Translations under genes and position numbers: made by a program
Notes under the pieces: generated by a model
What the model saw: only the letters and a program-made list of their open reading frames with translations
Databases searched by the model: none
Told to the model about the DNA's origin: nothing
Assembly: GCF_040529045.1 (NCBI RefSeq)
Contig: NZ_CP131914.1
Span: 1,162,501 to 1,226,500, forward strand
Reading direction: 5' to 3'
Source: Xanthomonas indica
GTDB taxonomy: Bacteria > Pseudomonadota > Gammaproteobacteria > Xanthomonadales > Xanthomonadaceae
DNA length: 64,000 bases
Shown: piece after piece, positions 1-64,000 of the stretch
Position numbering within the stretch: position 1 is the stretch's first letter
Layout of the letters: each line of letters begins with the position of its first letter

Positions 1-441
1 GGATCGAGGCCGGCAACAAGCCGGCTCGAGTGGCGGTAATCTTCAATCCCTCATCTTGTCTACCGTGGCTGCGTGACAGTGCACGGCAGGCAGAGCGATG
101 ATGTGACTCTCGTCACTCTGGTCAAAGCCATCTACACATAATCCTCAGGCATGCCGACCTGAAGAGGTAATGGCTATGCATTAAGCCGTCGTATCTAGAA
201 AGTGAGAAGCGCTGCTCGTGAAGTATCGGTGTGTGCGCCGACGCGCGAGACGCCCACTGGCGGGTAGTCTGAGTGGTGAAGCGATTGCGCTGCGTCTGGC
301 TGGCTGGGTGGGTGGGAAAGTCGTTGATCCGTTGCGATCTAATGTAGTTGCCTATGTGGATATGAGGCTGACAGATTGATCAAGTGTTAAGAGATTGATT
401 CCGAGGAGAGCGGATAAGCCAGGGTTTTAGACGAAGCGGTA
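1..441. other. gene-free left edge
   Basis: No convincing reading frame is visible on either strand. The first 40 bases contain a GC-rich inverted repeat (GCCGGC, ACAA, GCCGGC) that may close a gene lying left of the window. The rest becomes AT-richer towards the cassette that follows, which suggests the island boundary lies within or just left of this stretch. Confidence 0.5.
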
Positions 442-477
442 AAGAGGGGCGGCACAAGCTGCTCTTTTATTATTTTT
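442..477 (+). terminator. Rho-independent terminator-like hairpin
   Basis: A stem of about ten pairs, several of them G-U, with loop ACAA is formed by 444-453 and 458-467 and is followed by a T-rich run (TTTTATTATTTTT). It sits 13 bases before the GTG of the PIN gene, so it could end upstream transcription or act as an attenuator for the cassette. Confidence 0.5.
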
Positions 478-489
478 CATGGGGGCGTA

Positions 490-1923
490 GTGAGAAATCA
501 ATTTCCTGGCTATTACCAGTTAACGCCGGAAGAGTTTAAAGCTCTTTGGCGCGACGCCAAGATAGTATTGGATACAAATGTACTGCTCTATGCCTACAAA
601 ACTCCAAGCCAAGGACGAGAAGCCTTGCTTCAACTTCTTGAGAAACTTAAGGGTAGGATTTGGGTGCCATATCAGGTTGCTATGGAGTTTCAGGTTAATA
701 GGCTTGGAGTTATTGCAGCTGAAAAGAAAAGGATGGATTCTGCTCTGAAAGCGAGCGAAACAGCGCTTGGCGAGATACTCGAAAGCTTGAAGTCATTGGA
801 TCTTGATGCTCGAGAGATTGGCGTGGATGTAGGCGCTCTTCATCGTGATATTGAGACTGCGAGAGGGAGCATCGCGGATGCTCTAAATAAAGCAAAAAGT
901 TCCCAGCCTAACGTTACACATGATGATCCTATCAGAACTAGGATTGACGCAGTACTTGAGGGGGCAGTGGGGTCTGCACCTAAGGATCAGCAGACTCTGG
1001 ATGACGCGTATGAGAGGTGCAAGAGGCGTTATGAATTGCCAATGCCTCCTGGATTTAAGGATGTTGGAAAAAGCATAGAAATAAAAGGCGATGAATACTT
1101 GGTTGATGGAATTAAGTATCAGCGGCAATATGCCGACGCTTTGCTTTGGCTTCAAACACTAGACTTCGTAAAAGCACTTGATGCAAAAGACGTGATTTTT
1201 GTAACTATGGATGTGAAGGAGGATTGGTGGCTTAGGAAGGATGGTATGACTATCGGCCCACACCCAGAGTTGGTAGCTGAAATCAGCAGGATTGGAGGAG
1301 TAGAGCGATTTTGGATGTACACTCTTCCAAAGTTTCTCGAGCAATCTACAAATTATCTTCAGACCTCCCTTTCTGCGCGTGCATTAGAAGAGGTGAATGA
1401 AGTGGCAGTTCGTCAAGCCGCCGTACAACTTCCGATTGAAAGGCAGGTCTTTGGTGGGGCGCGTAGCGATCAATATGGGCGTATGTTTGATTCTGCTGCA
1501 GAAGTTGCCGTGCTTGACTGGCTAATTTCTCAAGGAATAGATGCAGTTCCTAGCGGAAGTCTATTCCCAGATTTGCTAGTACATGACTCAACTGGTCAAT
1601 ATGGCGTTGAAGTTATGCGAATTAGCTCCTTCCCATTGAAGCAAAATAGGCTTCACGTCAAGCTTATTGAGGCGGAGACGTCTGTTAGACGAGGCCGCTT
1701 CGCGTCGGTGACACTAATTCTTGTGGGCGCTTCCGAGCTGATGAAGATGGTTGAAGGGGTGGATGAGTTTTTCCAGACTGAGATATATAGGCCCTTGAAG
1801 AGATTAAGTGAGCTGATGAGGCACGTTGGCATTATCTTTGGTTACGTAGATTCGGGTAATTTTATACAAGTATGCAATCTTGCTCCCGTCTCTTCTTCGG
1901 CCTCTCCATTACATAATATTTGA
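490..1923 (+). CDS. PIN-like nuclease with possible PD-(D/E)XK C-terminal domain
   Basis: First gene of an AT-rich cassette, 477 aa from a GTG preceded by GGGGG. Residues 20-290 resemble the PIN_8/DUF4935 PIN-like family: LDTNVLL (Asp28), an acidic Glu66 in AMEFQ, Asp216 in QYADALLW, and VTMDVKEDWW (Asp241, Glu244, Asp245). PIN domains are metal-dependent ribonucleases. A helical insert (about 80-190) separates the first two acidic clusters, as is usual for this family. After residue 325 a second alpha/beta region carries Glu338, FPDLLV (Asp361) and GVEVMR (Glu374), which looks like a PD-(D/E)XK restriction-type core, but the usual lysine is replaced (EVM), so activity there is uncertain. Cytoplasmic, no membrane segment. 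An antiviral or RNA-processing role is inferred from context only. Confidence 0.75.
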   Translation: MRNQFPGYYQLTPEEFKALWRDAKIVLDTNVLLYAYKTPSQGREALLQLLEKLKGRIWVPYQVAMEFQVNRLGVIAAEKKRMDSALKASETALGEILESLKSLDLDAREIGVDVGALHRDIETARGSIADALNKAKSSQPNVTHDDPIRTRIDAVLEGAVGSAPKDQQTLDDAYERCKRRYELPMPPGFKDVGKSIEIKGDEYLVDGIKYQRQYADALLWLQTLDFVKALDAKDVIFVTMDVKEDWWLRKDGMTIGPHPELVAEISRIGGVERFWMYTLPKFLEQSTNYLQTSLSARALEEVNEVAVRQAAVQLPIERQVFGGARSDQYGRMFDSAAEVAVLDWLISQGIDAVPSGSLFPDLLVHDSTGQYGVEVMRISSFPLKQNRLHVKLIEAETSVRRGRFASVTLILVGASELMKMVEGVDEFFQTEIYRPLKRLSELMRHVGIIFGYVDSGNFIQVCNLAPVSSSASPLHNI

Positions 1924-2062
1924 AGTAATTTATATTTTATTAATTAGGTGGCGCCGTGCGGGTTTATATTCTTGGCGTGTGATGTTGAGTAGGCGCCCTT
2001 TCGAAGATTAAAGCGGTGCCTAAAAGCTTTTCTATTAAGATAAATAGCTTAAGGAGAAAATT

Positions 2063-2923
2063 GTGACCCTGTTTCAGCTCGTTAAGGCAACGCTAGACGT
2101 TCTGTACGGTGAGGCAAAAAGAATATATGGAAATGAAACGGATGTTCGAATCAGTAACGCAATGGCGCAATTGTCGGCTGCTTACACGAATCTTCTATCT
2201 CGGAGCCGCGTTCCGATCAACTATCAGGATCCTGTGATTCGATTTGCATATGTTTATAAGTATGTGGCAGCGCATGGGGACTATGTGTACCAGTCAATCG
2301 AGTTACTTCATGAGAGGGCTGGTGGTCCGTTTCTCCCTAATCGCCTGAGATTGACATGCATTGGTGGTGGTCCTGGTAGTGACCTCATTGCGATGCTGAA
2401 ATTTCTTTCAGACTCTAGTGGAATGGAAGTGGAGAAGGTTACTTGTTACCTCATTGATGGTGAACAAGCTTGGGCAGACACCTGGACAGAGCTTGACGAC
2501 GCTTTCGAACTGCCATTTAGACTTAGCACAAATTTTCAGCGAATAGACGTTGCTCAGCCTGGCTCATGGGTGGATCAACGGAAATTCTTAGACGCAGATA
2601 TATTTACTATTAGCTACTTTGTTTCAGAGGTCATGTCGCTTGACCAGACCGGAGCTGTAACGGATTTCTGGAAAACTGTTTTTGCAAATGCGAAGTCTGG
2701 TGCCCTCTTTTGCTACATCGATAATGGAGCAGATGTTTTCAATGATTATTTTGATAATATTTGGAAGGCCAGCGGGCTGCAACCAGTGATCACCCACGAT
2801 AACGTTAGGATGCTTCCAAGATACGACGAGGAAAAGGGTCATCTAGGAGAATTTCTTGGGAAATTTGGCCAGCAGCCGAAATTGCAATCAATAGTTAGCA
2901 TTCGAATACTGCATAAGCCATGA
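2063..2923 (+). CDS. predicted SAM-dependent methyltransferase of unknown substrate
   Basis: 286 aa from a GTG placed six bases after a clear AAGGAG (2051-2056). Residues 96-112 (RLTCIGGGPGSD) form a Rossmann-type glycine loop typical of SAM binding. Asp132 lies at the end of the next strand, where the ribose-binding acidic residue usually is, and ISYFVSEV (about 183-190) is a plausible motif IV strand. The first 90 residues are helical. I do not recognise the exact family or substrate. The last four bases overlap the AlkB start (ATGA), so the two are translationally coupled. Base composition is AT-rich like its neighbours and unlike the bulk of the window. The 139-base gap before it is also AT-rich, so an internal promoter is possible. 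Confidence 0.65.
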   Translation: MTLFQLVKATLDVLYGEAKRIYGNETDVRISNAMAQLSAAYTNLLSRSRVPINYQDPVIRFAYVYKYVAAHGDYVYQSIELLHERAGGPFLPNRLRLTCIGGGPGSDLIAMLKFLSDSSGMEVEKVTCYLIDGEQAWADTWTELDDAFELPFRLSTNFQRIDVAQPGSWVDQRKFLDADIFTISYFVSEVMSLDQTGAVTDFWKTVFANAKSGALFCYIDNGADVFNDYFDNIWKASGLQPVITHDNVRMLPRYDEEKGHLGEFLGKFGQQPKLQSIVSIRILHKP

Positions 2924-3534
2924 GTGATCTATTTGAATCCAAGAATGGCAATATTCACTTGCCGGTCGAAGGGGCTGAAATTTTACTTATAAAGGATTTT
3001 TTGACTGAAACAGATGCTAGTATGCTCTTTGAGACTCTGTTGGCCGGCACTAATTGGCGGCAAGAATCAGTGGTTGTTTGGGGGAAAAGTCATCAACAAC
3101 CCCGCCTAGTGGCCTGGATGGGAGATCATTCATATACTTATTCGGGTCTTTTACTGCGGCCAGAACCATGGGCTGAAGACCTTAAGTCTGTTAAGGCAAA
3201 GATTGAGCTCGAAGCTGGCTCAAATTTCAACAGTGCTCTTCTGAATCTATACCGAAACGGTCTTGATCGAATGGCCGCTCACAGTGACGACGAAGTTGAA
3301 CTCGGGCCCCGTCCGATAATTGCTTCCCTAAGCTTGGGGGCAACACGAAGAATCCGTTTTTTGCCTAAGAATAAGAATTCAATATATAAAGCCTTTTCTC
3401 TGGATCTGCCTAACGGTTGTCTACTTCTAATGAAGGGGGAGACGCAGAAGAACTGGTTGCACGAAATTCCAAAGGAGTCAAAGCTCATAAATCCGCGGAT
3501 TAACATAACTTTTAGGAAGGTGAGGCCGTGGTGA
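2920..3534 (+). CDS. AlkB-family 2-oxoglutarate/Fe(II) dioxygenase
   Basis: 204 aa, start ATG overlapping the upstream stop. All AlkB catalytic residues are present: HSDDE gives the iron ligands His121 and Asp123, WLHEIPK gives the third ligand His181, and PRINITFR carries the 2-oxoglutarate-binding Arg193 and Arg199. NLYRNG (109-114) matches the NxYxxG strand typical of AlkB and ALKBH2/3. Known members oxidatively remove methyl groups from alkylated DNA or RNA bases. Length is normal for the family. Coupling to a methyltransferase and a PIN nuclease is unusual, since ordinary alkB sits with ada-type repair genes. That suggests a dedicated nucleic-acid modification, erasure and cleavage function, which is inference. 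It may equally be a horizontally acquired repair gene. Confidence 0.88.
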   Translation: MSDLFESKNGNIHLPVEGAEILLIKDFLTETDASMLFETLLAGTNWRQESVVVWGKSHQQPRLVAWMGDHSYTYSGLLLRPEPWAEDLKSVKAKIELEAGSNFNSALLNLYRNGLDRMAAHSDDEVELGPRPIIASLSLGATRRIRFLPKNKNSIYKAFSLDLPNGCLLLMKGETQKNWLHEIPKESKLINPRINITFRKVRPW

Positions 3535-3560
3535 GTTGATTTATTTTGAAGAGTGTAGAC

Positions 3561-3876
3561 CAGAAAGTGCACTCCCTTTATGTAAGTTTGACCTTAAGAA
3601 ATTGGTGGATCGCGTAGGGTTCGTTGTAACGGCCGCGCCGGCCTTGCTTGCCTTGGGTGCGGGCCTTGAACAGGAATCAGCGCGCACTTTCTGACACAGT
3701 GTGATTCTGCAGCAGTCCCTGATCGGTCGGCATACACAATCCTCAAATTCACTGATGCTAGAAGGGGACTACAGCGGCCATACTCCGAGCGTTGCGATGC
3801 TTCTTCGCCCACGGAAAGCACGCTTTGATCGGGGAAACAAGGGTCAGGGGGAACAAGGGTCAGAGTGCGCTTTCCT
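3561..3876. repeat. short element flanked by imperfect inverted repeats
   Basis: The left end (3561-3574, CAGAAAGTGCACTC) is nearly the reverse complement of the right end (3862-3876). A third copy of the arm lies at about 3682-3693. Just inside the right end two copies of GGGGAACAAGGGTCAG stand in tandem (about 3831-3847 and 3848-3863), the first with one extra A. No transposase is encoded inside. GGGTCAGAGTGCNCTTTC-type ends accompany REP-associated transposase remnants in this bacterial group, from memory. It marks the right border of the AT-rich cassette. Confidence 0.45.
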
Positions 3877-3928
3877 GTAGTGCTATTGGCCTTCACAGCT
3901 TAGTCAATTGCGTACTGGAGAAAGCACT

Positions 3929-4438
3929 GTGCTCAGTCTAGAAAGTCCGCGCTGGTCCGAGCTTCAGCACGCCTATGGCACAGCAGGCGATATCCCAGCG
4001 CTGTTGGGGCTGCTACAGACGGTGCCTTCATCCGAGGATGGATCGGAACCGTGGCTCACCTTGTGGAGCGCGCTTGCGCATCAGGGCGACGTCTATTCGG
4101 CTTCCTTCGCCGCCGTGCCGCATGTCGTCCATGCATTGGCACGTGCACCCGAAAAGGCCGATCACGGGTACTTCCAGTTCCCTGCCTGGGTCGAGATCTG
4201 CCGCGCGAAAAGCCAGGTCGAGATCCCCGAGGATCTTCGGGCCGCCTACGTGCATTCCCTCGCTCAACTCCCCTCCTTGGTTGCGGCTGCGTCCTCTCGC
4301 GCCTGGGACCCGGAGTTTCTTGCCTGCGCTCTAGCCGCGGTCGCCGCGGCGAAGGGGCAGTACGCGGTCGCGGAGGCCGTCCTTGAGCTCACGTCCGACG
4401 TCGCCGAGGAGTTCATGGAGTGGTTCTTGACGCGGTGA
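3929..4438 (+). CDS. small conserved-looking protein, possibly immunity-like
   Basis: 169 aa. I prefer the GTG at 3929 because GGAG (3917-3920) lies eight bases upstream; the same frame also opens at a TTG at 3908. The protein is cytoplasmic and mostly helical, with Trp/His-rich motifs near the N-terminus (SPRWSELQHAYG, LWSALAHQGDVYSASFAAVP) and alanine-rich helices later, resembling short HEAT-like repeat proteins. Similar sequences, as I recall them, occur as orphan or immunity-type genes near polymorphic toxins, but no toxin partner adjoins it here. Base composition is back to the high GC of the chromosome. Function unknown. Confidence 0.6.
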   Translation: MLSLESPRWSELQHAYGTAGDIPALLGLLQTVPSSEDGSEPWLTLWSALAHQGDVYSASFAAVPHVVHALARAPEKADHGYFQFPAWVEICRAKSQVEIPEDLRAAYVHSLAQLPSLVAAASSRAWDPEFLACALAAVAAAKGQYAVAEAVLELTSDVAEEFMEWFLTR

Positions 4439-4445
4439 CGCGTGC

Positions 4446-5171
4446 TCAACCACTTGCGGCAGTGTCTTGCCGGTTCGCTTCACCAAGCAGTTGCTCGTAT
4501 GTCTGCACGCGAACGCGCAATCGGATCAGGTGCCAGGAAAGTGCGTAAGCGAACAGCAGCGGGAACGCGAGAACGCTTTGCATGATCGTGATCTTGCTCA
4601 AGATGCTCCAGTCACCTCAGTGCCAGTCCTTGAACTGCAGATAGAGGGCAAGCAGCACTGGCATGATCCCGAGCTTTTCCATTCCGCCGGTGAACAAGCC
4701 CAGGCGCTCATGCATGTTCGTCCGGCGGTCGCGCATGAAGGTCTCGCGTTGACGGCGATGCTCAAGCGGAAACGCGCGTAGTGCCGTGACGATGTCCTAG
4801 TACTGAACAAACTCCTGCTCCATCTGCTCTGCATGCTTGGCATGTGGATGCCTAACGCCAGGCAGCTCACGCTTGAGCTGCGAAATGGCGGCTATTGCAA
4901 AGCCAATGAGCTCGATGGTGACTCCCGTTGCCGCACAGATGAACCCGGCCTTGCCATCCAGCACAGTGCCGAACAACATGCCAAACCCCGCGCCCAACAA
5001 GCCAATGACGAAACTCCACCGCTCCACTGGGCCAGCGCGGTTCTGCTCGGTCACTTGCGAGTAGTGGCTCATTACCGCGGCGAGCCACGTAAAGCTGAGC
5101 GCGTTGACTGCCGCACCGTCTTCGGGATGCTTAGCAGGCGCTGCGGGCACTTCCTCCATTGCGTTCGCCAT
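4446..5171 (-). pseudogene. multi-span membrane protein gene with two in-frame stops
   Basis: Starting at the ATG at 5171 (weak SD AAGGTAGAG), one minus-strand frame runs 241 codons but is interrupted by TAG at 4797-4799 and TGA at 4617-4619, with no frameshift. Protein-like sequence continues across both stops: two membrane helices in the first part, a charged loop (HRRQRETFMRDRRTNMHERLG) and a third helix between the stops, and a fourth helix (IMQSVLAFPLLFAYALSWHL) after the second. Each stop is one transition away from a sense codon (CAG to TAG, TGG to TGA). The simplest reading is a decaying gene. A truncated 124-residue product could still be made. The family was not recognised. Confidence 0.6.
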
Positions 5172-5339
5172 GTCTCTACCTTCGAGCGTCCAGCTAAGGC
5201 TGTCTGCAGCAAGTATTCCGCAGCCACTGGCATCGCGCCAGAGCAATCCGGTTGCCCAATGCAAGGTCTACAAATCGCTATTGACACGCATGGAGTGCAG
5301 TAGCAATCTCCACTTCAAGGAGCGTCGAAACTCCTCTAA

Positions 5340-5530
5340 GAGCGGTACCCACCTCCGAAAAACCGGTGGGTTTTTTGTGCCCGAAGCTTGGGCGCAGGCC
5401 GACGCAATGCCTGCGTCGGGAGGGCGGCTAATACAACACCCTTCGGGGAAATACGCCCGCCGGCTCTTAGCGGTTTCGAACCTCCCGACTTCCCGTCCGC
5501 CATGCGTGGCGGACGGACCCCTTCATGGAA
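5340..5530 (+). ncRNA. structured leader RNA resembling phage C4 antisense RNA
   Basis: The stretch before the XAC0095-family gene is packed with hairpins. CCCACC/GGTGGG followed by T6 (5348-5376) looks like a terminator. CCGACGCA/TGCGTCGG is a perfect eight-pair stem (5399-5419). CCC-TTCG-GGG lies near 5440. CCGTCCGCC/GGCGGACGG lies near 5502-5525. GTCGGGAGG (5415-5423) can instead pair with CCTCCCGAC (5481-5489), a perfect nine-base match that excludes the second stem. GGTTTCGAACC resembles a tRNA T-arm. Alternating stems plus the early T-run hairpin fit C4-type phage regulatory RNAs, which I recall being common in proteobacterial prophages. Its target is not apparent here. Confidence 0.45.
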
Positions 5531-5543
5531 CGAGGAGGCAACG

Positions 5544-6143
5544 ATGGCGCACGACCGTTTGGAGGACGACGACATGCCCGGCTATTTCCTGCCGGAGGAC
5601 CGCCAGTTCCGGCTGGCGAAGCTGCGCGATCACGTGCGCTTCCTGGTCCGGCTGGCGCAGCCGCGCACGCAGGCCGAGGAGCGCGCCGCCGAACCCAAGG
5701 TGCGCATGGGCGAACTGGCGCTCTGCCTGGAACTGTTGGCCGAGCAAGTGGATCTGGTGCTGGACGCGCTGTCCTATCCCGCCCAGCGGACCGACAAGAC
5801 CCGTGGCACTTGGTCCGATGCCACTGTCCAGGCAGCAGCGGATGCTGGCAGCGGCACGTTCCGCGTGACGCAGCAGCAGATCGACAGGCTCACGCAACTG
5901 GCTGAGACCGTCTCGGCCAATGCCCGGATGGCGGCGGTCGGCGATACGTCCGCGCACGCCGGCCAGACATTACCGGAGGCGGGTAAAACCCTCAGCGATG
6001 CAGTAAGCGCGATGCAGGCCCTGTTGCTGCAGATCGAGCGCCAGCCGCTGCACGCACCAACGCCCAATGGTGTGCGCGAGGAGCGGGCGGTCTATGCGGT
6101 GGAGCCGAACGCGCCGCCTGCGGGAGGCGGGCGGCTGCATTGA
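5544..6143 (+). CDS. XAC0095-family protein
   Basis: 199 aa. The start is the ATG at 5544 after GAGGAGG; the frame is open further upstream but that part is the structured leader. The N-terminal part (MPGYFLPEDRQFRLAKLRDHV and the following RLAQPRTQAEE and MGELALCLELLAEQVDLVLD) is the conserved XAC0095 domain, while the C-terminal half (DRLTQLAETVSANARM onwards) is helical and variable. The family is named after X. citri XAC0095, whose neighbour XAC0096 is a listed substrate of the type IV killing system. Here too the gene lies tail to tail with a XVIPCD effector (29-base gap). Biochemical function is unknown. No signal or membrane segment. Confidence 0.75.
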   Translation: MAHDRLEDDDMPGYFLPEDRQFRLAKLRDHVRFLVRLAQPRTQAEERAAEPKVRMGELALCLELLAEQVDLVLDALSYPAQRTDKTRGTWSDATVQAAADAGSGTFRVTQQQIDRLTQLAETVSANARMAAVGDTSAHAGQTLPEAGKTLSDAVSAMQALLLQIERQPLHAPTPNGVREERAVYAVEPNAPPAGGGRLH

Positions 6144-6171
6144 TCCGGCGCGGTCGGGGTCATGCTGGCCG

Positions 6172-8355
6172 CTACGCGTGGCGCACCGTAGCATGTTGCT
6201 CTTGGCCGCGTTGCTGCTCTTGAACCTGCGCCTGCGCGTGTTCTTGTGCCAGACGTTGATTGACCACTTCAAGTTGAGCGAAGCTCTCTTGCACAGGCCG
6301 TTGCGCTGCTTCCACAGTCGGCATGTGCGCATACAACTTCGCAGGGTCTTTCAAGTCGCCCTGGACGACGATGAGGTTCTGTGCATCTGGCAGTTTGGGA
6401 GTCTTTTCACTCAGCAAGACGTGATCAACGCGGGTCAGTCCATTGTCCTTGGCTAGCGTGAGAAGGCTCGCTGTCATGCGCTCGCTGGTTGCGTCGAAGC
6501 TTCGGCCGTTTCGCTGGTCGATCTCTGCAACCTTGGTCTTGATCTGCTCATGTAGGGCATAGTCCGCATGGACCGGCATTGCAGGAGAAAGAGCGCCGCG
6601 GTCGCCGGGCACGCTTGGCAAGCGTTCTTGCGCCCGCTCGGCTGGCGTCATCCACTTCTCGATCTGGGGAGTCCCTTTCAACTCACCCGAAATGGGGTCC
6701 CGCTCGATGTTGACGCGCGCCCACTTGGTGTCGACATTGAGTCGCTGTGTAGCGACGTCAAAGTGCTCATCCAGGATTCTCTCGGCGGTAGCCTTGGCCT
6801 GCTCTTCCCACATGTTCTGCGGCGCCCAGTGGCCACGCTCGTTGACGGCTAGCTGGAGACGAGAGGTGATCAAGGGTTCTGGATTGCCGAATTGCTCTCT
6901 GGCGATGCCTTTGACCGAGGCTTTGATCTCGAAGATTTCCCAACGCTCGCTGGTTGGGTTGAACGCGGCGATGTCGTTGCCATGCCCGGAGTTGTTCTGA
7001 ATTGGAACCAGGTCACGGTAGCCGCCACGCGCCAGATCGTGGGACACGATTGCTTCGCCGATATCACCTATCTCTTTCGTGCCAAGCGAAGAAAGCTCTC
7101 GTGAGCCGATCGATTTGGTAAGGGCTTGATGAAAAGACACGCCGCCATCGAACATGGTGACATCGTGTCTGGCCAGATATCCCAATTCTTTTGGTGCCAG
7201 TGCGCCGCTTTGCAGTAAGCCATTGAGATCGCCGGACTTGCGTAGCCCTTCGACGAGTTCTCGTAGTTCGCCCTGGCTGCGCTTCATGCCAGCCAGGCCG
7301 CTGAACATCAGATCGGCGCCGCCTTGTTCCAGTGGCGAGCGCCCCTGGACGCGACGGGCGTCCCGGGCAAGCTCGATCAGTTCCTCCGCCAACTCTCCTG
7401 CTGCGTGCCGCTCGACGCGGCCAGCCACGCGTCCCGCGGCTGGCGCTAAATCGTCTGCGATGTCGGCGGCCTCGGCGACCTTGGCCAGCTTCGTGAGCTT
7501 GGTGGCAGGAACAAACGTGGCGATGATCTCGACGGCCGCTGCGCCTTTGGCTTCGCCCAGATACTCCTGTTCCTTGCCCTCTCGGGTTGCTTTCTCTAAT
7601 CCGGCTTCCCACTCGTTCCAGGCGCCAACGGCGGCTCTGGAAATGTCGTTGAAGGGTTTACTGGGGTCGTGATACGCATCTGAGGCATAGATGGCGGCAG
7701 CGCCGATCACGAGATTTCGGAAATTTGTGTCGGTACCAAACCGGTGCGCGAATTTGGCCAGATCGACCGTCTCGCCAATCATGTTCAGCCCATGACCGGT
7801 GGCGCCCTTCATAGCCCCGTAGTACTCCTGGGCATTGTCGCTACCGCGCGCAGCAAGCTCTCCTGCGGCGCGTTCCAGGTAGTCGTTCGATGGGTTGTTC
7901 TTTGCGCCTTCTGCCCATTGTCTTGCGGCGACCAGGTTGTCGCTGATCTGCTTGTCCGTCCATGCAATGCCGTCGCTCGCCGCTTGCGTCACACGGGTAG
8001 CGGCGGTTTGCAGTGGGGCCTGGACGTAATCCTCGAAGCCGCGTTCAATCCATGATTCGTTGACATTCGCCTTGTCCAGCGCGTCGGCGAGCCGTGCGGC
8101 GTCTGGCGAAGGTAGCCGGCGCGTGATGGCATCGATCAGTGGCCCGACCTGGGCTTGGCCTTCCGGAGTGGCATAAGCAGGGGACGCGGTCAGGTCCGCT
8201 ACCAATCCTCGCGCATCCAGTCCATCAACTGATTGATGAAGAAGGATGAGGCGCTGGGCCTGATAAGCCGTTAGATCCACATGACCATTGGCGTCTGTCG
8301 CCTGGGCCAAGGCAACGAGATCAGCGGTGCGACCAGCGTGCGGCGTATCGTTCAT
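6172..8355 (-). CDS. X-T4SS antibacterial effector with XVIPCD and PD-(D/E)XK nuclease motif
   Basis: 727 aa. The C-terminus (about 596-727) is a typical XVIPCD: HADYALHEQIKTKV, then SFDATSERMTASLLTLAKD, VDHVLLSEKT, LIVVQGDLKDPA, AHMPTVEAA, and a Gln-rich tail. That domain is known to bind VirD4 and direct toxins into the Xanthomonas type IV secretion system for delivery into rival bacteria. Residues 425-480 contain LGTKEIGDIGEAIV (Glu434), GHGNDIAAF (Asp461) and WEIFEIKAS (Glu476, Lys478), the D-(x)n-E-x-K arrangement of PD-(D/E)XK nucleases, so DNA cleavage is the likely toxic activity (inferred). Residues 190-310 include small hydrophobic helices as in other such effectors. AAAGGA precedes the ATG. 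It follows its probable immunity gene by 24 bases. No T4SS genes lie in this window. Confidence 0.9.
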   Translation of the reverse strand: MNDTPHAGRTADLVALAQATDANGHVDLTAYQAQRLILLHQSVDGLDARGLVADLTASPAYATPEGQAQVGPLIDAITRRLPSPDAARLADALDKANVNESWIERGFEDYVQAPLQTAATRVTQAASDGIAWTDKQISDNLVAARQWAEGAKNNPSNDYLERAAGELAARGSDNAQEYYGAMKGATGHGLNMIGETVDLAKFAHRFGTDTNFRNLVIGAAAIYASDAYHDPSKPFNDISRAAVGAWNEWEAGLEKATREGKEQEYLGEAKGAAAVEIIATFVPATKLTKLAKVAEAADIADDLAPAAGRVAGRVERHAAGELAEELIELARDARRVQGRSPLEQGGADLMFSGLAGMKRSQGELRELVEGLRKSGDLNGLLQSGALAPKELGYLARHDVTMFDGGVSFHQALTKSIGSRELSSLGTKEIGDIGEAIVSHDLARGGYRDLVPIQNNSGHGNDIAAFNPTSERWEIFEIKASVKGIAREQFGNPEPLITSRLQLAVNERGHWAPQNMWEEQAKATAERILDEHFDVATQRLNVDTKWARVNIERDPISGELKGTPQIEKWMTPAERAQERLPSVPGDRGALSPAMPVHADYALHEQIKTKVAEIDQRNGRSFDATSERMTASLLTLAKDNGLTRVDHVLLSEKTPKLPDAQNLIVVQGDLKDPAKLYAHMPTVEAAQRPVQESFAQLEVVNQRLAQEHAQAQVQEQQRGQEQHATVRHA

Positions 8356-8379
8356 GGCGGAGTCCTTTCAACATGAGGG

Positions 8380-9276
8380 TCAACGGAAAAGCGGATAGTC
8401 TTGTTTGAGGCGTGCCTCGACGGCGGCAGCCAGCGGATGTGGTGCGACTGGAGGCAGATCACGGACGATCGCCCACGGCGCATCGACCAGAAGGTGGCCA
8501 GTCTCGAACTCAGGCTGGCCGTCCCTGCGGCGGAGTGCTTGTATGGCCAGCAGCTCACCAGGGAAAAGGCGATCGATATCGCGGTCAAACTCGTAAAATG
8601 TCGATCCGGTACTGTGCTTGCTTCGGCTGATGTGGAACTCGGAAGCGCCTTGCATCGCATTGGTGAAGGTGGCTTCGTCCGTGGTTTTCCAATGATCCAG
8701 CAGCGATCGATACGCTGCGATCACGGGTTTTTGTGGGGCGAAGTCCGTAGGTATGCCAAAGGCATCGGAGAAAAGTAAGGCCAAGAACGCATCGTTCGTG
8801 CCCTCGGCCAGGCGGCGGGACTGCGGAAGCGTGTTGATGCGCTGATCCTTTTCCGCCATTTCCAGGAAGCGCTGGCTACAGATCCTGGCTTCCTCCCACC
8901 ACGACAGCATGGTCGGGCCAACGGCCTTCATGCTGTCCCAGAATTGGGTCGGCCAATTTCCGATGTCGGGATGCATCTCGCTATGCATGCCGTGCCATCG
9001 GAACACCAACGCCCGAAGCGCGACGGACCATTGCAGAAAGCGGGCGAGGTCAGCCGTATTGGAGCGGAAATATGCATCGCAGGCGGCGACATTGAAGTAG
9101 TGGCCTATCCGATCCAATTGGGTTGCAGCCTTGGGATCAAGCGGGCCAGGCGTTGCAAGAAACTTCTCGATGGCGGCAGCGTAGCGATCATAGTCGCCCG
9201 TCTTTCGAACGTGCTCCATCCACTCCCCGCATTCCTGCGAAAGCTTCTTCAGCGAGGGATGGAACGGCAGCGCCAT
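8380..9276 (-). CDS. probable cognate immunity protein for the adjacent effector
   Basis: 298 aa, cytoplasmic, no signal peptide, mostly helical and rich in Trp, Phe and acidic residues. It is not a family I can name. It lies directly upstream of the XVIPCD effector, same strand, 24-base gap, so immunity is translated before the toxin, the usual X-Tfi/X-Tfe order. Lack of a signal peptide fits neutralising a nuclease in the cytoplasm, unlike the periplasmic lipoprotein immunities that guard against peptidoglycan-attacking effectors. AGGA lies about ten bases before the ATG, and a candidate -10 (TAGAAT on the minus strand) lies near 9305. Immunity function is inferred from position. Confidence 0.75.
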   Translation of the reverse strand: MALPFHPSLKKLSQECGEWMEHVRKTGDYDRYAAAIEKFLATPGPLDPKAATQLDRIGHYFNVAACDAYFRSNTADLARFLQWSVALRALVFRWHGMHSEMHPDIGNWPTQFWDSMKAVGPTMLSWWEEARICSQRFLEMAEKDQRINTLPQSRRLAEGTNDAFLALLFSDAFGIPTDFAPQKPVIAAYRSLLDHWKTTDEATFTNAMQGASEFHISRSKHSTGSTFYEFDRDIDRLFPGELLAIQALRRRDGQPEFETGHLLVDAPWAIVRDLPPVAPHPLAAAVEARLKQDYPLFR

Positions 9277-9473
9277 GTCGTCGGGTCCTGTAGCAGGTCA
9301 ATCTGATTCTAACCGGCGAAGGCCGGCCGAGCAGCACGCATGGGCCGCTTGCTCTGGTTGCGACGGATACCCCCGCCAAGGCCGTTGCCGGCCGTTCGCG
9401 CCGCGTTAGATACTTGAGCCAACGTTCCCCGTCGTGCGCAAGGAGGAGCGATGAATTGCCTGGATGGCCCGCC

Positions 9474-9704
9474 ATGGTGTGCTGCTTGCTGCTGGCCCAG
9501 CCCGCCACCACCGCCGAGCGTCAGCGCGAGCAGGAGCAGGAGCAGGTGGCCAAGGCCGATGCGGACAACGCCTACCGCAACCGCATGGGCCTGACCCCGG
9601 AGCAGTACCTGGCCAGCCAGATCGCCGAGATCAATGCCGAGGCCTGTGCCAAGGCGCAGGCCTGCTACATGGTGCCGTCGGGAACGTCGGTGATCGCCAA
9701 GTAG
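9474..9704 (+). CDS. small hypothetical exported protein, start possibly frameshifted
   Basis: A 76-residue frame begins at ATG 9474 with a short hydrophobic stretch (MVCCLLLAQPATTA), then a Gln/Glu-rich helix and LTPEQYLASQIAEINAEA with two cysteines near the end. The only good ribosome site, AAGGAGGAGCG, is followed by an ATG at 9451 that is in a different frame (23 bases upstream), so an indel between 9451 and 9474 may have cut the start from the body. If so this is a recent pseudogene. Function unknown; it could be a small periplasmic protein. Confidence 0.45.
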   Translation: MVCCLLLAQPATTAERQREQEQEQVAKADADNAYRNRMGLTPEQYLASQIAEINAEACAKAQACYMVPSGTSVIAK

Positions 9705-9853
9705 CGCGACGCGGTAAAGGCGGGCTGGGGTGGCACGCCGTTCGCGCACATCGGTTGTGGCATGCGCGTCGCGAATGCGGCGCGCCGGCGGCGGTTGTCG
9801 CGATGCCGCGGGTCTGCCACTGTGACGGCTGAGTCCTGCGAGGAGATTCGCAG

Positions 9854-10774
9854 ATGGAATCCACTCCGTCCCCCGTGTCGCAGCGCCCGCCGGCGACCCG
9901 CCTGTTCGCCCTGCTGGCGCGCGAGTCGCGCACCGGGGTGATCTTCCGCCGCGGGCCGAGCAAGCAGGTACAGCTGATTCACTGGGATCTGCGCGACGAC
10001 AGCTTCGTGCACGGCCAGTGGTTCAAGGGCCGTATCTACGAGCGGCGTTGCGATCTGTCGCCGTCGGGGCGGCTGCTGGTGTATTTCGCCTCCAAGCAGC
10101 ATGGCGACTTCGGTACCTGGACCGCGCTGTCGCGGCCGCCGTTCTTCACCGCATTGGCGCTGTGGCCCAAGGGTGACAGCTGGGGTGGCGGCGGGATGTT
10201 CGAGGACGAGCGGACTTTGTTGTTGAACCATCGGCCACGCGACGGGCGCGATCCCTTCCCGATGCCGACCGGCTTCCAGTTGCCGCACGATCTGCAGGTG
10301 CGCCCGTTCGGCACGGATTCGGGCGGCGGCGAGGATGAGCCGATCGACGGCGTGTTGCGCGAGCGCGATGGTTGGCAGCTACGCGACGCCGGCGAGGGCG
10401 AACGTGGTGGGCTGCGCAGCGACGCGCTGTTCCGCTTCAGCCGCCCGCGCGTGCGCGAGAAGCTCGGCGCCAATGGTCGCCGCCTGCAGTCGCTGCTGCA
10501 TGCGGTCGGCCAGGACAACCATGCCTGGTATGGCCAGGATCACCGGGTACTGGATCGCGACGGCACCGTGCTGGTCGATCTGCCGGGCAGCGACTGGGCC
10601 GAGTGGGATGGCGGCGACCTGGTGTTCGCACGCGATGGTGGGCTCTATCGCCTGCGCAAGAGCGACTTCCGCGAAGTGGCACAGCGGGGTACGCAGGCGT
10701 TCCAGTTGCTACACGACTTCAGCGGCGCGCGCTTCGCGCCACTGGCGCCGACGGCGGACGCGCTGAAGTATTGA
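9854..10774 (+). CDS. conserved hypothetical cytoplasmic protein
   Basis: 306 aa from ATG after AGGAGA (about 9840). There is no signal peptide or membrane span. The sequence is rich in Trp, Gly, Asp and Arg with repeated beta-hairpin patterns such as GVIFRRGPSKQVQLIHWD, GRLLVYFASKQHGDF and RDGTVLVDLPGSDWAEWDGGD, suggesting a beta-propeller-like fold that may recur in tandem blades. I do not recognise the family and no neighbour suggests a pathway; the flanking genes are on the opposite strand or unrelated. Confidence 0.7.
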   Translation: MESTPSPVSQRPPATRLFALLARESRTGVIFRRGPSKQVQLIHWDLRDDSFVHGQWFKGRIYERRCDLSPSGRLLVYFASKQHGDFGTWTALSRPPFFTALALWPKGDSWGGGGMFEDERTLLLNHRPRDGRDPFPMPTGFQLPHDLQVRPFGTDSGGGEDEPIDGVLRERDGWQLRDAGEGERGGLRSDALFRFSRPRVREKLGANGRRLQSLLHAVGQDNHAWYGQDHRVLDRDGTVLVDLPGSDWAEWDGGDLVFARDGGLYRLRKSDFREVAQRGTQAFQLLHDFSGARFAPLAPTADALKY

Positions 10775-10872
10775 GCGGCTGTTGCGCGGCGCCTTCAGTA
10801 ATCTATGCGAACAACGTGCCGCTCAACTGAGGCGGGGGTTCGGAGACATTTAACGCTGGCCGGCGTGCAACT

Positions 10873-10887
10873 GTAGGAGCGGCTTCA
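10873..10887 (+). repeat. solitary half of a GTAG-type REP
   Basis: GTAGGAGCGGCTTCA is identical to the left arm of the complete palindromes at 35649 and 38538, but here the right arm is absent. It lies in the 178-base gap between the hypothetical gene and the convergent esterase gene, in which I see nothing else. Confidence 0.6.
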
Positions 10888-10952
10888 CGCGACAACACCA
10901 TCCGTGGAGATACAGCATCCGGCCGGCCGGCCAGGGGCGTGCGCGCCGCGCC

Positions 10953-11921
10953 TCACTGTCGCGGAGAACCCAGCAGAAACTTCAAGCCGTGGGTGAGCCC
11001 ACGCGGCGCCACGCTCAGGTGATCCTCATCGGCCAGCACGTCCAATTGCAGGCGCAGTGACGGATAGTGCCGCCCGCGCAAGGTCTGCACTATCTGCTGC
11101 GCGTCGGTCACCATGTCGTAGTGCTTGCCGTAGCGGCGCTGTTCGTACTCGCCGACGTACAGGTAGACCTGTGCCGGCAGGTCGCGGTGGCTGGAGGCGA
11201 AGCGCGCTTCCTCGGCGCGCATGGCATGCTCGCCGAACCAGTACGACGGACTGCCCAGGATGTAGCCGGAAAACAGCTCCGGCGTGCTCAGCAGGATCTG
11301 CGGGCCGAGCAGGCCGCCGTAGGAATGGCCAAGGAAGAGGCGCCGCGCTTCATCGGTGCGATAGCGGTGGCCGACGAAGGGGAGCACTTGGTCGCGCAAG
11401 TACGCAATGTAGGTGCTGGAACCCCCGTGAGTGGCACCGGCGGCCGCAACATCGCCGGCCTCGGTGGTGGGCGTGTAGTCGCGGCGCCGGCTCGGCATCG
11501 GCGTATCGCCGAGCGCATACGACAAGCCCACCAGGATGAAGTCGTCGATGGCCGGCCCTTCGCCGTTCAAACGCCGCGCGATCTGCCGCGCCACCGGAAA
11601 CGCATAGTCGGCATCCGTCGCGTACAGCACCGGGTAGCGCCGCTCGGGATGGTCCGCATAGCCGGCAGGCAGCGCCACGAATACCTGGTACGTGCGGCCG
11701 GACACGGGATCGGGCACATCCCACACCTCGGTCCCGGCCAGTTCGTAAGGCGCACCGCTGCCGCGCTGTCCGCCGAGCTGCGTCGCTACCGCGCGTGCGG
11801 CAGGCACCGCTGGCCGCGTGGTGGCTTCTTTCGCTGCTTCTACCGCCGCGGGTGCTTGTGCCACGTTCGTGCACCCTGCCAGGAGCAGAGAGATCCAGAT
11901 CAGCCCAAGCGCCTTGCTCAT
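10953..11921 (-). CDS. putative esterase lipoprotein (esterase D / IroE-like fold)
   Basis: 322 aa from ATG 11921. Residues 1-17 form a lipoprotein signal with lipobox LLAGC (Cys17), so it is membrane anchored. The rest matches the putative-esterase alpha/beta hydrolase family (PF00756): RRYPVLYATDADYAF, FLGHSYGG with nucleophile Ser200, SPSYWFGE, and a C-terminal ADEDHLSVAP supplying the likely catalytic His. Relatives cleave ester bonds in ferric siderophores, acylated sugars or S-formylglutathione; the substrate here cannot be read from sequence. The open frame extends upstream to 12257 but that part overlaps the next gene's promoter and lacks a signal. Confidence 0.8.
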   Translation of the reverse strand: MSKALGLIWISLLLAGCTNVAQAPAAVEAAKEATTRPAVPAARAVATQLGGQRGSGAPYELAGTEVWDVPDPVSGRTYQVFVALPAGYADHPERRYPVLYATDADYAFPVARQIARRLNGEGPAIDDFILVGLSYALGDTPMPSRRRDYTPTTEAGDVAAAGATHGGSSTYIAYLRDQVLPFVGHRYRTDEARRLFLGHSYGGLLGPQILLSTPELFSGYILGSPSYWFGEHAMRAEEARFASSHRDLPAQVYLYVGEYEQRRYGKHYDMVTDAQQIVQTLRGRHYPSLRLQLDVLADEDHLSVAPRGLTHGLKFLLGSPRQ

Positions 11922-12141
11922 TCCGTCGTTTCCGTTTGTTCGAAGCCGCACGCAAGGCGGCGCGTCTGCATGGTGCCATGGCTGCGCGAGTGCCGGCGCG
12001 TCCCGTGTTGTGCATCGCGCGCGCATCCGCTCCGCGCCCCCCGTCACCCGTGTCGACTGGACGTGCGAAAGGGATTCCGGCGCTGGAGGCTTCCTTCTGC
12101 ATGAAAGGTGGATTAGGTTGCCTGCACTTGGGGGGAATCGC

Positions 12142-12951
12142 ATGCGTATCGCGTTGGTTATCGTCGTTGCCGTTGCATCGCTCTGGCTGCTTGCTGCAGG
12201 GAGTACTACGGCGCCGACTGGGCGGCAGGAGCCGATCAAAATCGCCTCGATCTCCATCCACTATACGTACATGGGGTGGGGCTACGTCGATGAAGTGTTC
12301 CACTTGGTTCCGGCGCGCAACGGCATGGGGTTCGTCATGCGCTGGACGGACGAGGATGGGGTGAGGCACGCCGAACAGAGGGTCGCCACGGACAAGGTGA
12401 CGGCGCTGTTCGCGGCGGCGCGCGCTCCCCGCATCGATCGCGCGACCGGGCTGGGTGTCTTGCAGCAGCGGGCGATGGCGCCAGCGACCATCGCCAGAAT
12501 CCGCAATGCGCTGTTTGTCGATCGGGATTGCTCGCCCCTACAACAGCGCCAACTGCGTGCCGTGCAAGTGAATGGAGATGGCGTGAGGGACGCGCTCGAG
12601 CAGCTCTATCGCCAAACTATGCCATGGACCGACGATAGCCCGTCCATGACGGTGCGCATCGTGCCCGAACGTGGGGCGCCATTGGTGTTCCATTCGCAGT
12701 CGCAGAAGCCGTTCATGCTGGCGTGGATCCGCGGCATGCCCGTTGGCCGAAAAGATGAGGAGATGGATGGCCAAAAGGCGACCTGGTCGCTGCCGTTCAC
12801 CGATGCGCTTGTGGAGATCCTGCCGGCCCTGTCGCCTGCACGAAAGCGCTTGGCGCGCGAGCAACTGGTGAGGGTGTTGGCTCGGAACCTGGAACGCCGC
12901 TCTCCTTTAGCCTGCTCGCAGGATCGTGGCAACGCGCACGCAAGGAGTTGA
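12142..12951 (+). CDS. hypothetical exported or membrane-anchored protein
   Basis: 269 aa from ATG 12142, with a GGGGGGAA purine run just before it. The first 20 residues are a hydrophobic signal or anchor (RIALVIVVAVASLWLLAAG). The body is soluble, with a cluster of Cys and Gln (DCSPLQQRQLRAV) and no catalytic motif I recognise. It is divergently transcribed from the esterase lipoprotein with a 220-base shared upstream region, so the two may be co-regulated. Function unknown. The frame remains open far upstream of 12142, which I do not consider coding. Confidence 0.65.
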   Translation: MRIALVIVVAVASLWLLAAGSTTAPTGRQEPIKIASISIHYTYMGWGYVDEVFHLVPARNGMGFVMRWTDEDGVRHAEQRVATDKVTALFAAARAPRIDRATGLGVLQQRAMAPATIARIRNALFVDRDCSPLQQRQLRAVQVNGDGVRDALEQLYRQTMPWTDDSPSMTVRIVPERGAPLVFHSQSQKPFMLAWIRGMPVGRKDEEMDGQKATWSLPFTDALVEILPALSPARKRLAREQLVRVLARNLERRSPLACSQDRGNAHARS

Positions 12952-13018
12952 ATCTTCGGCGCCTCGCTCTTGCCGGTGAGTCGGCCAGGCAGGCGCGTGA
13001 CTAGCTGAAAGATGCTCC

Positions 13019-13047
13019 TTGGTGTCGTCTGTAGGTGTGCGTATAGA
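13019..13047 (+). promoter_or_regulatory. sigma70-like promoter for the deacetylase gene
   Basis: TTGGTG (13019-13024) and TATAGA (13042-13047) are separated by 17 bases and lie 28 bases before the deacetylase ATG. Spacing and sequence fit a housekeeping promoter. Confidence 0.45.
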
Positions 13048-13074
13048 CTGGCAGCTCCATACTGGGGACGTCCG

Positions 13075-14043
13075 ATGAGACTACTTCGCTGCCTGTTGCT
13101 GCCGGCCCTGCTGTGCGTCACCGCACTCGCCCAGGCCCAGGACGATACCCGCCGCATTGCGGTGACCATCGACGACCTGCCGTGGCAGCGCATCGAGCAG
13201 ACGCCGCTGGCGCAGCTGCCGGCACTGCATGCGCAATTGATGGCCTCGCTGCGGCAGGCGCAGGTGCCCATCGTCGGTTTCGTCAACGAGGACAAGCTGG
13301 AGCAGGATGGACAGGTGCAGCCGCAACGCGTGGCGATGCTGCGCGACTGGCTGGACGCCGGCTATGCACTGGGCAACCACACCTACGGCCACGTGAACCT
13401 GCACCAGGTCGGCGTGCCGGCGTACGAAGGCGCGATCGTCCGTGGCGAGCGCACCTTGCGGCCGTTGCTGGCCGAACGCGCTCAGCCGCTGCAGTGGTTC
13501 CGTCATCCGTATCTGGCCACCGGCCGCAGCGTCGCTGACCGCGAGGCGGTCAACGGCTTCCTGGCCGCGCACGGCTACCGCGTGGCGCCAGTCACGGTGG
13601 ACAGCGGCGAATGGGTGTGGGCATTTGCCTACGCGCATGTGCTGGACGAGCCGCCCGGCCCGGCGCGCGATGCCATGCTGCTGCGGCTGCGCAAGGGCTA
13701 CGTGCCGTACATGCTCAACAAGCTGGATTATTTCGAGCGCGAATCGCAGGCCCTGTTCGGCCGCCGCATCCCGCAGGTGTGGCTGATGCACGCCAACGCG
13801 CTCAACGCTGCCGCCTTTCCGGACCTGGTCGCGGCCACGCGCCGCCGTGGCTACGCTTTCATTTCCCTGGAGGAAGCATTGCGCGACCCGGCCTACACCC
13901 ACGCCGAGGGCTACACCGGCCCCGGCGGGATCAGCTGGCTGCATCGCTGGGCCATGGCCGAGGACAAGCCCAAGGACTTCTACTCCGGCGAACCCGTGGT
14001 GCCGCGCTGGGTGTTCGCGTTGGCGGGGGTGGATGCGGAGTAG
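13075..14043 (+). CDS. exported polysaccharide deacetylase (NodB-like)
   Basis: 322 aa from ATG 13075, with a signal peptide ending near AQAQ (residue 22). NodB-fold motifs are present: AVTIDDLP with metal/base pair Asp33-Asp34, and NHTYGH with metal ligands His102 and His106, then WFRHPYLATG as motif 3. WLMHANAL near residue 243 supplies the late histidine. Such enzymes remove N- or O-acetyl groups from chitooligosaccharides, peptidoglycan or exopolysaccharide in the periplasm. The exact polymer is not determined. It stands alone with its own promoter candidate. Confidence 0.85.
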   Translation: MRLLRCLLLPALLCVTALAQAQDDTRRIAVTIDDLPWQRIEQTPLAQLPALHAQLMASLRQAQVPIVGFVNEDKLEQDGQVQPQRVAMLRDWLDAGYALGNHTYGHVNLHQVGVPAYEGAIVRGERTLRPLLAERAQPLQWFRHPYLATGRSVADREAVNGFLAAHGYRVAPVTVDSGEWVWAFAYAHVLDEPPGPARDAMLLRLRKGYVPYMLNKLDYFERESQALFGRRIPQVWLMHANALNAAAFPDLVAATRRRGYAFISLEEALRDPAYTHAEGYTGPGGISWLHRWAMAEDKPKDFYSGEPVVPRWVFALAGVDAE

Positions 14044-14157
14044 TGCAGGGATCGTCTCGTAGCGCCTGCCAAATCGGAGTAAAGGATTACGAGTCCCTGG
14101 GTGTCCCTGCGCAGTCGCACACGCGGTATTGGCGCGCAAGCGGGATAGCCACAGGAA

Positions 14158-14703
14158 CTAGATTTCCGAGAGAAAGCTGCTCGGGACTGCCTGGGTGAGC
14201 CAGACGCCATTGTCCGCCTGAAAGAAGGCAACGCCCTGCTGGTGCATCCGCAGGGCTTCGACTTTCAGGACAACCGGCGTGCCATGACGTTGCCCGACCG
14301 TGGTCGCGGTAGCGATGTTCTGCGACAGGTGCACATGATGCCGTTGGCCGGCGCGCAAGCCTTCGGCCAGGATCGCGTCCAGAAACCGTGTGGCGGTGCC
14401 GTGGTAGAGGAACTCCGGCGGCACCTTGGCTTCGTACTGGATGGCGACGCTCTCGGTCGAATGGCCCTGGACAGCCCGGATGCGCCGACCATCGTCCGAG
14501 AGTGCGAAGCGTTTTTTGTCGCTGCCATCCACGACGGCGCGAACGAGTGCCGCATCAAATACTTTGCCAGCTTTGGCCGCACCCACGATCAACGTATCGA
14601 CCTCCGCCCAGCCTTCGCTGTCGAGGGTGATGCCAGCGGCTTGTGGTTCGTGGCGCAGTACAAAACTGAGGAACTTGCTGATTTCTGTGTGTTGCTTGCT
14701 CAT
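14158..14703 (-). CDS. kptA: RNA 2'-phosphotransferase (Tpt1/KptA)
   Basis: 181 aa, the normal length for bacterial KptA. It begins [13 protein letters not shown], continues with a winged-helix N-lobe ([29 protein letters not shown]) and a C-lobe with [27 protein letters not shown] and [10 protein letters not shown], the NAD+-binding features of the family. In fungi the enzyme removes the splice-junction 2'-phosphate of tRNA using NAD+. Bacteria lack that splicing pathway, so its bacterial substrate is unclear; RNA repair or damage reversal has been suggested. Monocistronic here. Confidence 0.93.
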
Positions 14704-15049
14704 ATGAATGCTTGGTTGCTAACAATTCCAACCAGCGTTCGGCGATGCCGATCGCGGCGTCGCCGGTCTGTTGGCTGGCAACATTGGCGTCGAGGCAGTG
14801 TAGTCCCGAGTCGGCGCGATGCAATCGTCAGCGTCGTGGAGGCGAGGATCGCCGATCAAGCCGGTGCTTGGCGAGGTCGGGTTTTTCGGTCATGCGAGTT
14901 CGATGTAATGCCGCGAATTTGATCTCCTTCATCTCCGTCGGCAAGACGTTGAACGGCCGTGTGCCGGCGCGACCGACCGCTGGGCACCTTCACCATCCAC
15001 GCACACGTGGCCGGATCACGATGGCACCTCTCTACTCGCCGTGACGCCC
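14704..15049. other. gap upstream of kptA
   Basis: No gene I can support. On the minus strand TTGCAT, 16 bases and TACACT (about 14820-14790) form a plausible kptA promoter. A short minus-strand frame around 14930-14840 (TEMKEIKFAALHRTRMTEK) looks protein-like but has no start context and may be a gene remnant. Confidence 0.35.
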
Positions 15050-15253
15050 ATGCCCTCGTCCAACACGCCTCCGTGGAAGAAGCCGAATCCGCGCGGCCAG
15101 CGCAGCCAGCCGTTGTCGCCTTCGCAGAAGGCGGCCGCGCGACAGCGGGCCGATGAGAACGGCCGTCCGTATCCGAACCTGATCGACAACATGTGGGCGG
15201 CGCGGCTGCCGCATGCGGCGTCCTCCTCCCGTTCGGACAGCGACGCGGAATAA
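15050..15253 (+). CDS. small basic hypothetical protein
   Basis: 67 aa from ATG 15050 (GTG 15041 is an alternative in the same frame; no strong ribosome site for either). The protein is Pro/Lys/Arg-rich at the start (TPPWKKPNPRGQRSQPLSPSQ), with KAAARQRADENGRPYPNLIDN in the middle and an acidic-serine tail. Very similar short basic proteins with GRPYPNLIDNM recur in Xanthomonadaceae, from memory. No membrane span. It may bind nucleic acid, which is a guess from charge alone. Confidence 0.55.
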   Translation: MPSSNTPPWKKPNPRGQRSQPLSPSQKAAARQRADENGRPYPNLIDNMWAARLPHAASSSRSDSDAE

Positions 15254-15466
15254 TCAGGGCGTCTGCGCTTGGATCGGGGCGTACCTGGCGCGCGTTGTCG
15301 GAAGAATGTCGGAGTTCGCCATGGCGGCCGCCGGTCTGGTTGTCCTGGCACGCGTGATTGATGAATGACGATACACCGGAGCTCGGATGCACCCTTGGCC
15401 TGCGCGGGGCGATGCCCATACCGTGCCGTGCCGGCACTGGGCCGGTCATCGCATCCAGGTACGGGT

Positions 15467-16105
15467 ATGACTCCGCAAGAACAGCAGCTTCTCGAAGACT
15501 TCCTGGCGCGCTTGCGCAGCGCCGGCGGGGTGGCCAAAGATCCGCAGGCCGACGCGCTGATCCACGCGCGCCTGGCCGATCAACCCGATGCCATGTATCT
15601 GCTGGTCCAGCGCACCTTGCTGCTGGAGCACGCGCTGGAGGCCGCCAAGGCGCAGATCGCGCAGCTGCAGCAGGCCGCCACGCCACCGCCGCCGCCCGCC
15701 AGCTTCCTGGGTCAGGGTTTCAACGCGGCGCCGCCACCGTTGCCGCCGGCGCCCGCCGCCGCAGGCGTCGCGGGCGCCGGCGCGCCCGGCTGGCGCGAGC
15801 GCTGGTTCGGTGGCGGTGCCGCGGCCGCGGAGCCGACGCCGGCCCCGGCCGCCGCGCGTGGCCCCAGCTTCCTCAGCAGCGCGGCCACCACCGCGGCCGG
15901 CGTGGCTGGCGGCATGTTCCTGTTCGAGGGCGTGGAGAGTCTGCTGGGCGGCCACCACGGCGGCGGCCTGTTCGGGGGCGGCGCGCCGCAGGAGACGGTG
16001 GTCGAGAACATCACCAACAACAACTATTACGACGGTACGCCGCAGCAGGACATGGGCCAGGACTTCCAGGACGACGGCGACTTCGGCAACGACAACTGGA
16101 CGTGA
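15467..16105 (+). CDS. DUF2076 family protein
   Basis: 212 aa from ATG 15467. The N-terminal 75 residues (TPQEQQLLEDFLARLRSA, QPDAMYLLVQRTLLLEHALEAAKAQI) are the conserved helical part of DUF2076. A Pro/Ala-rich linker and a Gly/Ala hydrophobic stretch (about 145-175) follow, then an Asn/Asp-rich tail (NITNNNYYDG, DDGDFGNDNW). The family is described as periplasmic ligand-binding sensor-like, but no function is established. It stands alone on the plus strand with a strong hairpin 62 bases after its stop. Confidence 0.8.
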   Translation: MTPQEQQLLEDFLARLRSAGGVAKDPQADALIHARLADQPDAMYLLVQRTLLLEHALEAAKAQIAQLQQAATPPPPPASFLGQGFNAAPPPLPPAPAAAGVAGAGAPGWRERWFGGGAAAAEPTPAPAAARGPSFLSSAATTAAGVAGGMFLFEGVESLLGGHHGGGLFGGGAPQETVVENITNNNYYDGTPQQDMGQDFQDDGDFGNDNWT

Positions 16106-16167
16106 TGTCCGGCGCGCTCGCGTTACCGCGCGGATCGATTGATCGAGCGAGCGCCAGCCGGCGCTCG

Positions 16168-16203
16168 CGATCGGTTGCTTCGAGACATCGAAGCGACCGA
16201 TCG
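16168..16203 (+). terminator. strong inverted repeat after the DUF2076 gene
   Basis: A 16-base arm (16168-16183) pairs with 16188-16203 with one mismatch around the loop GACA. No T-run follows, so it is either a terminator of the GC-rich type or an operator-like palindrome (arms begin CGATCGGT). Confidence 0.5.
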
Positions 16204-16376
16204 GCGCAAGTATCCATTCATCAATCTATTCACGGTTGGCGCTCTGGATTGACGCATAGATGCAAGAAAGCCCAGAAAAACAGGCAAGGCCTTGCCCTGC
16301 TCCAGTCGATTATCTATTCATGCATCTATTCGATCGCAGGCGCGCGAGGCCCGACGTTATGTGTTCGCGGGGCGCC

Positions 16377-16647
16377 ATGTCGTCTTCCGGTGTGGATGTG
16401 GTCTGGCACATTGACTGGTGGCTGTCCGCGCCGCCGGCGCGGCGCAATGGCTGGCTGAGCTGGGTGGGTGCCGAGTGCCTGGGCGCTGCCGTTGCCAGAC
16501 CAGCGCGACGACTGGCGCGCAGCGGCCGGCATGGCGGCGCAGTTCTGGGAGCGCGTCATCGAGGACGCGCACATGTCCGCGGCCTTCCACAGCATTGCGC
16601 GGAACGCGCTGGCGCAGTTGACGCGCGCCCTGCCGCGGATCGGTTGA
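16377..16647 (+). pseudogene. small gene split between two frames
   Basis: An ATG at 16377 opens a Trp-rich frame (SSSGVDVVWHIDWWLSAPP, then NGWLSWVGAECLG). From about 16468 the protein-like signal moves to another frame giving DQRDDWRAAAGMAAQFWERV and then ARNALAQLTRALPRIG, ending at TGA 16645-16647. The second part alone could start at GTG 16468 (59 aa). The pattern suggests one gene of about 90 codons with a frameshift near 16470-16500. The remaining bases from 16205 to 16748 hold nothing else recognisable. Confidence 0.35.
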
Positions 16648-16748
16648 GCGCTTTCGCATCGCGTTAAACGCCCCGATACACGGCACTCACGCGGACAGGA
16701 CACGGGGCGGGACAAGCTGCCGCGACTCCCCACCACGAGGTCCTGCCC

Positions 16749-17573
16749 ATGGCTGCAACCAACGCGCGCGTCCGTCTGCATGTCGAAGATACCGGCGGTG
16801 CCGGTCGTCCGGTGATCCTGATCCATGGCTGGCCGCTGTCGGCCGAGGCCTGGAAGGACCAGGTCGGGCCGCTGCAGCAGGCCGGCTACCGGGTCATCGC
16901 CTACGACCGCCGCGGCTTCGGCCGTTCCGAGAAGCCGGCCGACGGGTACGAGTACGACACCCTGGCCGACGATCTGGCCGGCATCCTCGAGGACAAGCAG
17001 CTGCGCGAGGCGGTGCTGGTCGGCTTCTCGATGGGCGGTGGCGAAGTGGCGCGCTACGTGGCGCGCCACGGCACCGACAAGCTCGCCGGCGTGGTGTTCG
17101 CTTCCGCGGTGCCGCCGTACATGCTCAAGACCGAGGACAACCCGGAAGGGCCGCTGAGCAAGGAGCAGGCGCAGGAGATGGAGCAGGGCCTGAAGGCCTC
17201 GCGCGAGACCTTCTTCGACGACTTTACCCGGGGCTTTTTCAGTGCCCACGGCACGCTGAAGGTGAGCGAGGCGCAGCGCCAGGAAGCGATCGCGCTGTGC
17301 CTGCAGAGCGACCAGACCGCGGCGCTCGGCTGCATGGAGGCGTTCGGCACCACCGATTTCCGCGAGGATCTCAAGAAGGTCGACGTGCCGACCCTGGTGT
17401 TGCACGGCGACTCCGACGCGACCGTGCCGTACGAGGGTTCGGGCCAACGTACCCACCGCGTCATCGCCGGCAGCGACGTGGTGCTGCTGAAGGATGCGCC
17501 GCACGGCTGCAACACCAGCCATGCCGAGGAATTCAATCAGGCGCTGCTGGGTTTCCTGGCCAAGCTGGGGTGA
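16749..17573 (+). CDS. alpha/beta hydrolase of the non-heme chloroperoxidase/arylesterase type
   Basis: 274 aa, full family length. Oxyanion motif LIHGWPLS, AYDRRGFGRSEKP, nucleophile elbow GFSMGG (Ser94), acid in LHGDSDATVP and His in DAPHGCNTSHAEEF complete the catalytic triad seen in cofactor-free haloperoxidases and aryl esterases. Such enzymes hydrolyse small esters or form peracids in the cytoplasm. No signal peptide. The in vivo substrate is unknown. It converges with the GH30 xylanase gene, with a shared hairpin terminator between. Confidence 0.85.
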   Translation: MAATNARVRLHVEDTGGAGRPVILIHGWPLSAEAWKDQVGPLQQAGYRVIAYDRRGFGRSEKPADGYEYDTLADDLAGILEDKQLREAVLVGFSMGGGEVARYVARHGTDKLAGVVFASAVPPYMLKTEDNPEGPLSKEQAQEMEQGLKASRETFFDDFTRGFFSAHGTLKVSEAQRQEAIALCLQSDQTAALGCMEAFGTTDFREDLKKVDVPTLVLHGDSDATVPYEGSGQRTHRVIAGSDVVLLKDAPHGCNTSHAEEFNQALLGFLAKLG

Positions 17574-17646
17574 TTGCCAACGCGTATCGCGGTGCCGGCG
17601 CGCAAGGCGTGGCGCCGCGACGACGCAACGAGGCAGCACGCCCCCA

Positions 17647-17675
17647 ACCCGCGGCAGCGCTCGGCTGCCGCGGGT
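17647..17675. terminator. bidirectional terminator hairpin
   Basis: A perfect 12-base stem (17647-17658 with 17664-17675, ACCCGCGGCAGC) and five-base loop lie between two convergent genes, 74 bases after the hydrolase stop and 31 bases beyond the xylanase stop. Confidence 0.7.
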
Positions 17676-17705
17676 CGATCCGACCGACTCAAGCCATCGC
17701 GCAGA

Positions 17706-18923
17706 TCACTCGCCGACCAGCGTCGCCACGCTCTGCGGGTCGACATAGACCACGGTCTGGCCCGAGGCGACGCTGTACTTGCCGCCGTAGCCGACGTTGA
17801 GGGTGGACGAGGTGCTGTACTTGGTGAACGCGGTGGCGCTGCCGGCGGGAACGCGCACGGTGATCTGCCGATGCTGGGTGCCGGTATTGACCACGACCAA
17901 GGCCAGCTTGCCGTTGGGGGTCTTGTAGGCGCTGACGGCGACATCGTTGTACGGCGCGGCAGTGGCGCCGATGCGCACCGAACCGGGACGCACGAAGCGC
18001 GCGTACTGCGACATCACATAACCGCGCTTGCTCACCGTGCCGTTCTCGGCGATCAGCCCGTAGCTGCGGCGGATGTACCACCAGATATAGCCGCTGTAGT
18101 TGGCGAGCATGCTGTTGTGCAGTTCGCTGGCCACGCCGAGCGCCGACGGCCAGGCGTTACCGTCGGTGTTGTCGGTGTAGTGCTCGGTCATCCACAGTTG
18201 CTTGCCCTTGCTGCGCGCCAGTGGGTAGTCCTTGGGCTGCACGCCATACAGGTGCCCGCCGATGATCGACAGGTACTGGGCGGCGCTGCTGTTGAGCACC
18301 GGGTCGGTCAATGCCGGGTTGAAGCCCAGCGACTCGGCCGCGAGCAGCTTGAACTTGCCGAACTTCGCGCCCTGGGCGCTGATGAAGTTGAGGAAGTCGG
18401 TGCCGTTCCAGTCGCCCGACTCGTAATCCGGATGCCAGTCCGGCTCGTTCTGCAGCGACAGGGCGTAGATCGGCGCGCCCTTGCTGTCCATGTAGGCGGT
18501 GAAGTCCAGCAGGTGCTTGGCGTAGGCATCGTAGTACTGCGACAACAGCTTGCCGCCGTTGTTGAAGCTGTTGTTGGACTTCATGTAGGCCGGTGCCGAC
18601 CACGGCGTGGCCAGCAGCACCGCGCCGTGCGCGCGGGCCCGCACCGCCGAGGGCACCTGCTGGCTCCAGCCGGAACTGGACGGATCGATGCGCATGCGCA
18701 TGATCGACAGGCCGATCTGCCCCGTGTCGCTGCCGAACGCCAGATCGACCTGGGCCGGGGTGAGGTCGGCGATCCAGCCGGCGCCGTTCATGCCGCCGAA
18801 GCCCTGGATGGTCTGGTGGACTTCGGACGGATTGACGGTGACGGTCTGCGCCGAGGCGCCGCCGGCCGAGAACAGCGTGGCGGCCGCGGCGAGCAAGGTG
18901 CCGAGCAAGCGAGGGGTCTTCAT
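17706..18923 (-). CDS. xynC: secreted GH30 glucuronoxylanase
   Basis: 405 aa. The signal peptide ends near ASA-QTVTV (residue 26); GGAG precedes the ATG. GH30 catalytic residues are visible: acid/base Glu160 in LSLQNEPDW and nucleophile Glu247 in LWMTEHYTD. GFGGMNGAGW, GLSIMRMRIDPS and SGYIWWYIRRSYGLI match bacterial subfamily 8 xylanases that cut glucuronic-acid-substituted xylan. The C-terminal 100 residues form the beta-sandwich side domain typical of the family. It would be exported by Sec and probably the type II system to attack plant cell walls. Divergent from the GH42 gene. Confidence 0.92.
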   Translation of the reverse strand: MKTPRLLGTLLAAAATLFSAGGASAQTVTVNPSEVHQTIQGFGGMNGAGWIADLTPAQVDLAFGSDTGQIGLSIMRMRIDPSSSGWSQQVPSAVRARAHGAVLLATPWSAPAYMKSNNSFNNGGKLLSQYYDAYAKHLLDFTAYMDSKGAPIYALSLQNEPDWHPDYESGDWNGTDFLNFISAQGAKFGKFKLLAAESLGFNPALTDPVLNSSAAQYLSIIGGHLYGVQPKDYPLARSKGKQLWMTEHYTDNTDGNAWPSALGVASELHNSMLANYSGYIWWYIRRSYGLIAENGTVSKRGYVMSQYARFVRPGSVRIGATAAPYNDVAVSAYKTPNGKLALVVVNTGTQHRQITVRVPAGSATAFTKYSTSSTLNVGYGGKYSVASGQTVVYVDPQSVATLVGE

Positions 18924-19257
18924 GGTGGCTCCAGGGGTGGGGGAGGCGTGACGCTAGCCATCGCAGGTGACCATTTCAATGTCGCGATCGTCCAAAGCGT
19001 TCAAGTGAGACCGGTGGCGCAACGCGAGCGCAACGCTGTCCTCAGTCCACATGGATGCATGGGCCTTGCAGGATGACGCGCTGCAGCGTTGGCACATCCT
19101 GCGTTATGCGGTGAGGTGCGGGGTGCGGATTGTGCGCAGTTGCGCGCGCAAACGCCGCAAGATGCACAAGTGCGCGCAGGACAAAGCTGCGCACAATGCA
19201 CACGCCGTCAGCACGCAGGGGGTGTGCCGGCGTTTCCTGTTGCGAAGGATGTTGCGC
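18924..19257. promoter_or_regulatory. divergent promoter region between GH30 and GH42 genes
   Basis: The 334-base gap has no gene. It contains an imperfect inverted repeat, ATTGTGCGCAGT (about 19130-19142) and GCTGCGCACAAT (about 19187-19198), about 45 bases apart, and several extra TGCGCA boxes between. This is a candidate operator for a shared regulator, but no regulator gene adjoins it. Confidence 0.35.
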
Positions 19258-21345
19258 ATGCCACTGTTCCGCTTTCCGCAACGCTGCGGCGTTGTGCTGT
19301 TCGCCGTGCTGTTGTCGATCGCGCTCTGCGTGCCGCCGTTGGCGCGGGCGCAGGCCACCCGTTATCGCGACGCTGCGCCGCTCTTGCTCGGCGTGGCCTG
19401 GTATCCGGAGCAATGGCCGGAGGCGCAGTGGGAGCACGATCTGGCGCTGATGCAGGCGGCGCACGTGCGCGTGGTGCGGATCGGCGAGTTCGCCTGGAGC
19501 CGGATGGAGCCGCGCGAGGGGCAGTACGACTTCGCCTGGATGGACAGCGCCATCGCCGCTGCCGCGCGCCACGGCATGGTGGTGGTGCTGGGGACGCCGA
19601 CCGCGGCGCCGCCGGCCTGGTTGACCCAGGCCTATCCGGACACCTTGCGGGTCAGCCAGGACGGGGTGCGCGACGAGCATGGCAACCGCCAGCAGTTCTC
19701 CTTCGCCAGTACCCGCTACCGGCACTTCGCGCATGCCATCGCCGAACAGATGGCGCAGCGCTACGGGCACAATCCGCACGTGGTCGGCTGGCAACTGGAC
19801 AACGAGTACGCGCAGTCCTCGTTCGATCCCGAGGCCAAGGCGCAGTTCCACGCCTGGCTGCAGCGCAAGTACGGCAGCATCGACGCTCTCAACCAGCGCT
19901 GGGCCACCGCCTACTGGAGCCAGACCTACAACGACTTCGCGCAGATCCCGGTGCGCGAGGACGAGGAGAATCCGGCGCTGCTGCTGGAGTGGAAGCGCTT
20001 CGTCAGCGACACCTGGACCGACTACTCGCGTAACCAGATCGATGCGATCCGCCCGCATGCCGATCCACGCCAGTTCATCACCACCAACACCATGGGCTGG
20101 TTCGCCGGCTTCGACGCCTACACCGTGCACGGTGTGCTCGACATCGCCGCCTGGGACGACTACGTCGCCGGCGAACGCTACGATTGGGTGGACAACGCGG
20201 CGCGCCACGATCTGACCCGCGGCTACAAGCAGCGCAACTACTGGGTGATGGAGACCCAGCCGGGCTTCGTCAACTGGCGCGCGACCAACGTGGCGCTGCG
20301 CAAGGGCCAGGTGCGGGCGATGGCGTGGCAGGCGGTGGCGCATGGCGCCGATGCGGTGTCGTACTGGCAGTGGCGTGCCGCGCCCAACGGGCAGGAGGAA
20401 TACCACGGCACGCTGGTCGGCGCCGATGGCGAGCCGGTGCCGGTGTATGCGGAGATCCAGCAGGTCGGCGCGGAGTTTGCCAAGGCCGGGCCGGCGCTGG
20501 CCGGCACCACGCCGCAGGCGCAGGTGGCGCTGATCAACGACTTCGACAGCCGCTGGGCGATCGGTTTCCAAAAGCACGCGGCCGACTTCGATCCGGTCGT
20601 GCAGATGAAGAGCTTCTACCGTCCGCTGCGGCAGCAGGCGCAGGTGGTCGACGTGGTCTCGGCGATGGCGCCGCTGGAGCGCTACAAGCTGGTGGTGGCG
20701 CCGGCGCTGAACGTGCTGACCGAGGCGCAGGCGCAGCGGTTGAAAGCCTACGTCGAACACGGCGGTCACCTGGTGCTGGGGCCGCGCAGCGGCATGAAGA
20801 ACATCGACAACGGCCTGCATCCGCAGCGCCAGCCCGGCCCGCTGGCGGCCTTGCTCGGTGGGCGCGTGGAGCAGTTCTATGCGCTGGACAAGCCGATCCC
20901 GCTGGTCGGTGCGGGCGCCGACGGCAGCGCCAGGATCTGGGCCGATCAGTTGCAGGCCACTGCCGCCGACACCACCGCGCCGCTGCACTACGGCACGGCC
21001 AACGGCTGGCTGGACGGTGCGCCGGCGTTGCTGAGCCGGCGCGTCGGCAAGGGCCGCATCAGCTATGTCGGTGGCTGGTTCGACGACGCCACGCTGGATC
21101 GTCTCACCGGCGACTGGTTGCGCGACGCCGGGGTACAGGCGCCGCTGGCCGACGTGCCGGACGACGTGGAAGTGGGCGTGCGCAGCGACGGCGCGCGCCG
21201 CATCGTGGTGCTGATCAACCACGGCATCGCCGCGCACGCCGTGCGGCTGCCGGCAGCGATGCGGTCGCTGCTGGGGCCGGCGCCGAGCAACGACACGGTG
21301 CAGCTGGCACCGGACGACGTGGCGGTGCTGGAACAGCGTCGCTGA
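19258..21345 (+). CDS. exported GH42 beta-galactosidase
   Basis: 695 aa from ATG 19258 (GAAGG nine bases upstream; another ATG at 19249 is possible). Signal peptide ends about PPLARA-Q (residue 32). The GH42 barrel starts LLLGVAWYPEQWPEAQWEHD. Acid/base Glu183 lies in GWQLDNEYAQ and nucleophile Glu332 in YWVMETQPG. The trimerisation domain and C-terminal beta domain follow (VSAMAPLERYKLVVAPALN; SYVGGWFDD). Most GH42 enzymes are cytoplasmic, so export is notable and suits release of galactose from pectin galactan or arabinogalactan side chains. Divergent from the xylanase gene. Confidence 0.93.
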   Translation: MPLFRFPQRCGVVLFAVLLSIALCVPPLARAQATRYRDAAPLLLGVAWYPEQWPEAQWEHDLALMQAAHVRVVRIGEFAWSRMEPREGQYDFAWMDSAIAAAARHGMVVVLGTPTAAPPAWLTQAYPDTLRVSQDGVRDEHGNRQQFSFASTRYRHFAHAIAEQMAQRYGHNPHVVGWQLDNEYAQSSFDPEAKAQFHAWLQRKYGSIDALNQRWATAYWSQTYNDFAQIPVREDEENPALLLEWKRFVSDTWTDYSRNQIDAIRPHADPRQFITTNTMGWFAGFDAYTVHGVLDIAAWDDYVAGERYDWVDNAARHDLTRGYKQRNYWVMETQPGFVNWRATNVALRKGQVRAMAWQAVAHGADAVSYWQWRAAPNGQEEYHGTLVGADGEPVPVYAEIQQVGAEFAKAGPALAGTTPQAQVALINDFDSRWAIGFQKHAADFDPVVQMKSFYRPLRQQAQVVDVVSAMAPLERYKLVVAPALNVLTEAQAQRLKAYVEHGGHLVLGPRSGMKNIDNGLHPQRQPGPLAALLGGRVEQFYALDKPIPLVGAGADGSARIWADQLQATAADTTAPLHYGTANGWLDGAPALLSRRVGKGRISYVGGWFDDATLDRLTGDWLRDAGVQAPLADVPDDVEVGVRSDGARRIVVLINHGIAAHAVRLPAAMRSLLGPAPSNDTVQLAPDDVAVLEQRR

Positions 21346-21542
21346 GGTTTGCCGCGGTGCGCTGCGGCGCACTGCCGGCCACGCGATGACGGATCGGTGC
21401 GGTGGGTGCACCTGTGTGCCGCGCTCGCCGTGGCCGCGTCGCGCCTGCGCGCCAGACGCGAGGACACGCTCTACAATGCAGGCGCCAGCGGGCGTCGCCG
21501 CCGCCATCGCGTCGCGGCCTCGTTCCCTCACTGGAGTCGCGC

Positions 21543-21893
21543 GTGTCCTTGTCTTCTTCTGCTTCTGCTCCGTTGTCGCCGGTGGGCCGGCTGTTCGCCG
21601 CTGCCGCCGTGTTCGAAGGCCTGACCTGGGCCGGCCTGTTGCTCGGTATGTTGCTCAAGTACGGCACCCAGACCACCGAGCTGGGCGTGTGGCTGTTCGG
21701 CCGTCTGCATGGCGTGGCGTTCCTGCTGTACGTGGTCGCCAGCCTGGTCGCGGCGCTGCGGTTGCGCTGGCCGTGGTGGGCGTGGGCGTTGAGCCTGTTG
21801 GCCGCGTTGCCGCCGCTGGTCACGGTGCCGCTGGAACTGTGGTTCCGCAGGATCGGCTTGCTCGGCGCGCCGCGGCAGCGTACAGCGCGATAA
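21543..21893 (+). CDS. DUF3817 integral membrane protein
   Basis: 116 aa from GTG 21543, with GGAG eight bases upstream. Three membrane helices are apparent: AAAVFEGLTWAGLLLGMLLK, RLHGVAFLLYVVASLVAAL and WWAWALSLLAALPPLVTVPL. The glutamate in VFEG and His in RLHG are hallmarks of the DUF3817 (YdzA-like) family. Inner membrane; function unknown. A TACAAT (21472-21477) is a reasonable -10 element for it. Confidence 0.85.
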   Translation: MSLSSSASAPLSPVGRLFAAAAVFEGLTWAGLLLGMLLKYGTQTTELGVWLFGRLHGVAFLLYVVASLVAALRLRWPWWAWALSLLAALPPLVTVPLELWFRRIGLLGAPRQRTAR

Positions 21894-22019
21894 CGCAGGT
21901 TGCGCCGCATCCGCGGCGACGCAGGTTGTCGCGTGCGGATGCGCTGCGTCGGTGGTGCATTGGGCCGGCGTTGTTCGGCGTCGCTCTAAACTGCAGCGCC
22001 TAGCGCAGGCGAGGATGCC

Positions 22020-22352
22020 ATGGGCAAACGCCAACGACGACCGCCCCCGCCAATGCCGGTACCCACGCGCCTGCAGCGGCTGGTCGCGCGTCTGCAACGG
22101 CCGGTGTTGCTGCTGATGGCCGCGGCCATCGGCGCGAGCGCTGTGGTGAAGCTGTACCTGCTGGCGAAGGCGCTGTCGAGCGGCGTGTACATTGGCGCAT
22201 CGAGAATCGGCCCGGCACGGGTCTATCTGCTGCAGACCGATCCTGGCCACTATTGGTTCTCGATCGCGTGGGACGGCGTGCTCAGCCTCGTGCTGCTGGC
22301 GCTGGCCGTCGCCCTTGGCTGGTCGCTGATGGCGCTGCGCAAGCCGAAGTAG
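22020..22352 (+). CDS. hypothetical two-span membrane protein
   Basis: 110 aa from ATG 22020 with AGGCGAGG upstream. The N-terminus is basic and proline-rich (GKRQRRPPPPMPVPTRLQRL), followed by two membrane helices (VLLLMAAAIGASAVVKLYLL; GVLSLVLLALAVALGWSLMA). A central loop, GHYWFSIAWD, is predicted periplasmic. No family recognised. It converges with the DUF1615 gene, separated by 27 bases. Confidence 0.7.
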   Translation: MGKRQRRPPPPMPVPTRLQRLVARLQRPVLLLMAAAIGASAVVKLYLLAKALSSGVYIGASRIGPARVYLLQTDPGHYWFSIAWDGVLSLVLLALAVALGWSLMALRKPK

Positions 22353-22379
22353 TGCGCCGCCATCGGCGTGTCGCGGCCA

Positions 22380-23471
22380 TCACTTGGCCAGGCAGCGCTG
22401 CCAGCGCTCGGCCACGCGCTGCGCGAACCAGGCGGTGGTGAGCTTGCGGGTGATCTTCGCGCTTTCCAGGGCGATGCCCGGCAGCACCGCGCGCGGCAGT
22501 GGCTTGCCGGCATCGCGGTCGGCCAGCGCGAACACCTGGCGATACAGCGCGCTGTCGCCGAAATCCGCCTCGCCGCCGCGCTGCAGTGCGCGGCGGATCG
22601 TGCGCGCGTCCATGCCCAGTTGCGTGCCCAGGCTGCGCGCGGCGCGCTCGGTGGCGCCGGGGGCGTCGAGGTCGGCGCCGGGCGTCAGCAGATCGCCATC
22701 GAGGGCGAGCGAGATGCCGCTGGCGCGCGCCAGCGCGGCCTGGAACGCGGCATTGCGGCTGGCGTACCAGCCGGCATTGAAGTCGGCGAAGCGATACAGC
22801 ATCGGCGCCTCGTTGGGGTAGCCGAGCAGGTGGCGAGTGCCGAACCAGATGCCGCCGCGGCGGCTGAACACCGCGTGGCGCACGCTGTCGTTCAGCGGGT
22901 ACGGGTAGCCGTCCGTATGCGCTTCGGAAAAGGCGATGCTCACCTGCATCGGCCCGGCGGTGTGCACCGGGTTGAGGTTGCCGAACAGGCGCTGGCCCAG
23001 CGGCACGCTGCCGGCGATGTCCTCGAAGAGGGCGCTCAGATCCTGCTCGGTGCGCGCAGCGGCCAGGCGCTCGGCATAGCTGCGGCCGTCCGGCCCGTGT
23101 AGCTGCAGCGCCGCATCCAGTGCGAACGCCGGCACATGCAGTGCGGCCGCGCGCTTTTGCAGTTCCGCCCGTGCGATCTTGCCGAGCCCCGGCACCGAGG
23201 GATTGGTCTGGTAGGTCGATTCCTGTTCGATCACCGCCAGGACCGCGCAGATATTCTCGGCGCTGGTGCCCAGGTTCTGCGAGGCCAGGGCCACGTAGAC
23301 GTCGTCGGCCCAGCCGCGGCGGTCGGGCACCGTGGCCGGGATGCGCCGGGCGATGTCGGCCTTGACCTCGCTGGGCGTGCGTTCGGGCATGCGTGGCGCC
23401 TGCGTGGCACAGGCGCCGAGCAAGGCGGCGCTGCACACGGCGAGCAGGCGGACGAAGACGGCGGTGGACAT
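22380..23471 (-). CDS. DUF1615 lipoprotein
   Basis: 363 aa with a lipoprotein signal (LLAVCSAALLGACATQ; lipobox LGAC). The mature part shows the DUF1615 pattern: AVIEQESTYQTNPSVPGLGKI, LNPVHTAGPMQVSIAF, SRRGGIWFGTRHLLGY, and YRFADFNAGWYASRNAAFQ. The EQEST and AGPMQVS arrangement recalls lysozyme-like transglycosylase folds (catalytic Glu followed by GPMQ), so a peptidoglycan role is possible but unproven. Periplasmic face of the outer membrane is likely. A 65-base gap separates it from the reductase gene upstream. Confidence 0.85.
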   Translation of the reverse strand: MSTAVFVRLLAVCSAALLGACATQAPRMPERTPSEVKADIARRIPATVPDRRGWADDVYVALASQNLGTSAENICAVLAVIEQESTYQTNPSVPGLGKIARAELQKRAAALHVPAFALDAALQLHGPDGRSYAERLAAARTEQDLSALFEDIAGSVPLGQRLFGNLNPVHTAGPMQVSIAFSEAHTDGYPYPLNDSVRHAVFSRRGGIWFGTRHLLGYPNEAPMLYRFADFNAGWYASRNAAFQAALARASGISLALDGDLLTPGADLDAPGATERAARSLGTQLGMDARTIRRALQRGGEADFGDSALYRQVFALADRDAGKPLPRAVLPGIALESAKITRKLTTAWFAQRVAERWQRCLAK

Positions 23472-23536
23472 CGGCGCGGCGGTTCCAGCGGAGTGGCGGT
23501 CGCCTGCATCCTACAGATGCGATGTCGGCACCGCGC

Positions 23537-24370
23537 CTACGCCGCCGGCGTCGACGCTGTGCGGTCGGAGGTCTCCGCCGCTTGCGCGTCCGCGTTGTCC
23601 ACATGGATGCCGAAGCCGCTGCGGCCTGGGGCGAGATCCTCCCGCAGCGTCAGCGCCGGGATCGCGTAGTCGCCGCCGTTCTGCTTGCGGAACGCGATCG
23701 GCGCGGCACTGAACAGCGTGTCCAGCCGTTCGCCCAGCGCCGCGCTGGTCTGCGCGAAACGCGCCGCATCCATGCGTCCGCTGCGGTACAACACGAACGG
23801 CGGCAGCACATCGAACCCGGAGTAATGCAGGATGCCGTGCTGGATTGGGAACAGCAGGTCGTCGATGGGGCCGTTGATGCCGCGCGGCGCGTAGTGCGAT
23901 TCCCAGCCGCCGGCGGTGACGATCAGCATCGCGCGCTTGCCGGCGAGCATGCCTTCGCCGTAGCGATCGCCCCAGTGCGTGTCGGAGTGTTCGCCGACCC
24001 CGTAGGCGAAACCGCAGGCATAGACCCGGTCCACCCAGCCCTTGAGGATGGCCGGCATCGAGAACCACCACAGTGGGAACTGCATCAGCAACGCATCGGC
24101 CCAGCGCAGCTTGTCCTGTTCGGCGGCGATGTCCGCGCGCTGGCGGCCGCTGGCGAAGGCGCGCTGCGAGTCGCGCGAGGGATCGAAGCGCGCGTCCGCG
24201 GCGCCGTCCAGGCTGTCCTGCGCATCGACCGTGGTCTTCCAGTCCATGGCGTACAGATCCGAGACCTGGACATGGTGGCCGGCGTCCTGCAGGCGCTGCA
24301 CCGCCACCTGCTTGAGAGTGCCATTGAGCGAGGCGGGTTCGGGATGGGCATAGACCAGCAAGACGTTCAT
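23537..24370 (-). CDS. NAD(P)H-quinone oxidoreductase, flavodoxin-like fold
   Basis: 277 aa. The flavodoxin_2 family signature begins at VLLVYAHPEPASLNGTLK, continues with DLYAMDWKTTVDAQD, the FMN/FAD-contacting LLMQFPLWWFSMPAILKGWVDRV (split across the loop) and TAGGWESHY. Members such as MdaB and NQO reduce quinones by two electrons and protect against redox-cycling compounds. The C-terminus is about 60 residues longer than MdaB. It is transcribed away from a LysR gene only 69 bases off, so that regulator probably controls it. Confidence 0.87.
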   Translation of the reverse strand: MNVLLVYAHPEPASLNGTLKQVAVQRLQDAGHHVQVSDLYAMDWKTTVDAQDSLDGAADARFDPSRDSQRAFASGRQRADIAAEQDKLRWADALLMQFPLWWFSMPAILKGWVDRVYACGFAYGVGEHSDTHWGDRYGEGMLAGKRAMLIVTAGGWESHYAPRGINGPIDDLLFPIQHGILHYSGFDVLPPFVLYRSGRMDAARFAQTSAALGERLDTLFSAAPIAFRKQNGGDYAIPALTLREDLAPGRSGFGIHVDNADAQAAETSDRTASTPAA

Positions 24371-24410
24371 GCGGGTGCTCGATGAGGGGAGGTCTCCACG
24401 CTAGGCCGTC

Positions 24411-24432
24411 ATTCGCTATAGTGGAAATGAAT
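24411..24432. promoter_or_regulatory. candidate LysR box between reductase and regulator
   Basis: ATTC (24411-24414) and GAAT (24429-24432) form a dyad inside the 69-base divergent gap. This position and T-rich/A-rich symmetry fit a LysR-type operator. TATAGT (24417-24422) could be a -10 within it. Confidence 0.35.
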
Positions 24433-24439
24433 TGCCTTA

Positions 24440-25348
24440 ATGCCCGTTATTACGATGGTTGATCTGCGGCGCCTGGATCTCAACTTGCTGCTGACGCTGG
24501 ATACGTTGCTCGACACGCACAACGTGACCCGCGCGGCGGCGCGCCTGCATCTGTCGCAGCCGTCGGTCAGCGTGCACCTGGCCAAGCTGCGCGAGGCGCT
24601 GGGCGATCCCCTGCTGCTGCCCGGACCACGTGGCATGCGCCCCACCGCCCGCGCCGAGGCGCTGCGCACCCCGCTGCGCGAGGCCTTGCAGGCGCTGCAG
24701 CAGGCGGTGGCGCCGGAAGCGCCGTTCGATCCGGCGCGGGCGCAGGCGCTGTGGCAGGTGGCGGCTACCGACTACGGCGCCTCGACCGTGCTGCTGCCGG
24801 CGATCGCCGCCTTGCGCCGGGTGGCGCCGGGCTCCCGGCTGGCGGTGCTGCAACTGGCGCCGCCGGCGATCGCGCAGCAGGCCGAACAGGGCCAGATCGA
24901 TCTGGCCCTGCATACCGTCGCCGACGCGCCGCCCGGCCTGCACCGCCGCACGCTGTTCGCCGAGCGCTATGTGCTGGTCGGCCGTGCCGGCCATCCGCGA
25001 TTGCGGCGGCGGCCGAGCCTGGCGCAGTTCTGCACGCTCGAGCACGTCATCGTGTCGCCCGATGGCGGCGGCTTCAGCGGCGTGACCGATGCGGCATTGC
25101 GTGCGCGCGGCCTGCAGCGCCGCGTGGTGCTGTCGGTGCCGCACTTCCTGTTCGTCGTCGCGGCGCTCCAGCGCAGCGACCTGGTGGCGATGCTCCCCGA
25201 GCGCCTGGTGCGTGGGCAGTCCGGCCTGCAGGTGTGCGCACCGCCGCTGGAATTGCCGGGCTACGAAATGGCCATGCTCTGGCACGAGCGCGTGCACCGC
25301 GATCCGGCGCATCGCTGGTTGCGCGAGCACCTCCTGGCGTCGATCTGA
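24440..25348 (+). CDS. LysR-family transcriptional regulator
   Basis: 302 aa (ATG 24440; ATG 24455 is an alternative that starts closer to the usual LysR N-terminus). Winged-helix part: RRLDLNLLLTLDTLLDTHNV, AARLHLSQPSVSVHLAKLRE, LLLPGPRGMRPTARAEAL. An effector domain of about 200 residues follows (WQVAATDYGASTVLLPAIAAL, LALHTVADAPPGLHRRTLF). It is divergent from the quinone reductase, so it most likely senses a quinone or electrophile and activates that gene (inferred). Confidence 0.92.
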   Translation: MPVITMVDLRRLDLNLLLTLDTLLDTHNVTRAAARLHLSQPSVSVHLAKLREALGDPLLLPGPRGMRPTARAEALRTPLREALQALQQAVAPEAPFDPARAQALWQVAATDYGASTVLLPAIAALRRVAPGSRLAVLQLAPPAIAQQAEQGQIDLALHTVADAPPGLHRRTLFAERYVLVGRAGHPRLRRRPSLAQFCTLEHVIVSPDGGGFSGVTDAALRARGLQRRVVLSVPHFLFVVAALQRSDLVAMLPERLVRGQSGLQVCAPPLELPGYEMAMLWHERVHRDPAHRWLREHLLASI

Positions 25349-25369
25349 CGTTTCGGCCGCGACGTCGCT

Positions 25370-26206
25370 TCAGCGGCGCGTGGCCAGCACCCCGTCCAGC
25401 GCCAGTTGCGCGGCGAAGCCGGCCTTCTCCAGGCGCTTGGCCACCTCGCGCGGCACGTCGCGGCCGCTGGTGAGCTTGTTCGGACTGCCGGTGTAGTGGA
25501 ACAGCCGGCCGCCGCGGCGCAGCACCCGCGCGAGTTGGTCGTAGAAGGTTTGCGCGTAGAGTTCGCCGGCAATGCCGAAGCGTGGCGGGTCGTGCAGGAT
25601 CGCATCCATCGACGCATCGGCGATGCCGCCGATGGCGGCGCCGACATCGCCATGGGTCAGCTGCAGGCGGCCCTCACTGGCGGCCGGATCCGGCGACCAC
25701 GGATTGAGCGTGCGCAGCCACAGCACGTCGGCGTTCTTCTCGAACGAGTGCAGCCGCGCCACGCCGGCCTCCAGCGCGCAGGCGGCGAAATAGCCGAGGC
25801 CGCCGCAGGTATCGAGCACCTGCTTGCCGCGCGGTTCCACCAGCGCCACCTTGCGCCGCGCGTCCTCGAACGGCGACAGCTGCGCGCTGGGTAGCATCTT
25901 GATGCCGTCGATCTCGAAGGTCGGCGCGCCCCACTCGGTGGGCACCAGCTTGATCAGCGCGCCGCCGAAGCGCGACACCGCTTCGAAATCCTCGCCATCC
26001 CAGTAGTAGAGCGTGCGGTCCTTGAGCTTGCCCGGATAGGGATAGTCGCGCCCCTGCCACTGCCAACGTTCAGTGCCAAGCATTGCCTGGCCCTGACTGC
26101 GCTCCAGGTCAAGCGAGCCGGACCAGGTGGCGGTGCCGGCATCGCGCGCGGCGAGCAGCGCGGCGGCGAGTGGACGGGTCAGCAGGGGGCCGAAATAGCG
26201 GGTCAC
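25370..26206 (-). CDS. class I SAM-dependent methyltransferase
   Basis: 278 aa from GTG 26206 (VTRYFGPLL); an in-frame ATG at 26271 would add 22 basic residues. SAM-binding motif I is VLDTCGGLGYFAACALEAG, acidic motif II is LHSFEKNADVLWL, and motif IV is ILHDPPRFG, the DPPR/NPPY-type tetrapeptide of base methyltransferases. Residues 30-100 (YPYPGKLKDRTLYYWDG, EWGAPTFEIDGIKMLPS) form an N-terminal domain. An RNA or small-molecule substrate is possible. It converges with the LysR gene, 21 bases apart. Confidence 0.82.
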   Translation of the reverse strand: MTRYFGPLLTRPLAAALLAARDAGTATWSGSLDLERSQGQAMLGTERWQWQGRDYPYPGKLKDRTLYYWDGEDFEAVSRFGGALIKLVPTEWGAPTFEIDGIKMLPSAQLSPFEDARRKVALVEPRGKQVLDTCGGLGYFAACALEAGVARLHSFEKNADVLWLRTLNPWSPDPAASEGRLQLTHGDVGAAIGGIADASMDAILHDPPRFGIAGELYAQTFYDQLARVLRRGGRLFHYTGSPNKLTSGRDVPREVAKRLEKAGFAAQLALDGVLATRR

Positions 26207-26369
26207 GGGATCACAGGTTCGCCACCGACGCGGGAACCCGCGTGGGCGGCTGAGACGGAGGGGCTGCATCGTACCCGACGTATGGCTGAAAAAGGGAACG
26301 GCCGGCGAGCACAGCCGGCCAGCAGGGCGCCTCCTGTTGTCTCGCGTTGGGGGACAGATGTAGACATTC

Positions 26370-29300
26370 GTGAACGTCGTCGCATACGACGATACGCCGT
26401 CGCTAGAATTTGACCGGCATCGGTATGGCAGGAGCGCGGCATTGAACCAGGAAGAACAGCGACGGATTCTCGAGGTGTTGCAACATTGGCATGCCCTCGA
26501 ATTCTTCATCCCGTTTGCATTGGACCAGCGGCTGAGTGATCTCGAGGATTGGCAATGGTGCTACCTGGGACGCGATGCCCTGCAGAGCAAAAACGGGCAG
26601 CACTGGCTGCATGTTGACCCGCCGGCGGATAAGGAGGTGCAGGGATTCGACCTATATCTGGGCGTATTCGATGCATCCGCGATCCTGGACATGATGCGTG
26701 ACTGCTTGCCACCGGCGGCAGGCAATGGCATCACCGACGAGGAAGAACAGCGTGCGCAGCTGGAAGGCGCCACGTGTTTCGCCAAGCTGCGGCTGTCACC
26801 ACAAGGCGAGTTGCAACTGGACCGGATTTCCGTCTCCACAGTGCCGTGGGCGATCGGACAGGTCCGCGCGGGCGGACTGGGATCGCTTAGCCACGCTGCG
26901 TTCGACGCCGCCAAGCAGCGCTTGATCAGTCTCTTCAACGACTTTATGGCCCATCGTGGCGATCGCGCGGATGCGCCGCTCGGTGCGGAGGACATTCTGC
27001 GCCTACATCGCTTGCTGTGCGAGTGGGCGGGCTTCATGCCTGATCCCGAGGCGCCAATGGCGGTGCTGGAAGCACGGGTGCGCGACAGCATGGCAGCGCC
27101 GGACGTGGCAGCTGAGGTGGGGGTGGTGGTGGGCGCCCAAGACGCGCCAGAGGCCAGCTTGCCTGTAGCCGAGACTGCTGCCAGCGATACGAATGCTGGT
27201 GTGGAGGCCGACGATGCGGAAGATGAGGCAGCGGCGGACACCGAGATCGATATTCTCAACAGCTTTTTCCTCGTCGACTTGGAGCATGCGATCGCGTCGG
27301 TTCAAGCCGGGGCGATTCCCGAGCCGCTCCGGCGTTACCTGATTCCGTTGTCGAAGCAAGAGCGGATCGACCTGTATACCGATGCCGGTCGCGAGGAGCT
27401 GCTGCGGGCGCTGCATCCTCGACACCTCAATGCAGGCCACTGGCTGTCGGATCCCGAGCATGCAATGAGCTTGATGCAGCAGTTTGCCATTAATACCGCG
27501 CTGTCGGAGCTTGAGGCTGGTGGCCTGTTTTCGGTCAATGGACCGCCGGGGACCGGCAAGACGACGCTGCTGCGCGACGTGTTCGCTGAGATTTTGGTGC
27601 GCCGCGCCCGCGTGCTGGCGGGACTGCCTGATGCCGGGGCAGCCTTCGTCGGTACCAAGCGCAAGGTGCAGTTCGATGGCGATGAAAAGCCCTGCTACTT
27701 GCATGAACTCATCGAACCTTTGCTCGGGCACGAGATGGTCGTGGCGTCCTACAACAATGCCGCCATCGAGAATATTTCCGTTGCCTTGCCAAAGCGCAAA
27801 GAGGTGGCGTCACCGTGGCGCGATACCGTCCGTTACCTGCAGCCCGTCGCGCACAATCTGGCGATCAAGGCGGGCAAGCGTCGCAACGTTTCCCCCGAGG
27901 GCGAGGAGATGCCATGGGGGTTGATCAGCTGCGCGCTGGGAAACTCCCGTAACCGCAAGTTGTTCCGCGAGCGCTTTGCCTTTGCATCACTTAAAACCTC
28001 GAGCGAAGAAGTACCCAGTAATTTCTGGGGGTGGCGCAAACAGGCGCCAGCATTGAGTTTTTCAGAAGCGGCTGCCAGCTTTCGCAAGGCAGATCAGGCG
28101 GTCATGCGCGCGCTGTCCTTGCGCGGAGTTTATGCAGACTGCCAGGCGCGAGTGCAACAGCGGAGGCCGCAGCTGGAGTCTTTGCATCGCGCAAGCGAGC
28201 AGGCGCGCCAGGATTCCGAGCAAGCCGAGAAGAACCATTCGACGGCACAGGTAGCCCTGGCTCGTCTGGAACTGGAGTCGGCGCGCCTGCAGGAACGAGA
28301 GCAATTGATTCGCAAGACCCGGCCGTCCTGGTCGCAATGGTTGTTCGAGTTCCGCACCGCGCTTCGTCGCTGGCGTTCTGCGGAGGCGGAACTCAAGGCC
28401 AACGCCGATCTGCAGCTACAGCAATTCAAAGCACGCGAAGCACAACGTCTTGAGGTGGTCGCCGCGCAAGAGGCGATAGCGTCTTCCCGCGCTCAGCTGG
28501 AGGTATGCCGTGCGGCCGAGGCTGAGGTACAGCGCGAACAGGAAGTAGATCTACAGCAGCTGCGCGAAATGGTGCAGGTCATGCCCTTACCTTCGCTGCC
28601 CGAGACCCCGGAGCAGCTCGAAACTGACGTCTTCCAGATCAGTGGGCTCTGGCACGACCCGGAACTGTCTCAGTTGCGTTCGAACTTGTTCGCCGCCGCG
28701 ATGGCGCTGCACGAAGCATGGCTGCACGAGGTGACGCAGCATCACGGATTCGGCAGCAACGTGGTTGCGATGACGAAGTGGTTGCAAAACAAGCGGCCGC
28801 AGCGTGCGGACGATTATCTGTCGATCGTGCGCGGCCTGTTTATGATCGTTCCGATCGTGTCTACCACATTCGCGTCGTTCGCCAGCCAGTTTCGTGGTCT
28901 AGGCCCGGATGCGATCGGCTGGCTGTTCATCGACGAAGCGGGACAGGCGGTGCCGCAGGCGGCAGTGGGAGCATTGTGGCGCGCACGTCGTGCCGTCGTG
29001 GTCGGAGACCCCTTGCAGATAGAACCGGTGTTCACCTTGCCGATCCGCTTGATCGCCGCGCTCGGCGCACTTTCCGACGCGACCGCCGAGGGGGTCTATG
29101 CGCCGCACCGCACATCCGCGCAGTGCCTCGCCGATCAGGCCAATCGATATGGAACCCTTACGACGATGGGTGACGAGCCACTGTGGATCGGCAGCCCATT
29201 GCGCGTGCACCGGCGTTGCATCGAGCCGATGTTCGGCATCGCCAACCGTATCGCGTACGGCGGCAAGATGGTCTATGGCATGTCTAAACGACATGCGCCC

Positions 29301-29870
29301 GACGCCGCGCCGTTGCCGCTCGCCAGTTGCTGGTTGGATATTCCGGGCGGCACCGAACGCAAACAGGTGGTGCCCGAGCAGATTGCGTTCGTGGCTGGGT
29401 TGATCGTCCGGCTGTATCGGCGCGACGGAGCCTTGCCACGGCTGTACGTGATCTCGCCGTTCAAGGCGATCCGGCAAGCCTTGCATGATGCATTGCGCGG
29501 AGATGCCTGGGATGAAATGGGCAGCGGACAACGACCGTCGGCACGCGCCTTGAGTGACTGGCTGCGTGCCAGCGTGGGCACCGTACATACCTTCCAGGGC
29601 AAGGAGCAGGATACGGTCTTGATGGTGCTGGGCGCCGATCGCCAGCATCCTGGCTCGGCCCTCTGGGCCTCGTCCAAACCCAATCTGCTCAACGTCGCGT
29701 TGACCCGTGCCAAGCGCCGCTGCTATCTGATCGGGGATTTTGACCTTTGGAGCCCGCTGCAGCATTTCGACGCGACCGTGTCGGGTGAGTTCCCGCTACC
29801 GCGCCGCTCGGCTTCGGAATTCCTCAGTGAGCTTGACGTGGCGGACATGGCTCACGCCGCTCCCCGCTAG
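26370..29870 (+). CDS. large SF1 (Upf1-like) helicase with central coiled coil
   Basis: 1166 aa from GTG 26370, with weak ribosome context. Residues 1-330 form an accessory domain with an acidic linker (about 255-295). Walker A is NGPPGTGKTTLL (about 391). Residues 575-735 are rich in Gln, Glu, Arg and Ala with heptad patterning, a likely coiled coil inserted in the helicase core. Walker B is WLFIDEAGQA (about 850), followed by VVVGDPLQIEPV, TVHTFQGKEQDTVLM (about 1070) and LLNVALTRAKRRCYLIGDF (about 1110), diagnostic of SF1 DNA/RNA helicases. No nuclease domain is visible. No operon partner: the neighbours are a divergent methyltransferase and a separate transporter. Role unknown; related helicases occur in both repair and phage defence. 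Confidence 0.88.
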   Translation: MNVVAYDDTPSLEFDRHRYGRSAALNQEEQRRILEVLQHWHALEFFIPFALDQRLSDLEDWQWCYLGRDALQSKNGQHWLHVDPPADKEVQGFDLYLGVFDASAILDMMRDCLPPAAGNGITDEEEQRAQLEGATCFAKLRLSPQGELQLDRISVSTVPWAIGQVRAGGLGSLSHAAFDAAKQRLISLFNDFMAHRGDRADAPLGAEDILRLHRLLCEWAGFMPDPEAPMAVLEARVRDSMAAPDVAAEVGVVVGAQDAPEASLPVAETAASDTNAGVEADDAEDEAAADTEIDILNSFFLVDLEHAIASVQAGAIPEPLRRYLIPLSKQERIDLYTDAGREELLRALHPRHLNAGHWLSDPEHAMSLMQQFAINTALSELEAGGLFSVNGPPGTGKTTLLRDVFAEILVRRARVLAGLPDAGAAFVGTKRKVQFDGDEKPCYLHELIEPLLGHEMVVASYNNAAIENISVALPKRKEVASPWRDTVRYLQPVAHNLAIKAGKRRNVSPEGEEMPWGLISCALGNSRNRKLFRERFAFASLKTSSEEVPSNFWGWRKQAPALSFSEAAASFRKADQAVMRALSLRGVYADCQARVQQRRPQLESLHRASEQARQDSEQAEKNHSTAQVALARLELESARLQEREQLIRKTRPSWSQWLFEFRTALRRWRSAEAELKANADLQLQQFKAREAQRLEVVAAQEAIASSRAQLEVCRAAEAEVQREQEVDLQQLREMVQVMPLPSLPETPEQLETDVFQISGLWHDPELSQLRSNLFAAAMALHEAWLHEVTQHHGFGSNVVAMTKWLQNKRPQRADDYLSIVRGLFMIVPIVSTTFASFASQFRGLGPDAIGWLFIDEAGQAVPQAAVGALWRARRAVVVGDPLQIEPVFTLPIRLIAALGALSDATAEGVYAPHRTSAQCLADQANRYGTLTTMGDEPLWIGSPLRVHRRCIEPMFGIANRIAYGGKMVYGMSKRHAPDAAPLPLASCWLDIPGGTERKQVVPEQIAFVAGLIVRLYRRDGALPRLYVISPFKAIRQALHDALRGDAWDEMGSGQRPSARALSDWLRASVGTVHTFQGKEQDTVLMVLGADRQHPGSALWASSKPNLLNVALTRAKRRCYLIGDFDLWSPLQHFDATVSGEFPLPRRSASEFLSELDVADMAHAAPR

Positions 29871-30032
29871 CGATGGCCTGCGGCGGGCGGCATGGTCGGA
29901 GGGTGTGCAGTGGCGTGCGGCACGTTGCTGCGCTTCACCACACCGCCGCGGCGCCACACCCACGACAAAAGAGGGATACTGACGATCCCCCCAAGTACGC
30001 CGTCGCAGCGCCGCTGCCGGCCAGGATCGTCC

Positions 30033-30908
30033 ATGCTCAAGGGTGTGCTGCTCGGTTTCGCCTGTTATGCCGCCTATTCGATCAGCGATGCCTTCGTGAA
30101 GGGGCTGGAGGGGTCGCTGCCGGCCTACGAGGTGGTGTTCTTCGGGGCGCTGCTGATGCTGTCGGCGCTGCCGTTCCTGAAGAAGCCGGGCGATCGCTGG
30201 CGCGAGGTGGTGGTGGCACAGCGGCCCAGCATCTGGCTGCTGCGCGCGTTCACCGGTGCGGCCGGCAATCTGTCCGCGGTCACCGCGTTCACCCTGTTGC
30301 CGATGGCCGAGGCGTTCGCGCTGATCTTCCTGATGCCGATCTTCGTCACCGTGCTGTCGGTGCTGCTGCTCAAGGAAGAGGTGCGCTGGCGGCGCTGGCT
30401 GGCGGTGATCGTCGGCTTCATCGGGGTGCTGGTGGTGCTGCGGCCGGGCTTCCGCCATCTGGGCCAGGGCCATGTCGCGGCGATCGTCTGCGGGCTGGTG
30501 GGGGCGGTGTCGGTGATCAGCCTGCGCATGGCCGGGCCCGGCGAGAAGCGCCTGACCCTGTACGGCGCCGGCGTGCTCGGCCCGCTGCTGATGGGCGGGC
30601 TGTTGATGCTGCCGACCTTCGTCTGGCCGACCTGGCAGCAGTGGATCCTGCTGGCCGGCTACGGCCTGCTCGCCGGGCTGGCCGCGATCTTCATGATGTA
30701 CGCCTCGCGGTCGGCGCCGATCAGCGCGGTGGCGCCGACCCAGTACAGCCAGATGCTGTGGGCCATCGGCTTCGGCTACTGGCTGTTCCACGACCACCTG
30801 GACTGGCCGATGGCGGTGGGCATCGCGCTGATCCTGGGCGCCGGGCTGTTCACCCTGGTGCGCGAGGAGAAGGTCACGCGGTGGTGGCGGCGCACCAAAT
30901 TGGTGTGA
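30033..30908 (+). CDS. EamA/DMT-family transporter
   Basis: 291 aa from ATG 30033. Ten membrane helices in two EamA repeats can be traced, from GVLLGFACYAAYSISDAFVK to MAVGIALILGAGLFTLVREE. SAPISAVAPTQYSQMLWAIG near residue 230 is the conserved late-helix pattern. Family members are metabolite or drug exporters of the inner membrane. The substrate cannot be inferred and no operon partner is present. Confidence 0.88.
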   Translation: MLKGVLLGFACYAAYSISDAFVKGLEGSLPAYEVVFFGALLMLSALPFLKKPGDRWREVVVAQRPSIWLLRAFTGAAGNLSAVTAFTLLPMAEAFALIFLMPIFVTVLSVLLLKEEVRWRRWLAVIVGFIGVLVVLRPGFRHLGQGHVAAIVCGLVGAVSVISLRMAGPGEKRLTLYGAGVLGPLLMGGLLMLPTFVWPTWQQWILLAGYGLLAGLAAIFMMYASRSAPISAVAPTQYSQMLWAIGFGYWLFHDHLDWPMAVGIALILGAGLFTLVREEKVTRWWRRTKLV

Positions 30909-31095
30909 GTGTCGCCGCCTGAGCCGATCTCGGTCGCCGCACCGGCGCCGATCAGGAAATCGCCGATACGGCCGCGCGCGCAGCGCGGCGATGCTGCCGA
31001 CTCACGGACGAGGCAGGACGGCGGCGCGTGTGGCTGCGAGGGACCGCTGCGGTCGCCGCGCCATCGGATTTTCCTTATCAAGATCGGAGAACGGC

Positions 31096-31452
31096 ATGAC
31101 GAACAATGCGATGGGGCAGTTGCTCGACGCCGCGGCCCATGCGGGCGCGGCCGGCGTGCGGGTGGTGGCAGGCGTGGTCGGCGCGGACGGTGCGGTCCGC
31201 AACGGCGCGGGGTACACGGTGGCGCATGTCAGCACCGGGCATTACCTGGTGAGCTTCCAGCCTCCGTTCCAGGCGCTGGACGGGGTGTCGGTGACCCAGA
31301 TCTATCCCGGCGACGGCAGCACCTGCGACAACGCGGTGATCATCCGCCTGGATGCGGGCCAGGTCCTGCTGAAGACCGGCGATGGCGGCGGCAACCAGTC
31401 CGACCGCGATTTCAGCTTCGTGGCGATCGGGCAGGGCGGCGCGCTGGCCTGA
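31096..31452 (+). CDS. small hypothetical protein, beta-rich
   Basis: 118 aa from ATG 31096 with CGGAGAACGGC before it. No signal or membrane segment. VVAGVVGADGAVRNGAGYTV, STGHYLVSFQPPFQALDGVS and DGGGNQSDRDFSFVAIGQGG give a short beta-sandwich-like pattern reminiscent of phage-tail or lectin-like domains, but I do not recognise the family. A long hairpin follows directly, so it is a single-gene unit. Confidence 0.65.
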   Translation: MTNNAMGQLLDAAAHAGAAGVRVVAGVVGADGAVRNGAGYTVAHVSTGHYLVSFQPPFQALDGVSVTQIYPGDGSTCDNAVIIRLDAGQVLLKTGDGGGNQSDRDFSFVAIGQGGALA

Positions 31453-31457
31453 GCGAC

Positions 31458-31512
31458 GGCCCCCGCGGCGTCCCGGGCGGCATGCGGCGCCGCCCGCGCC
31501 GCTGCGGGGGCC
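31458..31512 (+). terminator. long GC-rich hairpin
   Basis: GGCCCCCGC (31458-31466) pairs perfectly with GCGGGGGCC (31504-31512), with a further GGCGGC/GCCGCC stem inside. It starts six bases after the stop of the preceding gene. Confidence 0.6.
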
Positions 31513-31591
31513 ACCCGGCGCACGCGCGGCTGGCGCGCGCTGCCGCCATCTTCTATGTTTGCAGGCTAATCCCTCGCGATGGCCTGCGCTC

Positions 31592-32962
31592 ATGACCGAT
31601 CCGTCCGCCCAGCCCGACCACCTGCAGCGCAGCCTGTCCAACCGCCACCTGCAGTTGATCGCGATCGGCGGAGCGATCGGCACCGGCCTGTTCATGGGCT
31701 CGGGCAAGACCATCAGCCTGGCCGGGCCGTCGATCCTGTTCGTGTACCTGATCATCGGCGTGATGCTGTTCTTCGTGATGCGCGCGATGGGCGAGCTGCT
31801 GCTGTCGAACCTGGAGTACAAGTCGTTCATCGACTTCTCCACCGACCTGCTGGGGCCCTGGGCCGGGTTCTTCTGCGGCTGGACCTACTGGTTTTGCTGG
31901 ATCATCACCGCCATCGCCGACGTGATCGCGATCGCCGCCTACGCGCAGTTCTGGTTCCCGACGCTGGCGCCGTGGATCCCGGCGATGCTGTGCGTGCTGT
32001 TGCTGCTGGGGCTGAACCTGGTGACGGTGAAGCTGTTCGGCGAGATGGAATTCTGGTTCGCGCTCATCAAGATCATCGCGATCTGCGCGCTGATCCTCAC
32101 CGGCGCCGGCCTGGTCGCCTGGGGCTTCCAGTCGCCGTCCGGGCATGTGGCCTCGCTGGCCAACCTGTGGAACGACGGCGGCATGTTCCCGATGGGGCTG
32201 GGCGGGTTCTTCGCCGGGTTCCAGATCGCGGTGTTCGCCTTCGTCGGCATCGAGCTGGTCGGCACCACCGCCGCCGAGACCGCCGACCCGCGCCGCAACC
32301 TGCCCAAGGCGATCAACTCGATCCCGGTGCGCATCCTGGTGTTCTACGTGCTGGCGCTGGTGGCGATCATGGCGGTGACGCCATGGCGCGAAGTGGTGCC
32401 GGGCAAGAGCCCGTTCGTGGAGCTGTTCGTGCTGGCCGGCGTGCCGGCCGCGGCCAGCCTGATCAACTTCGTGGTGCTGACCTCGGCCACGTCCTCGGCC
32501 AACAGCGGCATCTTCTCCACCAGCCGCATGCTCTACGGCCTGGCCGAGGAGCGCCACGCGCCGCGCGGCTTTGCGCGGCTCTCGCGTGCGGCGGTGCCGG
32601 CGCGCGGTCTGTTGTTTTCCTGCGCCTGCCTGCTCGGCGGCACGGTGCTGATGTACCTGATCCCGAACCTGGTCACCGCGTTCACCCTGGTCACCACGCT
32701 GGCTGCGGTGCTGTTCATGTTCGTCTGGTCGCTGATCCTGTGCGCCTACATCGCCTACCGGCGCAAGCGCCCGCAACTGCACGCGGCCTCCGCGTTCAAG
32801 ATGCCCGGCGGCGTGGTCATGTGCTACGTGTGCCTGGCGTTCTTCGCCTTCGTGCTGGCGCTGCTGACCCTGCAGGCCGACACCCGCCAGGCGCTGTTCG
32901 GCAGCCCGGTGTGGTTCCTGCTGCTGGGCGTGGGCTACGCGTTGAAGCGCCGCAGCGCCTGA
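31592..32962 (+). CDS. cycA: D-serine/D-alanine/glycine permease
   Basis: 456 aa with twelve membrane helices. It follows E. coli CycA closely along its length, for example RHLQLIAIGGAIGTGLFMGS, RAMGELLLSNLEYKSF, AGFQIAVFAFVGIELVGTTA and NFVVLTSATSSANSGIFSTS, the consensus transport motifs of the amino-acid/polyamine/organocation family. It imports D-alanine, D-serine and glycine by proton symport. Start ATG 31592 puts the first helix at residue 21. Followed after 78 bases by corA on the same strand. Confidence 0.93.
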   Translation: MTDPSAQPDHLQRSLSNRHLQLIAIGGAIGTGLFMGSGKTISLAGPSILFVYLIIGVMLFFVMRAMGELLLSNLEYKSFIDFSTDLLGPWAGFFCGWTYWFCWIITAIADVIAIAAYAQFWFPTLAPWIPAMLCVLLLLGLNLVTVKLFGEMEFWFALIKIIAICALILTGAGLVAWGFQSPSGHVASLANLWNDGGMFPMGLGGFFAGFQIAVFAFVGIELVGTTAAETADPRRNLPKAINSIPVRILVFYVLALVAIMAVTPWREVVPGKSPFVELFVLAGVPAAASLINFVVLTSATSSANSGIFSTSRMLYGLAEERHAPRGFARLSRAAVPARGLLFSCACLLGGTVLMYLIPNLVTAFTLVTTLAAVLFMFVWSLILCAYIAYRRKRPQLHAASAFKMPGGVVMCYVCLAFFAFVLALLTLQADTRQALFGSPVWFLLLGVGYALKRRSA

Positions 32963-33040
32963 ACCGATGCGCGCGGCGGTCGTTGACGCTCCGCGCGCGC
33001 TGGCCGATGCTCGCGGCCTTTCCTGCGCGAGCCCGTCCCG

Positions 33041-33961
33041 ATGATCACTCTCCATCGCCTTGGCGGCACCTCCGATACACCGGTGTGCTGGGTGGACCTG
33101 TGCCAGCCGAGCGAGGCGGACCTGGCCGAGGTCGACCGCAAGGTCGGCTTCGCCGTGCCGACGCGCGCGGCCATCGGCGAGATCGAGTTCAGCAGCCGGG
33201 TGCGGGTGGAAGGCGAGGTGCTGTTCCTCAACGTGCCGCGCTTCCAGGACGAGGACGGCCCGACCGCGCCGCTCGGTTTCGCGGTGTCGCCGCGGGTACT
33301 GGTGACCCAGCGCGAGCAGCCGATGGCCTCGCTGGACGCGGTGGCCGCGCAGTTGCAGCACAGCCCCTGCCGCAGCACCGACGACCTGCTGCTGCGCCTG
33401 CTCGACGAACTGGTCGGGCGCCTGGCCGATCGCCTGGAAGCGCTGGAGGCGCAGATCACCGAGACCACGCGCGCCGCGTTCGCCAAGCCGCATGCGCGGC
33501 ACAAGTCGCGGCACCTGGAGCGGATGCTGCACGACGTCGGCGACATGGGCCGGCGCCTGGGCGGCATGCACAACGCCGGCCACGGCCTGCTGCGCCTGGC
33601 CACCTACCTGGACGACGCCGCGCCGGACTGGTTCGGCGAGGACGCGGCCAAGCGCATCGGGCTGTTGCACAAGGATCTGTCCACGCTCATCGAATTCGAG
33701 CAGCACCTGGACGATCGCATCGAGTTCCTGCTCGACAGTGTGCTGGGCATGATCAACGTCGACCAGAACAACGTGATGAAGGTGATGGCGGTGGCCTCGG
33801 TGGTGGGCATCCCGCCGACGGTGCTGGTCGGCATCTGGGGCATGAACTTCGCGCACATGCCCGAGCTGAAATGGCACGACGCCTACTACTGGGCGCTGGG
33901 CGTGATCGCGCTGAGCATGCTGTTGCCGCTGGCCTGGTTCCGCCGGCGCGGCTGGGTCTGA
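33041..33961 (+). CDS. corA: CorA-family magnesium/divalent-cation transporter
   Basis: 306 aa. The cytoplasmic N-domain ends in long helices (LLLRLLDELVGRLADRLEAL; FEQHLDDRIEFLLDSVLGM), followed by two C-terminal membrane helices with the pore signature GIWGMN and the loop AHMPEL. A short basic tail ends RRRGWV. GMN is the selectivity motif of Mg2+-transporting CorA. The MPEL loop fits the zinc/magnesium branch also called ZntB-like, where the loop differs from the canonical MPEL only in flanking residues, so CorA is preferred. Confidence 0.88.
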   Translation: MITLHRLGGTSDTPVCWVDLCQPSEADLAEVDRKVGFAVPTRAAIGEIEFSSRVRVEGEVLFLNVPRFQDEDGPTAPLGFAVSPRVLVTQREQPMASLDAVAAQLQHSPCRSTDDLLLRLLDELVGRLADRLEALEAQITETTRAAFAKPHARHKSRHLERMLHDVGDMGRRLGGMHNAGHGLLRLATYLDDAAPDWFGEDAAKRIGLLHKDLSTLIEFEQHLDDRIEFLLDSVLGMINVDQNNVMKVMAVASVVGIPPTVLVGIWGMNFAHMPELKWHDAYYWALGVIALSMLLPLAWFRRRGWV

Positions 33962-33965
33962 GCCA

Positions 33966-33989
33966 CTGCGCGCGGCGCCGGCCGCGCAG
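33966..33989. terminator. bidirectional hairpin between corA and a convergent gene
   Basis: CTGCGCG and GGC on the left (33966-33976) pair with GCCGCGCAG (33981-33989). It occupies nearly the whole 30-base gap between two convergent stops. Confidence 0.55.
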
Positions 33990-33991
33990 GA

Positions 33992-34351
33992 TCACGCCGC
34001 GAGGCTGTCGGCCTGTGCTGCGGCGTCCACCGCGTCGTGCTCTTCGCCGCTGACGTGCTGCACCGGGGCGATGTCCCAGGACACCGTGTCCGGATCGATC
34101 AGGGCGTGGATCGCCGCACCCTGCAGTTCGCGCATCAGCCGCCGCGCCGACGCGGTACCGTGCGCCACGCTGTCCCACAGCACCATGTCGACCACGCTGC
34201 CGTCGCGGCGGCGGGCGATGCGCCGCGAGCGGAAGCCGGGCTGGCGCTGCAGCCACGCATCGACCTCGGCGTTGGCGCGCAGGAAGGTGCGCCAGGTGCA
34301 GTCCAGTAGGCGGAAGGTGGCGATTTCCAGGGCTTCGGTATGGGGATGCAT
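33992..34351 (-). CDS. small ABM-like (dimeric alpha/beta barrel) protein
   Basis: 119 aa from ATG 34351, with GCAGGAGAG upstream. EIATFRLLDCTWRTFLRANA, WLQRQPGFRSRRIARRRDG and SVVDMVLWDSVAHGTAS resemble the ferredoxin-like half-barrel of antibiotic-biosynthesis monooxygenase and related stress proteins. The C-terminal 25 residues are acidic and Ala-rich. It is divergent from an AraC regulator, a common arrangement for a target and its activator. Enzymatic activity is not assured. Confidence 0.7.
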   Translation of the reverse strand: MHPHTEALEIATFRLLDCTWRTFLRANAEVDAWLQRQPGFRSRRIARRRDGSVVDMVLWDSVAHGTASARRLMRELQGAAIHALIDPDTVSWDIAPVQHVSGEEHDAVDAAAQADSLAA

Positions 34352-34655
34352 CGGTCTCTCCTGCGGTCTGCATCGCCCGCACGGCGCGCTGGCGGCGACG
34401 CGGCAGCGCGACGGCGGGGCATGGGGGAAGGGACAGGGCCGTACGGCCGGAACAGGCGGGCGGGGGGCGGGCGTTCCGGGACGGCGCCGGTAGCGGAACC
34501 GGCCGACACAGGATGCTGGCCCGCGCCGCCGGCGCGTTAGCGCGATCCAACGGAATTCTTGTACGATCCTGCAAGCCGCGTCGCGCCGTGGTCCGTGCCG
34601 GCGCAGCATCGTGCAAGCTTGCCTTCCTCCTCCGCACGCTACAGCGCCCTTGCCG

Positions 34656-35555
34656 ATGACCGCGCTCGCCCAACGCTACCAGGAAATGGCCGCCCTGGTT
34701 GCCCGATTGGCCACGCCCGATGGCGACCACGACACCGCCATCGAGGGCTTCTTCTGTTCCTACCGCTCCGCGCCGTCGCCGAAGACGCACACCGCGCAGT
34801 GGCCGGTCTTCGCGCTGGTGCTGCAGGGCGAGAAATGCCTCACCCTGGGCAACGAGGAGTATCGCTACGGGGTCGGCACCTTTCTGCTGGTGACGCTGGA
34901 TCTGCCGGTGGTCTCGCGCATCACCCAGGCCAGCCCGGAACAGCCGCTGCTGGGCGTGGGCATGTCGATCCGGCCGGACCGGCTGCGCGAACTGCTCGAG
35001 CGCATTCCCTTGCCGCCGCAGGTCGGCGCCGAGCGCCCGCGCGGGGTCTCGGTCAACACCGCCTGCCCGGACCTGCTGGATGCCACGCTGCGCATGCTGC
35101 GGCTGCTGGAACGCCCGGCCGACATCGCCGCGATGGCGCCGCTGATCGAGCAGGAGATCCTGTACCGCCTGCTGGTCGGGCCGTGCGGGCCGAACCTGCT
35201 GCGCATCGCCCAGGAGGACAGCCCCAGCAACCGCATCGCTAAGGCTATCGCCTGGTTGCGCCAACACTACGCCGAGCCGCTGCGGATCGAGGATCTGGCG
35301 CGCCAGGTCAACATGAGCGTGTCCTCGCTGCATCACCATTTCAGCGCGGTGGCGGCGATGACGCCGCTGCAGTACCAGAAGCAATTGCGCCTGCGCGAGG
35401 CGCGGCGGCTGATGGTGGTCGAACGCATGGACGTGGGCGCGGCCGGCTACCGCGTCGGCTACCAGAGCCCGTCGCAGTTCAGTCGCGAGTACAGCCGGCT
35501 GTACGGGCGTTCGCCGCGCAGCGACCTGGCCGAACAGCTGGGCCTGGCGGGTTGA
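34656..35555 (+). CDS. AraC-family regulator with AraC_N (cupin-like) domain
   Basis: 299 aa from ATG 34656 (in-frame GTG upstream is less likely). The N-terminal domain (FFCSYRSAPSPKTHTAQWPV, FALVLQGEKCLTLGNEEYRY, FLLVTLDLPVVSRI) matches PF06719, and the C-terminal double HTH is textbook: IEDLARQVNMSVSSLHHHFS and MTPLQYQKQLRLREARRLM, YRVGYQSPSQFSREYSRLYG. Cytoplasmic DNA-binding protein. Genes of this subfamily often adjoin and activate an oxidoreductase or similar, here the divergent ABM-like gene 304 bases away. Confidence 0.92.
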   Translation: MTALAQRYQEMAALVARLATPDGDHDTAIEGFFCSYRSAPSPKTHTAQWPVFALVLQGEKCLTLGNEEYRYGVGTFLLVTLDLPVVSRITQASPEQPLLGVGMSIRPDRLRELLERIPLPPQVGAERPRGVSVNTACPDLLDATLRMLRLLERPADIAAMAPLIEQEILYRLLVGPCGPNLLRIAQEDSPSNRIAKAIAWLRQHYAEPLRIEDLARQVNMSVSSLHHHFSAVAAMTPLQYQKQLRLREARRLMVVERMDVGAAGYRVGYQSPSQFSREYSRLYGRSPRSDLAEQLGLAG

Positions 35556-35648
35556 GGCGTGCTGGTACTGCGCGGGACGCCGTGCGCAGCTGACGTGCTG
35601 CTGCTTGATCGACGACAGGACATCTCCCATCACGTCGAGGCGCGTCCC

Positions 35649-35714
35649 GTAGGAGCGGCTTCAGCCGCGGCGGGCGTTCCCGATAAGGCCGGTCGCGGCT
35701 GAAGCAGCTCCTAC
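35649..35714. repeat. GTAG-type REP palindrome pair
   Basis: GTAGGAGCGGCTTCAGCCGCG and, 20 or so bases on, the inverted CGCGGCTGAAGCAGCTCCTAC form a long stem with GTAG/CTAC at its base. This is the Stenotrophomonas/Xanthomonas GTAG REP family. It fills the gap (35556-35840) after the AraC gene and may end its transcript. The remainder of that gap shows nothing else. Confidence 0.8.
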
Positions 35715-35840
35715 AAGACGCGGAGCCGCCTCCGGCTTGAGTGTCGTGGGATCAGATGATGCGAGGTGCGCTTGCAGGCAGCGCGGCATCCTGCATCTGC
35801 GCCGTGCAGGACCGGTGCAGTCCTGCACGGGCGCCACGGG

Positions 35841-36314
35841 TTACTGCAGTTGCTTGAGCCGCGCGACGATCTCTTCGGCGTGGCGCTCGATCAGGCCTTC
35901 GGAGGTGCCCCAGGCAGTGCTGTTGGTCGATTCGACGTCGAACTGCGCGGCGGTCTTGCCGTTGGCATCGGCGACGCTGACGCGGCTCTTGATCTTGTCG
36001 CGCCCGGCCATGATGCCGGCCCAGAAGCGCGCGCCATTGCTGCGCATGTAGTAGTGATCGATGACGATGGTCATCTTGCGCGCATTGGCCTGGCCCTGCG
36101 TGCCGTGCAGGTGCGCCGCATCCAGTTGCGCGTCGAGCTGGCGGCGGAACATGGCCAGACTCTCGGCATCGGTGTCGTCGTTGCCGGTGAGCTGGTACCA
36201 GTAGGTTTCCGCGGTGGTCGCCTTGTAGCTCTGGTGCACCACGCTGTTGGTCGCGCAGCCGGCCGCCAGCAACATCACGCCCAGCAGCGCGAGCGTTCTC
36301 CATTGCAGTTTCAT
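35841..36314 (-). CDS. DUF4410-type lipoprotein
   Basis: 157 aa from ATG 36314 after AAGGAGAG. The lipoprotein signal ends VMLLAAGCATN (lipobox AAGC). The mature domain is short: DAESLAMFRRQLDAQLDAA, ARKMTIVIDHYYMRSNGARF, KIKSRVSVADANGKTAAQFD, and a C-terminal helix. These strands match DUF4410. Probably outer-membrane anchored. Function unknown. It is codirectional with pheC but 85 bases apart. Confidence 0.78.
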   Translation of the reverse strand: MKLQWRTLALLGVMLLAAGCATNSVVHQSYKATTAETYWYQLTGNDDTDAESLAMFRRQLDAQLDAAHLHGTQGQANARKMTIVIDHYYMRSNGARFWAGIMAGRDKIKSRVSVADANGKTAAQFDVESTNSTAWGTSEGLIERHAEEIVARLKQLQ

Positions 36315-36399
36315 GCTCTCTCCTTGTCGAGGTCTCCACGCCGGGGCGAACGCCGCCGGCCGTGGCAGCATAGCGGCTGGGCGTGGGCAGGCGGCAGAG

Positions 36400-37185
36400 C
36401 TAGGGCGTCGTCTCCGCCTCACCCAGCCACGCCGCCACGATCCGCGCATAGGCGCCGCTGGCCTTGCTCAGGTGCAGCCACTGGTCGACGTAGGCCTTCC
36501 AGGCCATGTCGTCGCGCGGCAGCAGGAAGGCCTTTTCGCTGTACTGCATCGGCTGCTGCGGCGCCACCGCGCACAGGCCCGGCACCTGGCGCTGCTGGAA
36601 GCGTGCTTCGGAGGCGTCGGTGATCATGACGTCGGCGCGGCCCTCGCGCAGGTCGCGGAAGATGGCGGGGTTGTCGTCGAACAGGATCAATTGCGCATGC
36701 GGCAGTTCGCGACGGGCGAAGGCCTCGTTGGTGCCGCCGCGCGGTTCGATCACCCGCACCTCGGGGCGGTCGATCCGGGCGATGTCGCGGTAGCGCGCGC
36801 GGTCGGCGCAGCGCACCAGCGGGATCTTGCCGTCGACCTCCAGCACCGCACTGAACCAGGCCTGGCGTTGCCGCGGCAGCGACACCGAGATGCCGCCGAC
36901 GGCGATATCGCAGCGGTCGGCCAGCAGGTCCGGCAGCAGGGTCGGCCAGCGCGTGGGCACCCACTGCAGCTTGACCTCCAGGCTGTCGGCCAGCGATTGC
37001 GCCAGGGCGATGTCGATGCCTTCGTAGCCGCCGTCGGCGCGCAGGCGGCTGTAGGGTGCATAGTCGCCGGTGGTGCAGACGCGCAGCACGCCGCGTTGCA
37101 GGACGCTGTCCAGGTGCGACGGGGTGGCGTGCGCCGGCAGCGCCAATGCGGCGCCGAGCAGGGGGGCGGCCAGGCGTCGGATCAT
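36400..37185 (-). CDS. pheC: periplasmic cyclohexadienyl dehydratase
   Basis: 261 aa from ATG 37185, preceded by GCAGGAGAACC. Signal peptide ends AHA-TPSHL (about residue 20). Fold is that of a solute-binding protein, but the sequence tracks Pseudomonas aeruginosa PheC through RGVLRVCTTGDYAPYSRL, RCDIAVGGISVSLPRQRQAW, VIEPRGGTNEAFAR, RADVMITDASEARFQQRQ and YVDQWLHLSKASG. PheC converts prephenate to phenylpyruvate and arogenate to phenylalanine in the periplasm. An ordinary amino-acid binding protein is the alternative, but no permease or ATPase gene adjoins it. Confidence 0.85.
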   Translation of the reverse strand: MIRRLAAPLLGAALALPAHATPSHLDSVLQRGVLRVCTTGDYAPYSRLRADGGYEGIDIALAQSLADSLEVKLQWVPTRWPTLLPDLLADRCDIAVGGISVSLPRQRQAWFSAVLEVDGKIPLVRCADRARYRDIARIDRPEVRVIEPRGGTNEAFARRELPHAQLILFDDNPAIFRDLREGRADVMITDASEARFQQRQVPGLCAVAPQQPMQYSEKAFLLPRDDMAWKAYVDQWLHLSKASGAYARIVAAWLGEAETTP

Positions 37186-37456
37186 GCGGTTCTCCTGCGG
37201 CAGGGTGGGCATCGGTGCCCGCTGGCTGTACGCCGGCTGTCGCAGCGCCGGCGCGCGCCACCTTAGCCGGTTTCCGCATGCGCCGGCGCAATCCCTGGCA
37301 GGACAAGGCTTTGCGTGCGCGGCGCGGCCGCAGATGGCGTCGCGTCGCTGCCGGCCGCGCGCGGCGGCACGCGCCGGCAACGGAACTCACGGCACGCTGT
37401 ACAGGTCCGTCCCCCCACATTCGCTATCGTCGCCTGCCCATGGATCCTCGACCGTC

Positions 37457-38461
37457 GTGACCGCCCTCCCTGCGCAAGACCGTTGGCAGCAGCTATGGGC
37501 GGCACTGGCGACCGTGATGATCCTGGCCTTATTGGGACGGCTGCTGTGGGGCGCGCCGTCGGCGCCGCTGCGCCCGGCGGCCGAGGATGCGCTGCGCCTG
37601 GTGTTCCTGCCGCGGCAACCCGCGCAGCGCGTCGCGGTCCCGCCGCAGGCCGCCACGCAGGTGCCGTCGGCGGCCGCGCGCACGCCGGCGACCATGCGAC
37701 AGCCACGCGGCGCCGAAGTGCCGCCGTCCACGTCCACGTCGTCGCCGACACCGACACCGGCACCGACCACCGCGGCCGGCACGCGGATGGCGGCGACGCT
37801 CTATACCGGCGATGGCCGTCCGCGCCTGCCGGACGGGGTGGCGGTGGATCCGTTCGCGCAGGCGCAGGGCACGCCGCCGGGGACGCTCAATCCGCGCGAC
37901 GTCGCCAAGTCCAAGCGCTTGCTCGAACGGCCAAACCCGATCGACTACCGATCGACCCGTTTCGACAAGGACTGGGCCAGCGACGGCACCCTCGGCGATG
38001 TCGCCGTGCAGGGCATCGACCGGGCGATCAAGCAGCTATTGCCCAAGAACACCCATCAGTCGGCGGTGGCGCGGCCGCCGCCGGACGTGCGGTTCAACCC
38101 GGCGCTGCACGAGCGCGCCAGCGACCTCGGCAGCGAGGCCACCGGCGATGCCTACAAGGCCGCGCCGATCGCCTTCGAGAAGGCGCCGGGGCTGGATGGC
38201 GAAGCCAGCCGGCGGATTCGCCAGGCCCTGGCCGACCTGGAGCAGCGTCGCGGCGCCTGTCCGGCGGTACAGCGCGCGCGCCTGCTGGCGCCGGTGCAGC
38301 AGCACCTGGACGCGCTGCTGCAGGTGGAAACCGCCATGGCCAAGGGCGCCGACCCGATCCGCGCGCAGCAACTGCTGCCGCGCGAGGCCGACAGCGCCTA
38401 TGACCTGGCGCGGCGCGCGCTGTGGTACGCCGACCAGAAACTGGCGGCGTGCGCGCCGTAG
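37457..38461 (+). CDS. hypothetical membrane-anchored protein with Pro/Thr-rich linker
   Basis: 334 aa from GTG 37457. One N-terminal membrane helix (LWAALATVMILALLGRLLW, residues 13-31) leaves the rest in the periplasm. Residues 70-115 are a Pro/Thr/Ser/Ala linker (STSTSSPTPTPAPTTAAG). A folded C-domain from about 130 (RLLERPNPIDYRSTRFDKDW; VAVQGIDRAIKQLLPKN; ADLEQRRGACPAVQRARLL) has two cysteines that could pair. I do not recognise it. No operon partner; it precedes a repeat tract. Confidence 0.7.
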   Translation: MTALPAQDRWQQLWAALATVMILALLGRLLWGAPSAPLRPAAEDALRLVFLPRQPAQRVAVPPQAATQVPSAAARTPATMRQPRGAEVPPSTSTSSPTPTPAPTTAAGTRMAATLYTGDGRPRLPDGVAVDPFAQAQGTPPGTLNPRDVAKSKRLLERPNPIDYRSTRFDKDWASDGTLGDVAVQGIDRAIKQLLPKNTHQSAVARPPPDVRFNPALHERASDLGSEATGDAYKAAPIAFEKAPGLDGEASRRIRQALADLEQRRGACPAVQRARLLAPVQQHLDALLQVETAMAKGADPIRAQQLLPREADSAYDLARRALWYADQKLAACAP

Positions 38462-38467
38462 GCGGTG

Positions 38468-38800
38468 ATTCGACCTTGGTAGCGTCGGGACTGAAGTCCC
38501 TCCCACGGTGCACCCCGCCAGCTTGCTGCGGATTCCTGTAGGAGCGGCTTCAGCCGCGATGGCTTTCCAGGGAAGGCCTCGTCGCGGCTGAAGCCGCTCC
38601 TACGGGTGTGCTCCCCCCCGGGTTGTCGGAGGCGCCCTTCAGCCACGCAGGCGGAGGATGCGGTGTGTTCGACTTGGAAGCGTCGGGACTGAAGTCCCTC
38701 CCACAGTGCACCAGCCAGCTTGCTGCGGATTCCTGGAGGAGCGGCTTCAGCCGCGATGGCATTGCAGGGACGCCGTGGTCGCGGCTGAAGCCGCGCCTAC
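38468..38800. repeat. duplicated composite repeat containing two GTAG-type REPs
   Basis: A unit of about 136 bases occurs twice, at 38468-38603 and 38664-38800. Each copy has TCGGGACTGAAGTCCC, CAGCTTGCTGCGGATTCCT and a REP palindrome pair (38538-38603 and 38735-38800). In the second copy the basal GTAG is GGAG and the right arm reads CCGCGCCTAC, so it is degenerating. The tract fills the gap between the membrane-anchored protein and the transglycosylase gene. The remaining 100 bases to 38900 show nothing. Confidence 0.8.
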
Positions 38801-38900
38801 GAGGGAGGCGCTGTCGGACAGCGTGCCGAAGCCCGGCCGTCACCTGCGTCGACGCGCGCTGCGCGATGATGCGCGCCCGTCCCGTCCGATCAGTTGCCCG

Positions 38901-39674
38901 ATGCCGCTTGCTCGTGCCGCGCTGTGTCTGTTGCTGTGCTGTGGCGTCGTCGCCGGCGCTTCTGCGCGCACCGTGTACCGCTGCGTGTGCGACGGCACGG
39001 TCAGCCTGGCCACGGCGCCGGAACCGGGCTCGCGCTGCACGCCGAAGGAACTGGACGATGCGGCGATCGCCACGCCCAACCTGTGGGGCAACCTGGGCGT
39101 GTTCAGCGGCACGTTGTACGAGCGCGAGCAGGACGGCCGGCTGGTCTACTCCACGCGCAACCTGCCGGGTTCGCGGCCCTACCTGCGCTTCACCGCGGTG
39201 ACCCCGCCCGGCGAGAGCGCGCATCCCGGCCTGGGCAAGGTGGGGGCGCCGCAACTGCAGGTGCATGCCCGGCCGTTCCGCGCCGCGGCCCGGGCCACCG
39301 GGGTGGACGAGCCGTGGCTGCGCGCGATCGCGCATGCCGAGAGCGGCTTCGACGCCGCCGCGGTCTCGCCCAAGGGCGCGCAGGGGGTGATGCAGCTCTT
39401 GCCGGAGGTGGCGAAGGAATATGGCGTGCGCGACCCGTTCGCGGCCGACCAGTCGATCGCCGGCGGTGCCCGCTACATGCGCGCGCTGTTGCGCCGCTAC
39501 GACGGCGACCGGGTGCTGGCCGCGGCGGCCTACAACGCCGGCATCGGCACGGTGGCGCGCTACGGCGGCGTGCCGCCGTACGCGGAGACCCGCGAGTACA
39601 TCGACAAGGTGATGGCGCTGTACCAGCGCTACCGTACGGCGATGGGCATCGCGGTGGAGACGCCGGCGCAGTAG
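38901..39674 (+). CDS. exported lytic transglycosylase (SLT family)
   Basis: 257 aa from ATG 38901. Signal peptide ends GASA-RTVY (about residue 22). An N-terminal DUF4124-like strand segment (TVYRCVCDGTVSLATAPEPG) with paired cysteines precedes the SLT domain from about 120. Catalytic Glu147 lies in AIAHAESGFDAAAVSPKGAQ, followed by GVMQLLPEVAKEYGV, GGARYMRALLRRYDGD and AAAAYNAG, the complete family-1 pattern. It cleaves peptidoglycan glycan strands in the periplasm. Often such small SLT proteins act in secretion-system assembly, but no such system adjoins. Confidence 0.92.
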   Translation: MPLARAALCLLLCCGVVAGASARTVYRCVCDGTVSLATAPEPGSRCTPKELDDAAIATPNLWGNLGVFSGTLYEREQDGRLVYSTRNLPGSRPYLRFTAVTPPGESAHPGLGKVGAPQLQVHARPFRAAARATGVDEPWLRAIAHAESGFDAAAVSPKGAQGVMQLLPEVAKEYGVRDPFAADQSIAGGARYMRALLRRYDGDRVLAAAAYNAGIGTVARYGGVPPYAETREYIDKVMALYQRYRTAMGIAVETPAQ

Positions 39675-39744
39675 CGGCGGCGCCGACCGCCGGCCATGCC
39701 GCGTGCGCAGGCCGACGCGGTGTGGCCGCGGTGCCTGCCACGGC

Positions 39745-41445
39745 TCAAAGCGCGACGGCTTCCGTCTCCGCCTCGGCGTCCGCCTGCGCTTGCGCATGCG
39801 GCGCAGTCGGCGTGGCGGCCGGCGCCGCGTACAGGTCCATCAGCAGCAGGGTCACGCCGTTGGTCCAGCCGAAGCCGTCCTGCAGCGCGTACTCGCCGCC
39901 ACCGCCGCCCTTGGCCTGTGCGTCCACGCCGTACTTCTCCACCAGCTTGTGCTGTTGCGCGAACAGCGCCTGCACCCGCGCCAGGAAACGGCTGCCGATG
40001 CGCTGGGCCAGCGCGTCCTGGCCGTAGCGGCGCAGGCCGTCCACAGCGATCCATTGCAGCGGCGCCCAGCCGTTGGGCTCGTCCCACTGCTGGCCGGTGT
40101 GCAGGCGCGTGGTCGCCACGCCGCCCGGGCGCAGCAACTGCGCCTGCACGGTGTCGGCGCTGCGCTTGGCCCGCGCCGGCGAGGCGACCCCGACGAACAG
40201 CGGGTACAGCGCCGCGGCGGTGACCTGCTCGCGCAGCCGGCGCTGCTGCCAGTCGTAGTCGGTGTAGTAGCCGGCGTCGCTCCACAGGTGCTTGTCGATC
40301 GCGGTCTTGCGCGCGCTGGCCAGGGCGGCGTAGTCGGTGTCGCAGCCGGCCGCGCCCGGGTTCTTGGCGCAGGCCAGGGCCAGGGTGCTCTCCAGGTGGT
40401 AGAGCAGGCTGTTGAGGTCGACCGGGACGATGGCGGTGGTGCGGATGCTGGCCAGGGTCTTGCGGTCGCCGAGCCAGCGGCTGGAATAGTCCCAGCCGCT
40501 TTCGGCGCCGGCGCGCAGGTCGCGGTAGACCTCGGCGGCGGGGCGGTCCTTGGCCTCGGCGGCGGTGCGCACGTCGTGCAACCAGGCTTCCGGGCGCGGC
40601 GTGTCGCGGGCGTCCCAGTAGCGGTTGAGCAGGCTGCCGTCGGCCAGCCGCACCACGTGCGCATGCGCGCTGCCCGGGGCCAGGGTCTGCGCGCCCTCCA
40701 TCCAGTACGCGTATTCCTTCTGCAGCTGCGGCAGATAGCGCGCGTAGGCGGCATCGCCTTCCACCTTGGCCTGCAACTGCACCATGTGCGAGAAGAACGG
40801 CGGCTGCGACCGGCTCAGGTAGTAGGTGCGGTTGCCGTTGGGAATGTGCCCATAGGTGTCGATCAGGTAGGCGAAGTTGTCCAGCATCTGCCGGCTGCGT
40901 TCGTGCTCGCCGCTCTCCACCAGGCCGAGCATGGTGAAGTAGGAATCCCAGTAGTAGACCTCGCGGAAGCGCCCGCCCGGCACCACGTAGGGGTGCGGCA
41001 GCGACAGCAGGCTGCTGTAGGGCGGCACGTCGACCTGGCGGCGCACCAGCAGCGGCCACAGCGCGTCGATGTGCTCGCGCAGGCCGGTGTCCTGGCGGAT
41101 CGCCTCGGTCTGTACCGGGCCGGATTCCTCGAAGTTGGCGGCGACGAAGCGGCGCAGGTCGAAGCCGGGTTGCTGGCGCTGCGCCAGATAGTCGGCGTTG
41201 ATCAGCGCCGGGTCGCGCAGCGGCAGCGCATCGACGAAGTGCTTCTGATCGTCGAACAGCTCCTGCTGCTGCACCGCCTGGAACAGTTCCGGGTAGGCCA
41301 GGTCGGGCGTCTGCGGCGGCGATGCCGGGGCGGTCAGCGTGGTCGCGGGCGCGGCCTCGGCCATGGCGGTGTCGGCGGTGCCCAGCAACAGGCCGAGCGA
41401 CAGGCTCAGCAGCGGGGTGCAACAGGGAGGAGCGGCATGGCTCAT
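39745..41445 (-). CDS. treA: periplasmic trehalase (GH37)
   Basis: 566 aa from ATG 41445 with signal peptide ending TAMA-EAAPA (about residue 29). Both trehalase signatures are present: PGGRFREVYYWDSY and QWDEPNGWAPLQW. DLNSLLYHLE, GAESGWDYSSRW (catalytic Asp region) and IPNGNRTYYLSRSQPPF also match E. coli TreA. It hydrolyses trehalose to two glucose molecules. An unusual acidic, Ala/Gln-rich tail (AQADAEAETEAVAL) follows the catalytic domain. It converges with the transglycosylase gene. Confidence 0.95.
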   Translation of the reverse strand: MSHAAPPCCTPLLSLSLGLLLGTADTAMAEAAPATTLTAPASPPQTPDLAYPELFQAVQQQELFDDQKHFVDALPLRDPALINADYLAQRQQPGFDLRRFVAANFEESGPVQTEAIRQDTGLREHIDALWPLLVRRQVDVPPYSSLLSLPHPYVVPGGRFREVYYWDSYFTMLGLVESGEHERSRQMLDNFAYLIDTYGHIPNGNRTYYLSRSQPPFFSHMVQLQAKVEGDAAYARYLPQLQKEYAYWMEGAQTLAPGSAHAHVVRLADGSLLNRYWDARDTPRPEAWLHDVRTAAEAKDRPAAEVYRDLRAGAESGWDYSSRWLGDRKTLASIRTTAIVPVDLNSLLYHLESTLALACAKNPGAAGCDTDYAALASARKTAIDKHLWSDAGYYTDYDWQQRRLREQVTAAALYPLFVGVASPARAKRSADTVQAQLLRPGGVATTRLHTGQQWDEPNGWAPLQWIAVDGLRRYGQDALAQRIGSRFLARVQALFAQQHKLVEKYGVDAQAKGGGGGEYALQDGFGWTNGVTLLLMDLYAAPAATPTAPHAQAQADAEAETEAVAL

Positions 41446-41807
41446 GTCGGGTCCAGAGCAGGATGCGTGCGGCATGGTAAACGACCGAAGCGGAGACGGG
41501 GCGCGCGGCCGGCTCTGGAGACGCGGCTGCCGATCCTGCCCTGGCGGCCGCGCGCCGCCCGGCTCGTACCGGTGAGGGACCGCAACGTCCCGGGTGATGC
41601 AAGAACGGGGCCGCTGCCGCGGCGCGGCTGCCCGTCGCCGGGTCAGTCGGGGCGCATCACCTGCAGAATGGTTGGCGCCGCGTGCCCAGAGCGGGGCGGC
41701 TGGGCGTCCAACGCGCGCCAAGGTCGATGCGTAGGTGCTCGCCCGCTGCGCGGATCAGGGAGGTGGCGCTGTCAGCGCGCCACGCGCGCCGGTCAGCGAT
41801 CCGCCGG
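41446..41807. other. gap between trehalase and GAF-protein genes
   Basis: No gene, hairpin or repeat that I can support. It should contain the trehalase promoter (minus strand) and the 3' end of the GAF-gene transcript. Confidence 0.4.
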
Positions 41808-42722
41808 TCAGGGCGTCTGCGGCCGCAGGCGGTCCTTCTCGGCGCTGAGCGCGGCTTCGGCGCGCAGGAACACCAGCCCGATCTGCTCGTCCGCCCGCGT
41901 GGCCTGGGCGGCGCCGACCAGGACGGTCAGCCCGAGCGCCTGCTGCCGCGCGGCGATCTCGCGCAGGCCGCGCAGCTTCCGCTCGGCGTCGGCGCCATGC
42001 AGCATGACGATGAATTCCGCGCTGTCGGTTGCCCGGTCCACGCTGTCGGCGCCGCCATCCTGCACGTAGCTGCCCAGGGCGCGGTCGAGCTGCTGCAGGC
42101 TGCTGCCGAGCAGGCGTTCGCTCTGCCGCTCGGCCAGCGCGGCCAGTTCCTGCACTTCCAGCATCACCACCCAGTAGCGGCCCTCGGCGTCCGCGCTGTC
42201 GGCAACCGGGTGCGCTTGCAGGAGCGCCTCGCGTTCGCGCTGCAGCGCATCGCGGCGCGCGTCGAGCAGGCGCATGGCGGTGCGCGCCAGCGCGCGCAGG
42301 CCATCGCGTTGGGCGTCCTGGAGTTCGCGCGGCGTGGTGTCCAGCACGCACACCGTGCCCAAGGCGATGCCCTCATCGGTCACCAGCGGCATGCCGGCGT
42401 AGAAACGCGCCCCGGTATCACCCCGGACCACCGCGATGTCGGCGAAACGCGGGTCGGCGGCGAGGTCGGGCACTTCCAGCAGTTGCTGGGGCTCGCGGAT
42501 CGCGTGGCCGCACACCGCCTGGCTGCGCTCGGTCTGCGACACCTCCAGGCCCATCCTGGCCTTGAACCACTGCCGGTCGCGGTCCACCAGCGAGAGCAAT
42601 GCGATCGGCGTGTCGCACAGCGCGGCGGCGATCTGCACGATGTCCTGGTAAGCGTCTTCGGGCAGGCTGTCGACGATGCGGTAGCTGTCGAGGACGCGCT
42701 GGCGCTGGGCTTCATCGGTCAT
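41808..42722 (-). CDS. GAF sensor protein with degenerate GGDEF domain
   Basis: 304 aa from ATG 42722. Residues 20-165 form a GAF domain: VDSLPEDAYQDIVQIAAALC, IALLSLVDRDRQWFKARMGL, AVCGHAIREPQQLLEVPDLA, and GARFYAGMPLVTDEGIALGT. Residues 180-300 retain the outline of a diguanylate cyclase (YWVVMLEVQELAALAERQSE; SLQQLDRALGSYVQDG), but GG[DE]EF is replaced by TDSAEF and the metal-binding acids are missing, so no cyclase activity is expected. It may sense a ligand and signal by protein contact. Cytoplasmic, no membrane helix, no partner gene. Confidence 0.8.
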   Translation of the reverse strand: MTDEAQRQRVLDSYRIVDSLPEDAYQDIVQIAAALCDTPIALLSLVDRDRQWFKARMGLEVSQTERSQAVCGHAIREPQQLLEVPDLAADPRFADIAVVRGDTGARFYAGMPLVTDEGIALGTVCVLDTTPRELQDAQRDGLRALARTAMRLLDARRDALQREREALLQAHPVADSADAEGRYWVVMLEVQELAALAERQSERLLGSSLQQLDRALGSYVQDGGADSVDRATDSAEFIVMLHGADAERKLRGLREIAARQQALGLTVLVGAAQATRADEQIGLVFLRAEAALSAEKDRLRPQTP

Positions 42723-43050
42723 GGGCGGCGTCGGGTCTGGCGCGGATCGCAGGGCGCAGCACGATACCGCAGGGCGCCGAGATGTCGCGTGGACAAGCGC
42801 GCAAGCGTGATGCAGTGCACGCGGGATCCTGCGCGTGCGCGGCATCGCGTCGCGGATGATGACGGCCCCGGGCGATGCGCCGGATCTGGAAATGGACCGT
42901 GATAGGATCCGCATTTCACGGGCTCCCCAGTGGCGCCGGAGTGGCGCGCTCGCACCGGCATCTGCGATGACCATGCGGCCTGCCTCCGGATGGCGCTGGA
43001 TGCATTTCTTCGGCGCCAGCACGCGCCGTCACGTCGCAAGGACGATCACC
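42723..43050. other. divergent upstream region
   Basis: The gap lies between the start of the GAF gene and the start of a small exported protein, so it must hold promoters for both. I cannot single out -10/-35 boxes with confidence and see no repeats. Confidence 0.35.
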
Positions 43051-43407
43051 ATGACGCTGCCGGCTCCTCGCCGTTCCCGCACGCTCTCCGCTGTTGTGCT
43101 GGCGCTCTCGCTGTCGAGCGGGCTGGCGTCCGCCAGCAGCGTGACCGGCACGATCAAAGACCTGTCGGTCCGCGCGACCGACGGCGTGCACTACGTCGTG
43201 ATCAACGGCACGCCGACGCAGCGCCCGGCGTGCGCGGCGAACACCACGTACTACATGATCAAGGACGAAACGTCCGATACCGGCAAGGCGCAGTTGGCGA
43301 TGCTGCTGTCCGCCTACATGGCGGGGAAGCCGGTCTGGATCGAGGGAAGCGACGCCTGTACCCGCTGGGGCGACGGTGAAGACGTGCGCACGGTGAGCTT
43401 CCACTGA
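43051..43407 (+). CDS. small secreted hypothetical protein
   Basis: 118 aa from ATG 43051 with AAGGAC upstream. The signal peptide (AVVLALSLSSGLASA) is followed by a beta-rich 90-residue domain: VTGTIKDLSVRATDGVHYVV, PTQRPACAANTTYYMIKDE, GKAQLAMLLSAYMAGKPVWI and GSDACTRWGDGEDVRTV. Two cysteines likely pair. Small secreted proteins of this pattern, with a conserved Cys and a late WGD, are widespread in gammaproteobacteria; no function is known to me. Confidence 0.75.
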   Translation: MTLPAPRRSRTLSAVVLALSLSSGLASASSVTGTIKDLSVRATDGVHYVVINGTPTQRPACAANTTYYMIKDETSDTGKAQLAMLLSAYMAGKPVWIEGSDACTRWGDGEDVRTVSFH

Positions 43408-43461
43408 GCGATGCGCGCCGCGCGGCTGCACTGATGCGGTCCTGCGACGGCTGCGCTGCGA

Positions 43462-43590
43462 TCAGTTCCTGGCGCGGCATGCGCGGTGGCCGAGCAGCGC
43501 CAGACCGGCGGCCCGTCGGTCCGGCACCTGCATCTGGCCCAGCTTCAGCGCGCGCATCGTCGCTTCGATCGGCTTGAGGTCGCCGCTGAG
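43462..43590 (-). pseudogene. 3' fragment of an M16 peptidase gene
   Basis: The minus-strand frame GDLKPIEATMRALKLGQMQV closely matches GDLKQIEAPVRALKLGEVQV near the end of the intact peptidase gene at 44747, both in protein and in DNA. Only this terminal part (about 35 codons) is recognisable. No start or upstream catalytic region remains. It looks like the leftover of a tandem M16 duplication, with the DUF72 gene now standing between the two. Confidence 0.7.
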
Positions 43591-43684
43591 CCCGGGCTTA
43601 CAGGGGCGGCGAACGACGGGTTGATTGCAGCCGTACGGGCGGGGATGTCCCCGCACATCGCGAGCACCGGCGGGGGTGTGCTGG

Positions 43685-44467
43685 TCAGCCGGCGGCACCG
43701 GCGCCGAGCGCGCGCAGCTGCGTCTGCAGCGTGGCGGCGTTGTCGAGGGCGTGGCCGAGCGCGGTGTTGTCGAAGATCACCCAGGCTTGGCCCGGGTGCG
43801 GCGTGGCGGCGACGACGCGCTCGGCCAGGGTGCGCAGCGTGGCGTCGGCGTAGTCGCTGTAGTAGAGGCGCGGCGCGCCGTGCCAGCGCCAGTAGGCCGG
43901 CGTCGCCGTGCCGGCCGGCTGCGCGGCGGTTGCGTTGAGGGCCGGGTCGGCGGCCACGCGCGCGATGCGGTGGCGCTGCCACAGCGCCTCGGCGCGCGCG
44001 CTGAACCAACTGGCATGGCGCGGTTCGCAGGCGATGCCGCCGTGCCAGCGGCGCCGCAGCATCGCGAAGAAGGTGGCGGCGGTGCGCGCATCGAAGGCCA
44101 GGCTGGGCGGCAGTTGCACCAGCAGGCAGCCGAGCTTGTCGCCGAGATGGCCGACCTCGCCAAGGAAGGTCTGCAGCAGCGGCGCGACGCGGTACAGCCG
44201 CGCGTCGTGGGTAATCGTGCGTGGCACTTTGGCGGAGAAGCGGAACGCCGCCGGCACGCTGTCGGCCCAGCGCTGGTAGGTGCTCGCGCGGTGAGCGCGG
44301 TAGAACGTGGAATTGATCTCGACCGCGTCGAAGCGGGTGGCATAGCGCGCCAGCTGGCTGGCGCCGTCGCCGACCAAGGCGCGCTGCGTGCTGGCGATCG
44401 ACCAGCCGGCGCAGCCGACGCGGATGTTCGGCGCGGCGTCGGCGCGGCGGGGAGAAGCGGTCGGCAT
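43685..44467 (-). CDS. DUF72 family protein
   Basis: 260 aa from ATG 44467. The family pattern is clear: IRVGCAGWSI, DAVEINSTFYRAHRASTYQR, FSAKVPRTITHD, LGDKLGCLLVQLPPSLAFDA and a late YYSDYADATLRTLAERV, DNTALGHALDNAATLQ. DUF72 proteins adopt a TIM-barrel fold; their reaction is not established. Cytoplasmic. The gene lies between an M16 fragment and the intact M16 gene, all on the minus strand. Confidence 0.92.
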   Translation of the reverse strand: MPTASPRRADAAPNIRVGCAGWSIASTQRALVGDGASQLARYATRFDAVEINSTFYRAHRASTYQRWADSVPAAFRFSAKVPRTITHDARLYRVAPLLQTFLGEVGHLGDKLGCLLVQLPPSLAFDARTAATFFAMLRRRWHGGIACEPRHASWFSARAEALWQRHRIARVAADPALNATAAQPAGTATPAYWRWHGAPRLYYSDYADATLRTLAERVVAATPHPGQAWVIFDNTALGHALDNAATLQTQLRALGAGAAG

Positions 44468-44746
44468 CGGCGGCAGCGGGCGAGAACAGGCCTTCCGGAT
44501 ACCAAGTGCTGCGGCCAGGAGCCGTGAAGGACAGGCGCCGCGCCCCGCCTTGGCGACTCATCCGCCACCCGCGGGCCAGGGCGGCCGGTGCCTGCAGGCT
44601 GCGCCGGAGCGCAGCCTGCACGTTTCCTGTCGTCGCATGTCGCATGTCGCATCGCGCGATGGCGCTGCGTTGCGATGGCGCCGACGCCCGATGCTGGCGT
44701 CGGCGCGTGGCGCATGGCGGGGCAACCCCGCCATGCGTGTGCGGCG

Positions 44747-47632
44747 TTACGGCTTGGCCTTCGCCTTGACCGGCTGGCCGTCGCTGTCCAGCACCTGCAC
44801 CTCGCCCAGCTTCAGCGCGCGCACCGGCGCTTCGATCTGCTTGAGGTCGCCGACGATGACCCAGGTCATCGCCTGCGGCGCCACGATCTCCTTGATCGCC
44901 GCTTCCGCCGCCGGCTGGTCGACCGCTTCCAGGCGCGTCTTCAGCGTCTGCACGTAGTCGTCCGGGCGGCCGTACTGGACGATGCCTTCCATCGCGCTGA
45001 GCACCGCGCCGGTGGTCTCGAAGCTGCCCGGCAGGGCGCGTACGCGCTGTTCCTTGATCTTGGCGATCTCGGCGGCGGTCAGCGGCTTGTCGCCGACCAC
45101 GGCCTTGGCTTCCTTGAGGATCTCGGCGGCCGATTCGGCGGTCTTGTCGGTCTGCACCGGGGCGAAGAACAGGAACGGGCGCTGGCCGATCGCGTCGATC
45201 ATGAAGCTGTTGGCGCCGTAGGCCCAGCGCTTGTCCTCGCGCAGGTTCATGTTCAGGCGCGAGGTGAAGGTGCCGCCGAAGGCGCCGTTGGCCACGCCGA
45301 TCGCCAGGTTGTTCGGCGCCTTGGTCGAGGGCGCCAGCAGGCCGGCCAGGATCAGCGACTGCGGGGCGTCGTCGCGGTTGATCAGGAACACGCGCGGCTT
45401 GGGCTGCGCGGCCACCTGCGGCAGGCTCTTGGTCGGGCGCTTGCCGGACGGGGCCTGCCAGTCGCCGAACGCGGCATCCAACTGCGGGATGATCTTGTCC
45501 AGGGTGGTATCGCCGGCGACCAGGATGCGCACGTTGTCCGGACGCAGCCAGTTGTTCTGGAACGCGCTCAGGTCGCCCGCGGTCAGGCTCTTGATCGCGG
45601 CCTCGGTGCCGGTGCCGGTGAGCGGCACGCCGTACGGATGGGTCGGGCCGTACAGCAGCGGCGGCAGGGTGCGCAGCGCCAGGCCCTGCGGCTGGGTCTT
45701 CTCCTGCGCGATCGAGGCCAGCCACTGGCCGCGGATGCGCTCGATGTCGTCGGCCTTGAACGCCGGGTTGCGCACGATGTCGGCGAACAGTTCCAGCGAC
45801 GGCGCCAACTGGTCGTTGAGCGCGTTGAGCGAGGCGTCGCAGCTGTCCAGCTCGCAGGACACGCTGGTCATCGCGCCCAGGCGCTGGCGGCGCTGCGCCA
45901 CGTCCACCGAATCCAGGTTGCGGGTGCTCTCGTTCATCAGCGCCGCGGTGAAGTTGGCGGTGCCGAGCTTGCCGCCGCGGTCGGTCGCATAGCCGGCATC
46001 GAACAGCAGCTGGATCTGCGTGACCGGGATGGTGTGGCGCTCGGCCAGCACCACCTCGATGCCGTTCTTGAGCTTGCCGCGCTGCAGCTGCGGGAAGCTC
46101 AGGCTCGGGAACTGGGTGGTCTCCGGCACGCCGGCGGCGCGATCGACCTGGGTCTTGCCGACGCTGTAGTTGCCCTTGGCCGGCACCTTCGGCGCGGGCT
46201 TGCCCGGGGCCGCCGGCAGCGGCTTGACCGCCTTGTCCTCGGCCGCCGGATCGAAGCCCTCCGGCGCCGGCAGCACGGTCAGCAGGTAGTCGCCCTTGCC
46301 GAACCAGGTGTCGGCGGCCTTGCGCACGCTGGCGACGGTGGCGTCCTGCGCGCGCTGCAGGTCCTTCTTGTAGGCGCCCGGATCGTTGCGGTAGACCTGG
46401 CCCTCGGCCAGCACGGTGGCCTTGCCGCCGAAGCCGCCGACCTTCTCCAGGCCGCGCACGAAGCCGGCGCGGTAGCCGACCTGGGCGCGCTGCAGTTCGT
46501 CGGCGGTGGGGCCTTCGGCCAGGAACTTCTGCAGTTCGTCGGCGATGGCGGCCTCGACCTTGGCCGGGTCCACGCCTTCCTTCACGTCGGCGGTGATCTG
46601 CAACTGGCTGGCCAGCGCGAACGACTGCAGGCCGGCGGAGACGTCGTCGGCCAGCTTGTCGCGATAGACCAGGCGCTGGTACAGGCGGCTGGTCTTGCCG
46701 CCGCCGAGCACGGTGGTGGCCAGGTCCAGCAGCACCGCGTCGTCGGTGCCCAGCTGCGGTGCCACCCAGGTGCGGTAGATGCGCGGCTGCGCGACGTGGT
46801 CGTGCTGCACGCCGCGGGTCTGCTTGGCCAGCGGGGTGATCCACGGCTGTTGGCGCGGCACCGGGCGGCCGGCGGGGATGTCGCCGAAGTACTGCTCGGC
46901 CTTGGCCTTGGCCTGCGCCACGGTGATGTCGCCGGCCAGCACCAGGGTGGTGTTGGCAGCGCCGTAGTTGTCGTGGAACCACTGCTTGACGTCGTCCAGC
47001 GAGGCCGCGTCGAGGTCGGCCATCGAGCCGATGGTGTCGTGCTGGTAGGGATGGTTGGCCGGGAAGATGTTGGCCAGGATGTTCTCGTCGACGCGGCCGT
47101 AGGGACGGTTCTGGCCCTGGCGCTTCTCGTTCTGGACCACGCCGCGCTGGGTGTCCAGTTCCTTCTGGCCGATCGCGCCGAGCAGGTGGCCCATGCGGTC
47201 CGATTCCATCCACAGCGCGGTGTCCAGCGCGGTGGTCGGCACGGTCTCGAAGTAGTTGGTGCGGTCGAACCAGGTGGTGCCGTTCATGTCGGTGGCACCG
47301 ACCTTCTCGAACGGCTGGAAGTAGGTGCCCTTGTGGTTCTCCGAGCCGGAGAACATCAGGTGCTCGAACAGGTGCGCGAAGCCGGTCTTGCCGGCCGGCT
47401 CGTCGCCCGAGCCGATGTGGTACCAGATGCTCACCGCCACCACCGGCGCCTTGTGGTCCTCGTGCACGACCACGGTCAGGCCGTTGGGCAGGGTGAAGCG
47501 GGTGTAGGCGATCTCCGGCGCGGTCGCCTGGCCCGGCGTGGCCGCGGCCAGGGCCGACGGCGCGGCCACCAGGGCGGCGCCGGTGCCGAGGGTGAGGATG
47601 CTGGAGATCAACAGCGACAAGGGTCGGAGCAT
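44747..47632 (-). CDS. exported M16-family zinc metallopeptidase
   Basis: 961 aa from ATG 47632. Signal peptide ends about SALA-AATPG (residue 30). The inverted zinc motif HLFEH (His87, Glu90, His91) with the downstream VVQNEKRQ glutamate is in the first M16 domain. The second half (from about 510) is a catalytically empty M16 repeat with KNGIEVVLAERHTIPVTQIQ, as in pitrilysin-like clamshell peptidases. Such enzymes degrade short peptides in the periplasm. The gene is monocistronic, 172 bases upstream of which lies the first cellulase's terminator. Confidence 0.93.
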   Translation of the reverse strand: MLRPLSLLISSILTLGTGAALVAAPSALAAATPGQATAPEIAYTRFTLPNGLTVVVHEDHKAPVVAVSIWYHIGSGDEPAGKTGFAHLFEHLMFSGSENHKGTYFQPFEKVGATDMNGTTWFDRTNYFETVPTTALDTALWMESDRMGHLLGAIGQKELDTQRGVVQNEKRQGQNRPYGRVDENILANIFPANHPYQHDTIGSMADLDAASLDDVKQWFHDNYGAANTTLVLAGDITVAQAKAKAEQYFGDIPAGRPVPRQQPWITPLAKQTRGVQHDHVAQPRIYRTWVAPQLGTDDAVLLDLATTVLGGGKTSRLYQRLVYRDKLADDVSAGLQSFALASQLQITADVKEGVDPAKVEAAIADELQKFLAEGPTADELQRAQVGYRAGFVRGLEKVGGFGGKATVLAEGQVYRNDPGAYKKDLQRAQDATVASVRKAADTWFGKGDYLLTVLPAPEGFDPAAEDKAVKPLPAAPGKPAPKVPAKGNYSVGKTQVDRAAGVPETTQFPSLSFPQLQRGKLKNGIEVVLAERHTIPVTQIQLLFDAGYATDRGGKLGTANFTAALMNESTRNLDSVDVAQRRQRLGAMTSVSCELDSCDASLNALNDQLAPSLELFADIVRNPAFKADDIERIRGQWLASIAQEKTQPQGLALRTLPPLLYGPTHPYGVPLTGTGTEAAIKSLTAGDLSAFQNNWLRPDNVRILVAGDTTLDKIIPQLDAAFGDWQAPSGKRPTKSLPQVAAQPKPRVFLINRDDAPQSLILAGLLAPSTKAPNNLAIGVANGAFGGTFTSRLNMNLREDKRWAYGANSFMIDAIGQRPFLFFAPVQTDKTAESAAEILKEAKAVVGDKPLTAAEIAKIKEQRVRALPGSFETTGAVLSAMEGIVQYGRPDDYVQTLKTRLEAVDQPAAEAAIKEIVAPQAMTWVIVGDLKQIEAPVRALKLGEVQVLDSDGQPVKAKAKP

Positions 47633-47737
47633 GGGCCGGGCCTGAGTGTGGACAATGCGCCAGCATAGAGGGGTGGCGCCGGCCGCGGGAACGTGACTGA
47701 TGGCACACAGCGGTGTGCCGGGCGGGCGGTCGGCATC

Positions 47738-47771
47738 GCGCACGGCCATCCCCGGGGGAATGGCCGTGCGC
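47738..47771 (-). terminator. terminator hairpin of the first cellulase gene
   Basis: A perfect 12-base stem (GCGCACGGCCAT, 47738-47749; ATGGCCGTGCGC, 47760-47771) lies 34 bases beyond the cellulase stop on the minus strand. Confidence 0.65.
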
Positions 47772-47804
47772 ATGGCGTCAGGCCTGCCGTGGAGCGCTCA
47801 GCGC

Positions 47805-49250
47805 TCAGCGTGCGGCGCAGAAACCGAATTCGGCGGTCGCGCCCGGGGCCAGGGTCTTGTTCCAGTCCACGCCGCTGGCGCTGAGCGTGGTGCCGGACTG
47901 CGTCCAGGTGGCGTTCCACAGGTTGCTGATGGTGCCGCTGATCGACAGGGTGGCGGTCCAGTCGCCGCTGCTGCCGCCGGTGTTGGTCACCTGCACGCGG
48001 TTGCAGTAGCCGGCGTTCCAGTCGCTGTCGACCAGCACCTTGGTGCTGAAGCTGCTGCCGGACGGTGGCGGCGTGGGCGTTCCGCCGCCGCCGCCGTTGC
48101 CACCGCCACCGCCACCGCCAGTGCTGCTGCCGTCGCCGTCCCACAGCTTCTTCAGCAGGGTCACCTTGTCGTTGCGCACCGTGCTCCAGTCGTCATTGAG
48201 GATGCCGCCGGTGTCGCCGCTGTTCGGGTTCCACGACCAGTAGAAGCCGCTGTGGATGCCCTTGCCGATCAGGTAGTCGACCAGCGCGTTCTGCCACTGC
48301 ACGTCCAGCGGGTTGCCCTGGCCGTACTTGCCGCCGAACTCGCCCAGCAGCAGCGCGTGGCCGGCCTGGACGAACCGGCCGAAATGCTGCTCCCAGATCG
48401 CGGGCATGTTGGCCGGGAAGTTGGAGGCGCTGAAGTAGGACTGCATGGACACGTCCGGCCCGTACACGTGCGGCGCGAGCAGCAGGCGGTTGGCCGGAAT
48501 GGACAGCGGCGTGCAGGCCAGCGGTTCCAGGTTCTCGCCCCAGAAGTGCGCGGTGCTGCTCGAACAGGTCGGCGTGTCGGCGATGCCCTCGACCACGATC
48601 AGCCAGTTCGGCGCCGCCTTCAGCACCGCTGCCGCCGCGCGCTCGGCCGCCTTGTTCCAGTCGGTGGCGGCATTGCCGCTGCCCCAGGTGGCGGCGCCGT
48701 GCGGCTCGTTCTTCAGGTCCAGGCCGATCACGCCCGGGACCGACGCGTAGCGCTTGGCGACGAAGCTCAGGTCGTCCAACCACTGCTGCTCGCTGTAGCT
48801 GCCGGTGTACCAGAGTTCGGAGATGGCGTTGCAGTCCGGCGTGTGGTGGTCGAGCAGCACGTACATGCCGCGGCTGCTGAGTTCGTTGATCACCTTGTCC
48901 AGGATCTGCAGCGAGTTCAGGCCCTGCAGGTCCGCATTGCGGCTGTAGTCGATGCTGCCGGGCGACACCGCCTGCAGCGTCTGCGGGCAGAACGGCAGGC
49001 GCACGGCGTTGAAGCCCAGGCCCTGCATCTGCGTGATCATGTCCTTCCAGTTGCGCGCCCACAGGCCGTGCACGGTGTGCTGCGAGGTCTCGAAACCGAA
49101 CCAGTTGACGCCGCGCAACTGCACGGCGTTGCCGGCGTCGTCCACCACCTTGCCTTGCTGGATGGCGTAGCTCCAGGCCGAGCCGCTGGCCGCCACGAGC
49201 GCCGCGGCGAGCAGGCAGCGGGTGATACGGGAGTGCAGGGACCGATTCAT
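47805..49250 (-). CDS. secreted cellulase, GH5 plus CBM2 (copy 1)
   Basis: 481 aa from ATG 49250. Signal peptide ends SGSAWS-YAIQQ (about 26). GH5 features: RGVNWFGFET, FNAVRLPFC, MYVLLDHHTPDC, acid/base Glu in GLDLKNEPHG, and nucleophile Glu in LLLGEFGGKYG. A glycine-rich linker (SSTGGGGGGGNGGGGG, about 360-376) joins a C-terminal CBM2 (FSTKVLVDSDWNAGYCNRVQ; NATWTQSGTTLSASGVDWN) with its two cysteines. An endoglucanase for plant cellulose, secreted by Sec and the type II system in Xanthomonas. It is the downstream member of a tandem pair. Confidence 0.94.
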   Translation of the reverse strand: MNRSLHSRITRCLLAAALVAASGSAWSYAIQQGKVVDDAGNAVQLRGVNWFGFETSQHTVHGLWARNWKDMITQMQGLGFNAVRLPFCPQTLQAVSPGSIDYSRNADLQGLNSLQILDKVINELSSRGMYVLLDHHTPDCNAISELWYTGSYSEQQWLDDLSFVAKRYASVPGVIGLDLKNEPHGAATWGSGNAATDWNKAAERAAAAVLKAAPNWLIVVEGIADTPTCSSSTAHFWGENLEPLACTPLSIPANRLLLAPHVYGPDVSMQSYFSASNFPANMPAIWEQHFGRFVQAGHALLLGEFGGKYGQGNPLDVQWQNALVDYLIGKGIHSGFYWSWNPNSGDTGGILNDDWSTVRNDKVTLLKKLWDGDGSSTGGGGGGGNGGGGGTPTPPPSGSSFSTKVLVDSDWNAGYCNRVQVTNTGGSSGDWTATLSISGTISNLWNATWTQSGTTLSASGVDWNKTLAPGATAEFGFCAAR

Positions 49251-49437
49251 CGCGATGGCTCCGATGGCGGCCGGTGCGGAGTGCGCCAGCCAAGGGGGGG
49301 CGGATGCTTGGCGGCGATGATCGGCAGTGTCCGCCATGGCGGCCGTGACTGCCGTTGCAGAAGACGGGCTTGTCCACCGATTGCGCGCAGGTGCTGTGGT
49401 GCTGTCCACGGGCGCGCAGTTGCCCGCTGCAAACGTC

Positions 49438-49465
49438 AACGGCAGCGTCGCAGGACGCTGCCGTT
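49438..49465 (-). terminator. terminator hairpin of the second cellulase gene
   Basis: A perfect 12-base stem, AACGGCAGCGTC (49438-49449) and GACGCTGCCGTT (49454-49465), with loop GCAG, lies 43 bases beyond the minus-strand stop of copy 2. It separates the two cellulase transcripts, so each must have its own promoter. Confidence 0.7.
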
Positions 49466-49507
49466 CGCATGGTCACGGCGCGATGCGCGCCGTGTGTGGC
49501 TACCGCC

Positions 49508-50941
49508 TCAGCGCGCGGCGCAGAACCCGAACTCGGCGGTGGCGCCGGGGGCCAGGGTCTTGTTCCAGTCCACGCCGCTGGCGCTGAGCGTGGTGCCCGA
49601 CTGCGTCCAGGTGGCGTTCCACAGGTTGTTGACGGTGCCGCTGATGGACAGGGTGACCGCCCAGTTGCCGGTGGCGCTGCCGCTGTTGGTCACCTGCACG
49701 CGTTCGCAGTAGCCGGCGTTCCAGTCGCTGTCGACGATGATCTTGGTGCTGAAGCTGGCGCTGCCCGGTGCCGGGGTCGGCGTGGGCGTCGGCGTCGGGG
49801 TGGGCGTCGGCGTGGTGCCGCTGGTGTCGCCCCACAGCCGCTTGAGCCCGGCCATCTTCTCGGTGCGCACGGTGGTCCAGTCGTCGTCGAGCACGCCGCC
49901 GGTGTCGCGGCTGTTGGGGTTCCAGGCCCAGTAGAAGCCGCTGCGGATGTTCTTCTTGATCAGGTAGTCGATCAGCGCCTTCTGCAGGATCGGATCCTGC
50001 GCCTGGTTGCGGCCTTCGTTGCCGCCGAACTCGCCGATCATCATGGCGTAGCCGCGCTGGGTCAGCTGGCCGAACTGGCGCTCCCAGATCGCCGGCATGT
50101 TGGCCGGGAAGTTGCCGTCGCCGAAGTAGGGCTGCCAGTTCACGTCCGGGCCGTACACGTGCGGCGACAGCAGCAGGCGGTTGGCCGGCACGTTGAGCTT
50201 GGTGCAGGTCAGCGGTTCCAGGTTGCCGCCCCACCAGTAGCCGTAGCTGCTGGAACAGGTCGGGTTGTCGGTGATGCCCTCGACCACGATCAGCCACTTC
50301 GGCGCCACCTTCAGCACCGCCGCCGAGGCGCGCTCGACCGCCTTGTTCCAGTCGGTCTTGAGGTTGCCGGTGCCCCAGGTGTTGCGGCCGTTCGGCTCGT
50401 TCTTCAGGTCGATGCCGATCACGCCCGGCACCGACGCGTAGCGCTTGGCCACGAAGCTCAGGTCGCTGAGCCACTGCTGCTCGCTGTAGGAGTCGGTGTA
50501 CCAGAGCTCGGAGATGCCCTGGCAATCGGGCGAGTGATGGTCCAGCAGCACGTACATGCCGCGGCTGCTGAATTCGTTGATCACCTTGTCCAGCACCTGC
50601 AACGAGTTCAGGCCCTGCAGGTCCGGGTTGCGGCCGTAGTCGATGCTGGTGGGCGCGACGCCGCGCAGGGTCTGCGGGCAGAACGGCAGGCGCACGGCGT
50701 TGAAGCCCAGGCCCTGCATCTGCGTGATCATGTCCTTCCAGTTGCGCGCCCACAGGCCGTGCACGGTGTGCGCGCTGCCTTCGAAGCCGAACCAGTTGAC
50801 GCCGCGCAGTTGCACCGCGTTGCCGCGGTCGTCCACCACCGTGCCTTTGCTGATCGCGTAGCTCCAGGCCGAACCGCTGGCGGCCAGCAGCGCGGCGGCC
50901 AGCACGCAGCGGGTGATACGGGGGAGGGGGGACATCGACAT
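49508..50941 (-). CDS. engXCA: secreted cellulase, GH5 plus CBM2 (copy 2, EngXCA-like)
   Basis: 477 aa from ATG 50941 (ATG 50935 also possible). Signal peptide ends SGSAWS-YAISK. GH5 motifs match copy 1: GVNWFGFEGS, LDHHSPDCQG, IDLKNEPNG (acid/base) and MMIGEFGGNEG (nucleophile). The linker is of Thr-Pro type (TPTPTPTPTPTPAPGS) instead of glycine, as described for X. campestris EngXCA. The CBM2 is almost identical to that of copy 1, with the last 38 residues the same. A Clp/CRP-like site with a -10 box lies about 160-200 bases upstream, matching the known Clp control of EngXCA. Confidence 0.95.
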   Translation of the reverse strand: MSMSPLPRITRCVLAAALLAASGSAWSYAISKGTVVDDRGNAVQLRGVNWFGFEGSAHTVHGLWARNWKDMITQMQGLGFNAVRLPFCPQTLRGVAPTSIDYGRNPDLQGLNSLQVLDKVINEFSSRGMYVLLDHHSPDCQGISELWYTDSYSEQQWLSDLSFVAKRYASVPGVIGIDLKNEPNGRNTWGTGNLKTDWNKAVERASAAVLKVAPKWLIVVEGITDNPTCSSSYGYWWGGNLEPLTCTKLNVPANRLLLSPHVYGPDVNWQPYFGDGNFPANMPAIWERQFGQLTQRGYAMMIGEFGGNEGRNQAQDPILQKALIDYLIKKNIRSGFYWAWNPNSRDTGGVLDDDWTTVRTEKMAGLKRLWGDTSGTTPTPTPTPTPTPTPAPGSASFSTKIIVDSDWNAGYCERVQVTNSGSATGNWAVTLSISGTVNNLWNATWTQSGTTLSASGVDWNKTLAPGATAEFGFCAAR

Positions 50942-51099
50942 CTCGGCAGGTCTCCGGAAGCGAGCCGGCCCCGCAGTCGGAGCGGCCCAGGTGATGGTGG
51001 GGAGTGACGGGCTCCGCCCCGGCTGGGTGGATGCCGGGGGCGGGTGCGCGGATCGGCGCGGCCACCGATCCCCGTGGCCGCGCGATACGCGAGCGCGGC

Positions 51100-51140
51100 A
51101 TTAGACCATGTTCAGCTTCGTATTTGAGCGGTTTATCACA
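51100..51140 (-). promoter_or_regulatory. Clp/CRP-like site and -10 for the second cellulase gene
   Basis: In a short AT-rich patch, minus-strand TGTGA-TAAACC-GCTCA (51125-51140) matches eight of ten bases of the CRP/Clp half-site pair TGTGA-N6-TCACA. Twenty bases further towards the gene lies TCTAAT (51100-51105) as -10. The dyad centre would be near -40, the class II activator position. The remainder of the 303-base gap holds the M28 promoter (TACACT near 51207) and nothing else. Confidence 0.5.
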
Positions 51141-51244
51141 ATAAATTTTTGCGATAGCGCACGGATGGCGGTCAGCTGGCCTACCCCGGCCCGGGGTGGG
51201 CGCCGCTACACTCGATCTTCTTTGTGTCCGCCGAGGGGAACCCC

Positions 51245-52918
51245 GTGAAACAACCGATCGTGAGCCTGCTGGCCCTGGCGCTGTCCGGCGCCTGCCTGGC
51301 GGCGCCGCCGCCCGCACCGACCTTCGACACCCAGCGCCTGTCCACCGACGTCAAGACGCTGGCCTCCGACGCCTACGAGGGCCGCGCCCCGGGCTCGGCG
51401 GGCGAGGAGAAGACCGTGGCCTACCTCAGCGCGCAGTTCCAGGCGGCCGGCCTGCAGCCCGGCGGCGACCTGCACGACGGCAAGCGCCTGTGGACGCAGG
51501 CGGTGCCGCTGCGCCGCGCCGACATCGTCGGCACCCCGCGCCTGGCGATCGCCAGTGGCGACCAGCGCCAAACCCTGACCCAGGGCCAGCAGATCGCCGT
51601 GCGCGCCGCGCTGGACGGCAGCAGCCAGGTGACCCTGGACGGGGCGCCGCTGGTGTTCGTCGGCTATGGGGTGAAGGCGCCCGAGCGCGGCTGGGACGAC
51701 TTCAAGGGCGTCGACCTGAAGGGCAAGATCGCGGTGGTGCTGATCAACGACCCCGACTTCGAGACCGGCAAGGGCGCGTTCGACGGCAAGGGCATGACCT
51801 ACTACGGCCGCTGGACCTACAAGTTCGAGGAAGGCGCGCGGCAGGGCGCGGCCGGCGTGCTGATCGTGCACGAGACCGCACCGGCCTCCTACGGCTGGGC
51901 CACCGTCGCCAACTCCAACACCAACAGCATGTTCGACGTGGTCCGCGACGATCCCAAGTCGGTGCACCCGGAGCTGGAGGGTTGGATCCAGCGCGATCTG
52001 GCGGTGGAGCTGTTCAAGCGCGCCGGGCTGGATTTCGATGCGCTGAAGAAGCAGGCGCAATCGCGCGACTTCAAGCCGGTGCCGCTGAAGGGCGAGCGCC
52101 TGTATGCCGACTACGCGGTGAAGTCGGAGGTGATCACCTCGCACAACGTGGTCGCGCGGCTGCCCGGCAAGACCCAGCCGGACGACACCCTCATCTACAC
52201 CGCGCACTGGGATCACCTGGGCGTGGGCGCGCCCGACGCCAAGGGCGACCGCATCTTCAACGGCGCGCTGGACAACGCCAGCGGCGTCGCCGCGCTGCTG
52301 GAACTGGCCCGCGCCTTCGCCAAGGGCCCGGCGCCGCAGCGCTCGGTGGTGTTCATGGCAGTCACCGCCGAGGAGAAGGGCCTGCTCGGCTCGGAGTACT
52401 ACGCCTCCAAGCCGCTGTATCCGCTGGCGCGCACGGTGGCGGTGATCAACATGGACGGCATGAGCCCGTTCGGGCCCTCGCGCGATTTCGGCATCTACGG
52501 CACCGCCAAGCTGGAACTGCTCGACGACCTCAAGCGTGTCGCCAAGGGCTGGGACCTGCGCTACACGCCCGATCCGAAGCCGGAGGCCGGCTACTTCTTC
52601 CGCTCCGATCACTTCTCCTTCGCCAAGCGCGGCGTGCCGGCGCTGTCCTTTGCCGCCGGCCAGGACTGGGTGGACGGCGGCGTGGCGGCCGGCAAGGCCG
52701 CCTCGGACGACTACACCGCCAAGCGCTACCACCAGCCCGGCGACGAATGGCAGCCGAACTGGACCTTCGCCGGCGCCGCGCGCGACATGCAGGTGCTGTA
52801 CACCCTGGGCAAGGAACTGGCCAATTCGCCGCAGTGGCCGAACTGGAGCCGCGACTCCGAGTTCCGCGCCGCCCGCGACGCCAGCGCCGCGCAGCGCCCA
52901 GCCGCGCCCGCCAAGTGA
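51245..52918 (+). CDS. exported M28-family zinc aminopeptidase
   Basis: 557 aa from GTG 51245 with GAGGGGAA upstream. Signal peptide ends GACLA-APPPA. A PA domain lies in the middle (about 100-250). Zinc ligands are visible in order: IYTAHWDHLGVG (His, Asp neighbourhood), GALDNASGVAALLELA (Asp), AVTAEEKGLLGS (Glu-Glu), INMDGM (Asp) and KRYHQPGDEW (His). Such enzymes remove N-terminal residues from peptides in the periplasm. The next gene overlaps its stop (GTGA) and is probably cotranslated. Confidence 0.93.
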   Translation: MKQPIVSLLALALSGACLAAPPPAPTFDTQRLSTDVKTLASDAYEGRAPGSAGEEKTVAYLSAQFQAAGLQPGGDLHDGKRLWTQAVPLRRADIVGTPRLAIASGDQRQTLTQGQQIAVRAALDGSSQVTLDGAPLVFVGYGVKAPERGWDDFKGVDLKGKIAVVLINDPDFETGKGAFDGKGMTYYGRWTYKFEEGARQGAAGVLIVHETAPASYGWATVANSNTNSMFDVVRDDPKSVHPELEGWIQRDLAVELFKRAGLDFDALKKQAQSRDFKPVPLKGERLYADYAVKSEVITSHNVVARLPGKTQPDDTLIYTAHWDHLGVGAPDAKGDRIFNGALDNASGVAALLELARAFAKGPAPQRSVVFMAVTAEEKGLLGSEYYASKPLYPLARTVAVINMDGMSPFGPSRDFGIYGTAKLELLDDLKRVAKGWDLRYTPDPKPEAGYFFRSDHFSFAKRGVPALSFAAGQDWVDGGVAAGKAASDDYTAKRYHQPGDEWQPNWTFAGAARDMQVLYTLGKELANSPQWPNWSRDSEFRAARDASAAQRPAAPAK

Positions 52919-53457
52919 GCCACGACCCGTTGCCGCCTGCCTCGCAGGCGGCCGCGGAGCCGCCGCCGGGTGCGCTCGCCGGCGATGCCGATCGGCTGGA
53001 CAGGGAGGCGGGCAACGACCCGCTGCCGCGCTGGCTGGTCGGCGTTGGCGTGGTGACGACCTTCCTGTTCGTCGGCCCGCCGCTGGGCACCATGGTGGTG
53101 GGGCTGCCGGTGGCGATCGCGATGACCCGGGGGGAGGGCAGCGGCGTCAGCGCTCCGCTGCTGCTGCTCCTGCTGATGGCGCTGTTTTCCTATGTCTTCG
53201 GCGCCTTGCCGGCGCTGCTGACCGGTCTGTTCGCCGCCCGCGCCTGGCCGCGCCTGCGTGGCTGGCGCGCGCATCTGCGCATCGGGCTGATCGGGGCGGG
53301 TACCTCGGCGGTCTGCGTCGCCGCGGTGCTGGCCCTGTTCGACAGACGCGACGACCCGTACCACCAGGGCGTCATCGCGGTGGGCCTGTGCGCCCTGGCC
53401 GGCTTCGTCGGCGCCGCGCTGCTGTCGCGCGCGCTGCAGTTCCTGCGCGGCGGCTGA
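52915..53457 (+). CDS. hypothetical membrane protein coupled to the M28 peptidase
   Basis: 180 aa from GTG 52915, overlapping the peptidase stop by four bases. A Pro/Ala-rich cytoplasmic N-terminus of about 38 residues precedes four or five membrane helices (LVGVGVVTTFLFVGPPLGTM, LLLLLLMALFSYVFGALPAL, LIGAGTSAVCVAAVLALF, AVGLCALAGFVGAALLSRAL). The frame is open much further upstream but there it only shadows the peptidase. No family recognised; the coupling suggests a shared transcript rather than a proven shared role. Confidence 0.7.
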   Translation: MSHDPLPPASQAAAEPPPGALAGDADRLDREAGNDPLPRWLVGVGVVTTFLFVGPPLGTMVVGLPVAIAMTRGEGSGVSAPLLLLLLMALFSYVFGALPALLTGLFAARAWPRLRGWRAHLRIGLIGAGTSAVCVAAVLALFDRRDDPYHQGVIAVGLCALAGFVGAALLSRALQFLRGG

Positions 53458-53470
53458 GCGCCGCCGCGGC

Positions 53471-55063
53471 TCAGCCGGCGCTGGCCTGTTGCAGCGACGG
53501 GGTGCGCCAGCCGGCGCGCACGCCCCAGAAGTAGAAGCCCAGCGCCACCACGCCGACCACCACCAGGTCCGGCCCGTAGGACAGGTAGCCGTGGCCGCCG
53601 AAGGTGGTGCTGCCGGCCCACGACAGCAGCGCGATGGTCGGCAGGTAGGCGATCAGCCAGCTGGCGCCGCGCAGGTGCCGGCGGAAATCCTTCCAGCCGT
53701 CGCGCTGCTGGTAGTAGGCGTACACCGGCAGGGCCACCAGCATCAGCAGGATGATCTCGCCGGTCAGCGGCCAGCGCGCCCAGTACAGCAGTTCGGTGGC
53801 CAGCACGAAGGCGGCGGCGGCCAGCACCGGCAGGCCGGCGATGCGCAGCGGGCGGTGCATCTCCGGCGCGTGCTTGCGCAGCGCCATGGCGCTGATCGGG
53901 CCGGTCAGGTAGGAAATGATGGTGGCCACCGAGATCACCGCCGCCAGCGTGCCCCAACCGCGGAAGAAGAACAGGAACAGGTAGGACACCAGCAGGTTGA
54001 AGAACATCGCCGGGCGCGGCACGCCCCAGGTCGGATGGATCCGGCCCAGCACCTTGGGCATGGTGCCGTTGCGCTCCATGCCGTAGATCATCCGCGCGGT
54101 GGTGGCGGTGTAGGTGATGCCGGTGCCGCTGGGGCTGACGAAGGCGTCCACGTACAGCAGCATCGCCAGCCAGTGCAGGTTGACGATGATCGCCAGCTGC
54201 GCGAACGGCGAGCGGAAGTCGATGCCGTGCCAGCCGGCCTTGGCCAGCAGGTCCGGCGGCACTGCGCCCAGGTAGGCGACCTGCAGCAGCACGTAGACCA
54301 CCGTGGCCAGCGCGATCGAGCCGAGCACCGCGAACGGGATGCTGCGCCCCGGGTTGCGCGCCTCGCCGGCCAGGTTCACCGGGCTCTGGAAGCCGTTGAA
54401 GCTGAACACGATGCCGGCGGTGGCCACGGCGGTGAGCACTGCGGCGAAGTCGATGGTGTGGCTGCCGCCGTGCAGGCCGACGCTGAAGTTCTCGCTGTGG
54501 AAGCCGCTGGCGATCAGCGCCACGCCGGTCAGCGCCGGCACCACCAGCTTGAACACGGTGATCAGGCTGTTGGAGCGCGCGAACAGCTTGACGCTCCAGA
54601 AGTTCAGCAGGAAGTACACCAGCACCAGCACCGCGGCGATGCACAGGCCGGGCACCGACAGCTCGCCGGCGCCGCCGGGCTGCTGCACATACAGATCCTG
54701 CGCCCACTGCCACGGCCACGAGGCCATGTACTGCACCGAGGCCTCGGCCTCCACCGGGATCACCGACACGATCGCGATCCAGTTGGCCCAGCCGGCGATG
54801 AAGCCGACCAGCGAGCCGTGCGAATAGTGGCTGTAGCGGACCATGCCGCCGGACTCGGGGAACATCGCGCCCAGCTCGGCATAGGCCAGGGCGATGGTGG
54901 TGACGATGGCCGCGCCCAGCACCCAGGCCCAGATCGCACCGGGGCCGGCCAGCCCGGCGGCGCGCCAGGCGCCGAACAGCCAACCGGAGCCGATGATCGA
55001 GCCCAGGCCGGTCAGCATCAGGGCGAACGGGCCGACATCGCGGCGCAGGGCGGAGTGGGTCAT
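53471..55063 (-). CDS. APC-family amino-acid permease
   Basis: 530 aa from ATG 55063, with at least twelve membrane helices. APC motifs: FALMLTGLGSIIGSGWLFGA at helix 1, AYAELGAMFPESGGMVRYSH at helix 3, and FSFNGFQSPVNLAGEARNPG around helix 6. Helix 6-7 and SPSGTGITYTATTARMIYGM resemble the yeast-type and aspartate/general permease branch. Imports an amino acid or related organic cation; specificity unknown. It converges with the membrane-protein gene, 13 bases apart. Confidence 0.9.
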   Translation of the reverse strand: MTHSALRRDVGPFALMLTGLGSIIGSGWLFGAWRAAGLAGPGAIWAWVLGAAIVTTIALAYAELGAMFPESGGMVRYSHYSHGSLVGFIAGWANWIAIVSVIPVEAEASVQYMASWPWQWAQDLYVQQPGGAGELSVPGLCIAAVLVLVYFLLNFWSVKLFARSNSLITVFKLVVPALTGVALIASGFHSENFSVGLHGGSHTIDFAAVLTAVATAGIVFSFNGFQSPVNLAGEARNPGRSIPFAVLGSIALATVVYVLLQVAYLGAVPPDLLAKAGWHGIDFRSPFAQLAIIVNLHWLAMLLYVDAFVSPSGTGITYTATTARMIYGMERNGTMPKVLGRIHPTWGVPRPAMFFNLLVSYLFLFFFRGWGTLAAVISVATIISYLTGPISAMALRKHAPEMHRPLRIAGLPVLAAAAFVLATELLYWARWPLTGEIILLMLVALPVYAYYQQRDGWKDFRRHLRGASWLIAYLPTIALLSWAGSTTFGGHGYLSYGPDLVVVGVVALGFYFWGVRAGWRTPSLQQASAG

Positions 55064-55110
55064 GGCGAGTCCGGGCGGCGGCGGGAAGCCGGGGATGATC
55101 GCATAAAGCC

Positions 55111-55265
55111 GGGATTGGGGATTCGGGATTGGGGATTGGCTTAGAAGCAGGGATTCGGGATTAGGGATTGGTGGAAGCGCAGCGCCGCCATCCGCTTTTG
55201 CCAATCCCCAATCCCCAATCCCGAATCCCGAATCCCGAATCCCGAATCCCGAATCCCGAATCCCG
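55111..55265. repeat. heptamer repeat tract, two arrays in inverted orientation
   Basis: GGGATTG/GGGATTC/GGGATTA heptamers occur seven times between 55111 and 55175, interrupted once by GGCTTAGAAGCA. From 55200 to about 55265 the complementary heptamer appears nine times (three CAATCCC, then six GAATCCC in a row). The two arrays could form a long imperfect stem. It lies between the divergent permease and dehydroquinase-like genes. Copy number in such tracts can vary between strains. Confidence 0.85.
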
Positions 55266-55364
55266 GCCTTACACAGACTTTACGCGCGCAGCCCCGAACC
55301 GCCATGGAACGCTTACGCGGCGCGCGCGCAGACTGCGCCACGTCCTTTCCGTTGGATGTGTTCC

Positions 55365-55787
55365 ATGTCGATTCTGCTGATCCAGGGCCCGCATCGCGAT
55401 GCGTCGGCCATTGCCGCGGCGCAGTGTCTGGCCGCTTCCCATGCCGCGCAGGTGGTGCCGGTGGCCTGCGCCGATGCCGCGCAGATCGTGGCGCGGCTGC
55501 GGCAAGGCGCGTGCGACGACACCGAATTGGTGCTGCTGGATTCCGGCGAATTGCCGGCGTCGGAGCTGGCCGACCACGGCGCGCAGCTGTGCGCGGCGCT
55601 GGAGGCGCTGGGCCACCCGTACATCGAGGTGCACGACGCCAGCGCGCAGGCGCTGGAGCCGCTGCTGCATCCGCGGCACATGCCGCTGCTGACGGTGATC
55701 GCCAACGGCGCGCTCGCCGACAGCTACGCCATCGCCCTGGGCGTGGCGCAGCGCCGCCTCGGCGCGCGCGCGGCGCTGACCAACTGA
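55365..55787 (+). CDS. divergent type II dehydroquinase-like protein A
   Basis: 140 aa from ATG 55365. The fold pattern of AroQ is present: SILLIQGPH at the start (AroQ has ILxLHGPN), LVLLDSG, PYIEVHDAS where AroQ has VEVHISN, and VIANGALADSYAIALGVAQR where AroQ has GxGxxGYxLAL. The catalytic loop REPxxYG and the NPGAYTH region are not conserved, so dehydroquinate dehydratase activity is doubtful. It is ten bases ahead of a second such gene. Confidence 0.65.
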   Translation: MSILLIQGPHRDASAIAAAQCLAASHAAQVVPVACADAAQIVARLRQGACDDTELVLLDSGELPASELADHGAQLCAALEALGHPYIEVHDASAQALEPLLHPRHMPLLTVIANGALADSYAIALGVAQRRLGARAALTN

Positions 55788-55797
55788 GGGCGCCGCC

Positions 55798-56247
55798 ATG
55801 TCGATCCTGTTGCTCCGTGGCCCGGACTGCGTGGCCGGCCATCGCGGCCGCCCGGCGCGCATCGCCCCGCCGGTGATGCGGCAATTGCTCGCCCATGCCG
55901 GGCGCGCCGGCAAGACCCTGGCCGTGCGCGGCTGCGCCAGCGAGCGCGAACTGCTGCAGGCGCTGGCCCAGGCCGACCAGGCCGGCGTGGAGATGCTGCT
56001 GCTGGATCCGGGCGCGTGTTCGGACAGCGCCGTCACCGCCGACGCGGTGGCGCACCTGCGCCGGCCCTACGTGGAAGTGCACGACGACGCCAGCGATCGC
56101 CGCGAAGCCTGCCTGTGCGCGTCCTCGGGGCAGCGCCTGGGCCAGGTTGGCGGCTACTGCGCGCAGGGCTATGCGCTGGCGCTGTCGATCGCGCTCGAAC
56201 ACCTGGGCTGCAACGGCTACGAAGGCGATGTCCACGTCGGCACCTGA
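55798..56247 (+). CDS. divergent type II dehydroquinase-like protein B
   Basis: 149 aa from ATG 55798. More AroQ-like than its neighbour: SILLLRGPDCVAGHRGRP, ERELLQALAQADQAGVEMLL, LDPGACSDSAV (AroQ: NPGAYTHTS), PYVEVHDDASDRREA (AroQ: VEVHLSNxHARE) and GQVGGYCAQGYALALSIALE (AroQ: GxGxxGYxLAL). The key Tyr of the mobile loop and the Asn/His of the NPGAYTH motif are replaced, so altered or lost catalysis is likely. It overlaps the next small gene by 20 bases. Confidence 0.7.
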   Translation: MSILLLRGPDCVAGHRGRPARIAPPVMRQLLAHAGRAGKTLAVRGCASERELLQALAQADQAGVEMLLLDPGACSDSAVTADAVAHLRRPYVEVHDDASDRREACLCASSGQRLGQVGGYCAQGYALALSIALEHLGCNGYEGDVHVGT

Positions 56248-56446
56248 GCGCGCGCGCCACTACCTGGCCGACTACGAGGCCTACAGCTTCGGCCAGCGCG
56301 TGGCCTGGGGCACCCTGGCGCACACCTGGGCCGAGCCGGCGCCGCTGGACCCGGAGCGGCTGCTGTGCCGCCTGCGCGCGCAGGCCGCGCAACGCCACGG
56401 CGTGGACAGCAGCGAGATCCGCATCCGCAGCGTGAGCCGGCTGTAG
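56228..56446 (+). CDS. small hypothetical protein overlapping the dehydroquinase-like gene
   Basis: 72 aa from ATG 56228 with GAAGGCG just before it. ARHYLADYEAYSFGQRVAWG, RLLCRLRAQAAQRHGVDSSE and IRIRSVSRL suggest a short helix-turn-strand protein. No membrane segment. Overlap and same strand place it in an operon with the two AroQ-like genes. It may be their partner. Family not recognised. Confidence 0.55.
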   Translation: MSTSAPERARHYLADYEAYSFGQRVAWGTLAHTWAEPAPLDPERLLCRLRAQAAQRHGVDSSEIRIRSVSRL

Positions 56447-56838
56447 GGCAGACCCTCGCGCACCGCGCCGGCGCGGTGCCCGGCGTGCCTGGCGCGGGAC
56501 GCATTTGTTAGGCTGGCGCGTCCGCGCTTGCGCCATGGCGCAGGTTTTCGCCGCCGCCTTTCCCGCGCAGGTGTCGCCCATGTCCGTCCAGCCGCCGCTC
56601 CCGTGCCCGCGCATGCCGCCAGTGCAACGCCTGCGGGCGGCGGCCGGGCGTGGGAAGGCGCGGATCATGGCGGCGCCCTCGGTGTGACGGTGCCAATGCC
56701 CATGCCTGGCAGCCGGAGCGGCTTCCTGCGCTGGCCCCGGTGGTCGCGGTGGCGCGCGCGCCGCGGTGGCGCAGCGGCCCGAGCGGGGCTGCGCATGGAC
56801 GGGCGTGGCATGACGCTCCGCCGCACGCTCGCACGCGG
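56447..56838. other. upstream region of the polysaccharide cluster
   Basis: No supported gene. A 60-residue frame (56505-56687) lacks a ribosome site and looks like chance. This stretch should contain the promoter of the cluster; no clear JUMPstart or ops element is seen. Confidence 0.4.
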
Positions 56839-58071
56839 ATGAACTGGCGCCTTCCCGCGACCTGGCGTGCCGGCACCGGCGCGTTGTCCGCGCAATGGGG
56901 CGCGATCCTGGGCGTGGCGGCGGTCTCGCTGGGGCTGTCGGTGTGGCTGGCGCGCAGCATGCAGCCGGACGGATTCGGCCGTTACGCCTACCTGCTCAAC
57001 CTGGCGACCTTGCTGGCACTGGCCCAGGATGCGGGCATGCGCACCTTGGTGCTGCGCGAGCGCGTGGCGCCCAGTTCGGCGCTGGCCGGAGACGCGGCGG
57101 CATTGCCGGGGCTGGCGCGCGGGCATCTGCTGCTGGCGACGCTGGTGCTGATGGGCACGGCACTGCTGCTGCCGCGCGGTGTCGGCGACCCGGCGCTGGT
57201 CTGGGCGGTGCTGTGCTTCGCCGCGGTGACCCTGTCGCAACTGGTGTCGGCGCAACTGAAGGGCGCGGGGCAATGGCGCCGCGAGGCGCGCTGGCAGGTC
57301 GGTGCACGCGCGCTGAGCGGGCTGGCCATCGTGCTCGCGGTGCTGCTGCTGGGCGCCCGTCCCGACGTGGTATTCGCGGCCTGGGCGGTGGGGCTGCTGC
57401 TGGCCTACGCGCTGCTGGGGCGGGACCTGCACGACCGGCCGCGCTGGCGCCCGCAGGCCACGGTGTATCGTGCGGCGGCCGGTTTCCTGTGGATCGACCT
57501 GGCGACCGGCCTGTACCGGCGCAGCGACATCGTCATCCTGCATCGCGCGGTGTCCCCGGCCGAGGTCGGCCAGTACGCCGCGGCCTATCGCCTGTTCGAC
57601 GGCGTGTTGTTGCTGGCGGCACCGGTGGCGTTGCTGTTCTTCCGGCGCCTGCGCCTGACCCGCGACGACCCCGCTGCCGCGCAGCGCCTGCACGGCCGTG
57701 CACTCGCGGCTGCAGGGGTGGCCGGCGCCATGCTGGCGATCGCCGGGACCGGTCTCGGCGCCTGGGTGGTCGGGCTCCTGTATGGCCAGGCGTACCGGCC
57801 TACCGCCGGACCGCTGGTGGGCTGGCTGTTCGCTGCCTTCGTGTTCGTGCTGCCGAACTACGTGTTGACGCAGACGGCGATCGCGCTCGAGCGCCAGCGC
57901 TGCTACATGGTCGGCGCCGGCCTGGCCGCCGCGACCAACCTGGCGCTCAACCTGTGGCTGGCGCCGCATTACGGCGCGCGCGGTGCGGCGCTGGCCACGA
58001 TCGCCACCGAGGCGGTGCTGGCGGCGACGTTGTGGCTGGGGCTGCGCCGCGCCGCCGCGCCAGCGGCGTGA
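56839..58071 (+). CDS. polysaccharide flippase-like membrane protein 1
   Basis: 410 aa from ATG 56839 with about eleven membrane helices. Residues 30-60 (SVWLARSMQPDGFGRYAYLL) and IDLATGLYRRSDIVILHRAV, VGQYAAAYRLFDGVLLLAAP and NLALNLWLAPHYGARGAALA are hallmarks of the MATE/Wzx-type polysaccharide transporter family. It would flip lipid-linked oligosaccharides across the inner membrane. First gene of a cluster running to the window edge. Confidence 0.88.
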   Translation: MNWRLPATWRAGTGALSAQWGAILGVAAVSLGLSVWLARSMQPDGFGRYAYLLNLATLLALAQDAGMRTLVLRERVAPSSALAGDAAALPGLARGHLLLATLVLMGTALLLPRGVGDPALVWAVLCFAAVTLSQLVSAQLKGAGQWRREARWQVGARALSGLAIVLAVLLLGARPDVVFAAWAVGLLLAYALLGRDLHDRPRWRPQATVYRAAAGFLWIDLATGLYRRSDIVILHRAVSPAEVGQYAAAYRLFDGVLLLAAPVALLFFRRLRLTRDDPAAAQRLHGRALAAAGVAGAMLAIAGTGLGAWVVGLLYGQAYRPTAGPLVGWLFAAFVFVLPNYVLTQTAIALERQRCYMVGAGLAAATNLALNLWLAPHYGARGAALATIATEAVLAATLWLGLRRAAAPAA

Positions 58072-58218
58072 GCCGCCTCGCATTGCCGCCATCGCGACCC
58101 GTGTGGCACAGTGCCTGCCCATCCAGCCGCCGATCGACATGAGGGGACATGCGATGCCGTGTGCGGCGCTGCGCCGGGCTGGTGACTTCCTTGTACCCGA
58201 ACCACGGCGACGGATGCG

Positions 58219-59487
58219 ATGCCAGGCATAGACGATGTGCGTAACCATGGCGACGATGCGTCGCTGGGCGATCTGCTGCTGGGGCTGCTGCGCTTCTACC
58301 GGCAGTTCGGCCGGCTGCTGATCCCCGTTGCCGTGCTGTTGGCGCTGGCCGCCGGCGTGCTGGTCGCGCTGTTCCCGCTCTACCGCGTCGGCGCGTTGCT
58401 GGACACGCCGCGCATGACCCTGGAAGAGTGGCGGCGCCTGCAGCCGATGTTGTCGGATCGGCAACTGGTGGCCGATTCGGTCGCCGCGGCCGGCCTGCCG
58501 CCGGCGTTGCGCGAGCGCGTGCAGCGCCGGTTCCTGCAGCCGCTGTACTGGCAGACGCGGGTGCAGTACCGCAGCGCGGTGGAGCGCGACGATATCCGCC
58601 AGCAGGTCAACATCGATCCGAAGACGGTCGGTGCGCTGGGCTTGGAGGTGATGCTGGACGCGCGCGACGAGACGTCCGCCACGCAGCAGTTGCAGGTGAT
58701 CGCCCGGCACGTGCGCCAGGTGGTGCTGTGGGGCGGCCTGCGCGATGCGCTGGAGGCCATGCGCCAGCAGACCCTGGAGAAGCGGCCGGAGCTGCAGATC
58801 GCGCAGATCCAGCAGCAGTTCGCCATCGAGCAGAACACCCAGAAAATCACCGAGATGCAGGCGCTGCTGGAGCGCTATCCGGAATTGCGGCGCAGCGAGG
58901 TCAATACGGTGGTCTCGGTCGACGACGGCGGCGGCAAGTACCTGTCGCCGCTGGCGCAGATCGTGGCCTTGCAGGCCACCATCACCGAAACCCGGGCCGA
59001 CCTGCGCCAGGGCCAGCGCGAACTCGAGCAGCTCGACTGGAAGCGGCGCTTCCTGGCCTGCGCCGATCGGCGCGCAGGCACGCTGCATTCGGGCCAGGCG
59101 CTCGCGTCCTGGCTGCAGGCGTGCCGCACGGCGGTGTTCGGCGATGCCGCGGAGACCGGTTCGGCACGACGGCAGGTGGTGCGCGAGATCGACCTGACGC
59201 TGGCGCAGAAACTCGGCCAGTCGCAACAGGTGCGTTACCGGGCGCTGCCGGCGCTGTCGGCAACGCCGGTGCCGACGCGGCATCCGCTGCTGGTCGCCGC
59301 CGTGGTGTTCGCCGGTTCGCTGCTGGCGATGTCGCTGGGGCTTGGCGTGTATGTCGCGGCCCGGCGCCTGCGCGATCGGTCTGCGTGGTCGGCGCAGCGC
59401 GACCCGCTGTTCGCCTGGCTGCCGGCCGCATTGCGCCGCCGGCTGCTACCCGAGGATGCGCCGCGGCGCGCGCCGGAGCAGCCATGA
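58219..59487 (+). CDS. Wzz-like polysaccharide co-polymerase
   Basis: 422 aa from ATG 58219. Two membrane helices frame a large periplasmic part: LLIPVAVLLALAAGVLVALF near 35-55 and LLVAAVVFAGSLLAMSLGLG near 355-375. The middle contains a long helical region (ELQIAQIQQQFAIEQNTQKI, QALLERYPELRR, RADLRQGQRELEQLDWKRRF), the coiled coil typical of chain-length regulators. No kinase domain. It ends in an ATGA overlap with the epimerase gene. It likely sets the chain length of an O-antigen or exopolysaccharide. Confidence 0.75.
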   Translation: MPGIDDVRNHGDDASLGDLLLGLLRFYRQFGRLLIPVAVLLALAAGVLVALFPLYRVGALLDTPRMTLEEWRRLQPMLSDRQLVADSVAAAGLPPALRERVQRRFLQPLYWQTRVQYRSAVERDDIRQQVNIDPKTVGALGLEVMLDARDETSATQQLQVIARHVRQVVLWGGLRDALEAMRQQTLEKRPELQIAQIQQQFAIEQNTQKITEMQALLERYPELRRSEVNTVVSVDDGGGKYLSPLAQIVALQATITETRADLRQGQRELEQLDWKRRFLACADRRAGTLHSGQALASWLQACRTAVFGDAAETGSARRQVVREIDLTLAQKLGQSQQVRYRALPALSATPVPTRHPLLVAAVVFAGSLLAMSLGLGVYVAARRLRDRSAWSAQRDPLFAWLPAALRRRLLPEDAPRRAPEQP

Positions 59488-60473
59488 AACGGGTGTTGGT
59501 GACCGGCGCCGCCGGCATGATCGGGCGCCGGCTGGTCGCCGCGCTGGTGCAGCGCGGCGATGCGGTGGCCGGGCTGGACGATCTGTCCAGCGGGATACCA
59601 TTTCCCGAGGGCCTGCACCTCGCCGAGGTCGCCGACGTCCGCGAGACCGCGGCGGTGCTGGCGTGCCTGCGCGACTTCCGCGCCGAGGCGGTGGTGCATC
59701 TGGCCGCGGTCCACCATATCCCGACCTGCGAACTGCAGCGCATGCATTGCCTGCAGGTGAACGTGGTCGGGACCGAGAGCGTGCTGCAGGCGGCGGCCGA
59801 GGCCGAGGTACGGCAGGTGCTGATCGCCTCCAGCGGGGCGGTGTACGCCTGGGGCGAGGCGGCGCTGGACGAAGCCGGCACTCCCACCGAGGCGCGCGAC
59901 AACTACGCGCTGTCCAAGCTGTGCAACGAAAGCCAGTTGCGCCTGTGGTGCGGGCGTGGCGCCGGGCGCCGCGGGCGTGTGGCGCGCCTGTTCAACTGCA
60001 TCGCCCACGACGACCCGAATGCGCACCTGATTCCCGACATCCTGGCGCAACTGGCCGCCGATCCGTCGCAGACGCCGCAGGTGCGGCTGGGCAACCTGCA
60101 GCCGCGGCGCGACTACCTGCATGCCGACGATGCCGCGGCGGGCCTGCTGGCCCTGCTCGACGATGCGCGGGTGGAGCCGGCCTACGATGTCTTCAACCTG
60201 TGTTCCGGCGTGGAGCACGCGGTCGGCGAACTGGTGGCGGAACTCGGCGCGCTGCTCGGCCGCGCGCCGCGGGTGGAAGTGGATCCGCAACGGCAGCGTC
60301 CGCACGATCGTGCACACCAGCTCGGCAACCCGGCCAAGGCGGCAGCGGTGCTGGGCTGGCGCACGCGCTGGACCCTGCGCGAGGCGCTGCAACGGACCCT
60401 GGCACCGGAGCAGGCCGTTGTCGGCGTCATTGCACACCATGCGCCGGCAGCCGGATCGTCCGCCCTGCCATGA
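59484..60473 (+). CDS. NAD-dependent sugar-nucleotide epimerase/dehydratase
   Basis: 329 aa, ATGA-coupled to the gene before and after. NAD(P)-binding GAAGMIGRRLV (GxxGxxG) at the N-terminus, VVHLAAVHHIPTCE, LIASSGAVYAWGE with the catalytic Ser, and NYALSKLCNE supplying the Tyr-x3-Lys of extended SDR enzymes. Related to UDP-glucose 4-epimerases and GDP-mannose dehydratases. It would supply a nucleotide sugar precursor for the polysaccharide. Exact substrate not determinable. Confidence 0.9.
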   Translation: MKRVLVTGAAGMIGRRLVAALVQRGDAVAGLDDLSSGIPFPEGLHLAEVADVRETAAVLACLRDFRAEAVVHLAAVHHIPTCELQRMHCLQVNVVGTESVLQAAAEAEVRQVLIASSGAVYAWGEAALDEAGTPTEARDNYALSKLCNESQLRLWCGRGAGRRGRVARLFNCIAHDDPNAHLIPDILAQLAADPSQTPQVRLGNLQPRRDYLHADDAAAGLLALLDDARVEPAYDVFNLCSGVEHAVGELVAELGALLGRAPRVEVDPQRQRPHDRAHQLGNPAKAAAVLGWRTRWTLREALQRTLAPEQAVVGVIAHHAPAAGSSALP

Positions 60474-61816
60474 GCGCGGCCGCACGCATGCGCGCGGGCT
60501 TTGCGTCCGGTGCGCTGCTGTATGCGCTCGGGCAGGGCTGCGCGCTGCTGTTCCAGTGGCTGTTGTTGCGCCAGTTCGGCCTGCAGGGCTATGGCGAGGT
60601 GGGACTGGCGCATCTGGGGCTGACGACGGTGCTGTTCCTGGCCGACCTGGGCTATGCCTCGCTGTTCCTGCGCGAGGATCCGGCGGCGCCGGCATGGGAG
60701 ACGCGCTGGCGGCAGGCGCTGCGTCACCGGCTGCTGGCCACCGTGCTGCTGGACCTGGGCTGGGTCGCCGCGGCCGGATGGTCCTGGCAGTGGCATGGCC
60801 CCGGCTTCGGGTACGTGCTGGCGGTGCTGCCGGCCACCGTCTTCGGCCTGGTCGGCTATTCGGCGCCGTTGCTGGCGCAGGGGCGGCGACTGGCGGGATT
60901 CGCCGTGCAGCAGGTGGCGATGCCGGTGGCGATCCTGGCCTGGCTGCTGCTGCGGCCGTTGCCAGGCTGCGGTGGCGGCGTCGGTGCCGGCCTCGCGGTG
61001 AGCCTCGGCTATCTGGCGCAGGCGCTGGTCAACCTGGCGGTGTTCACCGCGCCGTTGCGCCTGCTGTGGCCGCAGCGCGGCCAGGGCCGCCACCTGCTGG
61101 GCACGGCCGTGCAGCTGTCGCTGCTGGGGATCATCGGCATCCTGCACGATCGGTTGACGCCGCTGCTGCTGGCGGCGGTGGCGCCGGGCTTCCTGCCGGT
61201 GTATCTGTTCCTGGGTTATCTGCTCAACGGTGCAAGCGGCGTGTTCAATCAGTTCAACCGTCTGCTCCTGGCCGAGGCCGCCAGCGAGGCCGGCCAGCGC
61301 TGGGCGCAGTGGCTGATCTCGCTGGTGCTCGGCGGCGCGGCGCTGGGCGCGCTGGTGCTGCCGCTGGCGACCGAGGCATGGGGCACTGCCGCGCAACGCG
61401 CCTGGTTGCCGTGGACGACGCCGGTGCTGGCCGGTGGCGCCACCGTGCTGCTCGGCGGCGTGCTGTCGGCGCTGCTGATCGGGCGTCATCGCGAACGCGC
61501 ATTGTTGCGGGTGTTGCTGATCGGTGTGCTGTGCAGCGCGCTGCTGCAACTGGCCGCTGCGGCCTGGCCGGCGCCGCAACTGCTGCTGTGGGGGCGGCTG
61601 CTGTGCCTGTTGGGCATCGTGGTCGCGAGCCTGCGTCTGTGCGGCCTGCGCCTCAACGGCGGCGGCGTCGCGGCGCTGCTCTCGGCATTGCTGGCGGCCA
61701 CGCTCTGGGGCGGACGGCTCGGCTGGACGCTGGCGGCGGTGTTGCTGCTGCCGGCGCTGTGGACGGCGTGGCGCCAGCACAGCCTGTTCGCGACAGCGCC
61801 GGAGCGTGCGGCGTGA
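60470..61816 (+). CDS. polysaccharide flippase-like membrane protein 2
   Basis: 448 aa from ATG 60470, overlapping the epimerase stop. Twelve or so membrane helices begin with FASGALLYALGQGCALLFQW and end before a short basic tail. LRQFGLQGYGEVGLAHLGLT and GYLLNGASGVFNQFNRLLLA are Wzx-type patterns. It is quite different from the flippase at 56839, so the cluster has two distinct flippase-like genes. One may serve a different glycan or act on a side-branch. Confidence 0.85.
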   Translation: MSAAARMRAGFASGALLYALGQGCALLFQWLLLRQFGLQGYGEVGLAHLGLTTVLFLADLGYASLFLREDPAAPAWETRWRQALRHRLLATVLLDLGWVAAAGWSWQWHGPGFGYVLAVLPATVFGLVGYSAPLLAQGRRLAGFAVQQVAMPVAILAWLLLRPLPGCGGGVGAGLAVSLGYLAQALVNLAVFTAPLRLLWPQRGQGRHLLGTAVQLSLLGIIGILHDRLTPLLLAAVAPGFLPVYLFLGYLLNGASGVFNQFNRLLLAEAASEAGQRWAQWLISLVLGGAALGALVLPLATEAWGTAAQRAWLPWTTPVLAGGATVLLGGVLSALLIGRHRERALLRVLLIGVLCSALLQLAAAAWPAPQLLLWGRLLCLLGIVVASLRLCGLRLNGGGVAALLSALLAATLWGGRLGWTLAAVLLLPALWTAWRQHSLFATAPERAA

Positions 61817-61874
61817 CGCGGTCATCGAGGTGCGCTGTCGTGTCGCGCCACGGCGGACGCTCAAGGAGGCGCGC

Positions 61875-63716
61875 ATGTGCGGCATAGTCGCGTTGCGCCG
61901 CTTCGACGACGGCGGATCGCTGCAGGCGCAGGCCGAGCGCACGCTGGCTGCCCTGGCCCGGCGCGGGCCGGACGCGCAGGGGCTGCTCTGCACGCTGCAG
62001 CCGGTGCCGACCGCGCTGGGCCACCGCCGCCTGGCCATCCTCGACCTGAGCGAGGCGGCGACGCAACCGATGCGCTGCCCCGAGACCGGCAACGTGGTGG
62101 TGTTCAACGGCGAGATCTACAACTTCCTGGAGCTGCGCCGCGAGCTGGAAGCGCTCGGTCATCGCTTCCGCACCGACAGCGACACCGAGGTGCTGCTGCA
62201 CGGCTGGCGCGCCTGGGGCGAAGACCTGTTCGCGCGCTGCAACGGCATGTGGGCGATCGTGCTGCTGGAGCAGGCGAGCGGCGACCTGATCTACTGCCGC
62301 GACCGGCTCGGGGTGAAGCCGCTGTACCTGCATCACGACGGCCGGCAGCTGCTGCTGGCCAGCGAGATCCGCGCCATCGCCGCGGCGCTGGGCGGCTACC
62401 CGCCGCCCAATCCCGGCGCGATCTTCGACTTCCTGATCGCCGGCCTGTCCGATCATCGCGGCGAGACGTTCTATACCGGCATCCGCGCGGTGCCGCCGGG
62501 CTGGGTGTACCGCGTCTGCGCGGACGGGCACAGCCGCCGCCACCGCTACCATCGCTGGCCGTTGCCGGGCGAAGTGGCGCCGCTCGATGCCGGGGCGACG
62601 CAGGCGTTGCTGGAGGACGCCACGCGGCTGCGGCTGCGTTCGGACGTGCCCACGGTGACGCTGCTGTCGGGCGGGCTGGACAGCGCGATCCTGACCCGGC
62701 TCAGCCTGCGTGCCGCTGCGTTCCCGCGGACCTGCTTCGCCGGCGCCTACACCTACGGCTACCGCGATGCCGAGCAGGCGCGCTTCGACGAGGTCGCCTC
62801 GGCATCGGCATTGATGGCCGAGTGGGGCGAGGCGGCGCGCCACCGCGTGCATCGCGCGCATGCGATCCCGGCGCAAGACGAGTTGCTGGAGTTGGTGCGC
62901 GCGCAGGAGGAGCCGTTCTGCACCCCGTCGATCCTGGCCAGCTTCCGCATGTACCGGGCGATCCGCGACGCCGGCTACACGGTCGTGCTCAACGGCGAGG
63001 GCGCCGACGAATTGTTCGGCGGCTACGTCCGCCTGTACCTGGCGTTGAGCGCGCGCAGCGCGTTGCACGGCCTGCGCCTGCCGACCCTGGCGCGCCTGCT
63101 CGGCAGTGGCGCGGTGGATCCGCGCTTGCTGCTCAACCGCCTGGCCTGGGATCTGCCGGCAGGCACGCTCGGGGCGCTGCTGCGCCGGCAGCGGCCCAGC
63201 GTGGCCAGCATGTCGGCGGCGCTGTGGCACGAGCAGGCACCGCGTCTGGCCGTGCTGCAGGCCGATCGCCGCGGCGACGTGCAGGCGCGCCTGCGCGCCG
63301 ATGTGCTGACGACCAACCTGCCGATGATCCTGCGCATGACCGATCGCAACAGCATGCACTCGGGGGTGGAGGTGCGCGCGCCGTTCCTGGATTACCGCGT
63401 GGTGGAACGTGCGCTGGCCACCCCCGCGGACCAGCGCATGGGCGATTACCATGGCAAGGCGCTGCTGCGGCAGGCGTTTTCCGGCGTCCTGCCGCCGCGC
63501 CTGGTCGGCCAGCGCAAGAGCACCGGGTTCGGCCATGCCGAGCAGTTCCTGGTCGATCGCATGCCGCTGCAGCCGATCCTGGCGGACTTGCCGCCGGAGT
63601 TGGGTCAATTCCTCGACCTGGACGTGTTGCGCCGCCAGTGGCAGCGCGGCGAGGCGCACAGCACGCTGTGGTTCGCCGTGTCCGTGGCGCTGTGGTATCG
63701 GAGCATCTATGGCTAA
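61875..63716 (+). CDS. asnB: glutamine-dependent asparagine synthetase-like amidotransferase
   Basis: 613 aa from ATG 61875 (AAGGAGG upstream). Class II glutamine amidotransferase domain with nucleophile Cys2 (MCGIVALRRFDD), RRGPDAQG, GHRRLAILDLSE and VVFNGEIYNFLELRRELEAL. Synthetase domain with the pyrophosphate loop LLSGGLDSAILTRL and NGEGADELFGGY. In sugar clusters such AsnB-type enzymes amidate uronic acids or act on amino-sugars rather than making free asparagine. Followed by a methyltransferase gene overlapping by eight bases. Confidence 0.92.
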   Translation: MCGIVALRRFDDGGSLQAQAERTLAALARRGPDAQGLLCTLQPVPTALGHRRLAILDLSEAATQPMRCPETGNVVVFNGEIYNFLELRRELEALGHRFRTDSDTEVLLHGWRAWGEDLFARCNGMWAIVLLEQASGDLIYCRDRLGVKPLYLHHDGRQLLLASEIRAIAAALGGYPPPNPGAIFDFLIAGLSDHRGETFYTGIRAVPPGWVYRVCADGHSRRHRYHRWPLPGEVAPLDAGATQALLEDATRLRLRSDVPTVTLLSGGLDSAILTRLSLRAAAFPRTCFAGAYTYGYRDAEQARFDEVASASALMAEWGEAARHRVHRAHAIPAQDELLELVRAQEEPFCTPSILASFRMYRAIRDAGYTVVLNGEGADELFGGYVRLYLALSARSALHGLRLPTLARLLGSGAVDPRLLLNRLAWDLPAGTLGALLRRQRPSVASMSAALWHEQAPRLAVLQADRRGDVQARLRADVLTTNLPMILRMTDRNSMHSGVEVRAPFLDYRVVERALATPADQRMGDYHGKALLRQAFSGVLPPRLVGQRKSTGFGHAEQFLVDRMPLQPILADLPPELGQFLDLDVLRRQWQRGEAHSTLWFAVSVALWYRSIYG

Positions 63717-64000
63717 GCTCGGACGTGCGCCGATGGAACTGGCGGCCGACGATGGCGCCTGCCGCTGTTGCGGCGCCACCACGCAGCAACGCGCGGTGTG
63801 GCCGGAGGTCTACGCCGGCACCGGTCAGGAATTGCGCCGCTGCGGCCATTGTGCGGTGGCCTATCTGGCACCGGACTTCACCGAGGAGGCGCTGGCGCGA
63901 TTCTACGCGCACGATTACCGCCGGCTGTTCCCGGCCGAATCGCCATGGCGCAGCGAAGCGCGCTTCTTCGCCTGGCGCGGCGACCAGCCGATCGCGCAGC
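63709..64000 (+). CDS. start of a zinc-finger SAM methyltransferase (cut by window edge)
   Basis: At least 97 residues before the window ends. A four-cysteine zinc-binding start, CRCCG (residues about 19-23) and RRCGHC (about 43-48), matches the N-terminal domain of C-methyltransferases acting on nucleotide sugars and of related class I methyltransferases. The frame continues open to the end. It overlaps the asnB stop by eight bases, so it belongs to the same operon. Confidence 0.7.
   Translation, partial: MAKLGRAPMELAADDGACRCCGATTQQRAVWPEVYAGTGQELRRCGHCAVAYLAPDFTEEALARFYAHDYRRLFPAESPWRSEARFFAWRGDQPIAQ

What the first reader, a model, noticed from the sequence alone, without database searches (positions are those of the whole stretch)
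490..3534. AT-rich cassette: PIN nuclease, methyltransferase and AlkB dioxygenase
Three adjacent genes stand out from the chromosome in base use and combine a predicted RNase, a possible methyl writer and a complete methyl eraser, the last two coupled by ATGA. Seen: full AlkB residues, PIN acidic residues, a SAM loop. Known: each family separately. Inferred: a self/non-self marking and cleavage module, or an RNA repair unit. I know of no named system with this gene order.
Basis: partly seen in the sequence, partly recalled or inferred. Interest (0 to 1): 0.8.

Follow-up and report, generated by a model that had tools for sequence, protein, structure and literature searches.

The report
Methyltransferase–AlkB pair in defence hotspot
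Two coupled genes, one that probably puts a methyl group on a nucleic acid and one that probably takes it off, occur together on plasmids, phage-like DNA and chromosomal islands of distant bacteria, which suggests an undescribed writer-and-eraser system for bacterial conflict; the nearby PIN gene looks like a separate neighbour.

Summary
The three AT-rich genes are real (45-46% GC against 69%). They fill a slot behind aceE. Ten of 12 congeneric slots examined, one from the same species, hold other AT-rich inserts, and 7 of the 8 inserts tested match known or candidate anti-phage families. PIN was not convincingly found beside any other methyltransferase (MT) locus scanned. The recurring unit is MT plus AlkB. 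Searches that started from the MT found AlkB next to it at 11 of 12 full-length places in cyanobacterial genomes (7 of the 8 not seen before) and in all 12 plasmid records. Four MTs without AlkB nearby each lie beside DUF1848, a protein with a radical-SAM-like cysteine motif. The MT is predicted to fold like Rsm22/METTL17, mitoribosome assembly factors; the AlkB is ALKBH3/2-like. Two Synechocystis plasmids share one MT deletion: AlkB is intact in one, interrupted in the other. In one lineage the MT domain was replaced by a different MT beside the same AlkB. Best reading: a mobile writer-eraser conflict module, probably a toxic RNA methyltransferase held in check by an eraser. Conservation, mobility and hotspot placement are shown. 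Substrate, toxicity and phage defence are inferred. My literature searches found no description.

The parts
2063..2923 (+). SAM-dependent methyltransferase ('writer'), motif I CIGGGPGSD, 286 aa; Methyltransf_34-like, Rsm22/METTL17-like fold
2920..3534 (+). AlkB-type Fe(II)/2-oxoglutarate dioxygenase ('eraser'), 204 aa, ALKBH3/ALKBH2-like; one of two AlkB copies found in this genome
   Evidence: family profile to ALKBH3 1.1e-60; other copy at G000:C1:1403243, 43% identical; HxD, H, R..R
2920..2923 (+). ATGA stop/start overlap of methyltransferase and AlkB; 4-base overlap also in L045, L092, L094
490..1923 (+). PIN_8 protein with C-terminal region (possible PD-(D/E)XK relic, by eye); probably a separate gene of the same slot
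1..3850 (.). Variable slot (defence hotspot), from about 143 bases before the window start (aceE 3' end) to about 3850, holding these three genes here
3908..4438 (+). First conserved gene right of the slot (flank homology starts at 3850-3887 in four genomes)

Best explanation
The functional unit is the pair MT (2063-2923) plus AlkB (2920-3534): a mobile writer-eraser conflict module, most likely anti-phage. Proposed mechanism: the MT puts a methyl group on the base-pairing face of a nucleotide in the host's own translation RNA (rRNA or tRNA), which stops translation. The translationally coupled AlkB removes that mark oxidatively, as an enzymatic antitoxin, so that uninfected cells are unharmed. 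Infection upsets the balance, the mark builds up, and the cell stops before phage is made. Some relatives use, or add, DUF1848 in the eraser role. PIN is an independent nuclease gene in the same slot. SHOWN: pairing, coupling, presence on mobile replicons and in distant phyla, hotspot location, loss of MT with AlkB kept, MT domain swap. INFERRED: RNA substrate, toxicity, erasing of this mark, DUF1848's role, trigger, phage defence.
Against: No activity, substrate or toxicity was measured. By Foldseek E-value other methyltransferases (BioC, METTL6) rank above METTL17 (rank 6). METTL17/Rsm22 are assembly factors whose methylation activity is itself in question (listing only), so the fold says little about chemistry. 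MTs without AlkB exist: G802 (none in the genome), G748, G1265, G1129 (none in the stretch held), so AlkB is not always needed unless DUF1848 replaces it. An MT fragment joined to TPR repeats (G712) has neither partner beside it. DUF1848 and AlkB mostly occur without this MT (DUF1848: 1 of 6 plasmid records near an MT; AlkB: 10 of 92 loci with an MT). Some cyanobacterial copies sit in chromosomal loci with no defence gene recognised by eye. In L031 and L051 the pair lies on opposite strands. The two viral contigs were already in the query alignment and are no independent support.
Confidence: 0.42

Rival explanations
1. Weaponised alkylation: the MT methylates invading phage nucleic acid with replication-blocking lesions, and AlkB protects host DNA and RNA from the same damage.
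For: ALKBH3/2-like AlkBs repair nucleic acid (recalled; profile match); same defence context and same pairing.
Against: The fold and weak family similarity point to rRNA-linked methyltransferases; I saw no separate target-recognition part in the 286-aa MT (by eye).
Confidence: 0.17
2. Two-step modification: the MT methylates and AlkB then hydroxylates the same nucleoside to make a complex mark, as the fused MT and AlkB domains of ALKBH8 do on tRNA (recalled).
For: Tight coupling and frequent pairing.
Against: The 16 solved-structure hits at E<=1e-5 are all ALKBH3 or ALKBH2. AlkB outlives the MT, and two MT types share one kind of AlkB.
Confidence: 0.13
3. Reversible protection: the MT methylates host rRNA to shield ribosomes from toxins, antibiotics or phage factors, and AlkB resets it.
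For: Rsm22/METTL17-like fold; rRNA methylases that give resistance are well known (recalled).
Against: Does not readily explain why AlkB is kept after MT loss or the swap to a different MT type.
Confidence: 0.1
4. Self/non-self marking with PIN as the cutter.
For: The three genes are adjacent and of one composition here.
Against: PIN not convincingly beside any other MT locus scanned; a 139-base gap separates it from the MT.
Confidence: 0.05
5. Ordinary alkylation repair: AlkB repairs damage and the MT is incidental or regulatory.
For: AlkB families are repair enzymes (recalled); 82 of 92 AlkB loci have no such MT in the stretch held.
Against: MT-first searches find AlkB or DUF1848 beside nearly every full-length MT; this genome has a second AlkB; hotspot placement.
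Confidence: 0.13

Closest known systems
DarTG toxin-antitoxin (recalled)
   Same: Works like it, if the reading is right: one enzyme modifies nucleic acid, the linked enzyme removes the modification.
   Different: Methyl group and oxidative (or radical-SAM) removal instead of ADP-ribose and macrodomain; no shared family known to me.
Bmt6-type Methyltransf_34 (PF11312)
   Same: Shares the SAM-binding half; L094 passes the Pfam cut-off, the window copy falls just short.
   Different: Bacterial, mobile, paired with AlkB; substrate unknown. Bmt6 as 25S rRNA m3U enzyme is recalled.
Rsm22/METTL17
   Same: Best VIA-align match over nearly the whole model, N-terminal helices included.
   Different: About 12% identity; shorter; the Pfam Rsm22 model hits only the distant L169 among those scanned, below its cut-off.
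CARF_2OG (PADLOC; type III CRISPR accessory, recalled)
   Same: AlkB matches its dioxygenase half, 2.9e-34.
   Different: The CARF half is not matched.
ALKBH8 (recalled)
   Same: An AlkB and a methyltransferase working together.
   Different: Different AlkB and MT families; sequential synthesis, not erasing.
Restriction-modification
   Same: A methyl mark with a nuclease nearby.
   Different: The nuclease is not conserved with the MT; an eraser is.

Membership tests
AlkB family (2OG-FeII_Oxy_2) | Pfam PF13532 above cut-off | tested here: met
   113.3 bits against 31.2
AlkB family (2OG-FeII_Oxy_2) | HxD...H iron ligands and RxxxxxR for 2-oxoglutarate | tested here: met
   HSDD; WLHEI...PRINITFR
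AlkB family (2OG-FeII_Oxy_2) | Oxidative demethylation activity | not testable with these tools
   No biochemistry
Class I SAM methyltransferase | Rossmann MT fold with glycine motif I | tested here: met
Methyltransf_34 (PF11312) | Pfam gathering score 26 bits | tested here: inconclusive
   Window 24.4; L094 30.9; 4 of 6 members of A1 match at E<=0.1
Rsm22/METTL17 | Pfam Rsm22 (PF09243) above cut-off | tested here: not met
   No hit for the window MT at E<=1; L169 15.9 against 23
Rsm22/METTL17 | Fe-S cluster cysteines | not tested
   -
Toxin-antitoxin module | Two small linked genes, mobile, one kept only with the other | tested here: inconclusive
   Linked and on plasmids; loss order fits in Synechocystis; four MTs lack AlkB nearby but have DUF1848
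Toxin-antitoxin module | One gene toxic, the other neutralises | not testable with these tools
   Needs expression tests
CARF_2OG | N-terminal CARF domain | tested here: not met
   Match covers only profile 193-350 of 353
Three-gene PIN-MT-AlkB system | PIN recurs beside MT-AlkB | tested here: not met
   one weak 97-codon hit (E 0.0034) in L033/L139 taken as chance; L148-L151 not scanned
Known anti-phage system (PADLOC 2.0.0) | Strong match of PIN or MT to a model | tested here: not met
   Best 0.0067 (PIN) and 0.04 (MT)

The most novel reading that the evidence does not exclude
A new class of conflict system built on reversible base methylation: a toxic RNA methyltransferase with interchangeable catalytic domains (two sequence-distinct MT types, sometimes on a probable membrane-hairpin and coiled-coil stalk) kept harmless by a dedicated eraser that can be either an AlkB dioxygenase or a DUF1848 radical-SAM-like enzyme. 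This would give DUF1848 a function, nucleic-acid demethylation or base repair.
Probability: 0.27. Interest if true: 0.93.

Novelty: new variant of a known kind. Interest (0 to 1): 0.77.

Why it matters
If true, bacteria use reversible methylation of their own RNA or DNA as a switch in phage conflict, with oxidative demethylation as the antidote. It would help explain why bacteria carry extra AlkB genes on plasmids, give a testable role to DUF1848, and make the question directly approachable in Synechocystis PCC 6803, whose pSYSA plasmid carries the pair (SGL_RS01085/SGL_RS01090).

Tried and rejected
PIN as a member of the system: rejected, not convincingly beside other MT loci scanned (one weak hit told above) and absent from 99 other genomes. 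Chromosomal housekeeping pair: rejected, the MT is in 1 of 199 relatives and 1 of 398 genomes of the phylum, both times only this genome. All AlkBs of this type having an MT: rejected, 10 of 92. The MT-partnered AlkBs as one clade: not found; 15 label changes on a quick tree, though clustered (0 of 500 shuffles as low); 50 of 105 inner branches are under the drawing threshold, L135 with its broken MT was labelled MT, and L081, L043, L039 were labelled solo. Kinship of the two MT types by profile comparison: inconclusive (hhalign probability 11%, E 0.0028). Structure of the PIN protein: failed, pLDDT 33.7, not used. Phage records (INPHARED): no MT match. E. coli: no DNA match. IMG/VR from MT: only the two contigs already in the query alignment, so not counted. 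A PIN scan of viral contigs found no relative. The distant L169 MT found nothing in plasmids. Literature: no paper on this pair found (92 listed 15 of 28 and 93 listed 15 of 489). Two Synechocystis pSYSA papers were searched for AlkB, the first also for slr7094-slr7098, the second for slr7095-slr7098 and 'methyltransferase', with no passage; that the pair's old locus tags fall in that range is my guess. Three weak MT2 hits (G687, G771, G849; E 4e-4 to 9e-4) had no AlkB or DUF1848 on their short flanks and were not counted as MT2. L125 (G712), an MT fragment joined to TPR repeats, was left out of the full-length count. Slots L158 and L165 were not given to PADLOC, seven further genomes' slots were not fetched, and for each tested slot only one or two proteins were tested.
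Full report
OBSERVATION. The window holds three + strand genes: PIN 490-1923, methyltransferase (MT) 2063-2923, AlkB 2920-3534, with GC 45.7, 45.2 and 45.0% against 69.4% for window 9001-64000. Pfam gives PIN_8 (1e-50), Methyltransf_34 (2e-5, 24.4 bits, cut-off 26) and 2OG-FeII_Oxy_2 (2.2e-32). The stop of MT and start of AlkB overlap in ATGA. The genome is a single contig of 4.81 Mb. Its other AlkB groups with that of Xanthomonas melonis, so Xanthomonas or a near relative is likely (inferred).

WHERE IT SITS. Left of the cassette is a long gene that I read as aceE (recalled). A query over its 3' end and the following bases matches all 20 genomes of the genus searched; in 14 of the 19 others homology stops at the gene end, in five it runs 110-350 bases further. 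The right flank matches 9 of 20, this genome included. I fetched the slot from 12 of the 19 other genomes. Ten hold AT-rich inserts unlike ours, including a genome of the same species; two (L162, L164) show none in the 8 kb fetched. None of the 12 matches MT, AlkB, PIN or DUF1848 at E 1e-3. I gave ten proteins from eight slots to PADLOC: seven of eight slots matched (ThsB; type II MTase; NsnA and dCTPase; PDC-S60; RT_UG5-nitrilase; PDC-S25; Drt3b), and L157 did not. So the cassette occupies a chromosomal defence hotspot.

PIN. The PIN protein has homologues on 59 plasmid records. A scan of the 141 loci then held found it only in this genome's own stretches and in L010, which had been fetched for it; the Rhizobium homologue as query gave in addition one weak hit (E 0.0034, a 97-codon open stretch) about 3 kb from the pair in L033 (the same place in L139), which I take as chance. 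L168-L170 have none. L148-L151 were not scanned. The C-terminal region aligns with the Rhizobium homologue's PD..EVK, where ours reads PD..EVM; calling this a degenerate PD-(D/E)XK site is by eye.

MT AND ALKB RECUR AS A PAIR. Searches that started from the MT: cyanobacterial genomes, 13 of 291 with a match at 14 places. Twelve of the 14 places have a full-length MT, and 11 of those have AlkB next to it. Four of the 12 I already knew: G588:C2 and G792 are L046 and L038, and G649 and G716 have the contig lengths of the Picosynechococcus and Nostoc plasmids. Of the eight new places, seven have AlkB; the eighth, G802, has no AlkB in the genome. The other two of the 14 are a broken MT beside an intact AlkB (G667) and an MT fragment joined to TPR repeats (G712), whose AlkB is 2.6 Mb away. 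Plasmids: 2 of 2 records; with the Planktothrix MT 8 of 8 records by coordinates, its own record included and six Synechocystis. Burkholderiales: 4 of 399; G589 was the known starting genome, G1275 is new, both have AlkB; two distant MTs have DUF1848 instead. The phylum drawn evenly: 1 of 398, this genome. The two viral contigs were in its query alignment, so they add nothing. Order is MT-AlkB or AlkB-MT, and in L031 and L051 the two lie on opposite strands. In four loci (window, L045, L092, L094) a start of AlkB overlaps the MT stop by four bases.

DUF1848. I noticed DUF1848 (PF08902) near several MTs and then scanned for it: it lies beside or near MT1 or MT2 in eight distinct loci and in 0 of 87 AlkB loci without either MT (Fisher p 1e-5 with 31 intact-MT loci counted by hand). 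The idea came from the same data and the loci are not a random sample, so the p value is only a guide. The four intact MTs without AlkB nearby (G802, G748, G1265, G1129) all have it; for the last three only the stretch held was examined, 3 kb for G1129. Each of the eight has CX3CX2C, the radical-SAM cysteine pattern (recalled). The relation is one-way: of six plasmid records with DUF1848, one is the Planktothrix MT plasmid; four others were fetched (L174-L177) and have no MT within about 3 kb; the sixth is a second version of the Methanosphaera record.

EVOLUTION. In L043 only 33 matching MT residues remain beside an intact AlkB, and in L039 no MT is found while its near relative L031 has it. 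Domain swap: L081 keeps the N-terminal part of the Tychonema MT (67% identity over 160 residues) but has a different Rossmann-type MT behind it (called Rossmann from its motif, by eye, and from weak Pfam Methyltransf_31/23 hits of its Moraxella relative). G748 has the same architecture. This second type (MT2) is also next to AlkB on two Moraxella osloensis plasmids of one strain, about 3 kb from a viperin gene, and two genes from AlkB in G778, in a row with a UvrD-like helicase and a 2CompART protein. On a quick tree of 110 AlkBs the MT label needs 15 changes and is more clustered than in any of 500 shuffles.

OTHER CONTEXT. Picosynechococcus: HmaB and HmaC beside AlkB-MT; Nostoc: a type I methylase near. 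pSYSA: the pair lies about 5-7 kb from cas2, cas1, csx18 and cas10. L134: a protein matching kinase-type PADLOC models on one side and a UvrD helicase on the other. L168: a protein kinase gene directly upstream of MT-AlkB. Ideonella: an HTH gene before the MT, with an integrase and HipA-like genes near by eye.

MECHANISM. Shown: a conserved pair, on plasmids and in distant phyla, often coupled; hotspot placement; MT loss with AlkB kept; two MT types with one AlkB kind. Inferred: the MT modifies translation RNA, the mark is harmful, AlkB erases it, and infection tips the balance. I give this mechanism 0.42, and about 0.75 to the weaker claim that MT-AlkB is a real conflict module of some kind.

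LITERATURE. Searches of the held open-access library found nothing on this pair; two of the lists were cut at 15 (of 28 and of 489), and subscription papers are mostly missing. In PMC7824862 I saw three passages, one noting sporadic AlkB in jumbo phages as possible resetting of methyl marks. In PMC8868631 I saw passages on AlkB origins, ALKBH2/3 included. For the METTL17/Rsm22 papers I saw only the search listing with abstract starts, 10 of 54. Statements on DarTG, ALKBH8 and Bmt6 are recalled.

Noticed in passing
window 6172-8355 (-) and 8380-9276 (-): A protein with a C-terminal XVIPCD (X-Tfes) region, the mark of type IV secretion effectors that kill rival bacteria (recalled), followed by a gene that may be its immunity partner.
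   Followed up: partly
L123 11646-14360 and window 1-3850: The slot behind the gene read as aceE is a defence hotspot in this genus: 10 of 12 genomes examined hold different AT-rich inserts.
   Followed up: yes
L169 1276-3140; L170 404-2473: Distant relatives of the MT are paired with DUF1848, a protein with a radical-SAM-like cysteine motif, with no AlkB in the stretch held.
   Followed up: partly
L151 6619-12880: Row of AlkB, UvrD-like helicase, 2CompART protein and MT2, with DUF1848 on the other side: possibly a larger version of the system.
   Followed up: partly
L168 884-3815: A protein kinase gene lies directly upstream of the MT-AlkB pair in a Burkholderiales genome; a kinase-like protein also flanks the pair in L134.
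   Followed up: no
L046 10557-11948, L081 2791-4131, L069 2299-3774: Some MTs carry a probable membrane segment and coiled coil, at the N-terminus or (L069) the C-terminus; judged by eye.
   Followed up: no
L092, L094: The pair lies in viral contigs beside tail-fibre-like or Mu-like head genes (by eye), so phages may carry it too.
   Followed up: no
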